Source: Patagioenas fasciata (taxonomy: Eukaryota > Chordata > Aves > Columbiformes > Columbidae). Taken from it: 64,000 nt of DNA. Location of the stretch: contig NC_092522.1 of assembly GCF_037038585.1 (NCBI RefSeq), positions 124,168,661 to 124,232,660 of the forward strand, in the 5' to 3' direction. Shown here piece by piece: positions 1 through 64,000 of the stretch. The position numbers were made by a program, and so were the translations under genes. How positions within the stretch are numbered: position 1 is the stretch's first letter; each line of letters opens with the position of its first letter. The notes under the pieces were generated by a model. It was given only the letters and a program-made list of their open reading frames with translations, did not search any database and was not told the origin of the DNA.

Positions 1-527
1 CCAACAAGTTGCTTCTCAAATTTAAGTGGAACCTCCTGTGTTCCAGTTTGTACCCGTTACCCCTTGTCCTGTCACTGGTTGTCATCCAGAAGAGCCTGGC
101 TCCATCCTCCTGACACTGCCCCTTTCCATACTGATCCCCATGAATGAGGTCACCCCTCAGTCTCCTCTTCTCCAAGGTAAAGAGCCCCAGCTCCCTCAGC
201 CTTTCCTCACACGGGAGATGCTTCACTCCCTTCAGCATCTTGGTGGCTGCGCTGGACTCTCTGCAGCAGTTCCCTGTCCTTCTGGAACTGAGGGGCCACA
301 ACTGGACACAAGATTCCAGGTGTGGTCTCCCCAGGGCAGAGCAGAGGGGCAGGAGAACCTCTCTGACCTACTGACCACCCCCTTCTAACCCACCCCAGGT
401 CCCATTGGCCTTCCTGGCCACAAGGGCCCAGTGCTGGCTCATGCTCACCCTGCTGTCCCCAGGACCTCCAGGTCCCTTTCCCCTACACTGCTCTCTAACA
501 GGTCATTCCCCAACTAGACTTACACCT
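1..527 (-). mobile_element. CR1 LINE 3' fragment (recent subfamily), cut by window edge
   Basis: Read on the minus strand this matches, almost base for base, the CR1 copies at 29989-30776, 34467-35103 and 35985-36708. It runs from the decayed C-terminal reverse-transcriptase-ORF region toward the 3' end, which lies left of the window. It sits in the intron just downstream of the SLC2A4RG-like exon at 623-875. Copies of this subfamily look very alike, so it is a comparatively young CR1. Confidence 0.9.
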
Positions 528-622
528 TACATCGGTAGAGCCCAAGGAGTTTTATTCCCCCCCAAAACCACCCACCAGAGCACACCTCGCCATCCAAGGA
601 CACCAAGAACCTCCTCACGTAC

Positions 623-865
623 CTGCTGCCCGGCGTGGAGCTGCTGGCAGCCGGGGCTGGGGAACCGGGGCGCAGGGCCGCTCTCCTCCGCTGGCAGCAC
701 ACAGGATCCATCATCTCGCGGTGCAGACGCCCGGCCGAGGTCAGCGGTGGGCAAGCCGGGGATCTGGGTGGCCACCAGCACCCCCTCGGCCAAGGCGGCG
801 GGGGCAGAGACGCGGGTGCCGAGCAGGGAGCGCTTCCCCAGCCGCCTGGACAGCACGCTCGCCAT
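623..865 (-). CDS. SLC2A4RG: First coding exon of a ZNF395/SLC2A4RG-family zinc-finger transcription factor (partial gene)
   Basis: This exon encodes the N-terminal 81 residues, starting MASVLSRRLGKRSLLG and ending LHAGQQ in phase 0. Seen: a polypyrimidine acceptor (TTCTGTTCCGCAG) before base 875, ten untranslated bases, the ATG at 865, and a consensus donor (CAGCAG/GTACGT) after 623. The start matches the N-terminus I recall for ZNF395. In that family the next segment is the PGQ-KVYVWY block, which fits an exon ending in AGQQ. Family members are nuclear C2H2 factors; SLC2A4RG (GEF/HDBP1) binds the GLUT4 gene promoter. The zinc finger and the basic C-terminal KKCRKVYG block would lie left of the window. 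SLC2A4RG is preferred over ZNF395 because the LIME1-like gene follows in the human order. ZNF395 remains the main alternative. Confidence 0.78.
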
Positions 866-875
866 CTCGGACACG
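866..875 (-). other. SLC2A4RG: 5'UTR part of the SLC2A4RG-like exon
   Basis: Ten bases lie between the splice acceptor and the ATG. They imply that transcription starts in a separate upstream non-coding exon, which fits the CpG island near 6 kb. Confidence 0.65.
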
Positions 876-3800
876 CTGCGGAACAGAAACATCATCAAGT
901 CCAACAGTTCACCCAACAAACTGATATCAAAGTTTATTTCCAATTCCTCCCAAACCTCCTTTTTATTTTTCACTCCAACTTCTGCCATGAGTAACTTCCA
1001 GTGTGAAATTATTAACTTCTCTTTTCACTGAAAGGCTCTTTTTCCCCAATAATTTTCCATCTTTTGTTAGGAAGACTGATGAGCCAATGACGGAAGTGAA
1101 AATGCTTATTCTTCTTCAATTATTAGCAGGAAAATTATTTCATCGATAGTATGAAGCAAGGTGAGATAAAAGGACTGAAGTTAGCTATTCAATAAGAGAT
1201 TTAGGCATCCTCGGGAAGACTGGGAGACATTGGAGCTTTAATTCACAGCAACAACATGAAATCCTTCATTCACCTGCTGCCTCATCGCACTAATTCCTAA
1301 TAAAGGAATTGGATCTGATTAACAACTTGAGAAAATACTGAGGTATACAGTCAGATCATCGCAAGCAATCACCCAGCACCTACACCGCATTAATCTCCAG
1401 TGCAGGATGGTGACGTCCAACCTGTGTCCTTCCCCCACGGCCACCCTGGGAGCCGAGACAGCAGCTCCCAGACACTGAGACCCTTGGGGACATGGGGACA
1501 GCGATGAGCCCGAGCTCCCCAAACCCTGTAGCTCTTGCATTTTACAGTCACTTCTAAATCCCTCTGTGATAAAACAGAGACGAGCCAGCACAAAGGGAAC
1601 CCTGCAGACGCAGCCGGGACAGCCCTTGGAGCCCAAATCCCCTCCCCGAGCTGCCACCGTGGCTCTTTGTGCCTGTCACTTCAAGTCCTGCGGTCAGCGC
1701 TCGGCAACCTCGACCTCCAGACTTGGTCAACCTGCAACTCCCCTGCGCACACCCTGGTATGAAAAGCCTGTGGTGGTGAAAGCCAGCACCCCTTCTAAGC
1801 CACAGCCCAGTGCTCCCCATTTCGGGAGCTCTTGTGCTTTTGGGGGAGGTTTCTCCGAGCTTGCAGCTCATGCCCAGCCCTCCCGGGGTCGGTGTGGCAA
1901 CAAAACCAGAGCATCCCCATACCCTGCTTTGTTAGAAAAGCAAAAAATCGGAGCATTTTTACCCTAAACTGTTTCTACCTATTATATTTTTGCCACCCAA
2001 ATAGCTCCCCTTTCCTCTGACATGAGTTCTCCTTGTGTTGGTGTAGCTCTGCTAGCAAAGCCGATCCTGGAGCAGCTTGTCTGCCTCATTTCTTTGGGTT
2101 TGTCCGTTTTATTGCTGTTTTAAAAGAAACAAGTGCTTTTATAGGTTTCCTTAAAAGCAAGGGACACCCAGGCATGGGGACAGAGATAACATCCCACGGT
2201 TCCAGCAGCACATGCTGCCCTCCTCTTTCCTTCTGCGAGGAGCACGGGAAGCGAGGATGCACATCACAGTGAGGCCGAAGGCTGATGGGGTTTGGGAGGA
2301 GGGAGAGGAGGCAAGAGGTTTGGTGCAGCCCTGTGGTGCACCAAAAAAGCCACGTGCTGTCACACCACCAATGTATCTGTCACCTTGCCCAGGCTTGTCA
2401 GCGAGCGTCACCCAGCAAGCCGGGGGTCGCGGGGGCTGGTTGGGTGTTGCTTGGGTGTTTGGGGCATAACTTGGGCAACGGAGTCCAAGTTCAAGGAGGT
2501 GCTGCTTGTGCAAGAGGGAGGATTAACCCTGAGCCACGGGGCGCTTGCACCCAGACCCTCCCCTCCTCACCATAAGATATTCAGTTCCCCATCATGAATT
2601 GGCGTCATTTTAATGGCAAATCCAACATTTTTTTGCACATCTGATTTACACAGCGCTGTTTTGCACGCTATCTCAGACGAGAAAAGCTTCCCAAGGAAGG
2701 AAAGGGGAGCTCGCCACTCCTCTCGACCTCCGGCTATCCCGGGAAGGGTTACTCCAAACCGCGTCCCGCTTCAAAGGACACTCAAGATTTACGAGCGGTT
2801 TTATGAATAACCGTGCGTGCTCCGCTTGCTTTGCCCTCCCCGAGTAGAAAATTAACAGCTATTTAGGAGTCATAAAAAACAGAGGAGGAAGAGCAGGACA
2901 GGGTGCGAAATGGATAGAGGTGTGTGCCGGGGACAGCACCTCACGCCAGGGCCGCCTGTTCGGCAGCGCTCGGGGACTTCGCCGCTGTCACTGGGATCAA
3001 AGGGGCCACGGTGGTGACCGAGCAAGAGCCATTCCCCGTTCCCCTGCTCCTCTCCCATCTCACCCTGCCTAAGGAACACATCGGACTTTGTAGCATCCAG
3101 GGATCACCAGGGGCGTTTCAGATAACGTTGTTTTTTCTGCCGTGCAACAGGTTTTCTGATGAACACCAGTGAGCTGGTTAAGCAGTTCTGCTCCCAAATC
3201 TCCTGTACACCCGGATGGGACTGCAGGAATTAACCACCCGACCAGTGTTTCCTCCAGCATCACCTTAAACCCTTGCTCTCAGATACCCTGAGCACTGGGA
3301 TTTGGGAACTGGCCCTCCAAGGGCTCGAGGAGCCGATGTGGCGACGTCTGTGCTGCCACCGCGTAGATGATGGTGCCAAATCCCTGCACGCTGGTTCCAA
3401 CGCAGCGCCAGGTGCGGGGAGGGCAGTGCCGACGGTGGGAAGCTGCTTTTCATTTCCTTCAGGGTTTCGTTTCACCTTCCCTTTCCTTCCCGGGGTGGGG
3501 AGCGGGAAGGAGGAGATAGGCACCATCACAACCAAGGGAAGGAAAACCCTCCCCAAAAGCCAGTTTTTGGAGCCACATCTGCTTCCAGCAGACCTTTGAA
3601 TGCCAGATCCCACCTGGGCGCTCAGCCCACAGCCGAGGGTGACAAGCCAAAATCCTTCACCCCACCATGCCCCCAAAACACAAAGCGAAGAAGAGGAGCA
3701 AGAGCCGGGAGGGCGACAGCGGCGCAGGCGGAGCCGGGAGGCCACGCTGCCGCCGGAGCCCTCCCAGCTGTTCGCAATCACGCGCCGCAGGGGTCAGACC

Positions 3801-4860
3801 CGGCACAGATCCCAAATTATTTCTTGCTTCAATGCCGGGAGTGTATTTTAGACGGTGGGGTTTTTTTTTTCCAGCTCTCGCCGGGGAAAAACGTCAGCCC
3901 TTGTGCCTACCGGCGTCGCTGCCGCCCGCGGCTGAGCCAAGCGCGGGGGGAGGTTTGGGGTTTGGTAAGGGAGGGACGCGGTGTTTAGCGAAGGTCGGGG
4001 GGCACCGCGGCGCTCACCCCGGGGTTTGCCGGGAGAAAGAACGGTAACTCCCGCACAAACCAGGGCCGCCACCACAACCCCCCTGCCCAGATAATGCGCA
4101 GTTACAGCACACGCTGGGTTTTTCCCCTCATATTTTTTTAGGAATAAATGCTGGTAGGTTCCCTCAAATCCAGCCCAACTGCTGCCGCACACCACCATGC
4201 AACCCGCACCATGAAGTCCACGCTGTAAGAGACGCTAAATGCCGCAATGACTGATGATGAACCTCAGCTTTTCATCTTCTCTCCCAGCCTGTGGTTTCCA
4301 AAAAAGCTCCTTCTCAACCCAAACCGTCCCAAAGCGCTTTACAAACCCCACTCCAGCCCCATGCCTGTCAGCACACGTGACCGGGAAACAAGATATCCGC
4401 ACCGCACGGAGCGTTCTGCGAAGTTTGGGAGACAAGGATCTACCGACCCCGAGACGGAGCCAAACCCACCCGTGACCTAACACAGCCAATAATACAAAAC
4501 GGGCGCTTTCCCAAAGAGTTTCCCCCTCGTCCCGCCCCAGCGCTCGCCGCTTGGGTTGTGCCGGCAGACGTGTCACCGCGGGGCTGCACCAAAAAGGGCT
4601 CCCTGACCCTCGCCCACGCCAGCGCTTTTGGAATATGCCCGCCTGCCTAAAGACGCATTTTCCGGCGCAGGCGGGAAGGCCGGCGCGGCCAGAACGACGT
4701 CCCCGGGCACCCGCGGGCCGGTGCGCACCGGCGGCGAGGGCGGCCAGAAAGGAAAGGGCGGGAGTTTTGGTGCTTTCTGGGAGCGGTGCCAACCGAGCGT
4801 GACTCGAAGCCGTCATTCGGGTACCGGGAGAAGCGTGCGGCAGGTGACAGGGCGCACAGG
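876..4860 (-). other. First intron of the SLC2A4RG-like gene, mostly unique sequence
   Basis: About 4 kb with no CR1 copy or exon that I can defend. Scattered GC-rich patches occur (3600-4080, 4500-4760). Open frames here lack flanking splice sites and family likeness. Confidence 0.5.
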
Positions 4861-5720
4861 GCACACACGTGTGCATGTGTGCGTGCACACACGTGTGCAG
4901 GGCACGTGGGGAAGATGCGTGTGCCAGAGCCTGCAGTGCAGGGTGGCAGTGGGCAGGGCATGTGTGTGCGGGGCGGGGGACACACACGGGAGGGGACACA
5001 CACACACACATATATATGTGTATATATATATGCACAAGTCGAGGGGCGGAGCATGCACCGGGCACAGGCCCCGGTTGGGTGGGACATGCACGGGAAGGAC
5101 GCGGGGGGGGGGGAGCGAGAGTTGCAATGGAGGGGGTGCATGCAGCGGGCAGGCGGGGGGTGTGGCACCCACCGGGGGGGTGTGCAACGGGGGAACGGGT
5201 CCACCGGGCAAGAGGCGGGGCGTGCATAGGGGCGGGGGTGCACAGGATCGGGGGGGTTGTACACAGGGTTAGGGGTGCATACACCGGGCAAGGGCCATAC
5301 ACCAGGGAGGGGGGTGCATTGGAGGAGTGGGTGCACTGGACAAGGGCGGGGTGCACAGGGTTGGGGGGTGCACCGGGCAATGGGGGGGGCGTGCACAGGG
5401 TTTGGGGTGCATACACTGGGTAAGGGCCATACACCGGGGGGGGAGTTGTGCACTGGGGAGGGGGGGGGGGGGCGTATACATCGGGCAAGGGCCATGCACC
5501 GGGATGGGGGGGGGGGGCGTATACACCGAGCATGGGGCATGCACCGGGTAGGGGTGCACAGGGGCGGGGGGGCGTATACACCGGACAAGGGCCATGCACT
5601 GGGGAGGAGGGAGTCGTATACCTTGAGCAAGAGGCATGCACCGGGGTAGGGGTGCACCGGGCAAGGGGGGGGGTCGTATACACCGAGCAAGGGGCATGCA
5701 CCGGGTGGGGGGCGCACGCC
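4860..5720. repeat. GT/CA-rich repeat followed by a G-rich minisatellite
   Basis: An alternating GTGTGC/CACACG stretch leads into (CA)n and a TATATG run at about 4981-5033. From about 5040 to 5715 a variable G-rich minisatellite follows, built around CACCGGGCAAGGGCCAT with G-runs of up to a dozen. It lies in the first intron of the SLC2A4RG-like gene and produces long spurious open frames on both strands. Confidence 0.85.
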
Positions 5721-5895
5721 CCGTGCAGAAGGGCGGGCCCCCAGCAGGCAGGCCCCGCTGGGCGAGCGGGCAGGACTCGGGGGAGCGGATACGCGCCGCG
5801 GGGGACGGCAGAGAAAGGGGCTGGGGAAGGGGGGTGCAGAGCCGGCTGTACCCCCGGAGGGTCGGGTTGTGGAGCGGGCCCGGCTCGGCGCTTAC

Positions 5896-6062
5896 CTCCG
5901 GCGCGGCTCCCGCCTTCCCCCGCCCTCCTCCCCCGCCGACAGCTTGTTTTGAAATCCCCGTCCCCGCCGCCCGGCTCACGTACGCGGCGGCCCCGGGCTG
6001 GAACCCGCCGGGCGGGGCGGGGAGGAGCCGGGGCCGGGGGGGCGCGGCCGGGCCGGGCGGGA
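5896..6062 (-). other. Candidate non-coding first exon B of the SLC2A4RG-like gene
   Basis: GC-rich segment ending in GCCGGAG/GTAAGC on the minus strand. It starts roughly 30 bases after an AT-rich TATA-like block. It could be an alternative first exon used instead of exon A. The 5' limit is inferred. Confidence 0.4.
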
Positions 6063-6196
6063 ACCGCTCCCGCGCGCGCGGGTTTTTTATCTTTATTATA
6101 TTTTGGCTTTTTTTCCACCCCCCCTTTTTTTTCTAATTACTCCCCCCATGGAGGAAGCGCTGCCCTACTTGGGGGCACCGCCGCCCCGCTACTCAC

Positions 6197-6260
6197 AGCG
6201 TCCGGGTAGCCCCGCTCCGCTCTTCGCCGCCGGCCGGGTTAAAGCTCCCGGGGCCGGGCT
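6197..6260 (-). other. Candidate non-coding first exon A of the SLC2A4RG-like gene
   Basis: Ends in GACGCT/GTGAGT on the minus strand, about 100 bases downstream of the TTTAAA element. The 5' limit is a guess. The first ATG downstream lies past the donor, in line with a UTR exon. Confidence 0.4.
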
Positions 6261-6599
6261 GGTGTAAACAACCTCCCCACATGCTCGGCCCCTTCCTCCG
6301 CATTGGCTCCGCCGCTCCCTTTAAATGCACGCCCCCGCCAGCCCGGCCCGGGGGATCCCGCCGCTCCCCGCGGGGGGAAGGAAGGCGGGAGGGCGGGGGA
6401 AGCGCTCCGGTTCTTTGCGGTTCGTTCCCGGTGCTTCCCCTCCGAGCGGGCGGCGGCCCCGCGGTTCCCCCCCCGCTCTCCCCGGGCTCCCGCAGCCCCC
6501 CGGGCTCCGCTGTTTACCCAAGCGCCGGGCGGGGGGAGGCCAGGCGTGGCGGCTGGCGGCGCTCCCGCTGCTTCCTTCTTGCTTACTAAGCTGGATTGG

Positions 6600-7925
6600 C
6601 CTGAAAAGCGCTTTTTTTTTTTAAATTTTTAAAGTTTTGGCCATTGGGGCTTTTTTGCCTCCGCAGGGCCGGGGGTCCCCTCGCTCCCCAGCACCGTCAC
6701 CCTGCTGTCGTTGTCCCCCCACCAATGCACAGACACCCTAACGGGCCCAACTGCTGGTTTATCTTAATTTCGAGGGGACACCGCAGTGACCCCGATCCAA
6801 GTTTCCGCCACAGCGCAGCCACACGCAAACCTCGAAGGTTTTTCTGCTGCCACGGTCTCGTCAACCCTGTTCGGCAGTAAGGAGAAAATAACACCAGTGA
6901 TGCTCCTCTCAGGTTTTAGTTTGGTTTTGGGCACTGGATTCCCCCCTCAAACCTTTGCCTTCTGTGTTCCCCGTGGCAAAAATTCCCACTTTTGCTGCTT
7001 GTACCATTATGGCAAAGTACAAAATACATTTGGGCTTTATGCAGGATCCCCCCAAATACCAAACACCAATTCTTACCCCCCAGGATAATTCAGCAGATAA
7101 GGATTATTCAGTATCAAAAATAAAATTGAACTAAATCAGTGAGGGGGAAAAAAAGGAATAAGCCAAGACCCTGGCTTGGTTTTTAATGCTGAAAAGCTTA
7201 TTATTATTGTTTTAAAGCTGCAGCTGTGTGAACATAAGTGGGTCTTGGAGGACTCTTGATCCCAGGTGTTTTTTATGCCTGGGGTGTGTCTTGGGACACC
7301 CCAAGGGAAACCTCCCTGGGGGTCACACCGTGCCCTCCAAGCCCGGTTTGTCTGGCAGGGCCCGTGGTTTAATTTCTAATTTGAGGGGAGAAGATAATAA
7401 AAAGCACGCTAACCCTTCCTGCTGTCAAAAGGGCCACTCACTACCAGCTCGGCCGGGCAATCACCTTTAAAACCTCGCTACAGGTGAAGCGATTTGTTTG
7501 AATGTCTGTCAGGTAGCAGAGACAAACACTGGGCCCATTGCCAGCTTAAAAAACCAAAGTGTATTTTTACCATCAACTAATGTAGACCAGGCAAGGATGG
7601 GATTTGACGATAGTTGTTCAAAGTAAATTGTTGGGATGGGAAGGGGTTATCATCCACTCGTATAAAAATTGAAACCTGCCTTGTCTGCATGATGTCTCCA
7701 ATATCTTTTAACAGTGTGTAGAGATGTATTTTGTTCAGTAAAAATAAAGCACTTTCTCCAAAGCACCCAAAGAGGAGACAAAATGTCCTTTTCAGCACTG
7801 GTTGTGCACCTACGTTTCCTCCCAAAGTCCTCAGGTGTGGATTTCCAAGTCACCTCAATACCTGTTGAGATGAAAAGTGAATTAATACACATGCAGACGA
7901 GGGCAGGTGCCTACGAAAGCTCTCG
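6600..7925. other. Unique intergenic sequence
   Basis: Mixed-composition sequence with short homopolymers and no repeat or exon I recognise. It lies upstream of the SLC2A4RG-like promoter. Confidence 0.4.
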
Positions 7926-7929
7926 CCTT

Positions 7930-8289
7930 AACATCTCATCTCCTGCCATGGCTGCTCCTCATGTCCCCATGGCCACCCCTCATGTCCCCATGGCCGCTCC
8001 TCATGTCCTCATGGCCCCCCCTCATCTTCTGCTATGTCTGCTCCTCTCCTGACCCCATGGCCACCCCTCATCTCCTGCCATGGCTGCTCCTCACGTCCCC
8101 ATGGCCACCCCTCATCTCCTGCTGTGGCTGCTCCTCTCCTGACCCCATGGCCACCCCTCATGTCCTGCCATGTCTGCTCCTCACGTCCCCATGGCCACCC
8201 CTCATGTCCTGCCATGGCTGCTCCTCGTGTCCCCATGGCCACCCCTCATGTCCCCATGGCCACCCCTCATCTCCTCTCATGATCTCACA
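7930..8289. repeat. CCATGGCC minisatellite, left half
   Basis: Tandem variants of CCATGGCCACCCCTCATCTC and CCATGGCTGCTCCTCATGTC. The same unit resumes at about 8885. The two halves were one array before a CR1 copy, later carrying an LTR, landed in it. Confidence 0.85.
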
Positions 8290-8330
8290 AGTCGCCATCC
8301 CTGGAGAGGTTTAAAAGACACATAGATAAG
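8290..8330 (+). mobile_element. CR1 LINE 3' fragment, 5' part (split by an LTR)
   Basis: Matches the CR1 3' region (GCCATCCCTGGAGAGG, then TTTAAAAG). Its continuation is at 8785-8880, so the LTR at 8331-8784 inserted inside it. Confidence 0.75.
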
Positions 8331-8784
8331 TGAAGAGAAGCTGCTAAATGAATGTACACTGTGATTACGTTATCAAAGCCGTACCATCATTAACCAGCTG
8401 ACATGACAAACGTTTTCTGGTCACCTGCAAAACGAGGGGATGCTCTTCAAGTTTTAGATCCTTCTGTGTGACAAGAGGAGACAGAAGACTGAGTGAGACA
8501 TTGTTGAGAAGCAGAGTACTTATTTTATATTTAACTAATAATTAATAGACGCATTGTAAGTAAGAAATGAAACAATTATAACTAACATCGTCAATTATTT
8601 CTCAGTATGGATGTCACAATTTTCAAAAATTGTAATGCATATGTAATAATTATGTGAACATAAGCAACGCGAGAGCATCCAGTCTTCGGAGAACTTATGG
8701 ACGATGGTCCCTAATATTGATAAAGTGAAGAATGCCAATTAACAGTATAATTGACTCTGCTGTTCAGTTTATTTCTTCGTTTCA
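8331..8784 (+). mobile_element. Solo LTR of an endogenous retrovirus, copy 1
   Basis: A 454-bp element with TG...CA ends, flanked by a 4-5 bp target duplication (TAAG/TGAG). Related copies lie at 10087-10512 and 56492-57161 in the opposite orientation. A TATA-like ATATAAG-type block and an AATAAA-type signal sit in the order expected for U3 and R in this orientation. No internal retroviral region is attached, so it is a solo LTR fossil. The 4-5 bp duplication does not settle the retroviral class. It is younger than the CR1 it interrupts. Confidence 0.72.
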
Positions 8785-8882
8785 TGAGGTTCTCGGGGAC
8801 TTGGGGCAGTGCCAGGGCTGGGTTAACGCTTGGACTCGATGATCTTAAGGGTCTTTTCCAACCAAAATGATCCTGCGATTCC
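8785..8882 (+). mobile_element. CR1 LINE 3' fragment, 3' part (split by an LTR)
   Basis: Resumes the CR1 3' end (TGAGGTTCTC, then TTGGACTCGATGATCTTAAG) and finishes in the usual CCAACCAAAATGATCC-type tail. Confidence 0.85.
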
Positions 8883-8884
8883 AT

Positions 8885-9362
8885 CTCCCCTCATGGCTGC
8901 CCTTCACCTCCCCTCAAGGACGCTGCCCCTCGTCCCCCCCACACCAGCCCCTTACACCCCACGGCCATCACGTCTCATCCCCCCATGGCCACCCCTCACT
9001 CCCATGGTCACCCCTCATTAACTCCCCCCATGGCTGCCCCTCACTCCCATGGTCACCCCTCACTAACTGCCCCCATGGCCGCCCCTCACTCCCATGGTCA
9101 CCCCTCATCTCCCCTCATTAACTCCCCCCCATGGCCGCCTCTCACTCCCTGTGGTCAGCCCTCATCTCCCCTCATTAACTCCACCCATGGCCGCCCCTCA
9201 CTCCTATGGTCGCCCCTCATCTCCCCTCATGGCCACTCCTCACTCCCCATGGTCACCCCTCACTATCTCCATGCATGGCCGCCCCTCGCTCCTATGGTCG
9301 CCCCTCATCTCCCCTCATGATCTCCCCACATGGCCGCCCCTCACTCCCATGGTCACCCCTCT
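8885..9362. repeat. CCATGGCC minisatellite, right half
   Basis: Tandem variants of CCATGGCCGCCCCTCACTCC and CATGGTCACCCCTCAT, the same family as 7930-8289. It abuts the CpG island at 9.4 kb. Confidence 0.85.
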
Positions 9363-9369
9363 TCTCCCC

Positions 9370-10030
9370 CCGCTTCCCGCCGTGACGTCCCCTCCGCTTC
9401 CCGCCTCCCGGCGCTGGCGGGAACGGCGCGTGCCCTCCCCGCCCCCCCGCGCGCCCTGACTACGTGCAGTTCCCCACGTGGCGGCCGCGCGCGCCCCCCG
9501 GCCAGGGAACAGCGCGCCCGGCACGTTCGCGCCCCCGTCCGGGGGGAGGGGGAGCGGCCCACCAATCGGCGGGCGGCAGAGCGAGCCGGAAGGGACCAAT
9601 GACGTGAGGCGGTGCCGCGCGGTGGCCAATAGCGAGGGCCGTGGCGCGGGACGTCCCGCCCCCTCGGTGCCCCTAGCGGCGCTGCGGCCGGAGCGCGGCG
9701 CCAGTTCCGAGCGGCTGTGGCGGCGGGGGAGTGGCGCTCCCGCCTCCCCCGGCCCCGGCGGGGGCTGTGCCAGCAGCTGGCCCCGTTCCCGGCACCCGCT
9801 GCGGGTTGTGGCTCCGCGCCGGCGACCCTCCTTCCCTCCCTCCCTCCCTCCGTCCGCCGGTCAACCAGGCCGCACCGCCACAGCTGGGGGCGGAGGCCCC
9901 GCTCGGGCCCGGTCCGACCGCCGGCCCCGAGGAGCCGGGAGGGCCCGGGGTGCTCATCTCCCGCGCCCCGCCCGGGACTGTGTGAGGCGCTGAGGGAGGG
10001 GGAGCTCTGCCCTCAGACCCGCGGGTGGCG
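9370..10030 (+). promoter_or_regulatory. CpG island with three evenly spaced CCAAT boxes; orphan promoter
   Basis: Dense CpG, TATA-less. CCAAT boxes lie at 9562, 9596 and 9626, all in plus orientation and 30-34 bp apart. The second overlaps a CRE-like TGACGTGA, another TGACGTCC lies near 9383, and an E-box (CACGTG) near 9476. This looks like an NF-Y-driven promoter firing rightward from about 9700. No ATG occurs between 9700 and about 10190, so the first exon would be untranslated. I find no convincing plus-strand exon downstream. A lncRNA or a distal alternative promoter are the options. Confidence 0.55.
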
Positions 10031-10086
10031 AGGGCTGCTCTTCGGAGGGGAACGGCCCAAAACCGGGGAAGTAGAGGCAGTGGCTC

Positions 10087-10512
10087 CGAAACGAAGAAAT
10101 AAACTGAACAGCGGAGTCAGTTACACTGTTAAGCGGCATTATTTATTTTATCAATACTGGGGACCATCCTCCATAAGTGCTGCAAAGACTGGATGCTGTT
10201 GTGTTGCTTATATTCACATAATTATAATGTATGCGTTACCATTTTTGAAAATTTTGACATGCATCTATACTAAGGAATAACTGGTGATGTTGGTTATAAT
10301 TGTTTAGTTTCTTACCTGCAATACATCTATTGAATATAAACTAAGCACTCTGCCAAACGATGTATCACTTCATCTTCTGTCTCCTCATGCTGAAGAATCT
10401 AAACCTTGAAAAACATCCCCTCGTTTTGCAGGTGGTCAGAAAGTGTTGGTCATGATGGGTACGTCTTTTATAACTTAATCATAGTCTACGTTTATTTAGC
10501 AGCTTCAGCTCA
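10087..10512 (-). mobile_element. Solo LTR of an endogenous retrovirus, copy 2
   Basis: A 426-bp copy of the element at 8331-8784 in opposite orientation, bounded by a 5-bp near-duplication (GGCTC/AGCTC). It directly adjoins the CpG island at 9.4-10.0 kb. A consensus splice-donor-like GCAG/GTAAGA lies inside it in LTR orientation (about 10313). Fossil; no internal region attached. Confidence 0.72.
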
Positions 10513-13418
10513 AGCTCAGGGGTCACAGTTATTTTACTAAAAGAAGGATAAGTTAGGGTAAAGGTTTAGGGAATATTATCTGGTGTTTCCACCTTTTTTT
10601 TTCAGCGCAAGAAGAGATGATGGGCAGCAGGCGCCCGGCTGCGTGGCAAGTTAGCCCTGTCCTAACTAGGCTGGACACTCAGCCCAGGTGAACTGTGTGG
10701 CCGCAGCATCGTGTGCGGACAATTCCTGCTTAAATATTTCACCACCTTAGTTTAAAAAAAATTTTACAGTCCATTAAAAAGCCATAAAAGCAACAACAAC
10801 AAACAAATCCACAACAATAAACTCTCCTAAACCTTGCAAAACTCCTTCAAGACAATGTAAAGCTTTCACCTCAGGACATTATTTGATCTCTTGCCTTCCC
10901 AGCTTTACTGATTCTCATTGCATTAATTCCGCCTTTCTTGTTGAGGGTTCGGGCTTGATGTCAGATTAAATCTCAGCTGAAAGTAGGCTAAATCTGAGGA
11001 GAACAGATATTAGTGATACCTGTATAAAGTCCAGATTTGGAAACTTGGTGTGGTATCAGACAGAGCGTTTAATAATACCGTAGAAACAGTATGTGCGTGA
11101 TTCACCGCTTAAATATTCCAGATACTTGTCCAGTCCTGGGCAGCTCTTTATATACTAATAAAGTGTAGTGTGATCGATACTGGTGCGTAAAGCTCATCGA
11201 TACGTCGGTGGATTTAGAGCTGACACCCTCTGGCATCTCTGCTGAGATTGTGAGCGACGGGGGGTATCGCTGATGAAATCTTGCACCGAGATAATTGCAC
11301 CCAGCAGAGAAAGCTTTTGTTTTGTGGTTAATAGCCCACTTTTAATCCACAGAGCGTCCTCCTATCATGTTTAGTAGCACTAATGCACCTTTAATCCATT
11401 TTTTGAACCATTTTAATTGGGCTAGTCTCCGTGACATCCTGCTCCCAGCAGCTTCGATACGTTACAAACTTATTCAATACGTTACGAGCTTCTTTGCTTT
11501 TGTTTGCTTGGGCATTTCGTTGGTGTCTCCAGCTTTTGTGTTAGGTGTTTACTGCCTAATTATTCCTTCGTCGTCCCTGCGGTATTTGTGACTCAGGAGC
11601 TTTATCAGGTTCTCCCTCTCTGCCCCACCAGTCACGTCCTTCACGGACTTATGGTTTTCCCTCTTGATTAATCGCCGTGACCCTTCACTGTAACTTTAGT
11701 AATTTTACATACGCTTTTGGAGATGGGGCGACCGGATCGGCATCGGTCACCAAAACGTGGTATTTAATACACCAGCATAATGATGTTTATTATTGTGGTT
11801 TCTATTTCCTAACAGCTGCCAGCGTTTGGTTTGACTATGGCTGAGCCTTAAGCTGATCTTGGACAACTCTCAACAGTCGCCCCCAAATCTCTTATTTCCT
11901 GAGAGGTAATTGCTGATTTAGAGCCCATGACTGTCCACGTATAATTAGTGTGATTTTTACAAGATGTGTTTCTCACTGACATGAACTCACATCTGCCAGA
12001 TCCTCCCCTGGTTTTGGGCACGGCAGTTTGGGGTAATTTTGCCTGTAAATATTGTCACCTCACTCCTCATTCCCTGGTCAGATTTTGTAACGATGTGTTG
12101 AAGAACAGATCACCCATCCCAGATCCGCGAGGGGTCCCATCTGTGATCCTCTTGCCTTGGGGGATGGGCATGAAACTGTTGATTCCTCACCTTGCTTTCT
12201 CACAATTTTTATTATAAACCAATTATCTACAACAGAAACCACGAAACTTCAGTCTCTCTGAATTTGACAGGGAATCTTGGTGAATCTCTATTAACCCATA
12301 AGTGGAAAATCCCAGTTAAAAATATTTAGTGATGGTTTAGTCTGGCTTATGTAAGTAGAACTAAGATATGCTGATTTCTGGTGTTGTTATTCTTTTTGCT
12401 CTTCGTAGTATTCCCAATATCGCTATGTGCGCAATGTGAGCAACACACCCAATTTTTTAATTAATTGTGCAACATTTTTAAAACAAACAGTGTGGGAAAA
12501 ACACAATGGAAAAAGAAATGCCATACATTAAAAACCCCCATGTCCACAGGACGACCATTACTCACAGCTTTAATTACAATTAATATTAAATGTTAGTTAG
12601 AATCCAACAACGCTGAGCAGTTGAATAAATCTGGCTTGGGTTTACCACCCACCGCTCTGCCCGGCATTTCACTTTGGCCTCTGTCCCTCGACCTCAAGAG
12701 ATTATTCATTTCTGAATGCACAAGCTCAGGATAAACTGCTTAACTGACATTTTAAATCTATTAATATATTTCATTTTGTTTTGATAGGAGATGAACCAGA
12801 GCCAAGCCACCAATACCAAATTAACCGAATAAACTGGAGGGTTTTTTACTAGATTTTCCTATGTGTCGTTGCCATTACAAATGACCTGGGTGACTCCAGA
12901 CTGGGAAAATCCAGACCTCGAAGTTGCTGATTCTTGCAGTTGTTGGAACGGGATGTTTTTAAAATCCTCATCTCAAGACATTTAGGGAAGAAATGTGGTG
13001 GGCACAAATTGAAGCAACTATGCTGTTGAAGAAAAGCAGGAAAATTCCCCCGAAAAGCATCTTCTGTGAGTTTCACTTCTGCCTTTTGGGTTTCCTGAGC
13101 TGCAGCAGCTCGTCCTTCTGACAGCTACAATTTTACTTGACTTAACGCAAATCAATGGACGCGTCGTTGTTCATCATCCTCCTTCCCAAATCGGGTGTCA
13201 ACAGCTGGGACCAGCAGCACAAGAACCTGAATCTCAAGGCACTTCTTGAAATCACGTCTTGTTGGGGTGGTCTGCTTGGGAAACCAAGACTTCTCCCCGT
13301 GTTTCTTGGGTGTTTGATCCCGCAGGACCTCAGAGCTCGTTGGAACTGTTGGTTTGGCCATTAGAAGTGAGGAGCCTCTGCCATGGCACGTGGTGCCCAT
13401 CTAAAATGGACTTTACAT
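10513..13418. other. Unique intergenic sequence, AT-richer
   Basis: Nearly 3 kb without a recognisable repeat or exon. Open frames are short and lack family likeness. Confidence 0.4.
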
Positions 13419-13647
13419 CATCAGGTTGCACCAGGGGAGGTTGAGGTTGGATCTGGGGAACAATTTCTTCCCCAAAGGGCTGTGGGTCATTGGAACAGGC
13501 TGCCCAGGGCAGTGCTGGAGTCACCATCCCTGGAGGGTTGGACAGATGGACATGAGGTTCTCAGGGACATGGGGCAGTGCCAGGGGTGGGGGAACGGTTG
13601 GACTTGGTCTTGAGGGTCTTTTCAAACCAAAATTATTCTGTGATTTG
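13419..13647 (+). mobile_element. CR1 LINE 3' fragment
   Basis: Carries the signature GTTGCACCAGGGGAGGTTG, then GGGCTGTGGGTCATTGGAAC, and ends in CAAAATTATTCTGTGATT. Confidence 0.92.
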
Positions 13648-13649
13648 AA

Positions 13650-16550
13650 GTTAATCACATCTCGACCGGACTTTTTGCTTACTTCCCACACTGCAAATGA
13701 TTAATTACTTCTGTGCAGAACTGCTTCTCGTGGGGTATGAGGCCTTTGGTGGCGACCACGCGAAATGTTTCATCTCCCTGTGGAGGCTTCTGGCAAGTCG
13801 AGAACTGCGAGAGGATGCCGTGGCCGAGCATCATCTCCTGCAAGCATCGCATTTTTGGGATTCAGGACACCTGCCTTGCTCGTCTTTGTTTTGCAGAGCG
13901 TAATTTATAGGAAAAAGCTTGAATTGGGCTGTCGGGAGGAGATGGAGTCCTGGAGCATGTGTTTTTGCGCAGCCTCTGGTCCGGAGCAGGTGACGTGACC
14001 TGCCCAGGCTTGACATGACCAGCTGGAGGGGATAAAACCTCTTGGATTTACAAGCAGCTACAACCCCTTGTCTGATCTAGAGCTGCTGCAGTAAACGTGT
14101 GAGGAGGCATCTACGAGGGATAATTTGTTGGTTTTAAGTGAAATAATCCCAGCTTTTTAATTTCCTGTTTTTCAGTGAGCCCTTTATTGCAACGTACCCG
14201 TTCCAGTCACCGACACAAAAGCTGGTGGTTGGATCCTGACGCCCTTTTAATACAATTTTGCCAATTCTCGCGTGCGGAAGCTTCGTGGGTGCTGAGCAGG
14301 ACGTCAGGAGCTGCTTGAAAAGATTATCTGCGTTTCGCTTCACCGTGCATGGCGTCGCAAAAGCTTCCTGCAGCGCGGTTATTTGCAGCGTCTCGCACAA
14401 TCAGGGGGACCCACGAACGCTCTACGGAGACGGTGGGATCCCTCACATCAGCATCCCCGGAGGAACCTCCGACCCACGCAGGAGCTGCCGCCGTTTCGAA
14501 GTCGTGAAGAGGATGATGACATATGGCCGCGATTCCCGCTTGTGCAATTCAGCCGTTTGCAATTTTGCTTCTTTCCAAACGCCCTCCGGGCTCTTTTCCA
14601 CGTTATAAACAAACCAGCCTACGGGAGGCAGACACCAATGCCCTGCACGCTCGCCCCACGCTGCATTTCTGCTTTTTTTATGATAGGGAAACGTGAAAAT
14701 ACCACTTGGTGTAGCGCTTTGGTGATGCTTTTCAACGTGGTTATGTCAGATGAAACAAACTGCAAGAGCAAGCGTGTTTTGAAAAGAAAGCCTGTGCTTT
14801 TTGTCGCTGGGGTTGTGTTTCAAAATTAAAAAGGGAGTTCTACTCCGTCTCCATATAAAGGGTTTCGTGACGCGGCTGTGGGGAGTGTTCACCGCTTGGC
14901 ATTTCCAATTGTGAGACGAAAAAGGAAACAGGAAAGCACGATGTAAACAGCGGTAAGGGAGCCCGTGCTCGCCGTGGGCTCCGAGCAGCTCTGGCCCTGC
15001 TCCTCCGCTCGTTTTCGGAGGGGGCGGTGGAAAGAGGGCAGACGGGCGCTGGCACAGCTTCACGGAGCCCTTGGCTGGGTTGCAAATCTCCCGATGGCCT
15101 CCAGTGCCTCTTGCTTCCAGCTGTTGGCCCTCAGCCTCTGCTTGATGCAACGAGCTCTTAGCAGGAGAAAAAAGGGGGCAAAATAACGCGTCACCGTTAG
15201 CTAAAAAATCAAACGTCACGGTGCTTTTTTCAGGGTCTGTGTGACTAAGGCCCACGGAGACACCCCACTTGGACATGTAAAAAATCGCTTTTTGTAATGC
15301 AAGTATGAAAATATTTGGAAATGTGCTGCGAGTGCTCCCCAAGAGCCTGAAAAAGCAGTTTTGTGGGTACCAGATGGGCCACAGAACAGCAAAACCCACA
15401 AAGCCAGCACCTGCTCTGGCTGGGGGATCCTCTCTTACATTGACCAAACCCCCATTGCAAGAGCTCATTTGGGGAGAAATCACCTTAAAAATCATCCCTG
15501 GGCTCCCTCTTGGATTTCCCTCTGGTTTTCTGCAACCATATAATTATTTTCTGATGTGATAATGCTATGATTATCCTTCACCCCCCAGCACCGTGTCAGG
15601 TGAGCCCGCGCCCCGTGTCGCTCTGCCTGTGCCATCATCGCGCCTCCTTGTTCCCCAAATTACGAGCGGACAACGTATTTTGTGTGTTCTATCCCAATTG
15701 TGCCAGGAACTCGCCCAGGCCCCCTTGCTGCTGAACGAGCCTGTCCGACAACTGCTGATGGAGCCGGGAAAGGGGAAGGGAGCGAAACCGCTTGGCTCCC
15801 AGCTTCTGGTTCTTGCTGCAGCCGCTGCTGGGACGCCCGCGGGGAAGCGGAACCCGCTCTTCCGTTAACGAGCTCGTCCCAAAACCCGCGTTTCCAAATC
15901 GCGGTGTAAGCACCCTGCTGTGTTTCGCTGGAGGAAACGGTGCCTTTAGCCACTCGCCGCAGCTCCTGCCTTTCGTGGAAATGGTGAAACGCGGCCATAA
16001 GCGGGTTTTTGGGTGCATTAGGGAGCTCACAGCCCCGCTCCTGCTCCTGCCAAGGAGAGGTTTGCTCGGTGCTGGAGTGCAGGGACGTCTCTGGGAGCTG
16101 AGCCCAGCTCTGTCCTTTCACTGCCTGAGCCAGGAAAAGCCAAGAGGGGAAGAGCCGCTCACGAGGTTTCCTTTTCTGCTCTTTGCCGCCTTCTGCTTTG
16201 CTTTTTTTTAAACTCTGGCCTGCTTGTACTTTGTTACGCCCCCTTTCCTTTGGCTGAATCCTATTTAACTCTTTGCTTTCCTCCCAGCACTGCTCTCTGC
16301 ATGGTTTCAGCAAACTCCAAGTCTACACAAAATTGAGTGCACCAGGCATGGGCTCTGCCTTGTGTCGGAGCTGGGTTTATTTTGGAAGCAGAGCGGATCC
16401 AAAGCCAGTGAGTTATGGAGCTCCTGGAGGACTCAGGCTAAGGAGCCGTGGGTCACCGGGTGCAAACTGGAGCTGCCTCACTGCATCTTGGTGAGCAGTT
16501 TTGGGGAAGATCATCTTGTTTGGAGAATGTGCTGAAGATTTAGAAGAGCG
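13650..16550. other. Unique sequence with unexplained minus-strand open frames
   Basis: Two long minus-strand open stretches lie at 14746-15495 and 15660-16313, in different frames. Neither shows a domain or family I recognise. No adjoining splice signals were convincing, so neither is called as a gene. Confidence 0.3.
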
Positions 16551-16969
16551 ACAGAGCTGGGGAAGGGGCTGGAGCACAAGTGTGATGGGAGCGGCTGAGA
16601 GACCTGGGAGTTCAGCTGGAGAACAGGAGCTGAGGGGAGACCTTCTGATCTCTGAACTGCCTGAAAGGAGCTTGGAGCCAGGGGGGTCGGGCTCTGCTCC
16701 CCAGGAACAAGCGCCAGGAGCAGAGGAAACGGCCTCAAGTTGCACCAGGGGAGGTTGAGGTTGAATGTGGGGAACAATTTCTTCCCCAAAGGGCTGTGGG
16801 GCATTGGAACAGGCTGCCCAGGGCAGTGCTGGAGTCACCATCCCTGGAGGGCTGGACAGACGGACATGAGGTTCTCAGGACACGGAGCAGTTCCAGGGGT
16901 GGGGTAACGGTTGGACTTGGTGATCTTGAGGGTCTTTTCCAACCAAAATGATTCTGTGATTCTGTGATC
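16551..16969 (+). mobile_element. CR1 LINE 3' fragment
   Basis: Includes GGCTGGAGCACAAGTGTGAT, the AGTTGCACCAGGGGAGG block and a double GATTCTGTGATTCTGTGAT tail. Same subfamily as 33145-33535 and 46199-46690. Confidence 0.92.
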
Positions 16970-18480
16970 AGGTGTGGAGGAGCCCATCTCCAAGCAAAAG
17001 CTGGATCAGCTGTGATGTGAGGAGAAAACAGCGATCTGCACAGACTGCGTTGATGGTGAGGAGGAAGGAAACCGAGGAAGAATGTGACAGATCTATAAGA
17101 TGGTGAGTGGCTTGGAGACAGTGAATGTTCCTTTACTAGAGGGGAAAACAAGCAAAACTGGTTTGCAACACGTTCAAAACCACACGGAGTCTTTCATCTT
17201 GGTCCCCTGCGAGCTGCGGACCCCTGGCTCCAGGATGCTCTGGGTGCTGAAGGTTCACATGACTCCTGAAACTTGCAGGACATAGAGATGGAATTAAAAT
17301 GCACCAAGGGCTCTTAAATACAAAAACATCACTTCTTCTCTGCAAAATTACCAACCTGCAGGTTGCTGAAGGCTGGTGGACCCTTCATGGGGGATGTCAG
17401 CAAAGGCTTGTCCTCTCCTGGCTCTTCTCCCTTCCAAAATGTCCCAGGGTTGGGAGAACTCCGCAGAGATCTTCCACCTGGTTCTTGCTGGCAGCAGGTG
17501 AGATATGGTCACCGCTCCCTGAGCGCGTTTTTAGGAGCATGGACATTTCTTCTTGGCCATGCCTGTGTTGATCTCACCCTGCAGTCCTGGACTTCTCACC
17601 CAGCCAACCCTCCTTCTTTCACTCCGCTTCATTTAAAATAGAAAATTAATAATTAACTGGCCCATCCTTTGAGCAGCAGGTGAAGAAAATCCCCAACACC
17701 TGCCTTATGTGTTTCCTGTCGCTCTGGAGTTTGTTTTCCCACAAGCAGAACACTGGTGTTCGGGGTGCTCAGGGCTTTCCTCCACCACCTCTCTTTGCAA
17801 CCAGCCTGTCCTCCTGCAATACTGGCCACAATATTTGTGAAATATTGTGAATATTTCAGCACGTTAATGTCTTTTTTGCATCTGCAGGGTGTTCCCTCCG
17901 AGTCCTGGGTGTGCTGGTGGGTCACAAACCCCCTGCAGCATCTCGCCACCTTCTGTGACCTCCATCCTCTGGTCCCCATCTCGTAGCACATGTCAACGTG
18001 CTCCAGCCGCTGAAGGTGGAACAGGAGGCGACTGCACCCTGGTCTGGGAATTTCAGGAGATGGAAGGATGATAGGAAAGGAGGTAGGAGCTGGTTGGTTT
18101 GATCTCTTTCTGCTTTTTTTTTCACACTTTATTGATGGATTACTCTTTGATGCTTGGTTGGGTGGAAAGAGAAGGTTGACCTTCTTTTCCAGTGGAGAAG
18201 CAAAGTCCTGAGTTATTTCCTATCCCAGTTTAACTGCAGCCCAGGAACATCACCACCCCATCTCTAGAGCTTCAGCTCCAACAATGACCAGAGAAGCAAA
18301 GGTGCCTGTTTTGGATACATTGCATCTAAAACCCCCCACTTTGGGCAAAACTGGAAGAAAGGAATCCTCTTTCATAAAGATTCACCCTCCCTATTGATGG
18401 GCGAACGTGCAAATGCTCCCACCCTGCTCCCTTATTTTACAACACCTGTAAAGGTGTCGTTAGTGTTCAATCTCCCACCC
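16970..18480. other. Unique intergenic sequence
   Basis: No repeat or defensible exon. A GTGAGT occurs after 17102 on the plus strand without a matching acceptor. Confidence 0.4.
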
Positions 18481-18484
18481 AGTG

Positions 18485-19100
18485 CAAATGAACCGATAGG
18501 AAGGCAGGTGAACATATAGAAAGGCAGCTGAGCATGTGGAAAGGCAGCTGAGTGTGTAGGAGGGTGGTTGAGCATATAGAAGGCAGGTGAGTGTATAGGA
18601 AGGCAGGTGAGCATATCGGAAGGTGGGCGAGCATATAGGAAGGTAGCTGAGTGTATAAGAAGGTGAATGGGCATATAGGAAAGCAGGTGAACATATATGA
18701 AGGCAAGTGACCATATAGGAAGGTGCGTGAGTGTAAAGGAAGGCAGGTGAGCATGTAGGAGGTCAGGCGAATGTATAGGAAGGTAGGTGAGCATATAGAA
18801 AGGCAGTTGAGCATGTGGAGAGGCAGGTGAGTGTATAGGAAGGTGGATGAGCATATAGGAAGGTGAATGGCCATATAGGAATGCAGGTGAGCATATAGAG
18901 AGGCAAGTGAGTGTATAGGAAGGTAGGTGACTGTATAGGAGGGCAGGGGAGTGTATAGGAAGGAAGGTGAGTGTATAGGAGGGAAGGTGAGTGTATAGGA
19001 GGGAAGGTGAGTGTATAAGAGGGCAGATGGGTGTGTAGGAAGGTGGATGAGTGTGTAGGAAGGTGGATGAATGTATAGGAAGGCAGGTGAGCATACAGAC
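18485..19100. repeat. 20-bp minisatellite
   Basis: About 30 copies of a 20-bp unit, typically GGAAGGTAGGTGAGCATATA, with two common versions (GAGCATATA and GAGTGTATA). Because 20 is not divisible by three, one cycle spans 20 codons. That explains the long minus-strand frames rich in HLPSYTL/SPAFLY. Confidence 0.92.
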
Positions 19101-20520
19101 TCTGCCAGGGTCAGGTATCTGCAGCTCAAGCAGCAGCACCTCCCTCCATCAGCAACAGCCGGTGCTTGTGGGGGTGCTGGGATTTTTCTGGGGACCCAGA
19201 CCCCCATGAACAGGAACCTCTGACCCCCGAGGCTCCCGCACCCAACCTCCCCTCAGCCACCGCGGCCGTGCCAGAGCCGGCGTGCCAGGGCTGCACCGCG
19301 GTGACTCATCCCACACCTCGGCACACAACTCCAACCAGCCACACGTGACAGTAGAAACGTCCCCGGCTCCTGAGCCAGCAAGAACGTCACAGGGTGTTTT
19401 TCTTTTTACCCTTTAGCGTGAAATCCCTGTTTTAAAATTCTGGCTTAGCCCCAATAAAGCCACCGTGTAGCAGCAAAGTCCCCTCCCCGGTTTCTCTGCG
19501 TCGCCCACTGATGCCAGTGGGGGCAGATGCGGGAGGGGAGAAGCAAAGCCCAGCAAGGTGGATTTGTGGGTACGATTCCACATCCTGGTGGGACACGACT
19601 CGGTGTTTTGCTGGGATGCAGAGCTCAGGAGCGAAAAGGGGAGGAGGAGGAGTTGGGGTTGTAACCCAGGTGTTTTGGGAGGTTTGTACAATGAGAGGAT
19701 GAGGAGGAGAGGATGGGCGACTGCTGGGACAGAGAGCTGGGAGCAGCCAGAGCCTCCTGCCTCGGTGTGGGGATGGGGATAAGGGGTCTCCTTGGCTTTG
19801 GGGTGATGGAAGGGGGGGTGAAAGGGCTGTGCCTGTCCCCACCAAGCCACCTAGGGCTGGTGGGGTTGTCACAGGGGTGCGGGGACATCCCGGGAGCAGC
19901 CACAGAGTCGTTATCTGTCACCCCTTGTCACTGCTGCTCCCGTTCCACGCTGGCCCTGTCAGCTTTCTGGGGGGGATGAGCCGAGTCCCACCGCTCCATC
20001 AAGCCAACCCACACCCAGGATCCAGCAAAACGCGGCCACTGTCCCCACCCCTGCTCGTCACCCCCCACAGCCCATCCGAACCACCCCAGGGATGAAACAG
20101 GGCACAGCACACCCATTAAAAACGATTAAAATAGCAATTAGGGACTATTTACACAGCTCTCCATCCACAAACTCTCGCTCCCGGGAAGCAAAACCACGCT
20201 ACATGTGATTCTTTTCCCAGAGGATCCAAGCTGGAAGTCACTTTGGGGGTTTTTTTGGAGCTTCTCCAAAAAGATAATCCCACATTTTCCTTCTGCTGTT
20301 ATTGTTCGGTCAATCCCACGTGGGGCCACCTGGTGGGGGCCCAGAGGGACACTTGGGGATCCCCGTGCTGGATGTGGGGGATAACCTGGGCCACCTACTT
20401 CATTTCAGAGCTGGGAATGGAGCGAGCAGCTCTCCAGTGCCGCTGTGACCGGGAAAACCCTTCTGCAAACTTATACGAAGCCTCCTGGCCCACGACAGCT
20501 CAGAACATCCCCGGGACGTC
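19101..20520. other. Sequence 3' of the adaptor gene
   Basis: Likely 3'UTR plus flanking DNA of the minus-strand LIME1-like gene. I did not find a clear AATAAA signal on the minus strand, so the transcript end is not placed. Confidence 0.35.
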
Positions 20521-21128
20521 CTACACCACATCGAATCGCTTCTCCGGCAGCGCTGGAGGTGCTTCTTCTTGGGGTTCGGGGGGGCTGTGGGGCTGCCGGG
20601 GCTGTGTTCCCCGGGGCGGTTTGCACACCCGGGCGTACACAGGGCCGGGGTCCCCCTCGCTGCCCAGCTCCTCCTGGGCTGTGATGTCCAGCTCGGGGAC
20701 ACTCGGTTCATCCCCTGTGGTCAGGAACGGGGAGTCCCCCGAGTCACCCAGAGTGCTCCTGGCATCCTGAGGCTTTTTCAGCGTCCCGGGTTTGTACCGG
20801 ATGCTTTCGTAGATTCGTCCCTCGGCATCCGGCACAGGGTCCGTTGTGGCGGTGCTGGCATCCCCAGGCAGGACCGGCAGCTGCCGGTGCCGCAGGAACT
20901 CGGGGGTTCTCGAGGACGGGCTGGGAGGTGCGCGGGAATGGGGTGTCCAGCCCGGCACGTGGAGCTTGGGGTCCCGCACAGCGGGGTTATCCGTGTCCCC
21001 CCACACCGCTGGGCTGTTCTCCTGCTGCCGGGGATCACCGGGAGATGGGGTGTCTGCGGGAGGGACGGGGGGATGCTGAGCTGGGGAGTGTTCCCCCAAA
21101 TCCTGCTGTGCTGGGGGGGCATCGCTGG
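20521..21128 (-). CDS. LIME1: LIME1-like coding exon 3: signalling tail and stop
   Basis: The acceptor CCCCTCGCATTAG starts the exon with CC, completing a GCC codon from exon 2. It encodes about 201 residues with the YESI and YARVCKP motifs and two proline-rich blocks (RQLPVLP; EEAPPALPEK). It ends FDVV-TAG. This is the best supported exon of the gene. Confidence 0.72.
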
Positions 21129-24100
21129 CTAATGCGAGGGGATCATAGCAAGTAAATGGGATTAAATGGGCCTCACTCCTACTTCTGTCCCCACTCTTTG
21201 CTTTTAGTGAGAAGGATCAGAATCATCAGATCATTTTGGTTGGAAGAGACCCTCAAGATCATCGAGTCCAACCATACCCCACCCCTGTGACTGCCCCATG
21301 TCCTGAGAACCTCATGTCCGTCTGTCCAGCCCTCCAGGGATGGTGACTCCAGCACTGCCCTGGGCAGCCTGTTCCAATGCCCCACAGCCCTTTGGGGAAG
21401 AAATTGTTCCCACGTCCAACCTCAGCCTCCCCTGGTGCAACTTGAGGCCGTTTCCTCTGCTCCTAAAAGACAACCAAAAGGACAGAAGAAGCAGGGGAGC
21501 ACCCCGGGTTGCTGGGGAGCTGTGCTCCGCCCGCGGGGCCAGCGCGGCGTCAGGACCTGCCGCTCGCCTCTGCTCAAATATTGATTTAGAAGGAGGCTCC
21601 TCTGCGTGCGCGGATCTGTGAACACGGGGCTGGCCGAGCAGGACACCCGGCCGGTTTGGTTGCTCTGAAGGTGAACGAGGTTGTGGAAAAGCTGCAGAAC
21701 CGGGTGTTCCACCCCAACGTGAGCACCCCAATGTGAATGCCCCACTGTGGGCACTCCAGTGTAAACACCTCCAGTGTGAGCACCCCAGCACAAGCATGTC
21801 CTGACCCCCCCCCCCCCCCAACACGGGCACCACAACACGAGCACCCCAAAATTAGCATCTCAGTTTGAGCACCTTCAATATGAGCACCCCAGCACAAGCA
21901 CCCCGATGTGAGCACCCCAACATTAGCATCCCAGCTTGAGCATCCCAACATGAGCACTCTGGTTAGCACCCCAGAATGAGCACCCCAAGTATCCCAAAGG
22001 GAACATCCCAACCTGAGCACCCCAAAACAGACACCTCAGTGTGAGCACCCCAACAGAAACACCACAACACGAGCATCTCAATGTGAGCACCCCAATGTGA
22101 GCACCCTAGCCTAGGCACCTCAACATGAGCACCCCAATGTATGTGTCCCAGCCTAAGCACCCCAACATGAGGACCCGAGTGTGAGCATCCAAATGTGAGC
22201 ACCCCAACATGAGCATCTCAATGTGGGCACCCCAACATGAGCACCCCAAATGTGAGCACCCTTGTGTGAACACCCCAAACATGAGCATCTCGATGTGAGC
22301 ACCCCAGTCTGAGCACCCCAACATGAGCATCCCAATGTGAGCACCCCAGCATGAGCACCCCAATGTGAATGCCCCACTGTGAGCACCCCAATGTAAACTC
22401 CAGTACAAGCACCCCAACACAAGCACCCCAACATGGGCACCCCAACATAAGTATCCCAGCTTGAGCACCCCAATATGAGCACCCCAGCATGAGCACCCGC
22501 AGTGTGAGCACCCCAACATAGGCAACTCAATGTGAGCATCCCAGCCTAAGCACCCCAAAGTGAGCATCTAAATGTGAGCACCCCAATATGAGCTGCCCAT
22601 CATGAGCACCCCAACATGATCACTGCAATATGAGCACCTCAACATGAGCATCTCAAAGGGACTACCTCAGTCTGAGCTCCCCCTTGTGAGCACCCCAGTC
22701 TAAGCACCCCAAAGTGAGCATCTAAATGTGGGCACCCCAACATTAGCGCTCTGTTATTACCCCAGCATGAGCATCCCAGCATGAGCACCCCAGTGTGCAC
22801 ATCCTGACATGGGCACCCCAGCATGAGCACCCCAACACAAGCGCTCCAATGTGAGCACCCCAACATGGGCCTCCCATGTGAGCACTCCAACATGGACATC
22901 TCAACGTGAGCACCCCAACGTGAGCATCCCATTGTGAGAACTCCAGTATGGACACCCCAACGCGAACACCCCAACATGAGCATCTCGATGTGAGCACCCC
23001 AACCTGAGCACCCCAACCTGAGCATCCCATTGTGAGAACCCCAGTATGGACACCCCAGCGTGAACACCCCAACACGAACATCTTGATGTGAGCACCCCAA
23101 CCTGAGCACCCCAACATGAGCATCCCATTGTGAGAACTCCAGTATGGACACCCCAACGTGAACACCCCAACACAAACATCTTGATGTGAGCACCCCAACA
23201 TGAGCATCCCATTGTGAGAACTCCAGTATGGACACCCCAACACGAACACCCCAACACGAACATCTTGATGTGAGCACCCCAACCTGAGCATCCCATTGTG
23301 AGAACCCCAGTATGGACACCCCAACACGAACACCCCAACATGAACATCTCAATGTGAGCACCCCAACATGAGCATCCCATTGTGAGAACCCCAGTATGGA
23401 CACCCCAATGTGAACACCCCAACATGAGCATCTCAGTGTGAGCACCCCAACCTGAGCACCTCAATGTGAGCATCCCCATGTGAGCACCCCAAAACGAGCA
23501 TCTCAATGTGGGCACCCCAACATCAGCGCCCCAGTGTGAGCACCCCAACATGAGGATCCCACCATGAGCCCCCAATGTGAGCACCCCAACCGCCCACATC
23601 CCGCCTGTGCACCCTGAGGGGCTGAGGCTTCACATTTGGGGTGTCCCTTCCCCACCCCACTGCAGCAAAGGGGGGAAACACAACAAGGGAGCCCCAGGAA
23701 TGGGGTATGGGGGGGACACCCCATAAAATACCCAGCAGCCCCCATGGCAGCCCAGGGAGGAGCAGGAATTTCACTTGAGCATCTCAGCTGCAGCATGGCC
23801 AGACGTGGCAATTAAGACATGGGGTTTAATTATCCTCGTTAGCCAGCGGTGCTGATTAAAGCAAACGGGCTGATTCCTTAATCTGGTTGGAGGGTTTGAA
23901 GCATTAAAACACCTCTTTTTTTAACACTTTCCCATGGCAATTCCCTTTCTGAGAGCAGGACGGGGATCGTGAGCATCTGGCACGGTCCTCCTGGTGGGAC
24001 TGGGACTCCCAGTGGGTTTTACTGGGATATTCTGCTGTAACTGGGAATTTTAGGAGCTGATTTTGGATGCCTGTGCAGCCTCCTGCGACCCCCTTCACCA

Positions 24101-26843
24101 TATCATGGGGTGTCTCCATCATCTCCTCCGTGCCCGGGAAGCGAGAGGGGCCACTCGCCGCTAACAAGCTTCACTCATTTCCCCCGTTTTGGCTGCTGGG
24201 GGCTTTAGGGGTGCAGCCCCCCTATGTCTGGCCAAGGGCCGGCTCAAAGTCCCATCACCTCCAAGTTCATCAGCCGGGCAAATCATTAACCGGGCTGGCT
24301 CGGTGTCACCAGGCTGAGCCTCGGGGACCTTCGGACCGTGGCACCCAGCTCGGTGACACCGGGGTGGCCGTTCCCCGAGGCATGGCCACTGTCCCAGTGT
24401 GGGGGGTCCCTGGCCTGCTGCACCCCAAACCTGCGGCGGGGGCCGGGGAGGGCCCAGGTGACACCCAGCATCCACATCCAGGTGTGCGAGGGCCCTGGGA
24501 GCACCCGCAGAGGGACGTGGCCACCTCCTTGTTCCCAGCGTGTCACCTACCTCCCGGCAGCGCTGTCCCCCCGTCGCCGGAGCCCAGCCTGGCCAGCTTC
24601 ACCTGCAACAGCAACGAGGGGACACTTGCATATTGACCCCCCAGGACTTGTGCACACCCCCCCCAAACTTGTGCATCACCCCAAAACCTGTGCATTGCCC
24701 CCCAGCACTTCTGCACCCCCCAGCACTTCCACATCCTGCCCATTTGTGCATCCCCCCCAACACTTTTGCACCCCCCAACACTTGTGCACCCCCCAGCACT
24801 TGTGCGCCCCCCAGCACTTGTGCACCCCTCGCATTTGTGCATGCCCCCCAACACTTTTGCATCCCCCAGCACTTCTGCACCCCCCAGCCCTTGTGTGCGC
24901 CCCCCAGCACTTCTGCACCCCCTAACACTTGTGTGCCCCCCCAGCACTTGTGCATCCCCCCCCAAAACTTGTGTGTTGCCCCCCCAAGACTTGTGCGCCC
25001 CCCCAGCACTTCTGCATCCCTCTCCAACACTTGTGCACCCCCCCAGCTCTTCTGCACCCCCAGCATTTGTGCACCCCCCAGCACTTCCGCATCCTGCCCA
25101 TTTGTGCATCGCCCCCAACACTTTTGCACCCCCCTGCAGTTGTGCATCCCCCCCAGCCCTTGCGTGCCCCCCCAAACTTGTACATTGCTCCCCAGCACTT
25201 GTGCACCCCCCAGCACTTGTGCACCCCCCAACACTCGTGCACCGCACAGCTCTTCTGCACCCCTCAGCACTTCTGCATCCCCCTCCCAACACTTGTGCAC
25301 CCCCCCAGCACTTGTGCAACCACCCCAACACTTGTGTACCCCCCAGCTTTTCTGCACCCCCCTGCACTTGTGCATCCCCCAACACTCGTGCATTGGCCCC
25401 CAGCACTTGTGCACCCCCCAGCACTTGTGCATCTTCCCCCAACACTTGTGCACCCCTCCAGCTCTTCTGCATCCCCCCCAACACTTGTGCACCCCCCAAC
25501 ACTTGTGCACCCCCCAACACTTGCATCTCCCCAGCACTTGTGCATCCCCCCCAGCAATCATGCCCGCCCCCCAGCACTTGTGCATCCCCTCTGGCAATTT
25601 TGCATCCTCCCAGGCACTCGTGCACCCCCCCCAGTACATCTGCATCCCCCCCACGTCTGCATCCCCCCCACGTCTGCATCCCCCCCAGCACCTGTGCATT
25701 GTGCCTGACCCTTGTTCACACCCCCTGCGACTTGTGCATCACCCCCCAAAATTTGTGCACCGCCCCCCCAGTACTTCTCCATCCTCTCCTGGCATTTATC
25801 TATTCCCCAAGCACTCATCCACCCCCCAATTGTGTGTGTCCCCCCCGCCCCGCATCCCCCGTGGGCACTTGTGCACCCCTCAGCACTTGTGCATCATCCC
25901 CCAGGAGCTGTGCACCCCCCGTGTCACTCGGGCCTGGGGTCATCAGTGCAGGTGTTGGGGGGCTCAGAGGACCCTAGAATTTTTTGGGGGGTTGCGTCAG
26001 TGTGGGAAAATATGGGTGGGGGGCGGCTGCCCCCAGCCAGCATCAACCAGTTCCAACTGGGGCGGGAGGGGGCACCCGTATCCCCCCTGCAAACCCCGGG
26101 GACGGGGCACCCACAGGGTCACACTGTGGCCAGGGCCACCCGCTGTCCCCACCCCCTTGTCCCCCACCCCATTTCCCCCCCGCCGCCCCAGCCCTGATGC
26201 TCTTTGGGTGAATTTGGGGTGAGGTGCGCGATGTTCCCCGTGCTGACGCTGGAGGGCTGTCAAAGCACACGGTACACGGTGGGACAGGGGACAGGGGGTG
26301 ACAGGCCGCTGTCCCCTCAGCCCACCGCCTCACTGGGACGAGCAGGGACAAGGCGCCACCCAAGGGGCTGGGGGACACCCTGGGGACTGACCCCTCTGAT
26401 AAGCCCCGTGTCTTCCTCCATTTTTGGGGTAGGAAACGGCCGTTTTGTCCTGCAGGAAAAGGGAGAGGTCAGTGCTGTCACCTCGGGGATGCTCAGACCA
26501 GGGTGACACGGACCCCCCGCCCCGTTCCCTCCCTTCACTGCTCTTTGTTTATTCACCCCTGTGTCCCCTGCCCCAGCGCTTGTCCCCACCCCAGGTTGGT
26601 GGCACCCAGATGTCACCGTGCCAGCACGGACAGTGACCCCCCCATCCATGGCATTTCCCCAGAGCCCCCAATATCCATGACAAACACTCGGGAAGAAGCC
26701 AAATCCCCCCGTTTTACCCCCAAAAAGCGAAGGTACCTGTGGAAGAAGGAGCAGAGGAGGAGCAGGAGCAGGATGGTGGCCAAGCCCCAGGCCACTGTGG
26801 CCACCGCAGCCACCGCGGCCACCGAGCCCAGTGCCGGGGCCAT
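20521..26843 (-). CDS. LIME1: LIME1-like transmembrane adaptor protein, three coding exons, 261 residues
   Basis: Coding exons 26843-26718, 24602-24551 and 21128-20521 total 786 bases including the TAG. Each junction has GT...AG and phases match (0, then 1). The protein has a short N-terminus, one membrane segment (about residues 7-30) followed by C31 and HRYLR, then a Pro/Ser-rich tail. The tail holds RQLPVLP (141-147), YESI (166) and YARVCKP (224-230), and ends RFDVV. Human LIME1 (295 residues) has VYESIREL and LYSRVCKPKR. The related PAG1 has RELPRIPP and YESI. Such adaptors sit in the membrane of lymphocytes, are phosphorylated by Src-family kinases and recruit Csk and Lck. Odd: only two or three tyrosines, motif order reversed relative to human LIME1, and one juxtamembrane Cys rather than CxxC. 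Adjacency to the SLC2A4RG-like gene supports LIME1. Further exons hidden among the repeats cannot be excluded. Confidence 0.68.
21129..21217 (-). other. LIME1-like intron 2, acceptor end
   Basis: Short unique stretch carrying the acceptor between the CR1 insertion and coding exon 3. Confidence 0.55.
21218..21465 (-). mobile_element. CR1 LINE 3' fragment inside LIME1-like intron 2
   Basis: Minus-strand copy of the AGTTGCACCAGGGGAGG subfamily. Its tail (GATCATTTTGGTTGGAAGAG on the plus strand) is at the low-coordinate end, about 90 bases from the exon 3 acceptor. Confidence 0.92.
21720..23590. repeat. 14-bp minisatellite with higher-order repeats, LIME1-like intron 2
   Basis: The basic unit is GAGCACCCCAACAT and variants, 14 bp, for about 1.87 kb. 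Between about 22900 and 23460 a block starting CATCCCATTGTGAGAAC recurs at 22925, 23023, 23121, 23205, 23289 and 23373. Spacing is 98, 98, 84, 84 and 84, that is seven or six monomers. It fills more than half of the intron. Confidence 0.93.
23591..24550 (-). other. LIME1-like intron 2, unique part next to exon 2
   Basis: Unique GC-rich sequence. An open minus-strand frame at 24161-24475 shows no adaptor motif and no clear splice sites, so it is not called an exon. Confidence 0.4.
24551..24602 (-). CDS. LIME1: LIME1-like coding exon 2
   Basis: A 52-base exon with an excellent acceptor (TTGCTGTTGCAG) and donor (GGGAG/GTAGGT). It encodes VKLARLGSGDGGTALPG and leaves one base for the next codon. 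It sits between two large minisatellite arrays, which makes it easy to miss. Confidence 0.6.
24640..25930. repeat. 18-bp C-rich minisatellite, LIME1-like intron 1
   Basis: The unit is CACTTGTGCACCCCCCAG with length variants of about 17-21 bp, some 70 copies. It makes very long false open frames on both strands. The transcribed (minus) strand product is G-rich with repeated GGGGGG runs, so the intron RNA could form G-quadruplexes. Confidence 0.93.
26718..26843 (-). CDS. LIME1: LIME1-like coding exon 1: start codon and membrane segment
   Basis: The acceptor TCTCTCCCCCAG lies nine bases upstream of the ATG. The exon encodes 42 residues: MAPALGSVAAV, then the hydrophobic stretch WGLATILLLLLLCSFF, then HRYLRFLG. 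The donor chosen is GGG/GTAAAA, since it leaves phase 0 to match the next exon. A slightly earlier donor (CAG/GTACCT after 26737) would put a stop straight after the junction, unless an unseen exon intervenes. Confidence 0.65.
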
Positions 26844-27029
26844 GGAGTGGAGCTGGGGGAGAGATGAGCCCCGGGTCAGGCCGGTTTGGGGGGACTGGGG
26901 TGATAACGGGGTGCGCAGGGCTGCTGAGGGGGTGCTGGGGGGAAATCCCGTTCTCCCTTTAATTTCAGGGACAATTTCCCCAGTGATCACTCCCCAGCCC
27001 TTCACCCTAGTGGGGTGCACAGTGTCACC

Positions 27030-27880
27030 CCCCCCTCAGCATGGGAGGTAATACTGCGGTGTGGGGGTGATGCTGGGGGCTGGGGGTGATGCTGGGTAAT
27101 GGGGGGCGATGCTGGGATGTGGGGGGTGATGCTGGGGGGGCTGATGCGAGGGCATTGGGGGAAGATGGTGGAGTGTGGGAGGTGATGCTGGGATGTGGGG
27201 GGTGATGCTGGGGGGTGAGGGGTTGATGCTGGAATGTGGGGGTGATTCTGGGGGGGTGGGGTGTGATTCTGGGGTGTGGGAGGTGATACTGGGATGTGGG
27301 GGGTGATGCTGGGGGGTGGGGGGTTGATACTGGAATGTGGGGGGTGATGCTGGGGGGGTGGGGTGTGATTCTGGGGTGTGGGAGGTGATGCTGGATTGTG
27401 GGGGGTGATGCTGGGGGGCTGATGCTGGGGCATTGGGTGGTGTGGGGGTGATGCTGGATTGTGGGGGGTGATGCTGGGGGCTGATGCTGGGGCATTGGGG
27501 GAAGATGCTGGGGTGTGGGGGGTGATGCTGGATTGTGGGGGGTGATGCTGGGGGGTGTGGGAGGTGATGCTGAGATGTGGGGGGTGATGCTGGGATGTGG
27601 GGGGTGATGCTGGGGGGTTGATGCTGGAATGTGGGGGGTGATGCTGGGGGTGTAGGGTGTGATTCTGGGGTTTGGGGAGTGATGCTGGGTAATGGGGGAG
27701 TGATGCTGGGATGTGGGGGTGGTGCTGGGGGGTGGGGGTGATGTTGGGTAATAGGGGGTGATGATGGGGTGTAAGGAGCGACGCTGAGCTTCGAGGGTGA
27801 TACTGGGGAGTGGGGGGGGGTGATGCTGGGGGTCGGGGAGTGATGCCTGGGGGGTGATGCCATTGTCCCAGGCATCCCCA
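27030..27880. repeat. 20-bp G-rich minisatellite, 5' intron of the LIME1-like gene
   Basis: The unit is GATGCTGGGATGTGGGGGGT with many length variants, about 40 copies. It lies between the candidate non-coding first exon and the ATG exon. G-runs on the plus strand mean a C-rich transcript. Confidence 0.92.
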
Positions 27881-28383
27881 CCTTTTCCCCACCTGGGTGC
27901 CCCCAAACCCGCACCGAGCACATGGAGCCCCCCGCTTTGAGAAAACACATTCCCAGCCTCTCCCCAAAAAATCCTGAATCCTCCTCCTCCCCAAGCCCCC
28001 CCGCCTAAAACTTGGGGTGACCGAGCTCCCCCGGCCAGCCCGGCAAACCGAAACGTCAAGCAGGCCGAGCCCGTTCTGCCGGCTGTGACTCAGCTTCCCG
28101 GCACGACACCCCGAGCCCCGGAGCCGTGTGGGGGTTCAGGGACCCCCCCAGCTCCAGCAGCCCCAGGATCGGGACCCCCCATTGGGTGCAATGACAGGCA
28201 AACAAGCCCTGAGCCCATCCTGCCTCAGTTTCCCCAGCTGGACCCTGAGACGATTGGGATCGGCTCAAAGTGCCTCCCCACACCCCACCCTGCTCGGGCA
28301 CCCCAACCCGGGGTGGGGATGGGGCTGGGGACACCCCATGGCTCAGGACCCCCCTGATTCCCACCCCTGAGGACACCACTCAC

Positions 28384-28510
28384 CCCACGGCAGTGCCGGA
28401 CCCACGGGGACGGGCACAACCGGCTCCTCTGGGTGCTCGGCGCGGGACGGGAGGGGTGGTTGGGTGGCACCCGCCGCACCCCGCTTCCTGCTCCCGCGGG
28501 ACGTGTCTGC
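28384..28510 (-). promoter_or_regulatory. Candidate LIME1-like first exon and promoter
   Basis: On the minus strand a GC-rich segment ends in GCCGTGGG/GTGAGTGG after 28384. Its upstream part holds GAGCAGGAAGCGGG, an Ets/PU.1-type core common in TATA-less leukocyte promoters. Downstream, within the putative intron, is GCTGAGTCAC (about 28085-28095), an AP-1 site. The acceptor before 26852 requires an upstream non-coding exon, and this is the best candidate. Start site not determined. Confidence 0.4.
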
Positions 28511-28599
28511 AGCGGCCACGGGTGTGTCGGGGTCACCTGCACCCTGGGGTGGGGGCCCTGCACCCCAGGATCGGTCCTGCACCCCCAGGAGGGGGCCAG

Positions 28600-29590
28600 G
28601 TCCCCCCAAAGGGATCCTGCACCTCCAGACCCAGCACCCCTCAAATCCAGAGGCCCCAGAAATGTCCCAGACCCCCAGGAGGGGTTTTACACCCCCAGAC
28701 CCAGCACCTTGAAACCTGCACCCCCAGGGAGGGTTCGTTGTCCCCCAAGAGGGATCCTGCACCCCCAGACCCAGCACCCCTCAAATCCAGAGCCCCAAGA
28801 AATGTCTCAGACCCCCCCAAAATGTCCCAGACCCCCAGAAGGGGTTTTACACCCCCAGACCCAGCACCTTGAAACCTGCACCCCCAGGGAGGGTTTCTTG
28901 TCCCCTAAAAGGGATCCTGCACCCCCAGACCCAGCACCCCTCAAATCCAGAGCCCCCAGAAATGTCCTGGACCCCCAGGAGGGGTGTTACACCCCCAAAC
29001 CCAGCACCCCTGAATTCCATAGCTCGTAGAGGGGTCTGAGACCCTGGTCTTGCACCCCAGACCCGGTACCCCTGAAACCTTCACCCCCAGGAGGGCTGTT
29101 TGGCCCCCAAAAGTGGTTCCTACACCCCTGAGACTGGAAAGCACAGAAGGGGTCCCAAACCCCCAGGAGGATCCTGTATCCCCGGACCCAGCACCCCTAA
29201 AATTCAGAGCCCCCAGAAATGTCCCAGACCCCCAGGAGGGGTGTTACACCCCCAAACCCAGCACCCCAAAACCTTCAACCCCAACAAGGCTTCTGGTCCC
29301 CCCAGAGAGGCTCTTGCACCCCCAAGCTCAGCACCCACAAGACTGGGAACCCCAGGAGAGCCCCTGGTCATCCAAGAGGGATCCTGCACCCCCAAAGCCT
29401 GCACCCCTAAAATCCAGAGCCCCCAGAGGGGTCTCAGACCCTGCACCCCCAGCACCCCTGAAACCTACAACCCCAGGAGAGCTCCTGGTTCCCCAAAAGA
29501 GGCTCCTTCACCCCCAAGCTCAACACCCATGAGATTGGGAACCCCAGAAAAGGTCCCAGACTGCCATGAAGGGTCCTGCACCCCCAGATC
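28600..29590. repeat. Roughly 60-bp C-rich minisatellite with higher-order structure
   Basis: Repeating blocks such as CACCCCCAGACCCAGCACCC, CAAATCCAGAGCCCC and GAAATGTCCCAGACCCCCAG recur with a basic spacing near 60 bp and larger blocks of about 140-160 bp. It lies just upstream of the candidate LIME1-like promoter. Confidence 0.88.
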
Positions 29591-29594
29591 CAAA

Positions 29595-29988
29595 AGTCAA
29601 TTGTAATCAAAAGGGCAATAACTACCTTGTCCCATCTGAGGGAGAGGCACATTTTGGGGGAAAAAACCTACTTTCTGATCATGGAAATGCGGGTTTGTAG
29701 CATCCCAGCCTCTTGGTGTGCCCCAAAAATGGGGTTCACACCCGAACAGTTCGACACCTCCCTGAGCCCCGCACATAATCGCCGGAATATTTTGCTTATC
29801 ACAAGCTCATCTGTAAAAGCAGGTGGAACCCATCGGGATTTTCTGCAGAGGGCAGCACGATCCAGGAGATCAGATGTGCTTTCCCTCCTGCTGAAAGATG
29901 GGGAAGATCCGTCAAATCTGTATTTTTCAGCAAAACGCTTGGTGGAATATTCCCTCGTTGGTGCCAAAATGCTTTGGAAAATTGAATG
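29595..29988. other. Unique intergenic sequence
   Basis: No recognisable feature between the minisatellite and the next CR1. Confidence 0.4.
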
Positions 29989-30776
29989 AAATAGAACAAG
30001 GGCAAGTGTAGAGTCTTGAATGTGGGCAGGAACAACCCCAGGTTCCAGTGTAAGTTGGGGAATGAGCTATTAGAGAGCAGTGTAGGGGAAAGGGACCTGG
30101 GGGTCCTGGGGACAGCAGGGTGAGCATGAGCCAGCACTGGGCCCTTGTGGCCAGGAAGGCCAATGGGACCTGGGGTGGGTTAGAAGGGGGTGGTCAGTAG
30201 GTCAGAGAGGTTCTCCTGCCCCTCTGCTCTGCCCTGGGGAGACCACACCTGGAATCTTGTGTCCAGTTGTGGCCCCTCAGTTCCAGAAGGACAGGGAACT
30301 GCTGCAGAGAGTCCAGCGCAGCCACCAAGATGCTGAAGGGAGTGGAGCATCTCCCGTGTGAGGAAAGGCTGAGGGAGCTGGGGCTCTGGAGCTGGAGAAG
30401 AGGAGACTGAGGGGGGACTCATTCCTGGGGATCAATATGGAAAGGGGCAGTGTCAGGAGGATGGAGCCAGGCTCTTCTGGGTGACAACCAGTGACAGGAC
30501 AAGGGGCAATGGGTGCAAACTGGAACACAGGAGGTTCCTCTTAAAGATGAGAAGAAACTTGTTGGGGGTGAGGGTGTCAGAGCCTGGCCCAGGCTGCCCA
30601 GGGAGGTTGTGGAGTCTCCTTCTCTGCAGACATTCAAACCCGCCTGGACCCCTTCCTGTGGAACCTCAGCTGGGTGTTCCTGCTCCATGGGGGATTGCAC
30701 TGGATGAGCTTTCCAGGGCCCTTCCAGCCCCTGACATTCTGTGACTCTGTGACTCTGTGACTCTGTGACTCTGTAA
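29989..30776 (+). mobile_element. CR1 LINE 3' fragment, longest recent copy, expanded tail
   Basis: Begins in the C-terminal part of the CR1 ORF2; its translation has CR1-like NKGKCRVLN and [15 protein letters not shown] segments with interruptions. It ends in five tandem TGACTCTG units (about 30740-30776) in place of the usual short tail. It is nearly identical to the inverted copy at 34467-35103. Confidence 0.93.
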
Positions 30777-31246
30777 GCTGTGGGCTTGGCTACAAGAGGA
30801 GGATGCACTGGTGTGAACATCATTAGTTTTTTGGTTATTTTCACTGCAGTTGGCTCCTCCAACAGTGCAAACTGATTCTCCATCAGCTGACACCGTGTGA
30901 GCAGGAGCCCGATGTGAATGTGAATAAAAGCAGAGATGTCGCTTGTTGATTAAATCCGTTTAAATTGGAATTTTAATTCCTACCCGAGTCATTTAGTGGC
31001 AGATAAGAGGGGTGGGGAGAGTGGGGGGAAGCTGAGGAGCCAGGCAGGAGCTGGCCTGTCTTGGGGCAGCTCTGTAACTCATCTCAGGAATTAAACAGGG
31101 AATTAATCGTATTTTAGTGTGGTATTTGCTTCTCAAGGAGCACATTGAGCCGTCGCTGGGGGTACAAGCACAACTCAACTCATTCTCCAGCCCCTACACC
31201 AGCCCAAGTGCTATAGAGTTAACTTTAGCAATTGAAAAGAGCAATT
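30777..31246. other. Unique intergenic sequence
   Basis: No recognisable feature. Confidence 0.4.
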
Positions 31247-31376
31247 CATAGAATCACAGGATGGTTTGGGTCGAAGGGACCATTAAGGCTCCCCCAGTGC
31301 CACCCCTGCCATGAGCAGGGACATCTTCACCAGCTCAGGTTGCTCAGAGCCCCGTCCAGCCTGGCCTGGGATGTCT
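31247..31376 (-). mobile_element. CR1 LINE 3' tail, left arm of an inverted pair
   Basis: Minus-oriented CR1 end (CATAGAATCACAGGATGG at its tail). It is the reverse complement of 31460-31589 at 127 of 130 positions. Both arms share the variant GGGTCGAAGGGACC, where other copies in the window read GGGTGGGAAGGGACC. Confidence 0.9.
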
Positions 31377-31589
31377 GAGCACCCAGAAATTGTTTGTGCT
31401 GAGGGTGGTGAGAGCCTGGCCCAGGTTGGGCAGAGAGGTGGTGGCTGAACCATCCCTGGAGACATCCCAGGCCAGGCTGGACGGGGCTCTGAGCAACCTG
31501 AGCTGGTGGAGATGTCCCTGCTCATGGCAGGGGTGGCACTGGGGGAGCTTTAATGGTCCCTTCGACCCAAACCATCCTGTGATTCCATG
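31377..31589 (+). mobile_element. CR1 LINE 3' fragment, spacer and right arm of an inverted pair
   Basis: A plus-oriented CR1 fragment from about 31388 (TTGTTTGTGCTGAGGGTGG) to 31589. Its last 130 bases form the right arm. Confidence 0.9.
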
Positions 31590-32261
31590 AAATGGTGGCT
31601 GCCAGGACTTCAGCGAGTCAGGCCCAAGCCTGTGCCTTCCTGAAACAGGAGCACTGGTGACATTTGACAATCCTGGCCCGTTGCCTCTTCTAATTAAACC
31701 CTCTGTCTCCAGCAGTCATTTGTCGCCCTATTTTAAGCCGGCTGGAGCTGCTGTGCCATTCTGACGTTCTTGCTTCAAAATTTAATGACTTTTAAAATTT
31801 ACCAGAAGGCTGAGAAACGCAGCTCCGTGGTGCCTCTTCATCTCCTTTCCATTTGCTCACGAGAGCTCCAGGCTTTGGGGCATTTTAAGAGCAACTTGAC
31901 CAAGCGATGGGCGCCTGCAGCCAAAACTGGGCACTGAGAACTGCGTTTGGAGGAGCTGGCAAGTGGAGTTTGTGCCTTGTTGGGAAGGTGACACCATGTG
32001 CAAAGTTGAGTTTAGATCACTTTTTGCCTCGTTACGCTGCCTGAAAGGAGCCTGGTGGAGCTTAAGGGTTTCTTGTGAGTGATGGGTTTTGGTGGGGTCA
32101 GCCAGGGTGATGCTGCAGTGCCCTTTCCCTGCTGATTTCACCCCAATTTCCATCTCCTGGGGATCCCGGAAGGTTCCTGGCTCCCTTGGGCTCTTGGTGC
32201 TTTCCCAGCACAAGCAGCTGATCTCTGTTGTGCTGGTTTATCCCTTCAGCGTTGCTTTGTA
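31590..32261. other. Unique intergenic sequence
   Basis: No recognisable feature. Confidence 0.4.
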
Positions 32262-32358
32262 GGGACATGGTTTAGAGGTGGACTTGGCAGTGTTAGGTTC
32301 ATGGTTGGACTCGATCATCTTAAAGGACTTTTCCAACCAAAGTGATTCTCTGATTCTA
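32262..32358 (+). mobile_element. Short older CR1 LINE 3' end
   Basis: GGGACATGGTTTAGAGGTGG, then TTGGACTCGATCATCTTAAA, ending CAAAGTGATTCTCTGATTCT. Confidence 0.85.
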
Positions 32359-32359
32359 G

Positions 32360-33144
32360 GAACAATGTCAGGAGCACAAAACTATCTAAGCTGAGGGAAT
32401 ACAAATGGTTGCCCACCTTTCTCTCCCAGTTTGTATATAGGATGTCAGAACCCAACTGGCTCTCCAGCCCACCAGGAAAAGCATTGGAAACTCTATAATT
32501 TTGGAAATAAGCAGGGGGAAACCCTCACCTTTTAGAAGCCTTTTGTACACAGGACAAGTGCTTTGATATCTTCATCAGGGAACAAAGCACAGTGGAGCAG
32601 CCCAGCTCAAGAGCCCCGTGCCCTCGCACTTAAGCCAGGCTTAGCTTGGAGCATGGCAGCCCATCTAACCAACCTAGAGGGCTTTGTTGGAGTCTGTATC
32701 CAAGGTTTGCTCCAGACTTACTCAACATCCATCATCACCACCAGGAGATATGTTAGGACACTGTGGACTCAATGCATATCTCCATGCATCCATGGCCAAG
32801 TGATTTCCACCAAGAGCAGGACATGAGGACATGGGTGTTCAGATAATACATCGCTTCAGCAGCAGCCAGGAACACAACCATCTCTCCTCCACCTCCTGGT
32901 TGTGTTCCACATCATCATGATGTTTCTGAGCTTTGGCCCAGGATACTGAAAAACTGAACCTAAAGCTGCTGATGTTCATACTTCACTTATTTGGTGAGCA
33001 TGATAAAGCTTTCTCCACGAGGCTGAAGCTCAGTACTGTAGCTGTTATGATGCTGAGGTGTATTTTGGGGGCACTTAGGCAACACCCAATCTCCAGCTGA
33101 GATGATGAAGCTCAGTGCAGGAGCTGGTGGCTTTGGTACTTCAC
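32360..33144. other. Unique or unrecognised sequence
   Basis: About 0.8 kb with no identified repeat or exon. Confidence 0.35.
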
Positions 33145-33535
33145 CTTATGAAGAGCGGCTGAGGGAGCTGGGGGGTTCAGCTGGAGAACAGGAGCTGAGG
33201 GGAGACCTTCTGATCTCTGAACTGCCTGAAAGGAGCTTGGAGCCAGGGGGGTCGGGCTCTGCTCCCCAGGAACAAGCGCCAGGAGCAGAGGAAACGGCCT
33301 CAAGTTGCGCCAGGGGAGGTTGAGGTTGGATGTGGGGAACAATTTCTTCCCCAAAGGGCTGTGGGGCATTGGAACAGGCTGCCCAGGGCAGTGCTGGAGT
33401 CACCATCCCTGGAGGGTTGGACAGACGGACATGAGGTTCTCAGGGACATGGGGCAGTGCCAGGGCTGGGTTATGGTTGGACTCGATGATCTTGAGGGTGT
33501 CTTCCAACCAAAATGACACTATGATTCTCTGAAAT
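33145..33535 (+). mobile_element. CR1 LINE 3' fragment
   Basis: Same subfamily as 16551-16969 and 46199-46690: GGTTCAGCTGGAGAACAGG, then AAGTTGCGCCAGGGGAGG and the GATGATCTTGAGGGTG end. Confidence 0.93.
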
Positions 33536-34109
33536 TCTATCTCACCAACTTCCCCATCATCTCCTCTGGCTTCAATAAGACACCAACACGGTCACCGTCC
33601 AGAGGAGACTCCCTGCTTTGAAGCCCCATCCTGGACCTCCCTGTACTGGGGTATCAGCATTGACCATGATGCCAGGTGCTCCACAAGCTCCGCACTGTCT
33701 CACCTTTCCCCAGATCCCAGGATTCTGTAGCATTCGATAACTTCCTAGAGAAGAGAGGACCTTTGCTTTCTTCCAGCGAGGACAAAAGGAGGGAGGGAGG
33801 CAGCCAAAGGCGAGATGAGCTGAGGAACAGCATCCGGGCTTGGAATGGGAGACCAGCTGGAAATCATTACCCTGAGGATCCAAACACAGCCACAGCACGT
33901 TGGTGAGCTCCATGTGTTGTCCTGCACCTCCTACACATTTAACCAGCTTCCGGGGCTGCAAGTGGTGTGTGGGAAGGGGTGTCATTGTCCCCCACATGCA
34001 GGACTTGGGGGTCCTCATGAAGGCACCAGCAGTGCACGGTGCAGACGTGTGGGTGGACATCGGCGCTGCAGAGCCAAAGCATTTCAAACCCAGGTTCATG
34101 AAGGACATG
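33536..34109. other. Unrecognised sequence between two CR1 copies
   Basis: A 185-codon minus-strand open stretch (33572-34129) overlaps the next CR1 and shows no family likeness. Not called as a gene. Confidence 0.3.
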
Positions 34110-34352
34110 GTTGCACCATGGAGGTCCAACTTTCAGATTGGATACTAGGAAAAAATTCTTCACAGAGAGGGTTGTGAAGCAGTGGAACAGGCTGCCCAGG
34201 GCAGTGCTGGAGTCACCGTCCCTGGAGGGGCTTAAAAGGAGTATAAATGAGGTTCTTAGGGACATGGTTTAGTGCTAGAGTTGGGTTATGGTTGGACTCA
34301 ATGATCCCGAGGGTCTCTTCGAATCAAAATGATTCTATGGTTCTATGATGAT
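34110..34352 (+). mobile_element. CR1 LINE 3' fragment, another subfamily
   Basis: Translates to CR1 ORF2-like [19 protein letters not shown], then [16 protein letters not shown], followed by the 3' end with GATTCTATGGTTCTATGATG. Confidence 0.9.
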
Positions 34353-34466
34353 TCTAACTGCAGGTGTGGTAGGTCCCTTTGCTTCTCTTCCAAAGTCGTC
34401 ATTGGCATCTTCCCTTTCCAGATGTGGCACCTGGACTCTCCTGTTTCTCTCCCATCTGCCACATCT

Positions 34467-35103
34467 GTCACAGAATCCCAGAATGTCAGGGGTTGAAGGG
34501 CCCTGGAAAGCTCATCCAGTGCAATCCCCCCATGGAGCAGGAACACCCAGCTGAGGTTCCACAGGAAGGTGTCCAGGCGGGTTTGAATGTCTGCAGAGAA
34601 GGAGACTCCACAACCTCCCTGGGCAGCCTGGGCCAGGCTCTGACACCCTCACCCCAAACAAGTTGCTTCTCCTCTTTCAGTGGAACCTCCTGTGTTCCAG
34701 TTTGCACCCATTGCCCCTTGTCCTGTCACTGGTTGTCACCCAGAAGAGCCTGGCTCCATCCTCCTGACACTGCCCCTTTCCATATTGATCCCCAGGAATG
34801 AGTCCCCCCTCAGTCTCCTCTTCTCCAGCTCCAGAGCCCCAGCTCCCTCAGCCTTTCCTCACACGGGAGATGCTCCACTCCCTTCAGCATCTTGGTGGCT
34901 GCGCTGGACTCTCTGCAGCAGTTCCCTGTCCTTCTGGAGCTGAGGGGCCACAACTGGACACAAGATTCCAGGTGTGGTCTCCCCAGGGCAGAGCAGAGGG
35001 GCAGGAGAACCTCTCTGACCTACTGACCACCCCCTTCTAACCCACCCCAGGTCCCATTGGCCTTCCTGGCCACAAGGGCCCAGTGCTGGCTCATGGTCAT
35101 CCT
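34467..35103 (-). mobile_element. CR1 LINE 3' fragment (recent subfamily), inverted
   Basis: Almost base for base the reverse complement of 29989-30776 over about 640 bp. The tail (CACAGAATCCCAGAATGTC on the plus strand) is at the low end. Confidence 0.93.
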
Positions 35104-35984
35104 GCTACATCTTTAGGCGAAGGGGATCCATATCCATCAACTCCACCCCCCCCCTAAATTTCAGGCACCATGGGCAGAGGGGCATTTCTTCAAGGTAAAA
35201 CCAGGTGGTGTGTTGAACCATGGGGCCCGTTACACAACAGAAGACCAAATGCCGAACACAAGTGGGAGGACACTCTGCTGAAAAAATAATAAAATCATTT
35301 TTAAAAAGAGCCTTTGAAAAAGACCAAGTATTAAAGATGCTGTACTACAGCTCAATGCATTTCTACAAGGAATTTTCTAGCCGTAAAAAGAGGACAGTGA
35401 GATTGTATGTCACTTGGTGGCAGAATCAGCTGAACCAGGACAACGTGTTTCATGTCTGGCCTTGCTGTGTGCGGGGCATCAGAGCAAAACCCATTGGCCA
35501 CATACCTAGTGGTAAGAGAAAGTCTCCTCTAGTTTTGAGGGTCACCAGCTGGTCCCAGGAGCCCTGGACCAAAGCCTTAGTTTACAGTGAGAAGCCAGAT
35601 TGAACCTCGTCTTGCAGCAGCTCCTCCAGACCTGTCATACTGAAGTTGTTAAAGAAAATGTGATCAGTGACCAGCCGTGCCAGGAACATAAAATCGATCA
35701 TTTAATACGTTTAGTGGAATCAGGATGTGAAGTATTTCTCTGGGCAGCAAGATGGTAGCATGTGGAATTCATCAAAGAGCAAAAGATCCCAGATCTCCTC
35801 TTGTTTTCACCGGGATAAATCACCTCTTACTTGGGGGGAACTTCTCCAAGAGCAGAACTAAGCTCGTATTGGGTTTAACAGTTCACAACTAATATTATTG
35901 TAGCAATATATATGATATAAAGTCAGCTGCAATCGCATCTCTTCAAGGTTGATTTAGTGTTTGAGAGCCATCACAGAATTAGTA
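35104..35984. other. Unrecognised sequence with a 127-codon open frame
   Basis: An ATG-initiated plus-strand frame spans 35220-35603, with a basic N-terminal half. It has no family likeness or splice context. Recorded but not called as a gene. Confidence 0.25.
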
Positions 35985-36708
35985 CTGGAACCCCAGGTTC
36001 CAGTGTGAGTTGGAGAATGAGCTATTAGAGAGCAGTGTAGGGGAAAGGGAGCTGGGGGTCCTGGGGACAGCAGGGTGAGCATGAGCCAGCACTGGGCCCT
36101 TGTGGCCAGGAAGCCAATGGTACCTGGGGTGGGTTAGAAGGGGGTGGTCAGTAGGTCAGAGAGGTTCTCCTGCCCCTCTGCTCTGCCCTGGGGAGACCAC
36201 ACCTGGAATCTTGTGTCCAGTTGTGGCCCCTCAGTTCCAGAAGGACAGGGAACTGCTGCAGAGAGACCAGCGCAGCCACCAAGATGCTGAAGGGAGTGGA
36301 GCATCTCCCGTGTGAGGAAAGGCTGAGGGAGCTGGGGCTCTGGAGCTGGAGGAGACTGAGGGGGGACTCATTCCTGGGGATCAATATGGAAAGGGGGAAT
36401 GTCAGGAGGATGGAGCCAGGCTCTTCTGGGTGACAACCAGTGACAGGACAAGGGGCAATGGGTGCAAACTGGAACACAGGAGGTTCCTCTTAAAGATGAG
36501 AAGCAACTTGTTTGGGGTGAGGGTGTCAGAGCCTGGCCCAGGCAGCCCAGGGAGGTTGTGGAGTCTCCTTCTCTGCAGACATTCAAACCCGCCTGGACAC
36601 CTTCCTGTGGAACCTCAGCTGGGTGTTCCTGCTCCATGGGGGGATTGCACTGGATGAGCTTTACAGGTCCCTTCAACCCCTGACATTCTGGGATTCTGTG
36701 ATTCTGTA
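35985..36708 (+). mobile_element. CR1 LINE 3' fragment (recent subfamily)
   Basis: Nearly identical to 29989-30776, ending TTCTGGGATTCTGTGATTC. Confidence 0.93.
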
Positions 36709-37547
36709 ATATGGTGACATTTGGTGGAGTATTTGGGCATTTTTTATCTTTTGTTTTGAACTCCAAATACAGAAATTGGATATGCAGTGTGGTTAAACCA
36801 AGTTGAAGCTGGCAGAAAAAGGACTTAAAGTGAAAAAGAATGGTTGGAGATAAAAGAGGGTGCGTACAAGAGCCAAACAACAGCTCCAAAGGCAGATTTG
36901 ACAGGAGAAGAGCGAATGAATGCACAAAACTCAAGCCTCCTAGTGAACACAATAGCCCGGAACAATACGGAATTGTTAAAACAAAAAAAGGGAAGAAAAA
37001 ATACAGCAAATAAGTTCAGAGCAGTCGGGTTTCTTGCCAAGAGCATTTTCACATGATTGAATATAATAAAATAAAGTGTTGGCAGAGCTCTGCCTGAAGA
37101 TGATGGGATGGAGGAGAAGAAGTGGCAGCGAGGGGGGTACGGCGATGAGGCCAGGGGAGCAAGAATCGCTTTGTGTTGTTCCCCGAGCGATGGCTGGTGA
37201 CGCTCCCGGGCCCGCGGGATGCCGGCAGCTCTCTTCAAAGCGAGCGGGGATTGCGGTATTGATCTCAAGTGGAAAATATGCGGTGATGTATAGTAGAACC
37301 AGCCACGGGCCAGCCGGCAGGATGAAGGGAATCTTTCTTACAAAAGAAAATTGAGTGTAACTGAGGGTCGTAGCGACTGTACCCGCCTGCTGATATTGCA
37401 CGCGAGCTCCGCTCCGTCTGATCCCTGCTCGGAGAGGAAGGAGGGAGGCAGAGCTACTGCTGCAACAAGATGATTTGGGAGAGCGATGAGGCACATTCAG
37501 TTAGGAACATCTGTTTCCCATCGCCTGCACTGATGCCTGGGATCCCA
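36709..37547. other. Unique intergenic sequence
   Basis: No defensible exon or repeat. Confidence 0.4.
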
Positions 37548-38047
37548 TCCCATCACATCCCATCCCATCCCATCCCATCCCATCCCATCCCACTCTGTCT
37601 CATCCCATCCCCATCCTGCCCCATCCCGTCCGATCCCATCCCATCCCATCCCATCCCATCCCATCCCATCCCATCCCGTCCCATCACATCCCATCCCATC
37701 CCATCCCATCCCATCCCATCCCATCCCCATACCGTCCCATCCCATCACATCCCATCCCCATCCCATCCCCATCCCATCCCATCCCATCCCACTCCGTCTC
37801 ATCCCATCCCCATCCTGCCCCATCCCATCCCATCCCATCCCGTCCCGTCCCATCCCATCCCATCCCATCCCATCCCATCCCATCCCATCCCATCCCATCC
37901 CATCCCCATCCTGCCCCATCCCGTCCCATCCCATCCCATCCCATCCCGCCCCGTCCCATCCCCATCCAATCACATCCCATTCTGTCCCATCCCATCCCAT
38001 CCCATCCCATCCCATCCCATCCCATCCCATCCCATCCCATCCCATCC
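37548..38047. repeat. CCCAT pentanucleotide satellite
   Basis: About 500 bp of CATCC/CCCAT units with occasional CCGTC, CACTCCGTCTC and CCATCCTGCCC variants. A longer variant block (CTCATCCCATCCCCATCCTG) occurs twice, near 37600 and 37799, showing internal duplication. Confidence 0.97.
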
Positions 38048-38417
38048 CCAAAGCCTCTTGGAGAACACTGGAAGCCCACAGATTTTCACCATTTCACTAT
38101 TACATCCCTATTTCAGAGCTTTTTGCAACCAAAACATTGGAACAGGGAAGGGATTTTTTGCTTTGTAGCAGGGGCCACAAAGGGGTGTTGTATTTCCAGG
38201 CCTTAATGCAGAGTTTTTGGGCCAAAGTGGGAAAATCCAGGACTGTAACTGATAGGTGACTGTTACCCACCAATGTACAAACCAAGCACAGATTCCTGAA
38301 TGTGTGTGTTGGAGAAAGCTTCTTGTTTTCTGCAGTGGTTTCTGGAGGTGAAATGCTGGGGGGTGAGCAGAGGGATCAGGAGGAGAAGCAGCATCTCTGA
38401 GAGCACCCACTGCACTT
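38048..38417. other. Unique intergenic sequence
   Basis: No recognisable feature. Confidence 0.4.
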
Positions 38418-38862
38418 AGAATCATGGAATCACAGAGTACCTTGGGTGGGAAGGGACCATTAAATCTCCCTCAGTGGCACCCCTGCCATGAGCAGGGACA
38501 TCTTCACCAGCTCAGGTTGCTCAGAGCCCCATCCAGCCTGGCCTGGGATGTCTCCAGGGATGGTTCATCCACCACCTCTCTGCCCAACCTGGGCCAGGCT
38601 CTCACCACCCTCAGCACAAACAATTTCTGCATCATGTCCGGCCTGAATCTCCCTCCTTTAGTTTAAAACCATCACCCCTTGTCCTATCGCAACAGGCCCT
38701 GCTCAAAAGTCTGTCCCCATCTTTCTTCTCGGCCCCTTTTAAGTCTGGAAAGGCCACACTAAGGTCTCCCCAGAGCTTCTCCAGCTGAACCCCCCAGCTC
38801 TCTCAGCCTGTCCTCCCAGCAGAGCTGTTCCAGCCTTGCCTCATTTCTGAGGCCCATGGTAC
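38418..38862 (-). mobile_element. CR1 LINE 3' fragment
   Basis: On the plus strand: GAATCATGGAATCACAGAG, the CAGCCTGGCCTGGGATGTC block, then older ORF2-derived sequence to about 38862. Confidence 0.9.
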
Positions 38863-40423
38863 CTCTTGGGACCCTTGAACAACAGCACAATGACATTAAA
38901 GGGTAGAGTTGAATGTTCAGGTGGGATGGGAGATGAGTGGAAACTAAAACAGCATCTGGATGAGTATGGATCAGCAGATGGGACATCGCAGACACCACGG
39001 GTCAGCTCATGGTTGGTGGCAGATGAAGCACAGGGTCACTTGCTTGGTGCCAACACTCATAGTTTACACTCTGCAGCTGGATCCCACCCATTTATTTCAC
39101 CTACTCGGGAGACAGGGCAGATGCCACCATCAGGGGTGGCTGCTCCTGGTGGGTGCTGGTGGGACACCAAGGGTAAGTTCAGCCTTTTCCAGCCCCCGAA
39201 CAGCAGCTATTTAACCAGATGAGTTGAAAACCAGCATCCTGGAGGCCAAGGAAATGAGAGCTGTGTAATAGTCTGCTTGTCCCAGAGTCACCCTGCGCGC
39301 TGTCTTGAATGAGAGAATAAGCCAACAGGAAATGTAATTATAGCAAAAAGGGATGATTTAGATCAAAGTCGCCAATTTGGCTCCGATTCTGAACTTCCCC
39401 AACTGGGGAAATTGAGATCTGCAAGTCAGATGCAGCCCATTTATCAGGGCAGCTCCTCTAAAGAGCGGGGCTCACACTCTCACCTTCTCAGGTACAACCT
39501 GAGTCAGAAGTCATTGAAAGCATCTCCTGGAGGTGCAGCACCTGCCCTTGAAACACGTGGATTTCTATAGACCTGTGGACAAGGTGGTATTTTCAATTTC
39601 GCTCAGTGATGCCTTGGATTATTTTCAAGCCCCAGTCAATCGAAAGCATCTTGGGGCTGCATGGGGTCGAGCATCTTCTCCAGCAAAAGAGAAAAGCTCC
39701 GCAAGCAACCCCCAAAATGCCGAGGAGGGGCACGTGGCTGAAAAGCGATGCAGCCGGCAAATTTTGGGGTTGACAGAATGACATTACGGAGAGAATTCGG
39801 TTCCAGAACGAAGCGAAAAAATACAGCAGAAAACTTTACTAAAGATGATAATTGCTTCTATGAGAGCTGCCAAGGATCTGCTGGCAAGGGACTGAAAAAT
39901 GAGGCAGAATAAAAGAGGAAAGGGAACAGCACAGTGAGGAAATTAATCGTGGGAGTGGTGCTTTTTCACATTTAGTTTTCCTTTTGAATTTATTGTGGGA
40001 AGGGGCCGTATTTAGGAGGAAGTCATTGATGGTGACACTGCCCAATTTGCTCTCCAAAGCAAGATTCCAAACCACTCGCCCTTGCCACATCCTTTGGAGA
40101 AAGGTAAATGAAATGATCCCTTTTCCAATGAGGTGATGAGAGCGAAGCCTCGGTCAGCTCCAGAGACCGAGGAAATTTGGGATCTTCAGGGATTCGCACC
40201 GGTTTCCATCATCTGCCAGTTTGCCCAGAAAAACTTCACTGCCGCTCCCAAGGCTCAGTGACCGAGGTGACAAAGAGCCAGGAGATGACTTGAGGAAATC
40301 TGAACTCCTGCTTCGTGCTACGAGCCAAACCCACACACATTTGGGTGGAAAATGGGGTCCTGTGCACACACCAGTTGTACGCTCAAGAGGAGCCCAGTCC
40401 AGCATCTTCTGCGAACTGGTCGT
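38863..40423. other. Unique intergenic sequence
   Basis: About 1.5 kb without a recognised repeat or exon. Confidence 0.4.
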
Positions 40424-40710
40424 AGAATCACAGGATGATTTGGGTGGGAAGGGACCATTAAAGCTCCCCCAGTCCCCCCTGCCATGAGCAGGGACATCTT
40501 CACCAGCTCAGGTTGCTCAGAGCCCCGTCCAGCCTGGCCTGGGATGTCTCCAGGGATGGTTCATCCACCACCTCTCTGCCCAACCTGGGCCAGGCTCTCA
40601 CCACCCTCAGCACAAACAATTTCTGCATCATGTCTGGCCTGAATCTCCCTCCTTTAGTTTAAACCCATTACTCCTTGTCCTATCACTACAGGCCCTACTA
40701 AAAAGTACGT
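40424..40710 (-). mobile_element. CR1 LINE 3' fragment
   Basis: Same subfamily as 38418-38862: GTAGAATCACAGGATGATTT, then CAGCCTGGCCTGGGATGTC, ending at CCTTGTCCTATCAC. Confidence 0.92.
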
Positions 40711-41489
40711 ATATCACGGTTTAAAAATGTATATCATGGTGAAAAAGAGCCTGGCAGGGTCAGTGTAACTCTGTACGAGTTATCCCCAGCTCTCAAACTG
40801 CCTCTTGGAGCCCTCAGGAGGAGAAAGCAAGCTGAGAAATGCCCTAATTTATATTAGGATCTAGGCAAGGATTAACAAATTGTAAGATAATGGTACAATC
40901 CGCTTGCATTGTACCATCCTCCAGTAACCCTGTATCGAACGCAGTATCGCCGCCCTCACAGATGAATGGGGCTGGTTCATTAATAGCTAATGCCTGGGCC
41001 AGAAAACTCATTTATTTAAAATCATTAGCAGAATGGAAAAGGATCATCCTGTAGGTTAGAAACCCTGGGTTTAGATTTTCTCTTTGGATGGAGCATTTTT
41101 TCTTTTAGCTTCCTTGGATACCATCGTGCTGGGTATAACAATGAGATAAGCAGCCTCAGAGGCCGTTAAACATCAGATGAAAGATGCAGCCGTCGTCAGC
41201 GCTGAAGACGTCAGGCGTGTGGCATTCCAAGTTATGTGACCTATGGGAGAACGACCAAAAAATCCTCAAATTTTATTCTAAAAAGGAAATTGCAGGGCTA
41301 TGAATGAATCTTTGTGCCGCTAACAAACCCCATTTCGAGAGCTCGGCTGGTATTTTAGGGGATGCTGCTACGTTGAGGGCAATAAAAGCCCATGCTCATT
41401 TTCATGTTTATGCAATTAGAAATAGAAATGTGTGAGGGAAAACTCTTTGTCTCAAGAAAATTCCTTGTTGCAGAGACTTGCTAGAGCAC
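40711..41489. other. Unique intergenic sequence
   Basis: AT-richer, with no recognised feature. Confidence 0.4.
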
Positions 41490-42027
41490 CTGTTTCCCCT
41501 CTGCTCTGCCCTGGGGAGACCACACCTGGAATCTTGTGTCCAGTTGTGGCCCCTCAGTTCCAGAAGGACAGGGAACTGCTGGAGAGAGTCCAGCGCAGCC
41601 ACCAAGATGCTGAAGGGAGTGGAGCATCTCCCGTGTGAGGAAAGGCTGAGGGACCTGGGGCTCTGGAGCTGGAGAAGAGGAGACTGAGGGGGGACTCATT
41701 CATGGGGATCAGTATGGAAAGGGGCAGTGTCAGGAGGATGGAGCCAGGCTCTTCTGGGTGACAACCAGTGACAGGACAAGGGGCAATGGGTGCAAACTGG
41801 AACACAGGAGGTTCCACTGAAAGAGCAACTTGTTTGGGGTGAGGGTGTCAGAGCCTGGCCCAGGCTGCCCAGGGAGGTTGTGGAGTCTCCTTCTCTGCAG
41901 ACATTCAAACCCGCCTGGACCCCTTCCTGTGGAACCTCAGCTGGGTGTTCCTGCTCCGGGGGGATTGCACTGGATGAGCTTTCCAGGTCCCTTGCAACCC
42001 CTGACATTCTGGGATTCTGTGATTCTG
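41490..42027 (+). mobile_element. CR1 LINE 3' fragment (recent subfamily)
   Basis: Matches 29989-30776 from CCCCTCTGCTCTGCCCTGGG onward and ends GGGATTCTGTGATTCTGG. Confidence 0.93.
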
Positions 42028-42624
42028 GATAAGACAGCAGCAAATTCAGGAAGGCTGATGTAGATGGAACTGTCAGTAGATGAGTTTTCTGATTTTTGGG
42101 GATAATCTTGTGGCTCTTCCTGTTAAAATCCCATCAGTCCTCTGCTGCCCGGTGACAGTGGGTGCGGGGGTGCCTGTGTGGTGGTGGCAGCTCTTTGGCA
42201 CATCCAGGCATTTTGGATCTTGCAGCCAAACACCTTCCTGCATGAACCAGAACTGAGACAACCGAAGCCACCCAGAAGCTCAGAGGAGCACCCAGAACCC
42301 ACCGATATTCTGCCATGACCACGATGCAGCCCAGGACAGCCTGTCCATGCTGGGAACCCTGTTTTGGAGTTTCAAAGACATTGGTTTCACAGACCAGTCA
42401 CCCTATCCACTGTTTTCCTGACTCCTGCCCAACCACCGCCTTCTCCATTTGGACCTCCAGTGCATTTTGTACCTTCCTGCAAATGTCCACAAAGGGGAGA
42501 TGGCAAGAGGGAGATCAGATCTGCCACCTTCCCACAGGTCATGTCCATCCAGTGGTTTTTACTCCTGGCTCCAGCATTTCCTGCTCCCCAAACCCTTCTG
42601 AAGAACTGAGTCCAGACATGAGGG
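42028..42624. other. Unique intergenic sequence
   Basis: No recognised feature. Confidence 0.4.
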
Positions 42625-42836
42625 AGAAATTGTTTGTGCTGAGGGTGGTGAGAGCCTGGCCCAGGTTGGGCAGAGAGGTGGTGGATGAACCATCCCTGGA
42701 GACATCCCAGGCCAGGCTGGACGGGGCTCTGAGCAACCTGAGCTGCTGAAGATGTCCCTGCTCATGGCAGGGGTGACACTGGATGAGCTTTGAAGGTCCC
42801 TTCTCACCCAAACCATCCTGTGATTCTATGATTAGA
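42625..42836 (+). mobile_element. CR1 LINE 3' fragment
   Basis: GAAATTGTTTGTGCTGAGGG to CCATCCTGTGATTCTATGAT; same subfamily as the right arm at 31460-31589. Confidence 0.92.
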
Positions 42837-43064
42837 TGATGGGACAAGGCCTGGCACAAGGTTGGCACGTCCTTGCCTCTTGTAGTTTAGCCTCTAAAAG
42901 AGCTCCGGTCAAATATTCACAAACTATACCCTTGGCAACCCCCAATTTACATCAGTTCTGTTCTCACACGAGGTTTGCATCAATTTAACCATATCAGTGT
43001 GGCTGTGCTAATACTAAAGTCCTCAGTCCAGGTAAGATCAGCCCAGCAGCACTGATGGTCTGAA
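42837..43064. other. Unique sequence
   Basis: Short stretch with nothing recognised. Confidence 0.4.
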
Positions 43065-43128
43065 ACGCTTGGACTCAATGATCTTGAGGGTCCCTTTCAG
43101 CCAAAATTATTCTACAATTCTATGAAAC
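43065..43128 (+). mobile_element. Short CR1 LINE 3' end
   Basis: GCTTGGACTCAATGATCTTG, ending CAAAATTATTCTACAATTCT. Confidence 0.8.
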
Positions 43129-44844
43129 AGCAGCTTTGGTTAAACGGAATCATCTCCATATAACTCTGCAGCCCAACAGCTCTAAAACCAACGACTTAAG
43201 TCAGTAATATTAACTAATTTGGCAGATAACACAGTATTAACTTCAGGAAAGGAGGGAAGATTAAGGAATTTCAGCCAAAGCAGGAAAGCTCCGTGTTGGA
43301 AGCAGCACCCGACGTGCCTGTGTCTGCGGGGAAACAAAGCGGATTTGGGCATGAAAAGCTGAAAGTAGCTTTGATACATTAAGCCGCCTGCCGCCAAGAT
43401 TTCTATACCTTTTTTTCACTCATCATCCATTGAATTGGATTTTAGGGATAATATTTGAGCTCCTGAAAGTGTTCCCAGTGATTTTCTGTTTGATGAAGGT
43501 CCTGCTGGCTTTGGCAAAGAGAATCAGACCTTCTACGAGAAAACACTGCAGTTTGATGTTTTGTGAGGCGTAGTGTCACCGTACAGCCATTAAACAAAGA
43601 AAAGCCATCCATAGGATCACCAAGAGGGGGAAAATGGGATGTCCTCTTCCTCTGACCTCCAGTTCCGTCTTCAAGTTACCTGTGGTTTTGGGAATACCGC
43701 TACGATCGGGTGGCAAAGACATGGGTGCAGTTTGCCTGTGTGCGCTTATAGAGGAGGTTTGAGGCAAGGCAGGCTCTCTGCCTCCCTTGCTGGCTTGTTT
43801 CCACTCAGAATTCAGCAACCGGGGAACTATTATTGGATATTTCATACATAGCAGATGGCTCTGCATTTGCTGAATCCTAAATGAAAACCACTAAGGCAGC
43901 AAGAAAAGAATATTCCATATTTCACCGTCCTTGGACGTGCTGTGGTCTCTCTGGGAAAGATGCAGAGCGTCCTCGGGGAGGGCGGCCGCACCAGCCGAGC
44001 CTACGAGAACAAAAGGGATAGAAGAAATAATACGTGTTTCTCTGATGTACCATGTTAGATTCATTTGTCATCTGCGTGGGCAGGGAGCCGCGTGGCTGTG
44101 GCAGCAATAGTTCTTCAATGTAGGAGATCAAGTACAAAGATGAGAAATCAAACCTCCAAGGGAACGGGGAGGTAGAAGTTTAAGAAAATAACAAGAAACC
44201 AACAAAAAAAGAACCTGAGATGTGTTGGGGAGAAATCCTGACATGCAGAAAAATCTGTTTCCTGAGCTAAGGAGCAACATTTTGATGCCAGGATCTTAAA
44301 GCACTAAGCAAATACAAATTAAACCTTGTAATCTGGTACTTTGATAAGTGTTGTTATCCTCAGTTCTGTCAGTGAGGAGACAGACACGGGCAAATCCAGA
44401 GACTTTCTTTGACTTTCAAGTCACTTCTGCAGTGTAACCATGTCCACAATTCCCATCCCCAGCTCCCAGCCCTGTCCTCCCAACAAAAAACCTGCTTGAC
44501 TTATGGGAGCAGATTCCTCAGCTCTCCCAAGCAAGAAAATACCCCGAGGCTCCTCCCAGGACAATTTCCATGCTCTTTACTGAGCAAAACATGAAGAAAA
44601 GCTTCTCCTCCCCATCAGGGTACACCCACGTATCTATGGGGATGGCAAAATCCTGGAGACCCAAACCCTGTACACTTAATTTCAGTAATAACCTCCAGAA
44701 TAACTCCCTAGCACCAGAATTTTCATTATTATCCCAAACTCTATTTATCAAGATGGTTTCAACAGTTGCACAAAACTTTGGGGCAAATAAGTATTTGCTA
44801 TATGGACATTCGTTGTAGTATGGAGAGTGTTGGTCTCTTCAGCC
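43129..44844. other. Unique intergenic sequence
   Basis: About 1.7 kb with no recognised repeat or exon. Confidence 0.4.
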
Positions 44845-45100
44845 AAGGAACAAGCGCCAGGAGCAGAGGAAACGGCCTCAAGTTGCACCAGGGGAGGTTG
44901 AGGTTGGATGTGGGAACAATTTCTTCCCCAAAGGGCTGTGGGGCATTGGAACAGGCTGCCCAGGGCAGTGCTGGAGTCACCATCCCTGGAGGGCTGGACA
45001 GACGGACATGAGGTTCTCAGGACATGGGGCAGTGGGGGAACGGTTGGACTCGATGATCTTGAGGGTCTTTTCCAACCAAAACGATTCTACGATTCTCTGA
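44845..45100 (+). mobile_element. CR1 LINE 3' fragment
   Basis: AGGAACAAGCGCCAGGAGC, then AGTTGCACCAGGGGAGG, ending AACGATTCTACGATTCTCTG. Confidence 0.93.
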
Positions 45101-45152
45101 TTTCCAACTGTACAGAGCTGGGTTTATAATCTATTTTATTTGCCATTTCATA

Positions 45153-45215
45153 GCCTATTTATAGTATCAGTTAGGCTGGAAAAGATCTTTGAGATCCTTG
45201 AGTCCAACCACAATT
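45153..45215 (-). mobile_element. Old CR1 LINE 3' end fragment
   Basis: TTAGGCTGGAAAAGATCTTT followed by GAGATCCTTGAGTCCAACC is the usual inverted CR1 tail; only about 60 bp remain. Confidence 0.75.
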
Positions 45216-46198
45216 GATTTTTACTCTGTAGCCCGTGTGACATCAACAAACATTTCCCCATGAGGAGGTGTCAGCTCAGTAGAGGAAGCACAACAGCCTT
45301 TTCTCACGGTATTTTCTGCCTTTTCAGCAAGGTAAACCCTGAGAAAAGGCCCTGTAAGTATTAAGGTTATGCTTTCTAAGAAGCCAGAAACAATGTAATA
45401 CCAGCATCCGTGGCCTCTTGGCAGATCTCCCCAGCAGTGGGGTTAACCCAGCCAGATTTTCAGCAGGAGAAAGAGGATGATGTGCGACTTCCAAGAGCAT
45501 CTCACCTCCTCCCAGTCTGCTGCCGCTAGTGCTGCCTGATTTGTTTGCAAGGGCAGAGCCAAACCACTAATAAAACTTGCATTGAAAAAATGGAATAAAG
45601 AAGAGGAAATTCTCCATAAAAGTAAAGAATCGCTTTATGGTCCCTGTGGGCTTTCCTTCTTTATCTCTTCCTATTCCCCACTTTTTTGTTGTTGTAATTT
45701 TCCCCATTTAATGTGTTTTCTTCAGACTGCTTTTTGTCCCTCTGCTTCTTTCAAATGCTCTCCATGAGATGCGGTTCTTTTCTGACTGTTAATTCTTCCC
45801 TTTGTATCTCTACCAACACAGTGCCCAAACCCCTCCCCATCATTTCCGAATCCATCCTTACAACAACGCCCCTACGGAAGAGAAATTCTGCATTTTGCAG
45901 CCTGTGGTGTGCAACTCAACAGGAACCGAGGTGGGGATTTGTGCCCTCTGGTGTTGAGATACCTGGTGGTGGGGTGGAAATTAGAGGCCTGGCTTCACAG
46001 GGCTCCCCACGAACCCATGGGAAGAGCCAAGACAGTTCCCAAGGTGGCAACTTGCCCGGTGGCTCTTGGTGTTGAAGGTGGATGGGACAACTTGCTTGGG
46101 AAGCCTGGGTGTCACAGCGAGGGCTAAAATGAGGTGGGATGGATCCAGGAGTACACAACTGCTCAGAACACACAGAATTTCTGCTTTTAAATGAAGAC
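45216..46198. other. Unique intergenic sequence
   Basis: No recognised feature. Confidence 0.4.
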
Positions 46199-46690
46199 AT
46201 AGAATCACGGAATCATAGAGCCCCTCAAGGTCATCAAGTCCAACCGTTAACCCACCCCCAGCACTGCCCCATGTCCTGAGAACCTCATGTCCGTCTGTCC
46301 AACCCTTCAGGGATGGTGACTCCAGCACTGCCCTGGGCAGCCTGTTCCAATGCCCCACAGCCCTTTGGGGAAGAAACTGTTCCCCACATCCAACCTCAAC
46401 CTCCCCTGGCGCAACTTGAGGCCGTTTCCTCTGCTCCTGGCGCTTGTTCCTGGGGAGCAGAGCCCGACCCCCCTGGCTCCAAGCTCCTTTCAGGCAGTTC
46501 AGAGATCAGAAGGTCTCCCCTCAGCTCCTGTTCTCCAGCTGAACCCCCCAGCTCCCTCAGCCGCTCCCATCACACTTGTGCTCCAGCCCCTCACCAGCTC
46601 CGTTCCCTTCTCTCCACTCGCTCCAGCACCTCAAGGCCTTTCTTGGCCTGAGGAGCCCAGAACTGCCTCCAGGATCCGAGGTGCAACTAT
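46199..46690 (-). mobile_element. CR1 LINE 3' fragment
   Basis: Inverted copy of the 16551/33145 subfamily. Its tail GAATCACGGAATCATAGAG is at the low end and it reaches into GCTCCAGCACCTCAAGGCC at the high end. Confidence 0.93.
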
Positions 46691-47996
46691 CTCCCATTTC
46701 TCCTCTCCCTACTACTTCTTCTCCATATTCCCATGGTTCTTCCAATCTGACTTCATTTCTCCATCTTCCTCCCTGTTGCAGTTATTCCCCTTCAGTATAG
46801 TCACCCCACGGTTATTTTCTGCACCACTAAGGTCTCTTCTTTCCCCTTTATGAACTATTGTCTCCTTGTCTTTCCTTTTCTCTTGGTCTCCCAACAGTTC
46901 ACCCACACTCTTGAAGCCACAGTGCTGGAGTTCTGCATCAAAAAGCTGTTAGGAGACCAGAAGCAAAAAGCAGAAATAAATGGTTGGTTCTCATCTCGAC
47001 CACATGGCGAACATCACTGCTACACAGGGTTCTGCAGTGTGTCTGGTTTTAATGCATTTTTTAAAGCCTTATTGGGAGAGGGGCAGTAACGACAGGATTT
47101 CAGGCGAGGTTCAATTAGGCAGTTTCTAGAGAAAACCAACCAAAAAACCCAAACCTTTTTCAAAGGGATCGATGCAAATCAAATCAGCAGCAACGCGGTG
47201 GTAGGTACCATGGGAAGAACTGCAATGGAAATGAAGCTGCTCTTCAGCTACATCTTTCAGGAGAAGGCCAAGCACATCATCGTAGACAGACCTTGCTCAG
47301 TAAGTAGTTTGATAGGAAACAAGCAAGCAAATATTTGGGTTGCGCTAAAAGAAGCGCGTGGAGGAATGGAATGTAGCACCTTTGTGGACGTTCGCAGCCG
47401 CACGTCTCGATTCCTGTATCACACGGGGCACTGCAGAACTGCAGGGGGGTCAGAGCCGCCCACCCCAACGAGCAGGATCCGCCAGTATTAAAGAGCTCAT
47501 GAAGGCAAATTGGTGCTGTTTCTTGATGAGATGAGGAGAATAAAAGCTACATTTTGGCCCAAATTTGCCAATTACAGGACGCGAAGCCAACTGTGGTGAC
47601 CAGCTCTCCAAATAACTTCATTGAGAGATTTCTTGCTGCGGGTTTGCTATCGCTTTAGCTCCTCGCTGCATTTGTTGCAACTCGATAGTAAGTTTACTCA
47701 AGGGATCCCACACTAGATGGTCTTGACTGTACCAGAGGGTGAATACTGCACGTGTTTTACCTCTTTATCTGCATTTAGAGACATTACACACATGTTTTAT
47801 TCGGGTGGGGTGTGAGCTATTTGATGTGATCCCCACCAAAAGGGATGCTGAGAAACAGTATAAGCAGAGCTCGAATCTCTGAGAATCATTACTGGGTGCC
47901 ATGCACACAGAGTTATCCCCTCACTAGGAGCACAAGATCTTTCAGACTGAATTTAGTAGGACTTATTTAATTCTTTTTAATTCTTATTTAATTCTA
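46691..47996. other. Unique sequence with one exon-like segment
   Basis: At about 47190-47300 an ATG in good context (GTACCATGG) opens a frame reading MGRTAMEMKLLFSYIF. It runs into a consensus donor (CTCA/GTAAGTAG). No partner exon and no family match were found. Confidence 0.3.
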
Positions 47997-48640
47997 TTCC
48001 ATTCTATGAGCCAACAGTGTGCCCAGGTGGCCAAGAAGGCCAATGGTCTCCTGTCCTGTATCCAAACCAGCGTGGTCAGCAGGACAAGGGCAGTGATCCT
48101 TCCCCTGTGCTCTGCATTGGGGAGGCCACACCTGGAGTGTTGTGTTCAGTTCTGGGCCCCTCAGCTCAGGAAAGAGATTGAAGTGCTGGAGCGGGTCCAG
48201 AGAAGAGCAACAAGACTGGGGAAGGGACTTGAACGCAAGCCCTGTGGGGAGAGGCTGAGGGAGCTGGGCTTGTTCAGTCTGGAGCAGAGGAGGCTTAGAG
48301 CTGAGCTCAGCACTCTCTAGAACGACCTGAAGGGCAGTTCTAGCCAGGGGGGATTGGGCTCTTCTCCCAGGCACTCAGCAATAGGACAAGGGGGCATGGG
48401 CTTCAACTCTGCCAGGGGAAATTGAGGCTGGAGATGAGAAAGCAATTCTGTGCAGAGAGAGTGGTCAGCATTGGAATGGCTGCCCAGGGAGGTGCTGGAC
48501 TCACCGGCCATGGAGGTTTGTAAACTGAGATTGGCCATGGCACTTAGTGCCATGATCTGGTCAATGGACTGGAGTTGGACCAAGGGTTGGACTGGATGAT
48601 CTCTGAGGTCTTTTCCAACCCAGTCCATTCTGTGATTTTC
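47997..48640 (+). mobile_element. Older CR1 LINE 3' fragment with a readable ORF2 C-terminus
   Basis: The frame 48006-48320 reads through 104 codons of the CR1 ORF2 C-terminal region, with [35 protein letters not shown] and [16 protein letters not shown]. The 3' end follows, with GGACTGGATGATCTCTGAGG and a CCATTCTGTGATTT tail. Its sequence differs clearly from the other copies here, so it is another and probably older subfamily. Confidence 0.95.
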
Positions 48641-50485
48641 ACAGTGTGTTTCTAAATCTGTCAGAACACCATTACCAAACGATGGACCTTTAATATTGAG
48701 TATTAAACCATTTGGGGTAACGCGTGTCCCGTTTGCCCAGACATACATTTTCTAATTTTCTGACAGGTTGCTGGTTTTTTTTGTTGTTTTCATGTGGACA
48801 CCTTAGCTCACATCTCTTGATAATGTGCTCCCATTTCATTTCTAGAATCAGAACCTAAATCAATCTGGACATCAGTTTTTACATAACACGTGTTCATGGT
48901 AATAGGTATTTTGATGGTAAGAGCTCGTTACTGAGAGAGCCGACTAATTCATCAGCAGTTTCAACAGCAAACAGTTGCATTTGGGAACAAGCTGTACTAA
49001 TGCTAAAAATATTCTCCAGTTCGAATCCTTTTTATTGTAAAAAAAATGCCACATTTCTATTGCTTTTGGTCCATATTTTATGATCCCGATATGACTTCAC
49101 TAAATTTTCACTGGATTCCTAAATTTGCCATTCACTATCATTGAACAGGGTGTGTGGTACCTCCTCATTTAGGCAGCTCTTGGCTAGAGGTTCCATATAG
49201 GAGTTCAACACTTTCAGCTGATAAAACAGCATCACTCAGGCCTCTCACAATGTCCTATACCATTGTACCAGTTGGGAGCCCATGCTGGCAATATTTCCTT
49301 TACTTAGAGGCCACGTTTTTGCTCAATCAAAATCTTTTTGGTGATGCAACAGCCTTGTTGCCACCACAGGGAAGTCTTGTATTGCTAAACCCACAGGTTT
49401 CTTTTTCTCAGGAAGGATCCATGGTTATTAAAGGAGAAAACCATGAGCTAAATATGTTTAATACCTGGTTTCATTTACCGGCTTATTCCTTACATTCAGT
49501 TTAACCTCAGGTTGTGGGATTCTCCAGTCACACGTCTCAGGTCACTTCGATGTCCAAGCTCCATTATCATTCCTCTCATTTGCACTAATTCGCCACCAGT
49601 TACGAGAAGGACCATCTCTCCAATTTAGGTCATTGCCATTTTTAACATCGTACTTTCCACCAACTGGGAAACTGAAGCTTCCTGAAGTGTTAACAATGTT
49701 AGTGACCCTTTGCAACAACTTTTGTCATCTTCAAAGCAGCAGGGTTACAATTATCAACATCAGGAGGCACCAACAGAAACACAGTTGCCCACGTTTGAAG
49801 CTGGAATTGCTTTTTAAATTCTCCCTGCCTTTATTCTCCTCCCATTCCTTTCTTGCTCCTGATTTCAGCCACAGCGGCTGACCAACAAGGGAAGGTGTTA
49901 AATACTCACCAAATGTGAAAGAAAAGCAACCAAAGCAGAGAAAACCCAATATTTAATATCCCATGATTTTTCACGTTTCTCTGCTACCTGTGAAGGGCAG
50001 AACGGGGAACATTTTGTTCGTGATCTACAGATTCCAGGTGGTGACAAGCGTCCCCATCTTCCCTTTGGACTTCGTTGATTTGAAATGACAAAGAACTCAT
50101 TAAGTACAAACACTGCTCCCCATCCATCCTGCATGTTGTACTCCTGGAGCGCCACCTTTACCTCTTTCCTCTCCCCTCGGCTGCTTCCCCTGTATTTTCT
50201 TGCATTTCTAATCACTTCTGGCGCATCTATTCTCCAGGTTAAAGCATCTGCCTCTGCAGGGGTCTCTGGAACAAGTAAGGACCTAATTAACGGCACAGGA
50301 TTTCAAGGAGGTGGGAGCTCAGCAGACCCCAAGCAGGATGAGGCATTTTTGAGGATAACGAGATACCCAGGATCCTCATAGCGAAGGACAACAAAATTAT
50401 TTGGGTAAAATGTCTTTTTTCTTTTCTTCCACATCGTGCTTCAAGGTGCAAGTACCGCTCCTAATGATGAGGCAGAAGGAAAGGT
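48641..50485. other. Unrecognised sequence; weak hint of a retroviral envelope-like fossil
   Basis: Minus-strand frames between about 49500 and 50400 include a leader-like hydrophobic stretch followed by a Trp/Asn-rich segment. This is reminiscent of envelope genes, but I cannot name a family and no LTR flanks it. If real, it is a broken fossil. Confidence 0.18.
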
Positions 50486-50740
50486 CATAGAATAATAGAA
50501 TCATTTTGATAGGAGAAGACCCTCAAGGTCATTGAGTTCAACTGTTAACCACCCCTGGCACTGCCCCATGTCCTGAGAACCTCATGTCCGTCTGTCCAGC
50601 CCTCCAGGGATGGTGACTCCAGCACTGCCCTGGGCAGCCTGTTCCAATGCCCCACAGCCCTTTGGGGAAGAAATTGTTCCCAGATCCAACCTCAACCTCC
50701 CCTGGCGCAACTTGAGGCCGTTTCCTCTGGTCCTAATATT
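50486..50740 (-). mobile_element. CR1 LINE 3' fragment
   Basis: On the plus strand: ATAGAATAATAGAATCATTT, then CAGCCCTTTGGGGAAGAAAT, ending in CAACTTGAGGCCGTTTCCTC. Confidence 0.93.
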
Positions 50741-53700
50741 TTGTGCTAAACCGCTATTGACAGCGACCAACGCCACAGAAACCCGGTGGTCGCCGTGGTG
50801 GTGTTGGCATCGGTGGTGGAAGGGACGGCGGTGCCTGCGGTGATTTGAGACCTCAAATTAGCGGGGAAGTGGTTGTGGTGGCATCAACCGTCTTCTCAAT
50901 GCAGTGATGGGGGGAGCCAGAGTGGAGGAGCAGGATCCGGTGTTGGGCACCCTTGGAAATGACGGAGTGAAGGAGATCGACTGACAGCTCTGTCTGACAG
51001 CAGCAGGTCTGGTGAGCCTCACCAACTACTCCTGGGTGTAAAAGGAAGCCCTTAAGTGCCTACTGGCTGCACGAGGGCTTTCGTGCTCTTCGAACTAGTC
51101 AAGCAGATGATACTTCAAAGGCATTAAAAGTAGGTTAAGGAAAAGTATTTCACAGACTGAGCAGATATCTGAAGAAAACTGACAGTCTTTAAGCGCAGAT
51201 GAGTAAATAGAGGAGGTTCTCAGGGGGATCATCTCTGTAGGGTTAGAGAACAGCTCGGCTTTATTCCCTGTTCAGCACTTGGTCTCCGCGGCGCGATTGC
51301 CAAAAAAGGACAAGTTCCACCAACTCTGATGGGAGTTATCATTCCACTCACCAACAGGCTGAAATAATAGATCCTTTTTTACACAGGCCACCTAAAAGAC
51401 AACAACGAAAAATATACCACCAGGAAAGAATGAGAAAATATTGGTTTCTTTTCTATTCAGGATTATCTAATTAACCGAGCACTTTACAGTCGGGGTGAAC
51501 TGCAGATAAAAGCAAACACGGGCACTGATAGCGAGCGATCTGACCTGTGTGATGGCTCAGGACCTTAAACGGGCTGAAAAAAGCTGTTTAACACCTTCCT
51601 CTTAACCCTTTACCATCTAGAACCACCCCCTCTGCATCTAATGAGTCCACTTTAAAGGGCTCTGGAGCATATTTAAATGCACTTAGAAATATAATTTACT
51701 TCTGTGATTAGTAACACTTGAGATGACTAAAACCGAAACAGTGTATTTCCCCACCCCCCTTTTTTTTTAGCCTTTTGCTCAGATGAGATAAGGAAATGAG
51801 GTTACATGGTTTCCCTTTAGAGTTTATAATCAGCCACACTATTTTAATAATCTACATTTAGTTCCACTTTCTGTTTGTCAAATGCCAGGACAATGCAGCC
51901 GCCTTTGGGTCGCGGGCTCCACAGGAAGACGTTTCAAAACCCAACAAACACCATCACCACAATTCTTTCGGCATTATTATTTTCCCTTTTAAATGTCAGG
52001 AAATATTTCCACCAATAGGAAATTTTGCAGCTCTGTTCCCAAGTGATTTCTCACCTTAAGCTGGCTAATGTAGGGAATTAAAATACAACAACTACGCATT
52101 AGCTTGAGTAACTTTTCAACCCATAAGAGATCAGCAGATCCACACGATCCGCTCTGGGAATCCAGCGGCATTAAGTGTTGAGCCTGGCAGGAAACCTGGT
52201 ATTCCTTGTGGTAGGAAATACAAAGCTTTGGTAGCACTGATTTGGGAACAACAGGATTCAGTATAAGTATCACTGAAAATAAGTATATCTACACTACAAC
52301 CTCCTTTTTGCAATCAGTGCTGTCATTAAGTCATCCGGTGTTATAAGAAATGAAGTAATTATCCTATGAAAGACAGGAGTTAATAATAGTCACAATAACT
52401 TGGGTTAAGTACATAAACACATCATTAATCATTAACAGAAATCGGTCCATTAATATTGCTTCAAAGCAGAGGGACTGTAGGAAACTGAGGTTTCCACTGT
52501 ATTTTAAATGGGGCCACTTGTTCTCTAGCTTTATTAACCAAAAAAAGCGATTGTTTAGGAAAAAATATAACAACTCTGTTGTGATTTCGCATGGCTGTCC
52601 CTCTTTTGACACCATCTGGGGGCAGATTGAATACTGAGGTCTGAACCAACATCTCTGCGTTTAATCTCTTATTGCTACTTGTGCAGATTGAGAGGTAGAA
52701 AAGAAATGATTACAGTCGTACGAGTGTGAGTTACGGCCGTGCCATCCTAAGGAATTCCTTCAGTCAAACGTAAATACGACCCTGGAATTGTGGAAGCACA
52801 GGGTTTTGCTCTCTGAGGTCTGACAGAAACACAAAAGCTTTCTCTCCGCTTCAACGCAGCGTCAGGAGCGCTTTGCAACTACCCCAGGACTCTCCGCACT
52901 TCTGAAGCTGAAATTAAAGTCCGCGGAGTTTCCTGCGGGACTTAAGCGTTTTCCTTTGAACTGTTTACAATGTGCTCTCTGCCGTGCCCATGCTTGGCGC
53001 CCATAAAAAGCCACCGGCAGATGCGACGCGGTCACTTCACAGCCAGGAAAGCAGAAGAAACCCGCGCCGGGGGCTTTTCTACCCACGGGGAATAACATAC
53101 ACCGTGAAGTTACAAACCGCACGCTTTTGCCCTCGCATCCAGCGTAAAATAGGTCACGGCAGAGAGACTCTGTGGCTTTAAGTATTGCCTGGCCTGAGCC
53201 GGATTATCATTAGGTTACGTAACTGCTTGATGAGCTGCTTTTCATTAAGGCTTCCCCGAGCGAGCGGCGCTGGGAGCCGGCGCTGCCTCCAACAACCATC
53301 CTGGGCAAGGATTTCATTCTGCTCTGAGCCCCCGCGTCCGCAGCCAGGCCGAGGCATTCGTGTGGACTACGCAGCTGCCTGAAAGCGAAACAACTCATTA
53401 ACCTTAATGGGCTAGTGCATTCATTTTGGCTAAAGCATGCTTGTAAAGTTGTAAGAGGTTTGGAAAAGGTGTTGAATCAGTGTGTTGAAAGCATCTTGCT
53501 CTCAGCTTGGAGCTTTGGGTTTTTTTTTTAGTGAAATGCATCCTCTGGTGCATAATAACCCCAAACATTCATATTTTAGGTGGTCTTTAATGCCAGCAAA
53601 CAGGCTGTTGTGCAAGAAATGGTGGCGCAACGCTGCACACCTGCATCTGAGGCCTTAGAAGGCAGAGAAAACATAAAGCAAAGCAGATTTCAATCACATC

Positions 53701-55290
53701 CTTGTGCAGACTCAGAAGCACCAGGTAGTACCTTCAGATGCCAAAGTGCTTGTGGCCATTGCTCTGTCCCATCTCAGGATGAGCTGGAGGACAAGGGACG
53801 TTCATCCTCACGTCTCCATTCTTCCACGTTCCAGGCGGGCAGACGCCTCCTGTAATCCTGGTGACCTGCTCGTCCAGATGCCATCGTCAGATGTCATTCT
53901 CGTCCCCTTCTCCTGCCTTTTGTTCCTCCTGGTGCTCCCATACTTGGCATTCCTGTTCAACCCCTCATTTAGGGCAACCTGAACGTTTTAATTACATTTT
54001 TAGGGTGTAAGTAAGTCAGTAGTAAGGGAGGAGCTCAGCACTTCTCAGTGTGAAACAAAGTCAAGCTCATATTCAGGAGTTACATGGAGCTCTAAAGAAT
54101 CACATAGATGGATGCAATCCTATTATTGATTGTTTATTACTTATTACAATGCTGAGTTTGGCCAAGAAGCTTTAAAGAACTTCATACTATTAATTTTCCC
54201 TTCTCATATTAACAACTTGCGGCTTAAAAGAAACTCTGAAAAGCGTCTGCTAAACTGAAATAAAGCCTGAAAAATGGCCTTTAGTGCAAGTGAGTTGTAC
54301 AGAATAATGTGCAACAGGTGACAGCATCACATTGAGGGTTGGTGTCAGGAAACGGGACAACCAGACACTGTTTAGGTTGGGGATTCCATCACTCATTTGT
54401 TACTTGACCCCCATTTAAACCTTTTAAACACTGCTTTGCCTATATAAAATGAAGAGGATCAAATAATCTTATTTTACAAAGTGCTCAGGCCAGAAAGATT
54501 GAACAGCAGCAAATTATTTGTCATTTATCAGTTGGAAATTAAGCTCTCAGATAAAGTCTCACCCACCGTGGTATCGCTTACCTGGTGGGAGAGGCCTTTG
54601 TTTTGGGTTTAATTCTACAAGTTTTGAAATAATTTCATTTTGCTGATGGACTTCACTTCTATTTCATGTGTATTTCAATGAGACATTTAATCTTTTTCCT
54701 AATACTTTCGGAAGTCTCATTCATTTAAATTGTCAAAGCCTGACAGCTCCGTAATGTACTTAAAACCGGCATTGTTTATACTCGCATTCCATTTAAAAAT
54801 TAGCCGGCAGATTAAAGTAATAAAAATGGTTTTATACCTCTCAGCGCTAATATCATTGAAAACTTACAATGTCCCTACCGCCGGAGATTAGCGCGTGTAT
54901 TACTTTCCCATGAGGAATTCGCAGAGGGGAAATATTCTAACACCGAGTTTTGTTATTAGTTAGGAAGGCTCAACATTTTCTGCCTGAATAAAGCCCAGGT
55001 GGGCACAGCCTGCAGAGGCACTGGAGAGCTGGCAATGCAGGGAAGCTCCGGACTTCTGCAGAGCTTCCTTCCCTCGCCGATGGCGCCGAGCAAGCGGGAC
55101 CAGGAGGAATCTATTAGCACTTCCACCTCGGTGTGTTGCAGCCAAGGGTCACGCAGTGGCTGCTCACATCACCTCAACCCCTACCAAGAACGCAATTAAA
55201 GGAGAATCGGAAGCATCCCTTCGTTACCTCGGGGGTTTGGACCTCGGTTTGGCTGGGGGTGCGTGATCTCAGGTCACCGCTCTCCTCCAT
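50741..55290. other. Long unique, AT-richer intergenic stretch
   Basis: About 4.5 kb free of CR1. Sub-stretches at 51700-51900, 52960-53420 and 54640-54960 look unlike decayed repeats and could be conserved non-coding elements; this is a guess from composition and lack of repeats. No exon called. Confidence 0.35.
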
Positions 55291-55396
55291 CTCGCTGCTC
55301 CATCACATCCCCTCCATCTCGCTGCTCCATCACATCCCCTCCATCTCGCTGCTCTATCACATCTCCTCCATCTCGCTGCTCCATCACATCCCCGCT
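55291..55396. repeat. 27-bp tandem repeat, about four copies
   Basis: The unit is CTCCATCTCGCTGCTCCATC followed by ACATCCC, repeated nearly perfectly. Confidence 0.93.
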
Positions 55397-56491
55397 CATT
55401 TTAATGCTTTTGCTCACAAGCACAGGCCTGAAATTCTTCTGAAATAAGGAGTTTGCTGTCTAGTTGAAGATGGACAAAACATACAGCATTTTATATGCAA
55501 ACACACCTATGGTTAAGCAGCTTTGGATGAAATGGCCCAGGAAACATCTTATTGATCCTAAAATAACAAGAAAAAAACCCCAGTTCAGAAGCCTGTGATC
55601 AATATCCCCTGTCCCTTTACTTGCTGAAGGGTTAACTGGGGTTTATCCTGCCCATCCCCTTCACAGGTGCTGCAGACACAGTCACTTATTAAATACACCT
55701 GGCATGGGCTTTTTTCTGAGAAGCAGGAACCTTGGGGGTAACTGGGACCTTAGGAAAGATGCAGAGGAGAGAGACAGACAATCCAGTTTGGATGATGATG
55801 TGGGTGACGGTGGCGGGTGGATTTGTGATGTTGTGTGCCTGACTGGGGTTTCTTTTCTTTAAGGCCAATTCGTTTTGTTGTAACACAGGCACTCTCAAGC
55901 CCCTGAGGAATAAAGAGCTCCTGTGGAGGAAAATGAGGCACCTGAAGCTCTGGTTTATTTTAAACCATTTGAGCCATCAGGTTGTTTTGCCTCATAACAC
56001 ACAAAGTGTTTGGGAATTTTGTAGTTTCATAGAGAGGATGAATAAGGTAACCAGATGTGGCCTGGATGTGATAAAATAGTTGATACAGCAGTTGCGACTG
56101 TTTCATCAGCGGCACCTTTGTGTGGAAACAGCCGAAAATGTCAGTGAGACCAAATGATGGGTCTGTGTGGAACAACCTGTCACCCTGTACTGCTCGCTGG
56201 ACTTCGTGCTGGTGTTCCCTGCTGATCCAGGGACTTTTCAGCCTTTTTAATACATAGAGAACAAGAAGAAAGATGAAAGCCTTTAGGTCTTTCTTGAAGC
56301 CTTGGGAGGGGATGGTGATTGGAAAACAGACCCCAACAGGTAACTTCCAGCACAAAATGCCGCTGCTCAGTGACACCAGCCCGTCCAGGTGAGTGGGACA
56401 AGGAGACCACAAGCGTGGAGGCCTCTTTGGTTTGGGGGACGGGTTGGGCTGGTCGAGCTCAACCAGACGGTGCTTTAGAGCAGGGAGGTGT
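55397..56491. other. Unique sequence with a 150-codon minus-strand open frame
   Basis: The frame 55960-56412 (minus) is long for this composition and includes GLTDIFGCFHTKVPLMKQS. I do not recognise it. A plus-strand consensus donor (GTCCAG/GTGAGTGGG) lies near 56391. Confidence 0.25.
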
Positions 56492-57161
56492 TGAAACGGA
56501 GGAATAAACTGAAGTCAATGATGCTGTTAAGCGGCATCTTTTATTTTTCCATTTAAATATGAGAAGCAACTTGTTTGGGGTGAGGGTATCAGAGCCTGGC
56601 CCAGGCTGCCCAGGGAGGTTGTGGAGTCTCCTTCTCTGCAGACATTCAAACCCGCCTGGACACCTTCCTGTGGAACCTCAGCTGGGTGTTCCTGCTCCAT
56701 GGGGGGATTGCACTGGATGAGCTTTCCAGAGCCCTTCCAACCCCTGACATTCTGGGATTCTGTGATTCTTTATTTTATCAGCACTGCAGGACACTGGGGA
56801 CCATCCTCCATAAGCACTGCAAAGACCGGATGCTCTTGCGTTGCTTATATTCACATAATTATTACATACACATTACAATTTTTGAAAATTTTGACGTACT
56901 AAGAAAGAATTGATCATCGTTATAATCGTTGTTTCTTACCTACAATACATCTATTAATTATTAGTTAATTATAAACTAAGCACTCTGCTCCTACACAATG
57001 TACGACCCAATCTTCCGTCTCTTGTCGCACAGAAGGATCTAAAACTTGAAGAGCATCCCCTTGTTTTGCAAGCGGCCAGAAAACGTTTATCCCGTCAACT
57101 GGTTAATGATGGTCTTTTATAACTTAATCACAGCGTACTTTTATTTAGCAGCTTCTCTTCA
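56492..57161 (-). mobile_element. Solo LTR of an endogenous retrovirus, copy 3, interrupted by a CR1
   Basis: Same element as 8331-8784 and 10087-10512, with TG...CA ends and a 4-bp target duplication (GTGT at 56488-56491 and 57162-57165). Without the CR1 at about 56549-56768 it is about 450 bp, the length of copy 1. Fossil; no internal region attached. It ends about 65 bases upstream of the palindrome bordering the third CpG island. Confidence 0.8.
56549..56768 (+). mobile_element. CR1 LINE 3' end inserted in LTR copy 3
   Basis: Recent-subfamily tail (ATGAGAAGCAACTTGTTTGG to GGGATTCTGTGATTCT). A TTATTTT-like duplication is visible at both junctions. It is younger than the LTR. Confidence 0.9.
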
Positions 57162-57225
57162 GTGTGAGGCTGTGGGGATGAGGGTGATGTCGCCATGGGG
57201 GTCCCAGGCTGGGGAGGCAGCCCCT

Positions 57226-57311
57226 GCGGCCGGGGCCTGAACGGGGCGGCTGGGGGGACTCCGATGGTGCCATCGGAGTCCCCCCAGCCGCCCCGTTCAG
57301 GCCCCGGCCGC
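57226..57311. repeat. Perfect 42-bp inverted repeat with a 2-nt spacer
   Basis: Arms 57226-57267 and 57270-57311 are exact reverse complements; the centre reads GATGG-TG-CCATC. It lies at the upstream edge of the CpG island, less than 100 bp before a YY1-type motif. It is either a real hairpin-forming sequence or a fold-back assembly artefact. Confidence 0.95.
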
Positions 57312-58140
57312 CACTAAGATGTCCCAACAGCGGACATGGGGACAACAGCGGACGATCCCCGGCCTCCCCAGCCCCTCCGGGCCGCGGGTGGGCAGGGGAA
57401 GATGGCGGCCGGCAGCGGCTGAGCGAGGAGGAGGAGTGATCCGTGCCGGGCCGCGGCGGCCTCCTCCGACACCGCCCCCCCGTCCTCCTCCTCCGTATCC
57501 AGCTCCGCCCCGTCCCGCCGGGAGGGAGAGCGGCGAGCAGAGCCGGAGAAGCCCCGCAGCCTCGCCGCGCCGCCCAGGCAAGGGGCCCCGGCTACCCCGG
57601 GAGCCCCGCAGCGGGAACCGGGGCCCCCAGCTAAAGCGCCCGCCCGCCCGCCGCCCATCGCGATCGCCGGCGGGCGCAGCTGCGAACCCCCCGCCGCTTG
57701 GCCGGGGGAGTCGCTGTCGCGTTGCCCGTTGAGCTCCACGGCCTCAGCCCCGGCGGGGGGGAGGCGGCTGTCACCCAGGCAGGTGAGTGGCGCCCGGGTT
57801 GAGGGAGGGAGGGAGGGAGGGCGGAGGAGGAGAAGCGGGGGAGGCCGGGGCGCCCCGCCGCGCAGGGCGGGGGTGTGTCTGGCGGGGCCGGCCCGCCGCC
57901 CCCCGGCCCCCGCCGCAGCCCCCGGCCTGCGGGGAGGCGCAGCTGTCACGGCGGGGGCGGGCACGGCGGGAGGGGGGGACGGCCCGGCCCCCCGCCCCGG
58001 GCTGCCATGGCGGCGGGCGGAGCGCTGAGGGGCGACGCGGCCTCTCCCCTCCCGCTCCCTCCCGCCACCTTCCCCTCGCCCGCCCGCCGTCCCCTGAGGA
58101 GAAGCGCCCCGGGCGGACCCCGGTGCGGTTCAACCCCAAC
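57312..58140 (+). promoter_or_regulatory. CpG island, probable 5' end of a plus-strand gene
   Basis: Dense CpG. AAGATGGCGGC at 57399-57409 is the YY1 motif typical just downstream of housekeeping start sites, in plus orientation. A consensus donor (AGGCAG/GTGAGTGG) follows 57782. The ATG inside the YY1 motif opens only a six-codon frame, so the first exon is probably untranslated. Which gene it is cannot be told; its coding exons lie right of the window. Confidence 0.6.
57390..57782 (+). other. Candidate non-coding first exon
   Basis: Bounded by the inferred start near the YY1 motif and the donor after 57782. A second consensus donor (CAGAG/GTGAGTAAG) after 58405 suggests a longer or alternative first exon in the same island. 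Confidence 0.45.
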
Positions 58141-58587
58141 CCTCCTTTTCCTAAAGATCCCTCACCCCTTATTATTATTAATTGAAAGTTGATTTAAAAA
58201 GTGAAAGCGCCGTCCCCCCCCCCCCCCAACCCCTGGGGATGACCCCCCCGGGCAGGGAGGACGCTCCGTTTGGTGGCGTTTTAGGTGACAGCTCTTTGTC
58301 TGCGTGTGACATCGTGCGTGTGTGTCCCCCCTCCCCGGGGTGTGCCTGTGTCCCCCCAAAACCCACCCCCCGACCCCGGCGGGGCTCTTCTGGTTCTCAG
58401 CAGAGGTGAGTAAGTTCGGTCAGGGAGAGCTGGAGGTGGCCGTGGGGGTTTTGGGGTCACCGGAGTGGGGAAGAGCAGCTTGTCAGGTGGGGTGAGTGGG
58501 GAATCAGGCTCCTCAGGGCTTGGGGGGAGTCCACCCCCCCATTCCTAGCAGAGCGCTTGCCCTAAATTTCCTCCATTTCTCCCTTAG

Positions 58588-58785
58588 AGACCCGGACCAG
58601 CAGCGTATCGCAAATAATCCCAAATACCTGCCAGCACAGAGGCGAGCGGCAGCCCCGGCTTGTGCGCCGGGGGGGGGCTCCAGCTGCTGGAATATGACAT
58701 TTAGCGGTCGAAAAACCCGTCGCGGGAAGGCTGTTTCCTTTCCCGTGTAGGTTGCTAGACACTCGCAAGCCCTCCAGTTTCCTAG
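58588..58785 (+). other. Possible second exon
   Basis: A good acceptor (TTCTCCCTTAG) precedes 58588. Possible donors are CTAG/GTGCGT near 58785 or GCG/GTGGGT near 58829. No recognisable protein; it may be UTR or not an exon. Confidence 0.22.
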
Positions 58786-61700
58786 GTGCGTTTTGACCTT
58801 TCGGTGGCTGAGAACTGGGTCGTGTGCGGTGGGTGACGGTCGCCTGTTTGTGCTTTGGTTTCTTGTCTTTTCGCACCTGAAAGAGCGCGTTTGCGAAGGC
58901 GGAAAGGTGTGGAGCGCCGTCTGGGGCTGCCGCTTGCATCCACTGGAAGCTTAATCAGCGTACGGTAGATATCAAATTTTCACTGGCCAAATACGGCACA
59001 GCCTTCCTCCCCCCCCCCAAAAAAAAATAGTGACACAGCAAAGTGTATTAAAACTGGAAATTTGGACTGGTGTGGGTGGCGCTTGTATGTTCTTCGCTTT
59101 GTCTCGTGGCTTGTGTGCTTTGTGTTGATGGTTTAAACTGAAAAGAGACCTGGTTTGTGTGGGCTGGCAGGATGCACATATGTGTGTGTGCAAAATGTGC
59201 ATGCATATATATATATATATATATAAAGAGTAATGTACCTGATGAGTTCTAGTGACAAGATGGTAAATACGAACAACAAAGATGCTTCGTTTCCCTTTCT
59301 GGGCGTGCTGTCCCATCACAGTTTGGAGGTTGTGATCTGCCTGCAGAATATTTCGGCAAAGGTGTTTGTGCTCTGAACTCTCCCTGCTGTACCCGTCAGT
59401 TTCTATAAGTAAAAAGCAGGTGTTATATATGGAATTGTAGGTAGTATGTGGTGCATCTGTAGCTTTACACCGAGGCCTTTTGCAAAGCGGCAGAGAAACA
59501 TTGTAAACCGGGAAAAGATGGATGCAAAGCCACGGATGTGTGGAGGGGTAAGTGCTGTGGTATCCGCAGCTTTGCAGCACTGCTCCGTGAAAATGATTAA
59601 AGTTCAAGTTGCCACTTAAGGGGACAAACAGCTCTTGATGGCAGATAATAAACAGTAGTAACTTTGGCAATCCCGCGCCTGGCTCGAAGCCGACGGGCAC
59701 GGTGAAATGTTAAATCTCGACTTATTTGCTCAAGATGGGTATCTGCTGTTTGGAAACGCGTTGCCAAACAATATGGCAGCGCAAAACCCACTTTTCCCTC
59801 CCAAAATAAATAGGCGAACGGGGGCTTTGGCTCTTGGGGAGTCAGACCCTGACTTTGGGTTCGCTCCGGGCCGGCTTTGATTTGGAGCGTGCGTGTTTTT
59901 CGCCGAGCCTTGCCCTCTGATGGTTCTACGACACATGCTCACAACTGCATGACTAATTCAGACAATTAGTCAGACGCTTCCACTGGAGGTTTATTGGAGC
60001 GGGATCGCTGTCATTCTCGCGTTGTAAAAGTCTGCGTTTGGGGACGTGGACCCTCTGTGGGCTTCCCTTGGGTCTCCTGGCGCTGTTGTCGGGTGGGCTG
60101 TTACAAATCTTCAAAGCCTGTTAGGATTATTAGGCTCGCTTAATTATATAAGCATATTTTCAATGAGCAGATATGCTGGAGATCGGCACCTCGTTGCTTG
60201 CTAATCGGAGGGGGGTAATTTGCATCAGACTTTGCAGGGATTGCCAGAAATGAAGGTGTGAGCGCTACTACTAAAAATACCTCGTCTCCTGCATAAATAG
60301 TTTGCTGGTTGAAAAACAGTATATTTTGTATAAGGCAGGTATTTATACGACAAGTTATTCTTGTTTTGCTTGGTTGACTGTGTTTCTTTGAAGCTCGGTT
60401 CTTATCTCTATGATCAAAGAGGAGGGATAAAAACCATAGTTTTAAAAGTTAGATTCTGCCTTTAAAGACAGGATTTGAAGCAGGAAGGGGTTGGGCTAAC
60501 AGGTAAATATCTTAACCAGGTGTTTCTGAACGGCCAGCGTGGTGTGTAATACCCTGTAGCATGTGGCCACCGTTCTACAGATGAATTTTAATTGGTGGCA
60601 GATACAAATAAGCAATTTTTATCGGTGGTTCTCCGTTATTGCTGTTGCTGCGGCACCCAGGAACGGACCAGGTTTGCAGTGGGGTAAGAGTGATGCAAAA
60701 GTGGCCTCTGCTTCCCAAAACTTCCAGCCTGAACTGAAAGAGGAGCCAAGTTGTGATGAGAAAGCAGCTGGATGGTGGTGGGCAGCGGGAGAGTCGATCC
60801 TCACAGCGTATTAGCAGCCTAAATATTGAGTTTTTGGGAGCTTTTTAGTAACATCACAGCGAAATGGTGCTTTATGGCCTGGAATCGCCATTTGCCTGTA
60901 GCTGCGATATTAACAATGACGGCTTGCACCTCTTTGCACACCCTGGACGTGTGAGTCAGGGCGACGCAGAACAGGTTTTTACCACCGCGGCAGCATCTCG
61001 GTGTTAAACTGACCATTGGAAACGTTGCGGCTTTGCCGTGGGACAGATTGCAAAGCTCTCGGGGGCCCGGGCTGGGTCTAAAGGAGGTGGCAGCACCGTG
61101 CGCTTCACCTGGGCTCCTGTCATTACAAAGGGAAAGGAAAAAAACCACCGCTGAACTGGTTTGGAAGTTCTTTAAGCCTGAACTAATTTACCTGGCTGGG
61201 AATGTAGGTTAGAAACTAGGCTTCGCTTAGCTTTGGGCTAGAGCCAGCGCGCTCCGCGGGGAAAACACAGGCGGAACAGCTTCTGCACCGATAATCCTGC
61301 GATACTGCTCCTGTTTCCTCTGCAAAGAGCGCTGGGTTCTCGTGTGGACGACTCGGACGCCTCTCGGCACAAGGAGTTCGGGGTTTTTTCCCCTTGGATG
61401 CCCTTGGGTGAGTGGGGGAAGAATTGAGGGTGGGTTTTTGTGGTGAGGATCCTCGGGTGAGGTTGCGTGGCCTAAACTGGGTGGGTTTGTTCACCAATGT
61501 AGGGCCATCCACACATAGATATTCCGAAATCTGTTTAAACCTGCTTAGTGGTTTATTACGTTCTGCAAGCCGGTCGTGTGTGTCCATGCGGAGATTCACC
61601 TGGATTTAGCGGACCTGATGAGTTACAAAAAGGTGATCTAGGACAATAAAACATTGCAGTGAATATAGAAACCAACATTTTGCTGACTTGCTTGGGTTAG

Positions 61701-64000
61701 GGAATTCTCCAGCATCCATATTATGCTCTGGCGATTCACAAATTGTCAGCTTGTTAAAACTGCTTGGTGAAAGGGCTCTTAAATGTGTGTTTTTCTGCAG
61801 AGGGAAATTGATCCTTTAGTGTTAGGTCCTGTTTTAAACAAGTCTCAGGAATGCCCCAGTCAAGGCTGATCCTGCAACTTTCTATTTTGGAACATACATC
61901 ATTAAAACGTCTCTTTTGAGCTATTTATGTTTCTTTTAAACTATCATGGACTATGCTATGGAACAAGCTCAAACCAGTGTTTCTTTGGCTTAATTTTCCC
62001 CACTTTTTTTAATGTTGGGGTCTCTTTTTTCTTCAATTTTCGGAGTGTGAAGGCTTTGAAAAGAAGGCACTAGGTCAGATACGACAAGAAGTAGGTTCAT
62101 TTCTTGTATTTGTGTGATGGAATTGCGAAAGAGGAGCCGTTTAAACCCAGACAAATTGGTGGCTTTCCTATGTATGTGGGATCCGCATTGTGCAAGGAGG
62201 GGTGAGTTTAGAATCGCAACACTGCCCTGGGATCAAATGCTATTCAATGGTATCACACAGTAGTGAGAAGGCTGGGTGTTGATAACGTTATACGCTTAAT
62301 ATTAGTGGGTTTTGTCCTGTCTTTGGAAATAAAGGCCTTGGGAGGGGAGAGAGATTCCCCCACAGCACTGGGATCCCCTGGCCAGATGGTTTCGGAACAG
62401 TATTTGCTGTTTCAATAATAATAATAATAATGTAGGTATTAAAATCTTTCTGGTAAAACTGCACTGAGAGTTTGACAATGAGAACTAAACCCCTTTTTCT
62501 CTTGTATTTTCCCTTTTCTGTTAACATTCTCTAACTCCCGGATTGAAGAAATAGGAGAGAAAAGCCCTGATTTTTTCAGACCATTAGATCAGATTTATAT
62601 GTAAATTGGACAAGAAATCTGGCAACTCGGACTCCTGAACTTCTCGGAGCCCTTTTCTCTTGTGAATCCCGTACTTGCTGCCTGTCCTCACTCTCCCCAG
62701 AAAATGCATTTTGCTTTTCATCCGACACTTTGCATCCAGTTTTATCAACACACTTCCCAGACCTTGAGTAAGTTGAGAGATGCACTTTTCAATGGAAGTG
62801 CCGCTCACCCTCTGTATTTGAAGTTGTTTTTATCACTTAACGAAAGTCTGACTAACCCGAAAAGGATTTTGACGCATGTTTGTGACCAGTTACGTCAAAT
62901 CACACTGGAAAAGTTGTGTGTGAAAATCAACACGTAACTAGAATTAAACCTATTGCAGACTGGGTGTGTAAAGCTCAATCGCTTTGTCTTTCGTGCGTTT
63001 CTTAAACGCGATCGCTGGCAAAATGAGTTTGGTGTCTCCTTGCTAATTCTGTACACATCTGGCAGCTTCGCTACCTGTTTCTTGCTTTATGAGCAGAGGT
63101 TTCCAAGCTGGATTTTACCAGCACAGCTTGGCAGGATGGGTTTGCCAGACTTTCCTCCATGCTCCGGTTGCGCTCGGCCGAACGGGGAATAGCAGACAAG
63201 TGGTTTTTAATGATGGAAGGTGCTGCCTTAGCACTGAAGGAACCATCACTGGGCGCTCTGGAAACACTGACAGCAGAAACATTTAGAGCAGAACCCAACA
63301 GATCACGCTGCGCTTTTATACGACTCCTAAGTTCAAATTTAATAACGCAAAGCTGCACGCACAGCGTTGCCGAGAATATAAAACTCGAGCGTTTACAATA
63401 TGCTGATGGCTCAACTTACTGCAAAGTGGAGCGCAAAGTCCCAATGTGTATTGAAATGTAATTAGTGCGAAGCCTAATTTACTGTTGTATGAATAGTTAG
63501 AATTTCTTGGAGTGGAACCGGGGTAAAATGTCTCCAAATGTCATTTTAAGACTGTTGATTTATGGAAGGAGTGGGAGCTGCTGGTGGAGGATCAGGTAAA
63601 ACCCCATGTTATGTTGGGTTCACACTCATGGGGAACAAGGACCAAACCAGTTCTGAGCACAAAACTCTTCTTTTTTTAAATGAAGCTTATGAAAATCCAC
63701 CATTTTAGAACACGCTTTGTATTTATACTGTTTGCAAACTTCCTCGGTGCTCTTTCAACTGGGTCCTATTGTCTCAGCGATTCTTTTTCTATAGAAATGT
63801 TCTCTGTAAAAATACTTCCATGTGGGTTTTCCCTGGGTGTCCTCAATCGCCTTTTCCCGGGTCTCTATTTTAGTGCAATTGGGTCATGTTCCGCATGGAA
63901 TATCCACCAAAGGCCAAGTGGAAGTTGTGGGATCTCCGACAGCCACATTAATACTTATGGCCTTAACCTTTCAAATAGTTTCCCCAGACTTGCCGGAATT
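58786..64000 (+). other. Probable first intron of the plus-strand gene; AT-rich unique sequence
   Basis: About 5.2 kb with no CR1 and no clear exon. Short simple repeats occur: (AT)n at about 59206-59225 and (AAT)n at 62416-62431. The segment 60100-60300, with an octamer ATTTGCAT at 60218-60225, looks like a candidate enhancer. The absence of repeats contrasts with the flank to the left. Confidence 0.4.

Follow-up and report, generated by a model that had tools for sequence, protein, structure and literature searches.

The window analysed here, a 64,000-nucleotide stretch of the Patagioenas fasciata genome (C3:124168661–124232660), contains a minus-strand gene of four coding exons, which span 6.3 kb and encode a protein of 249 residues. 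The model was reached by trying combinations of neighbouring GT/AG sites on the minus strand between 20.3 and 28.7 kb. C3, the contig concerned, is 126.4 Mb in length. The gene is set among minisatellites, as a preliminary description of this DNA had reported, and the three arrays found with TRF are listed with the other features in Table 1.

Table 1. Features of the adaptor locus, in window coordinates.
Feature	Position	Strand	Details
Start of ZNF395 (downstream neighbour)	773–865	−	Begins MASVLSRRLGKRSLLG, DUF4772; same strand as the adaptor gene
Coding exon 4 and stop codon	20521–21053	−	RQLPVLP (residues 129–135), IYESI (153–157), YARV (212–215), PALPEK (239–244)
Minisatellite, intron 3	21816–23590		14/42-bp unit; TRF
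Coding exon 3	24551–24602	−	52 nt, VKLARLGSGDGGTALPG; donor GAG/GTAGGT, phase 1
Minisatellite, intron 2	24637–25699		~18-bp unit; TRF
Coding exon 2	26392–26449	−	58 nt, RTKRPFPTPKMEEDTGLIRG; leaves phase 0; absent from the earlier model
Coding exon 1	26737–26843	−	Met start, short outer part, transmembrane helix, juxtamembrane LCSFFHR; donor CAG/GTACCT, phase 2
Minisatellite between the 5′ untranslated exon and exon 1	27042–27856		20-bp unit; TRF
Probable 5′ untranslated exon	28384–28510 (upper end uncertain)	−	Donor GGG/GTGAGT, spliced to acceptor 26852

The preliminary description had already placed a multi-exon gene on this strand, and its 261-residue version was rebuilt exactly; however, exon 2 was lacking from it and its last acceptor was wrong. 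Its first donor, 26718, scores 4.3 against 5.2 for donor 26737 on a consensus table, and by reading through the better site it skips exon 2, the acceptor of which is good (cttttcctgcag). Exon 1 continues into exon 2 with zero extra residues in all 22 homologues covering junction 1 (22 of 41 in total), and the read-through is found in 0 of the 41. The last acceptor of that version, 21128 (gcattag), has a poorer pyrimidine tract than 21053 (ccctcccgcag) and would add 25 residues to the corrected protein, giving 274 instead of 249; the parts of this addition that were searched occur in none of the 41 homologues. Zero extra residues are present at junction 2 in 20/22 homologues, the remaining two being shorter by 3 residues, and at junction 3 in 19/20, the remaining one having 22 more. 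The uppermost exon is probably untranslated. Related sequence lies upstream of the conserved Met in the Columba livia and Spheniscus models (P0001 and P0002), and the Columba livia model takes this exon as coding. A whole-genome search with the window protein matches the C3 locus only, recovering exon 1 at C3:124195387–124195503 and exon 4 as a self match (E 7.6e-113), with no second locus.

The 249-residue protein gave 39 matches at E ≤ 10 in a protein search. The best of them, Columba livia LOC135578956, is a match at 92% over 100% of the length (E 3.7e-144). A profile of 13 sequences, comprising 12 of the 39 matches and the window protein, raised the total of homologues to 41. The 23 named homologues are all avian, and 18 are nameless. 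The named birds include pigeons, a penguin, owls, a cormorant, a cuckoo, a bustard, parrots, suboscine perching birds, a crane, a stork, a godwit, a hummingbird, a takahe, a swan, landfowl and an eagle; oscine songbirds and ratites are not among these 23. Relatives outside birds are not named among the 41 (18 of which are nameless) in a profile search that scored 7,997 candidates and was limited by shared words, and reptile, amphibian or fish sequences do not occur among the homologues found. The gene is real and is conserved across birds. The expectation that genes of this type are poorly annotated was borne out, the homologues being mostly described as ‘uncharacterized’ or carrying names such as ‘proline-rich protein 2-like’, ‘collagen alpha-1(I) chain-like’ and ‘titin-like’.

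The protein has one strongly hydrophobic stretch, in keeping with the single-pass topology proposed earlier, and the YESI and YARVCKP motifs noticed at that time are both present in its tail. The tail carries three tyrosines and looks disordered. Four motifs are conserved nearly throughout the homologues covering the respective sites: RxLPxxP (38/39), IYES[IV] (38/40), YAx[VI] (37/39) and Px[LV]Px[KR] (39/39). We take RxLPxxP and PxLPxK to be SH3-type sites, YESI to be a Src-family-type and YAxV a Csk-type SH2 site. Next to the membrane, Cys31 is kept in all 23 homologues covering the site. The second Cys of a juxtamembrane CxxC is present in only 5/23, and the window protein has C31 alone.

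It is very improbable that the locus holds a gene in decay or an artefact produced by GC-rich repeats, even though minisatellites fill the introns and both YESI and YAxV are altered in two homologues, P0015 and P0020. The homologous frame and junctions extend from waterfowl and landfowl to pigeons, parrots, owls and suboscine perching birds, and the motifs are nearly invariant. In addition, the full set of four exons occurs in P0003, P0005 and P0012, whose contigs do not exceed 2436, 1406 and 1370 bases, respectively. Such contigs of 1.4–2.4 kb are under half of the 6.3-kb genomic span, and hence these are spliced copies; we infer that the contigs are assembled public reads.

Pfam scans of the 249- and 261-residue models revealed no family at E ≤ 10, neither LIME1 (PF15332) nor PAG. 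Among 23 family members scanned, PAG was matched in one (E 0.27, library-wide), DUF6541 in two and SUZ-C in one, and LIME1 (PF15332) in none. Sequence and profile searches of the PDB gave no match. Other transmembrane adaptors include LAT, NTAL/LAB, LAX, SIT and TRIM, as listed in PMC2803307. These resemble the window protein in having a short outer part, one transmembrane helix and a long tyrosine-bearing tail; no sequence link to them appeared in the Pfam scans of the window models and the 23 members.

The gene downstream was identified from its domains. The ORF at 623–1024 on the minus strand matches PF15997 (DUF4772) with an E-value of 1.9e-4 and 22.6 bits, which is under the curated cut-off of 27; the other nine of the ten window ORFs scanned have no Pfam family. 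A genome search with PF15997 returned only this C3 gene (E 0.2 and 0.4). Its remaining exons lie to the left of the window, down to C3:124160302, and the DUF4772 start together with the zinc-finger and C-clamp exons further left identifies the neighbour as ZNF395. The human ZNF395 start is also MASVLSRRLGKRSLLG. Passages of PMC4999783 and PMC5339479 describe ZNF395, SLC2A4RG and ZNF704 as three related C-clamp proteins of one kind.

A 70-residue query from the C3 C-clamp gene revealed three strong loci, on C3, at C2:31.431–31.445 Mb and at C20:6.673 Mb; three weaker matches, on C1, C48 and C3 (E 0.007–1), were set aside. Each strong locus lies downstream of one adaptor gene on the same strand, forming the pairs PAG1–ZNF704 (C2), LIME1–SLC2A4RG (C20) and window gene–ZNF395 (C3). 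The names ZNF704 and SLC2A4RG are our assignments, based on the place of these loci beside PAG1 and LIME1 and on the human order, with LIME1–SLC2A4RG at 20q13.33, PAG1–ZNF704 at 8q21 and ZNF395 at 8p21. The stop codon of the window gene and the ZNF395 start codon are 19.7 kb apart; ~7.6 kb separate the LIME1 stop from the first SLC2A4RG exon matched, and ~107 kb separate the last PAG1 exon matched from the first ZNF704 exon matched. The LIME1–SLC2A4RG and PAG1–ZNF704 pairs are named together in the literature.

A stathmin gene near each adaptor block was predicted before the search from human gene positions, and the prediction held. Stathmin genes are located at 31.83 Mb on C2, 124.547 Mb on C3 and 6.561 Mb on C20, at ~0.5, ~0.35 and ~0.1 Mb, respectively, from the adaptors. 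A fourth stathmin locus, on C32, has no C-clamp match beside it. The shared layout of adaptor, C-clamp gene and stathmin agrees with the copying of one block during the early vertebrate genome duplications.

LIME1 itself was sought upstream of the C-clamp locus on C20, over 30 kb, and was located with mammalian LIME1 sequences (best E 1e-7) at C20:6663022–6665230. It has five exons and 357 residues, bears LIME1 signatures of its own and ends before SLC2A4RG on the same strand. PF15332 had no matches in the genome, which is uninformative, since LIME1 does exist on C20. With a profile of mammalian LIME1 (17 of the 120 sequences listed), the C20 gene scored 95.7 bits, PAG1 19.9 bits and the window protein 1.8 bits, a value reached by 2 of 200 shuffled decoys. 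Four other members of the window protein’s family scored from −1.0 to 11.3 bits with the same profile, P0012 being the highest. When the C20 gene was added to the profile, the score of the window protein rose to 9.7 bits (0/200 decoys), as expected of a relative.

The proposal that the window gene is the bird LIME1 has to be weighed against these results. In its favour, YARVCKP and YESIR resemble the mammalian YSRVCKP and VYESI, and the juxtamembrane LCxxxHR resembles LCTACHRK; the 9.7 bits obtained with the C20-containing profile and the 11.3 bits of P0012 with the mammal-only profile point in the same direction. However, the true LIME1, with its own exons, phases and signatures, stands beside SLC2A4RG on C20, the mammalian profile sets the C20 gene far apart from both the window protein and PAG1, and the window gene belongs to another block, with ZNF395 as its C-clamp neighbour. 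We therefore reject orthology to LIME1, which is most unlikely. The part of the proposal that stands is that the protein is a PAG/LIME-type transmembrane adaptor; its best matches do not belong to an unrelated family, but represent a related, different family member.

The C20 LIME1 resembles the window gene in its transmembrane helix, juxtamembrane Cys, intron phases 2,0,1 and RxLPxxP followed by tyrosine motifs. Both proteins have YxxVCK and YESI, in opposite order. LIME1 differs in its locus, its CxxC, LLRQTQLRSLSKSDTKLHEL and its five coding exons.

PAG1 was found at C2:31310230–31323814 by a genome search with PF15347, all five matches of which lie there; the window gene was not matched. 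As PAG1 is a separate C2 locus, the window gene is not PAG1 itself. A family profile made from the window protein and 16 of the 41 homologues matched exons 1–4 of PAG1 of the same bird with 21.8 bits (E 7.6e-9, 0/200 decoys), about equal to the similarity between LIME1 and PAG1 (19.9 bits). The alignment is colinear over nearly the whole length, running from the transmembrane helix through RELPSIPP, GPYEVLK and EYASV to the ELPPPVPMK segment. With six LIME1 sequences, the same profile did not outscore the decoys, of which 5 to 161 in 200 were as high, and hhalign against mammalian LIME1 aligned 25 columns only (probability 8, pairwise E 0.0043). By sequence, the window gene is closer to PAG1 than to LIME1.

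The intron phases 2,0,1 are common to all three adaptor genes, and in each of them intron 1 interrupts an Arg codon immediately beyond the juxtamembrane Cys motif. PAG1 also shares with the window protein the transmembrane helix, the juxtamembrane Cys and the succession of RxLPxxP, YExL, YAxV and an acidic PPPxPxK segment, in the same order within one exon. Unlike the window protein, PAG1 carries CxxC, and its coding sequence goes on with additional tyrosines, among them its Csk site, whereas the window protein ends after PxLPxK with three tyrosines.

These observations bear on whether the window gene is a later copy of PAG1 (or LIME1), made in the bird lineage and lying beside ZNF395 by chance. 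Such a copy would agree with the occurrence of the gene, so far, in birds only and with a sequence clearly nearer to PAG1. However, the order and strand relative to the C-clamp gene are those of PAG1 and LIME1, a stathmin gene lies near all three, and a chance landing would need to reproduce this whole block layout; moreover, just 21.8 bits are held in common with PAG1 of the same bird. A later, bird-lineage copy is therefore unlikely.

We consider it quite probable that the window gene is a third adaptor of the PAG1/LIME1 group, which arose in the early vertebrate genome duplications, was kept in birds and was apparently lost in mammals. It has the features of the PAG/LIME family in its sequence along the length, its exon phases and its C-clamp neighbour on the same strand, and the juxtamembrane CxxC of that family is absent from the window protein. 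An adaptor linked to ZNF395 should predate the split of birds and mammals, because mammals have ZNF395. The apparent loss in mammals is based on the word-limited search of the 7,997 scored candidates and on the human gene order. No description of a bird LIME1, a PAG1/LIME1 paralogue or a PAG1/ZNF395 duplicate was found in the open-licence literature.

By analogy with PAG, the conserved RxLPxxP, IYESI, YAxV and PxLPxK suggest that the protein is a small dock at the membrane, serving Src-family kinases and Csk. The predicted protein would expose a short N-terminal tail outside, cross the membrane with a single helix and extend a disordered tail into the cytoplasm. The SH3 domain of a Src-family kinase may dock on RxLPxxP, and the docked kinase would phosphorylate Tyr154 (IYESI) and Tyr212 (YAxV). 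The phosphorylated YESI could then hold the SH2 domain of a Src-family kinase, while phosphorylated YAxV would recruit Csk, so that the kinase is switched off, as PAG does. PxLPxK near the C-terminus may serve as a second SH3 site. Published work reports the binding of Csk to pY314/317 of PAG, and of Fyn to Y105 and the first proline-rich region of PAG. The membrane-proximal Cys31 is a likely palmitoylation site. In LAT, LIME, NTAL and PAG, CxxC serves raft targeting, according to PMC2803307; most homologues covering the site have one Cys instead of CxxC, and therefore their raft targeting may be weaker than that of PAG1 and LIME1.

The same gene might also perform another job, as a positive scaffold that keeps a Src-family kinase active or as a dock for SH2 proteins distinct from Csk. 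Several SH2 domains are compatible with YESI. Positive action has been reported both for Fyn, the activity of which PAG binding can raise, and for LIME in cell lines. The partners recruited by LIME are Lck, Fyn, Vav, Grb2, Gads, PI3K p85, SHP-2 and Csk; overexpressed LIME promotes signalling, though LIME-deficient mice are nearly normal. Against this, YAxV presumably fits Csk-type sites and is kept, as YAx[VI], in nearly all homologues. A positive or Csk-independent role is a distinct possibility, if short of an even chance.

By anchoring Csk and Src-family kinases at the membrane, PAG1 and LIME1 provide lymphocyte signalling with an important off-switch. The existence of a third member of the group suggests a family of three or more adaptors already before the bird–mammal split. 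The chances are evenly balanced that this adaptor, kept by birds, lost by mammals and mostly lacking the second palmitoylated Cys, may bring Csk and Src-family kinases to a part of the membrane other than that served by PAG1 and LIME1, and would constitute a third control point of antigen-receptor signalling with no mammalian counterpart. As the member is unnamed in birds, signalling work on chicken and DT40 cells that proceeds via mammalian gene lists would miss a component. The gene, now annotated as ‘uncharacterized’ or under unrelated names, can therefore be named and tested directly.

The true LIME1 of Patagioenas fasciata is the gene on contig C20 of the same genome, which carries a CAAC juxtamembrane motif. 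The PAG/LIME-type adaptor gene of the window is followed 19.7 kb downstream, on the shared strand, by ZNF395. The protein kinase gene to the left of the window resembles STK35/PDIK1L, but apparently fits neither of the two; it is possibly a further relative within the same duplicated block as the adaptor gene. The GC-rich stretches of the window are perhaps CpG islands.

Coordinates of LIME1 and of features in and around the window
Feature	Position	Strand	Details
LIME1	G000:C20:6663022-6665230 (L037)		5 exons, 357 residues
Protein kinase gene	L006-L007, ~36-40 kb left of window	minus	Pfam Pkinase, E 2e-21
ZNF395	window 623-1024; C3:124160302-124169525	minus	
GC-rich stretches	window 4.2-6.6, 9.4-10.0, 57.1-58.2 kb		no gene assigned
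Tandem ATCCC array	window 37542-38048		~100 copies

The C-terminus of the window protein (residues 246-249) and of its homologues has a PDZ-like appearance in pigeons and landfowl, where it reads FDVV or FDIL; other homologues have FDVA, FDVG or LDVE at this site. Homologues P0034 (63 member sequences) and P0035 (29) are closest in likeness to landfowl sequences, and their exon 4 is reached from a different upstream sequence, perhaps a retained intron 3 or an alternative first exon. In homologues P0015 and P0020, IYESI is replaced by IYASI and YARV by YARG, and the tyrosine motifs of this lineage may be on the way to loss.
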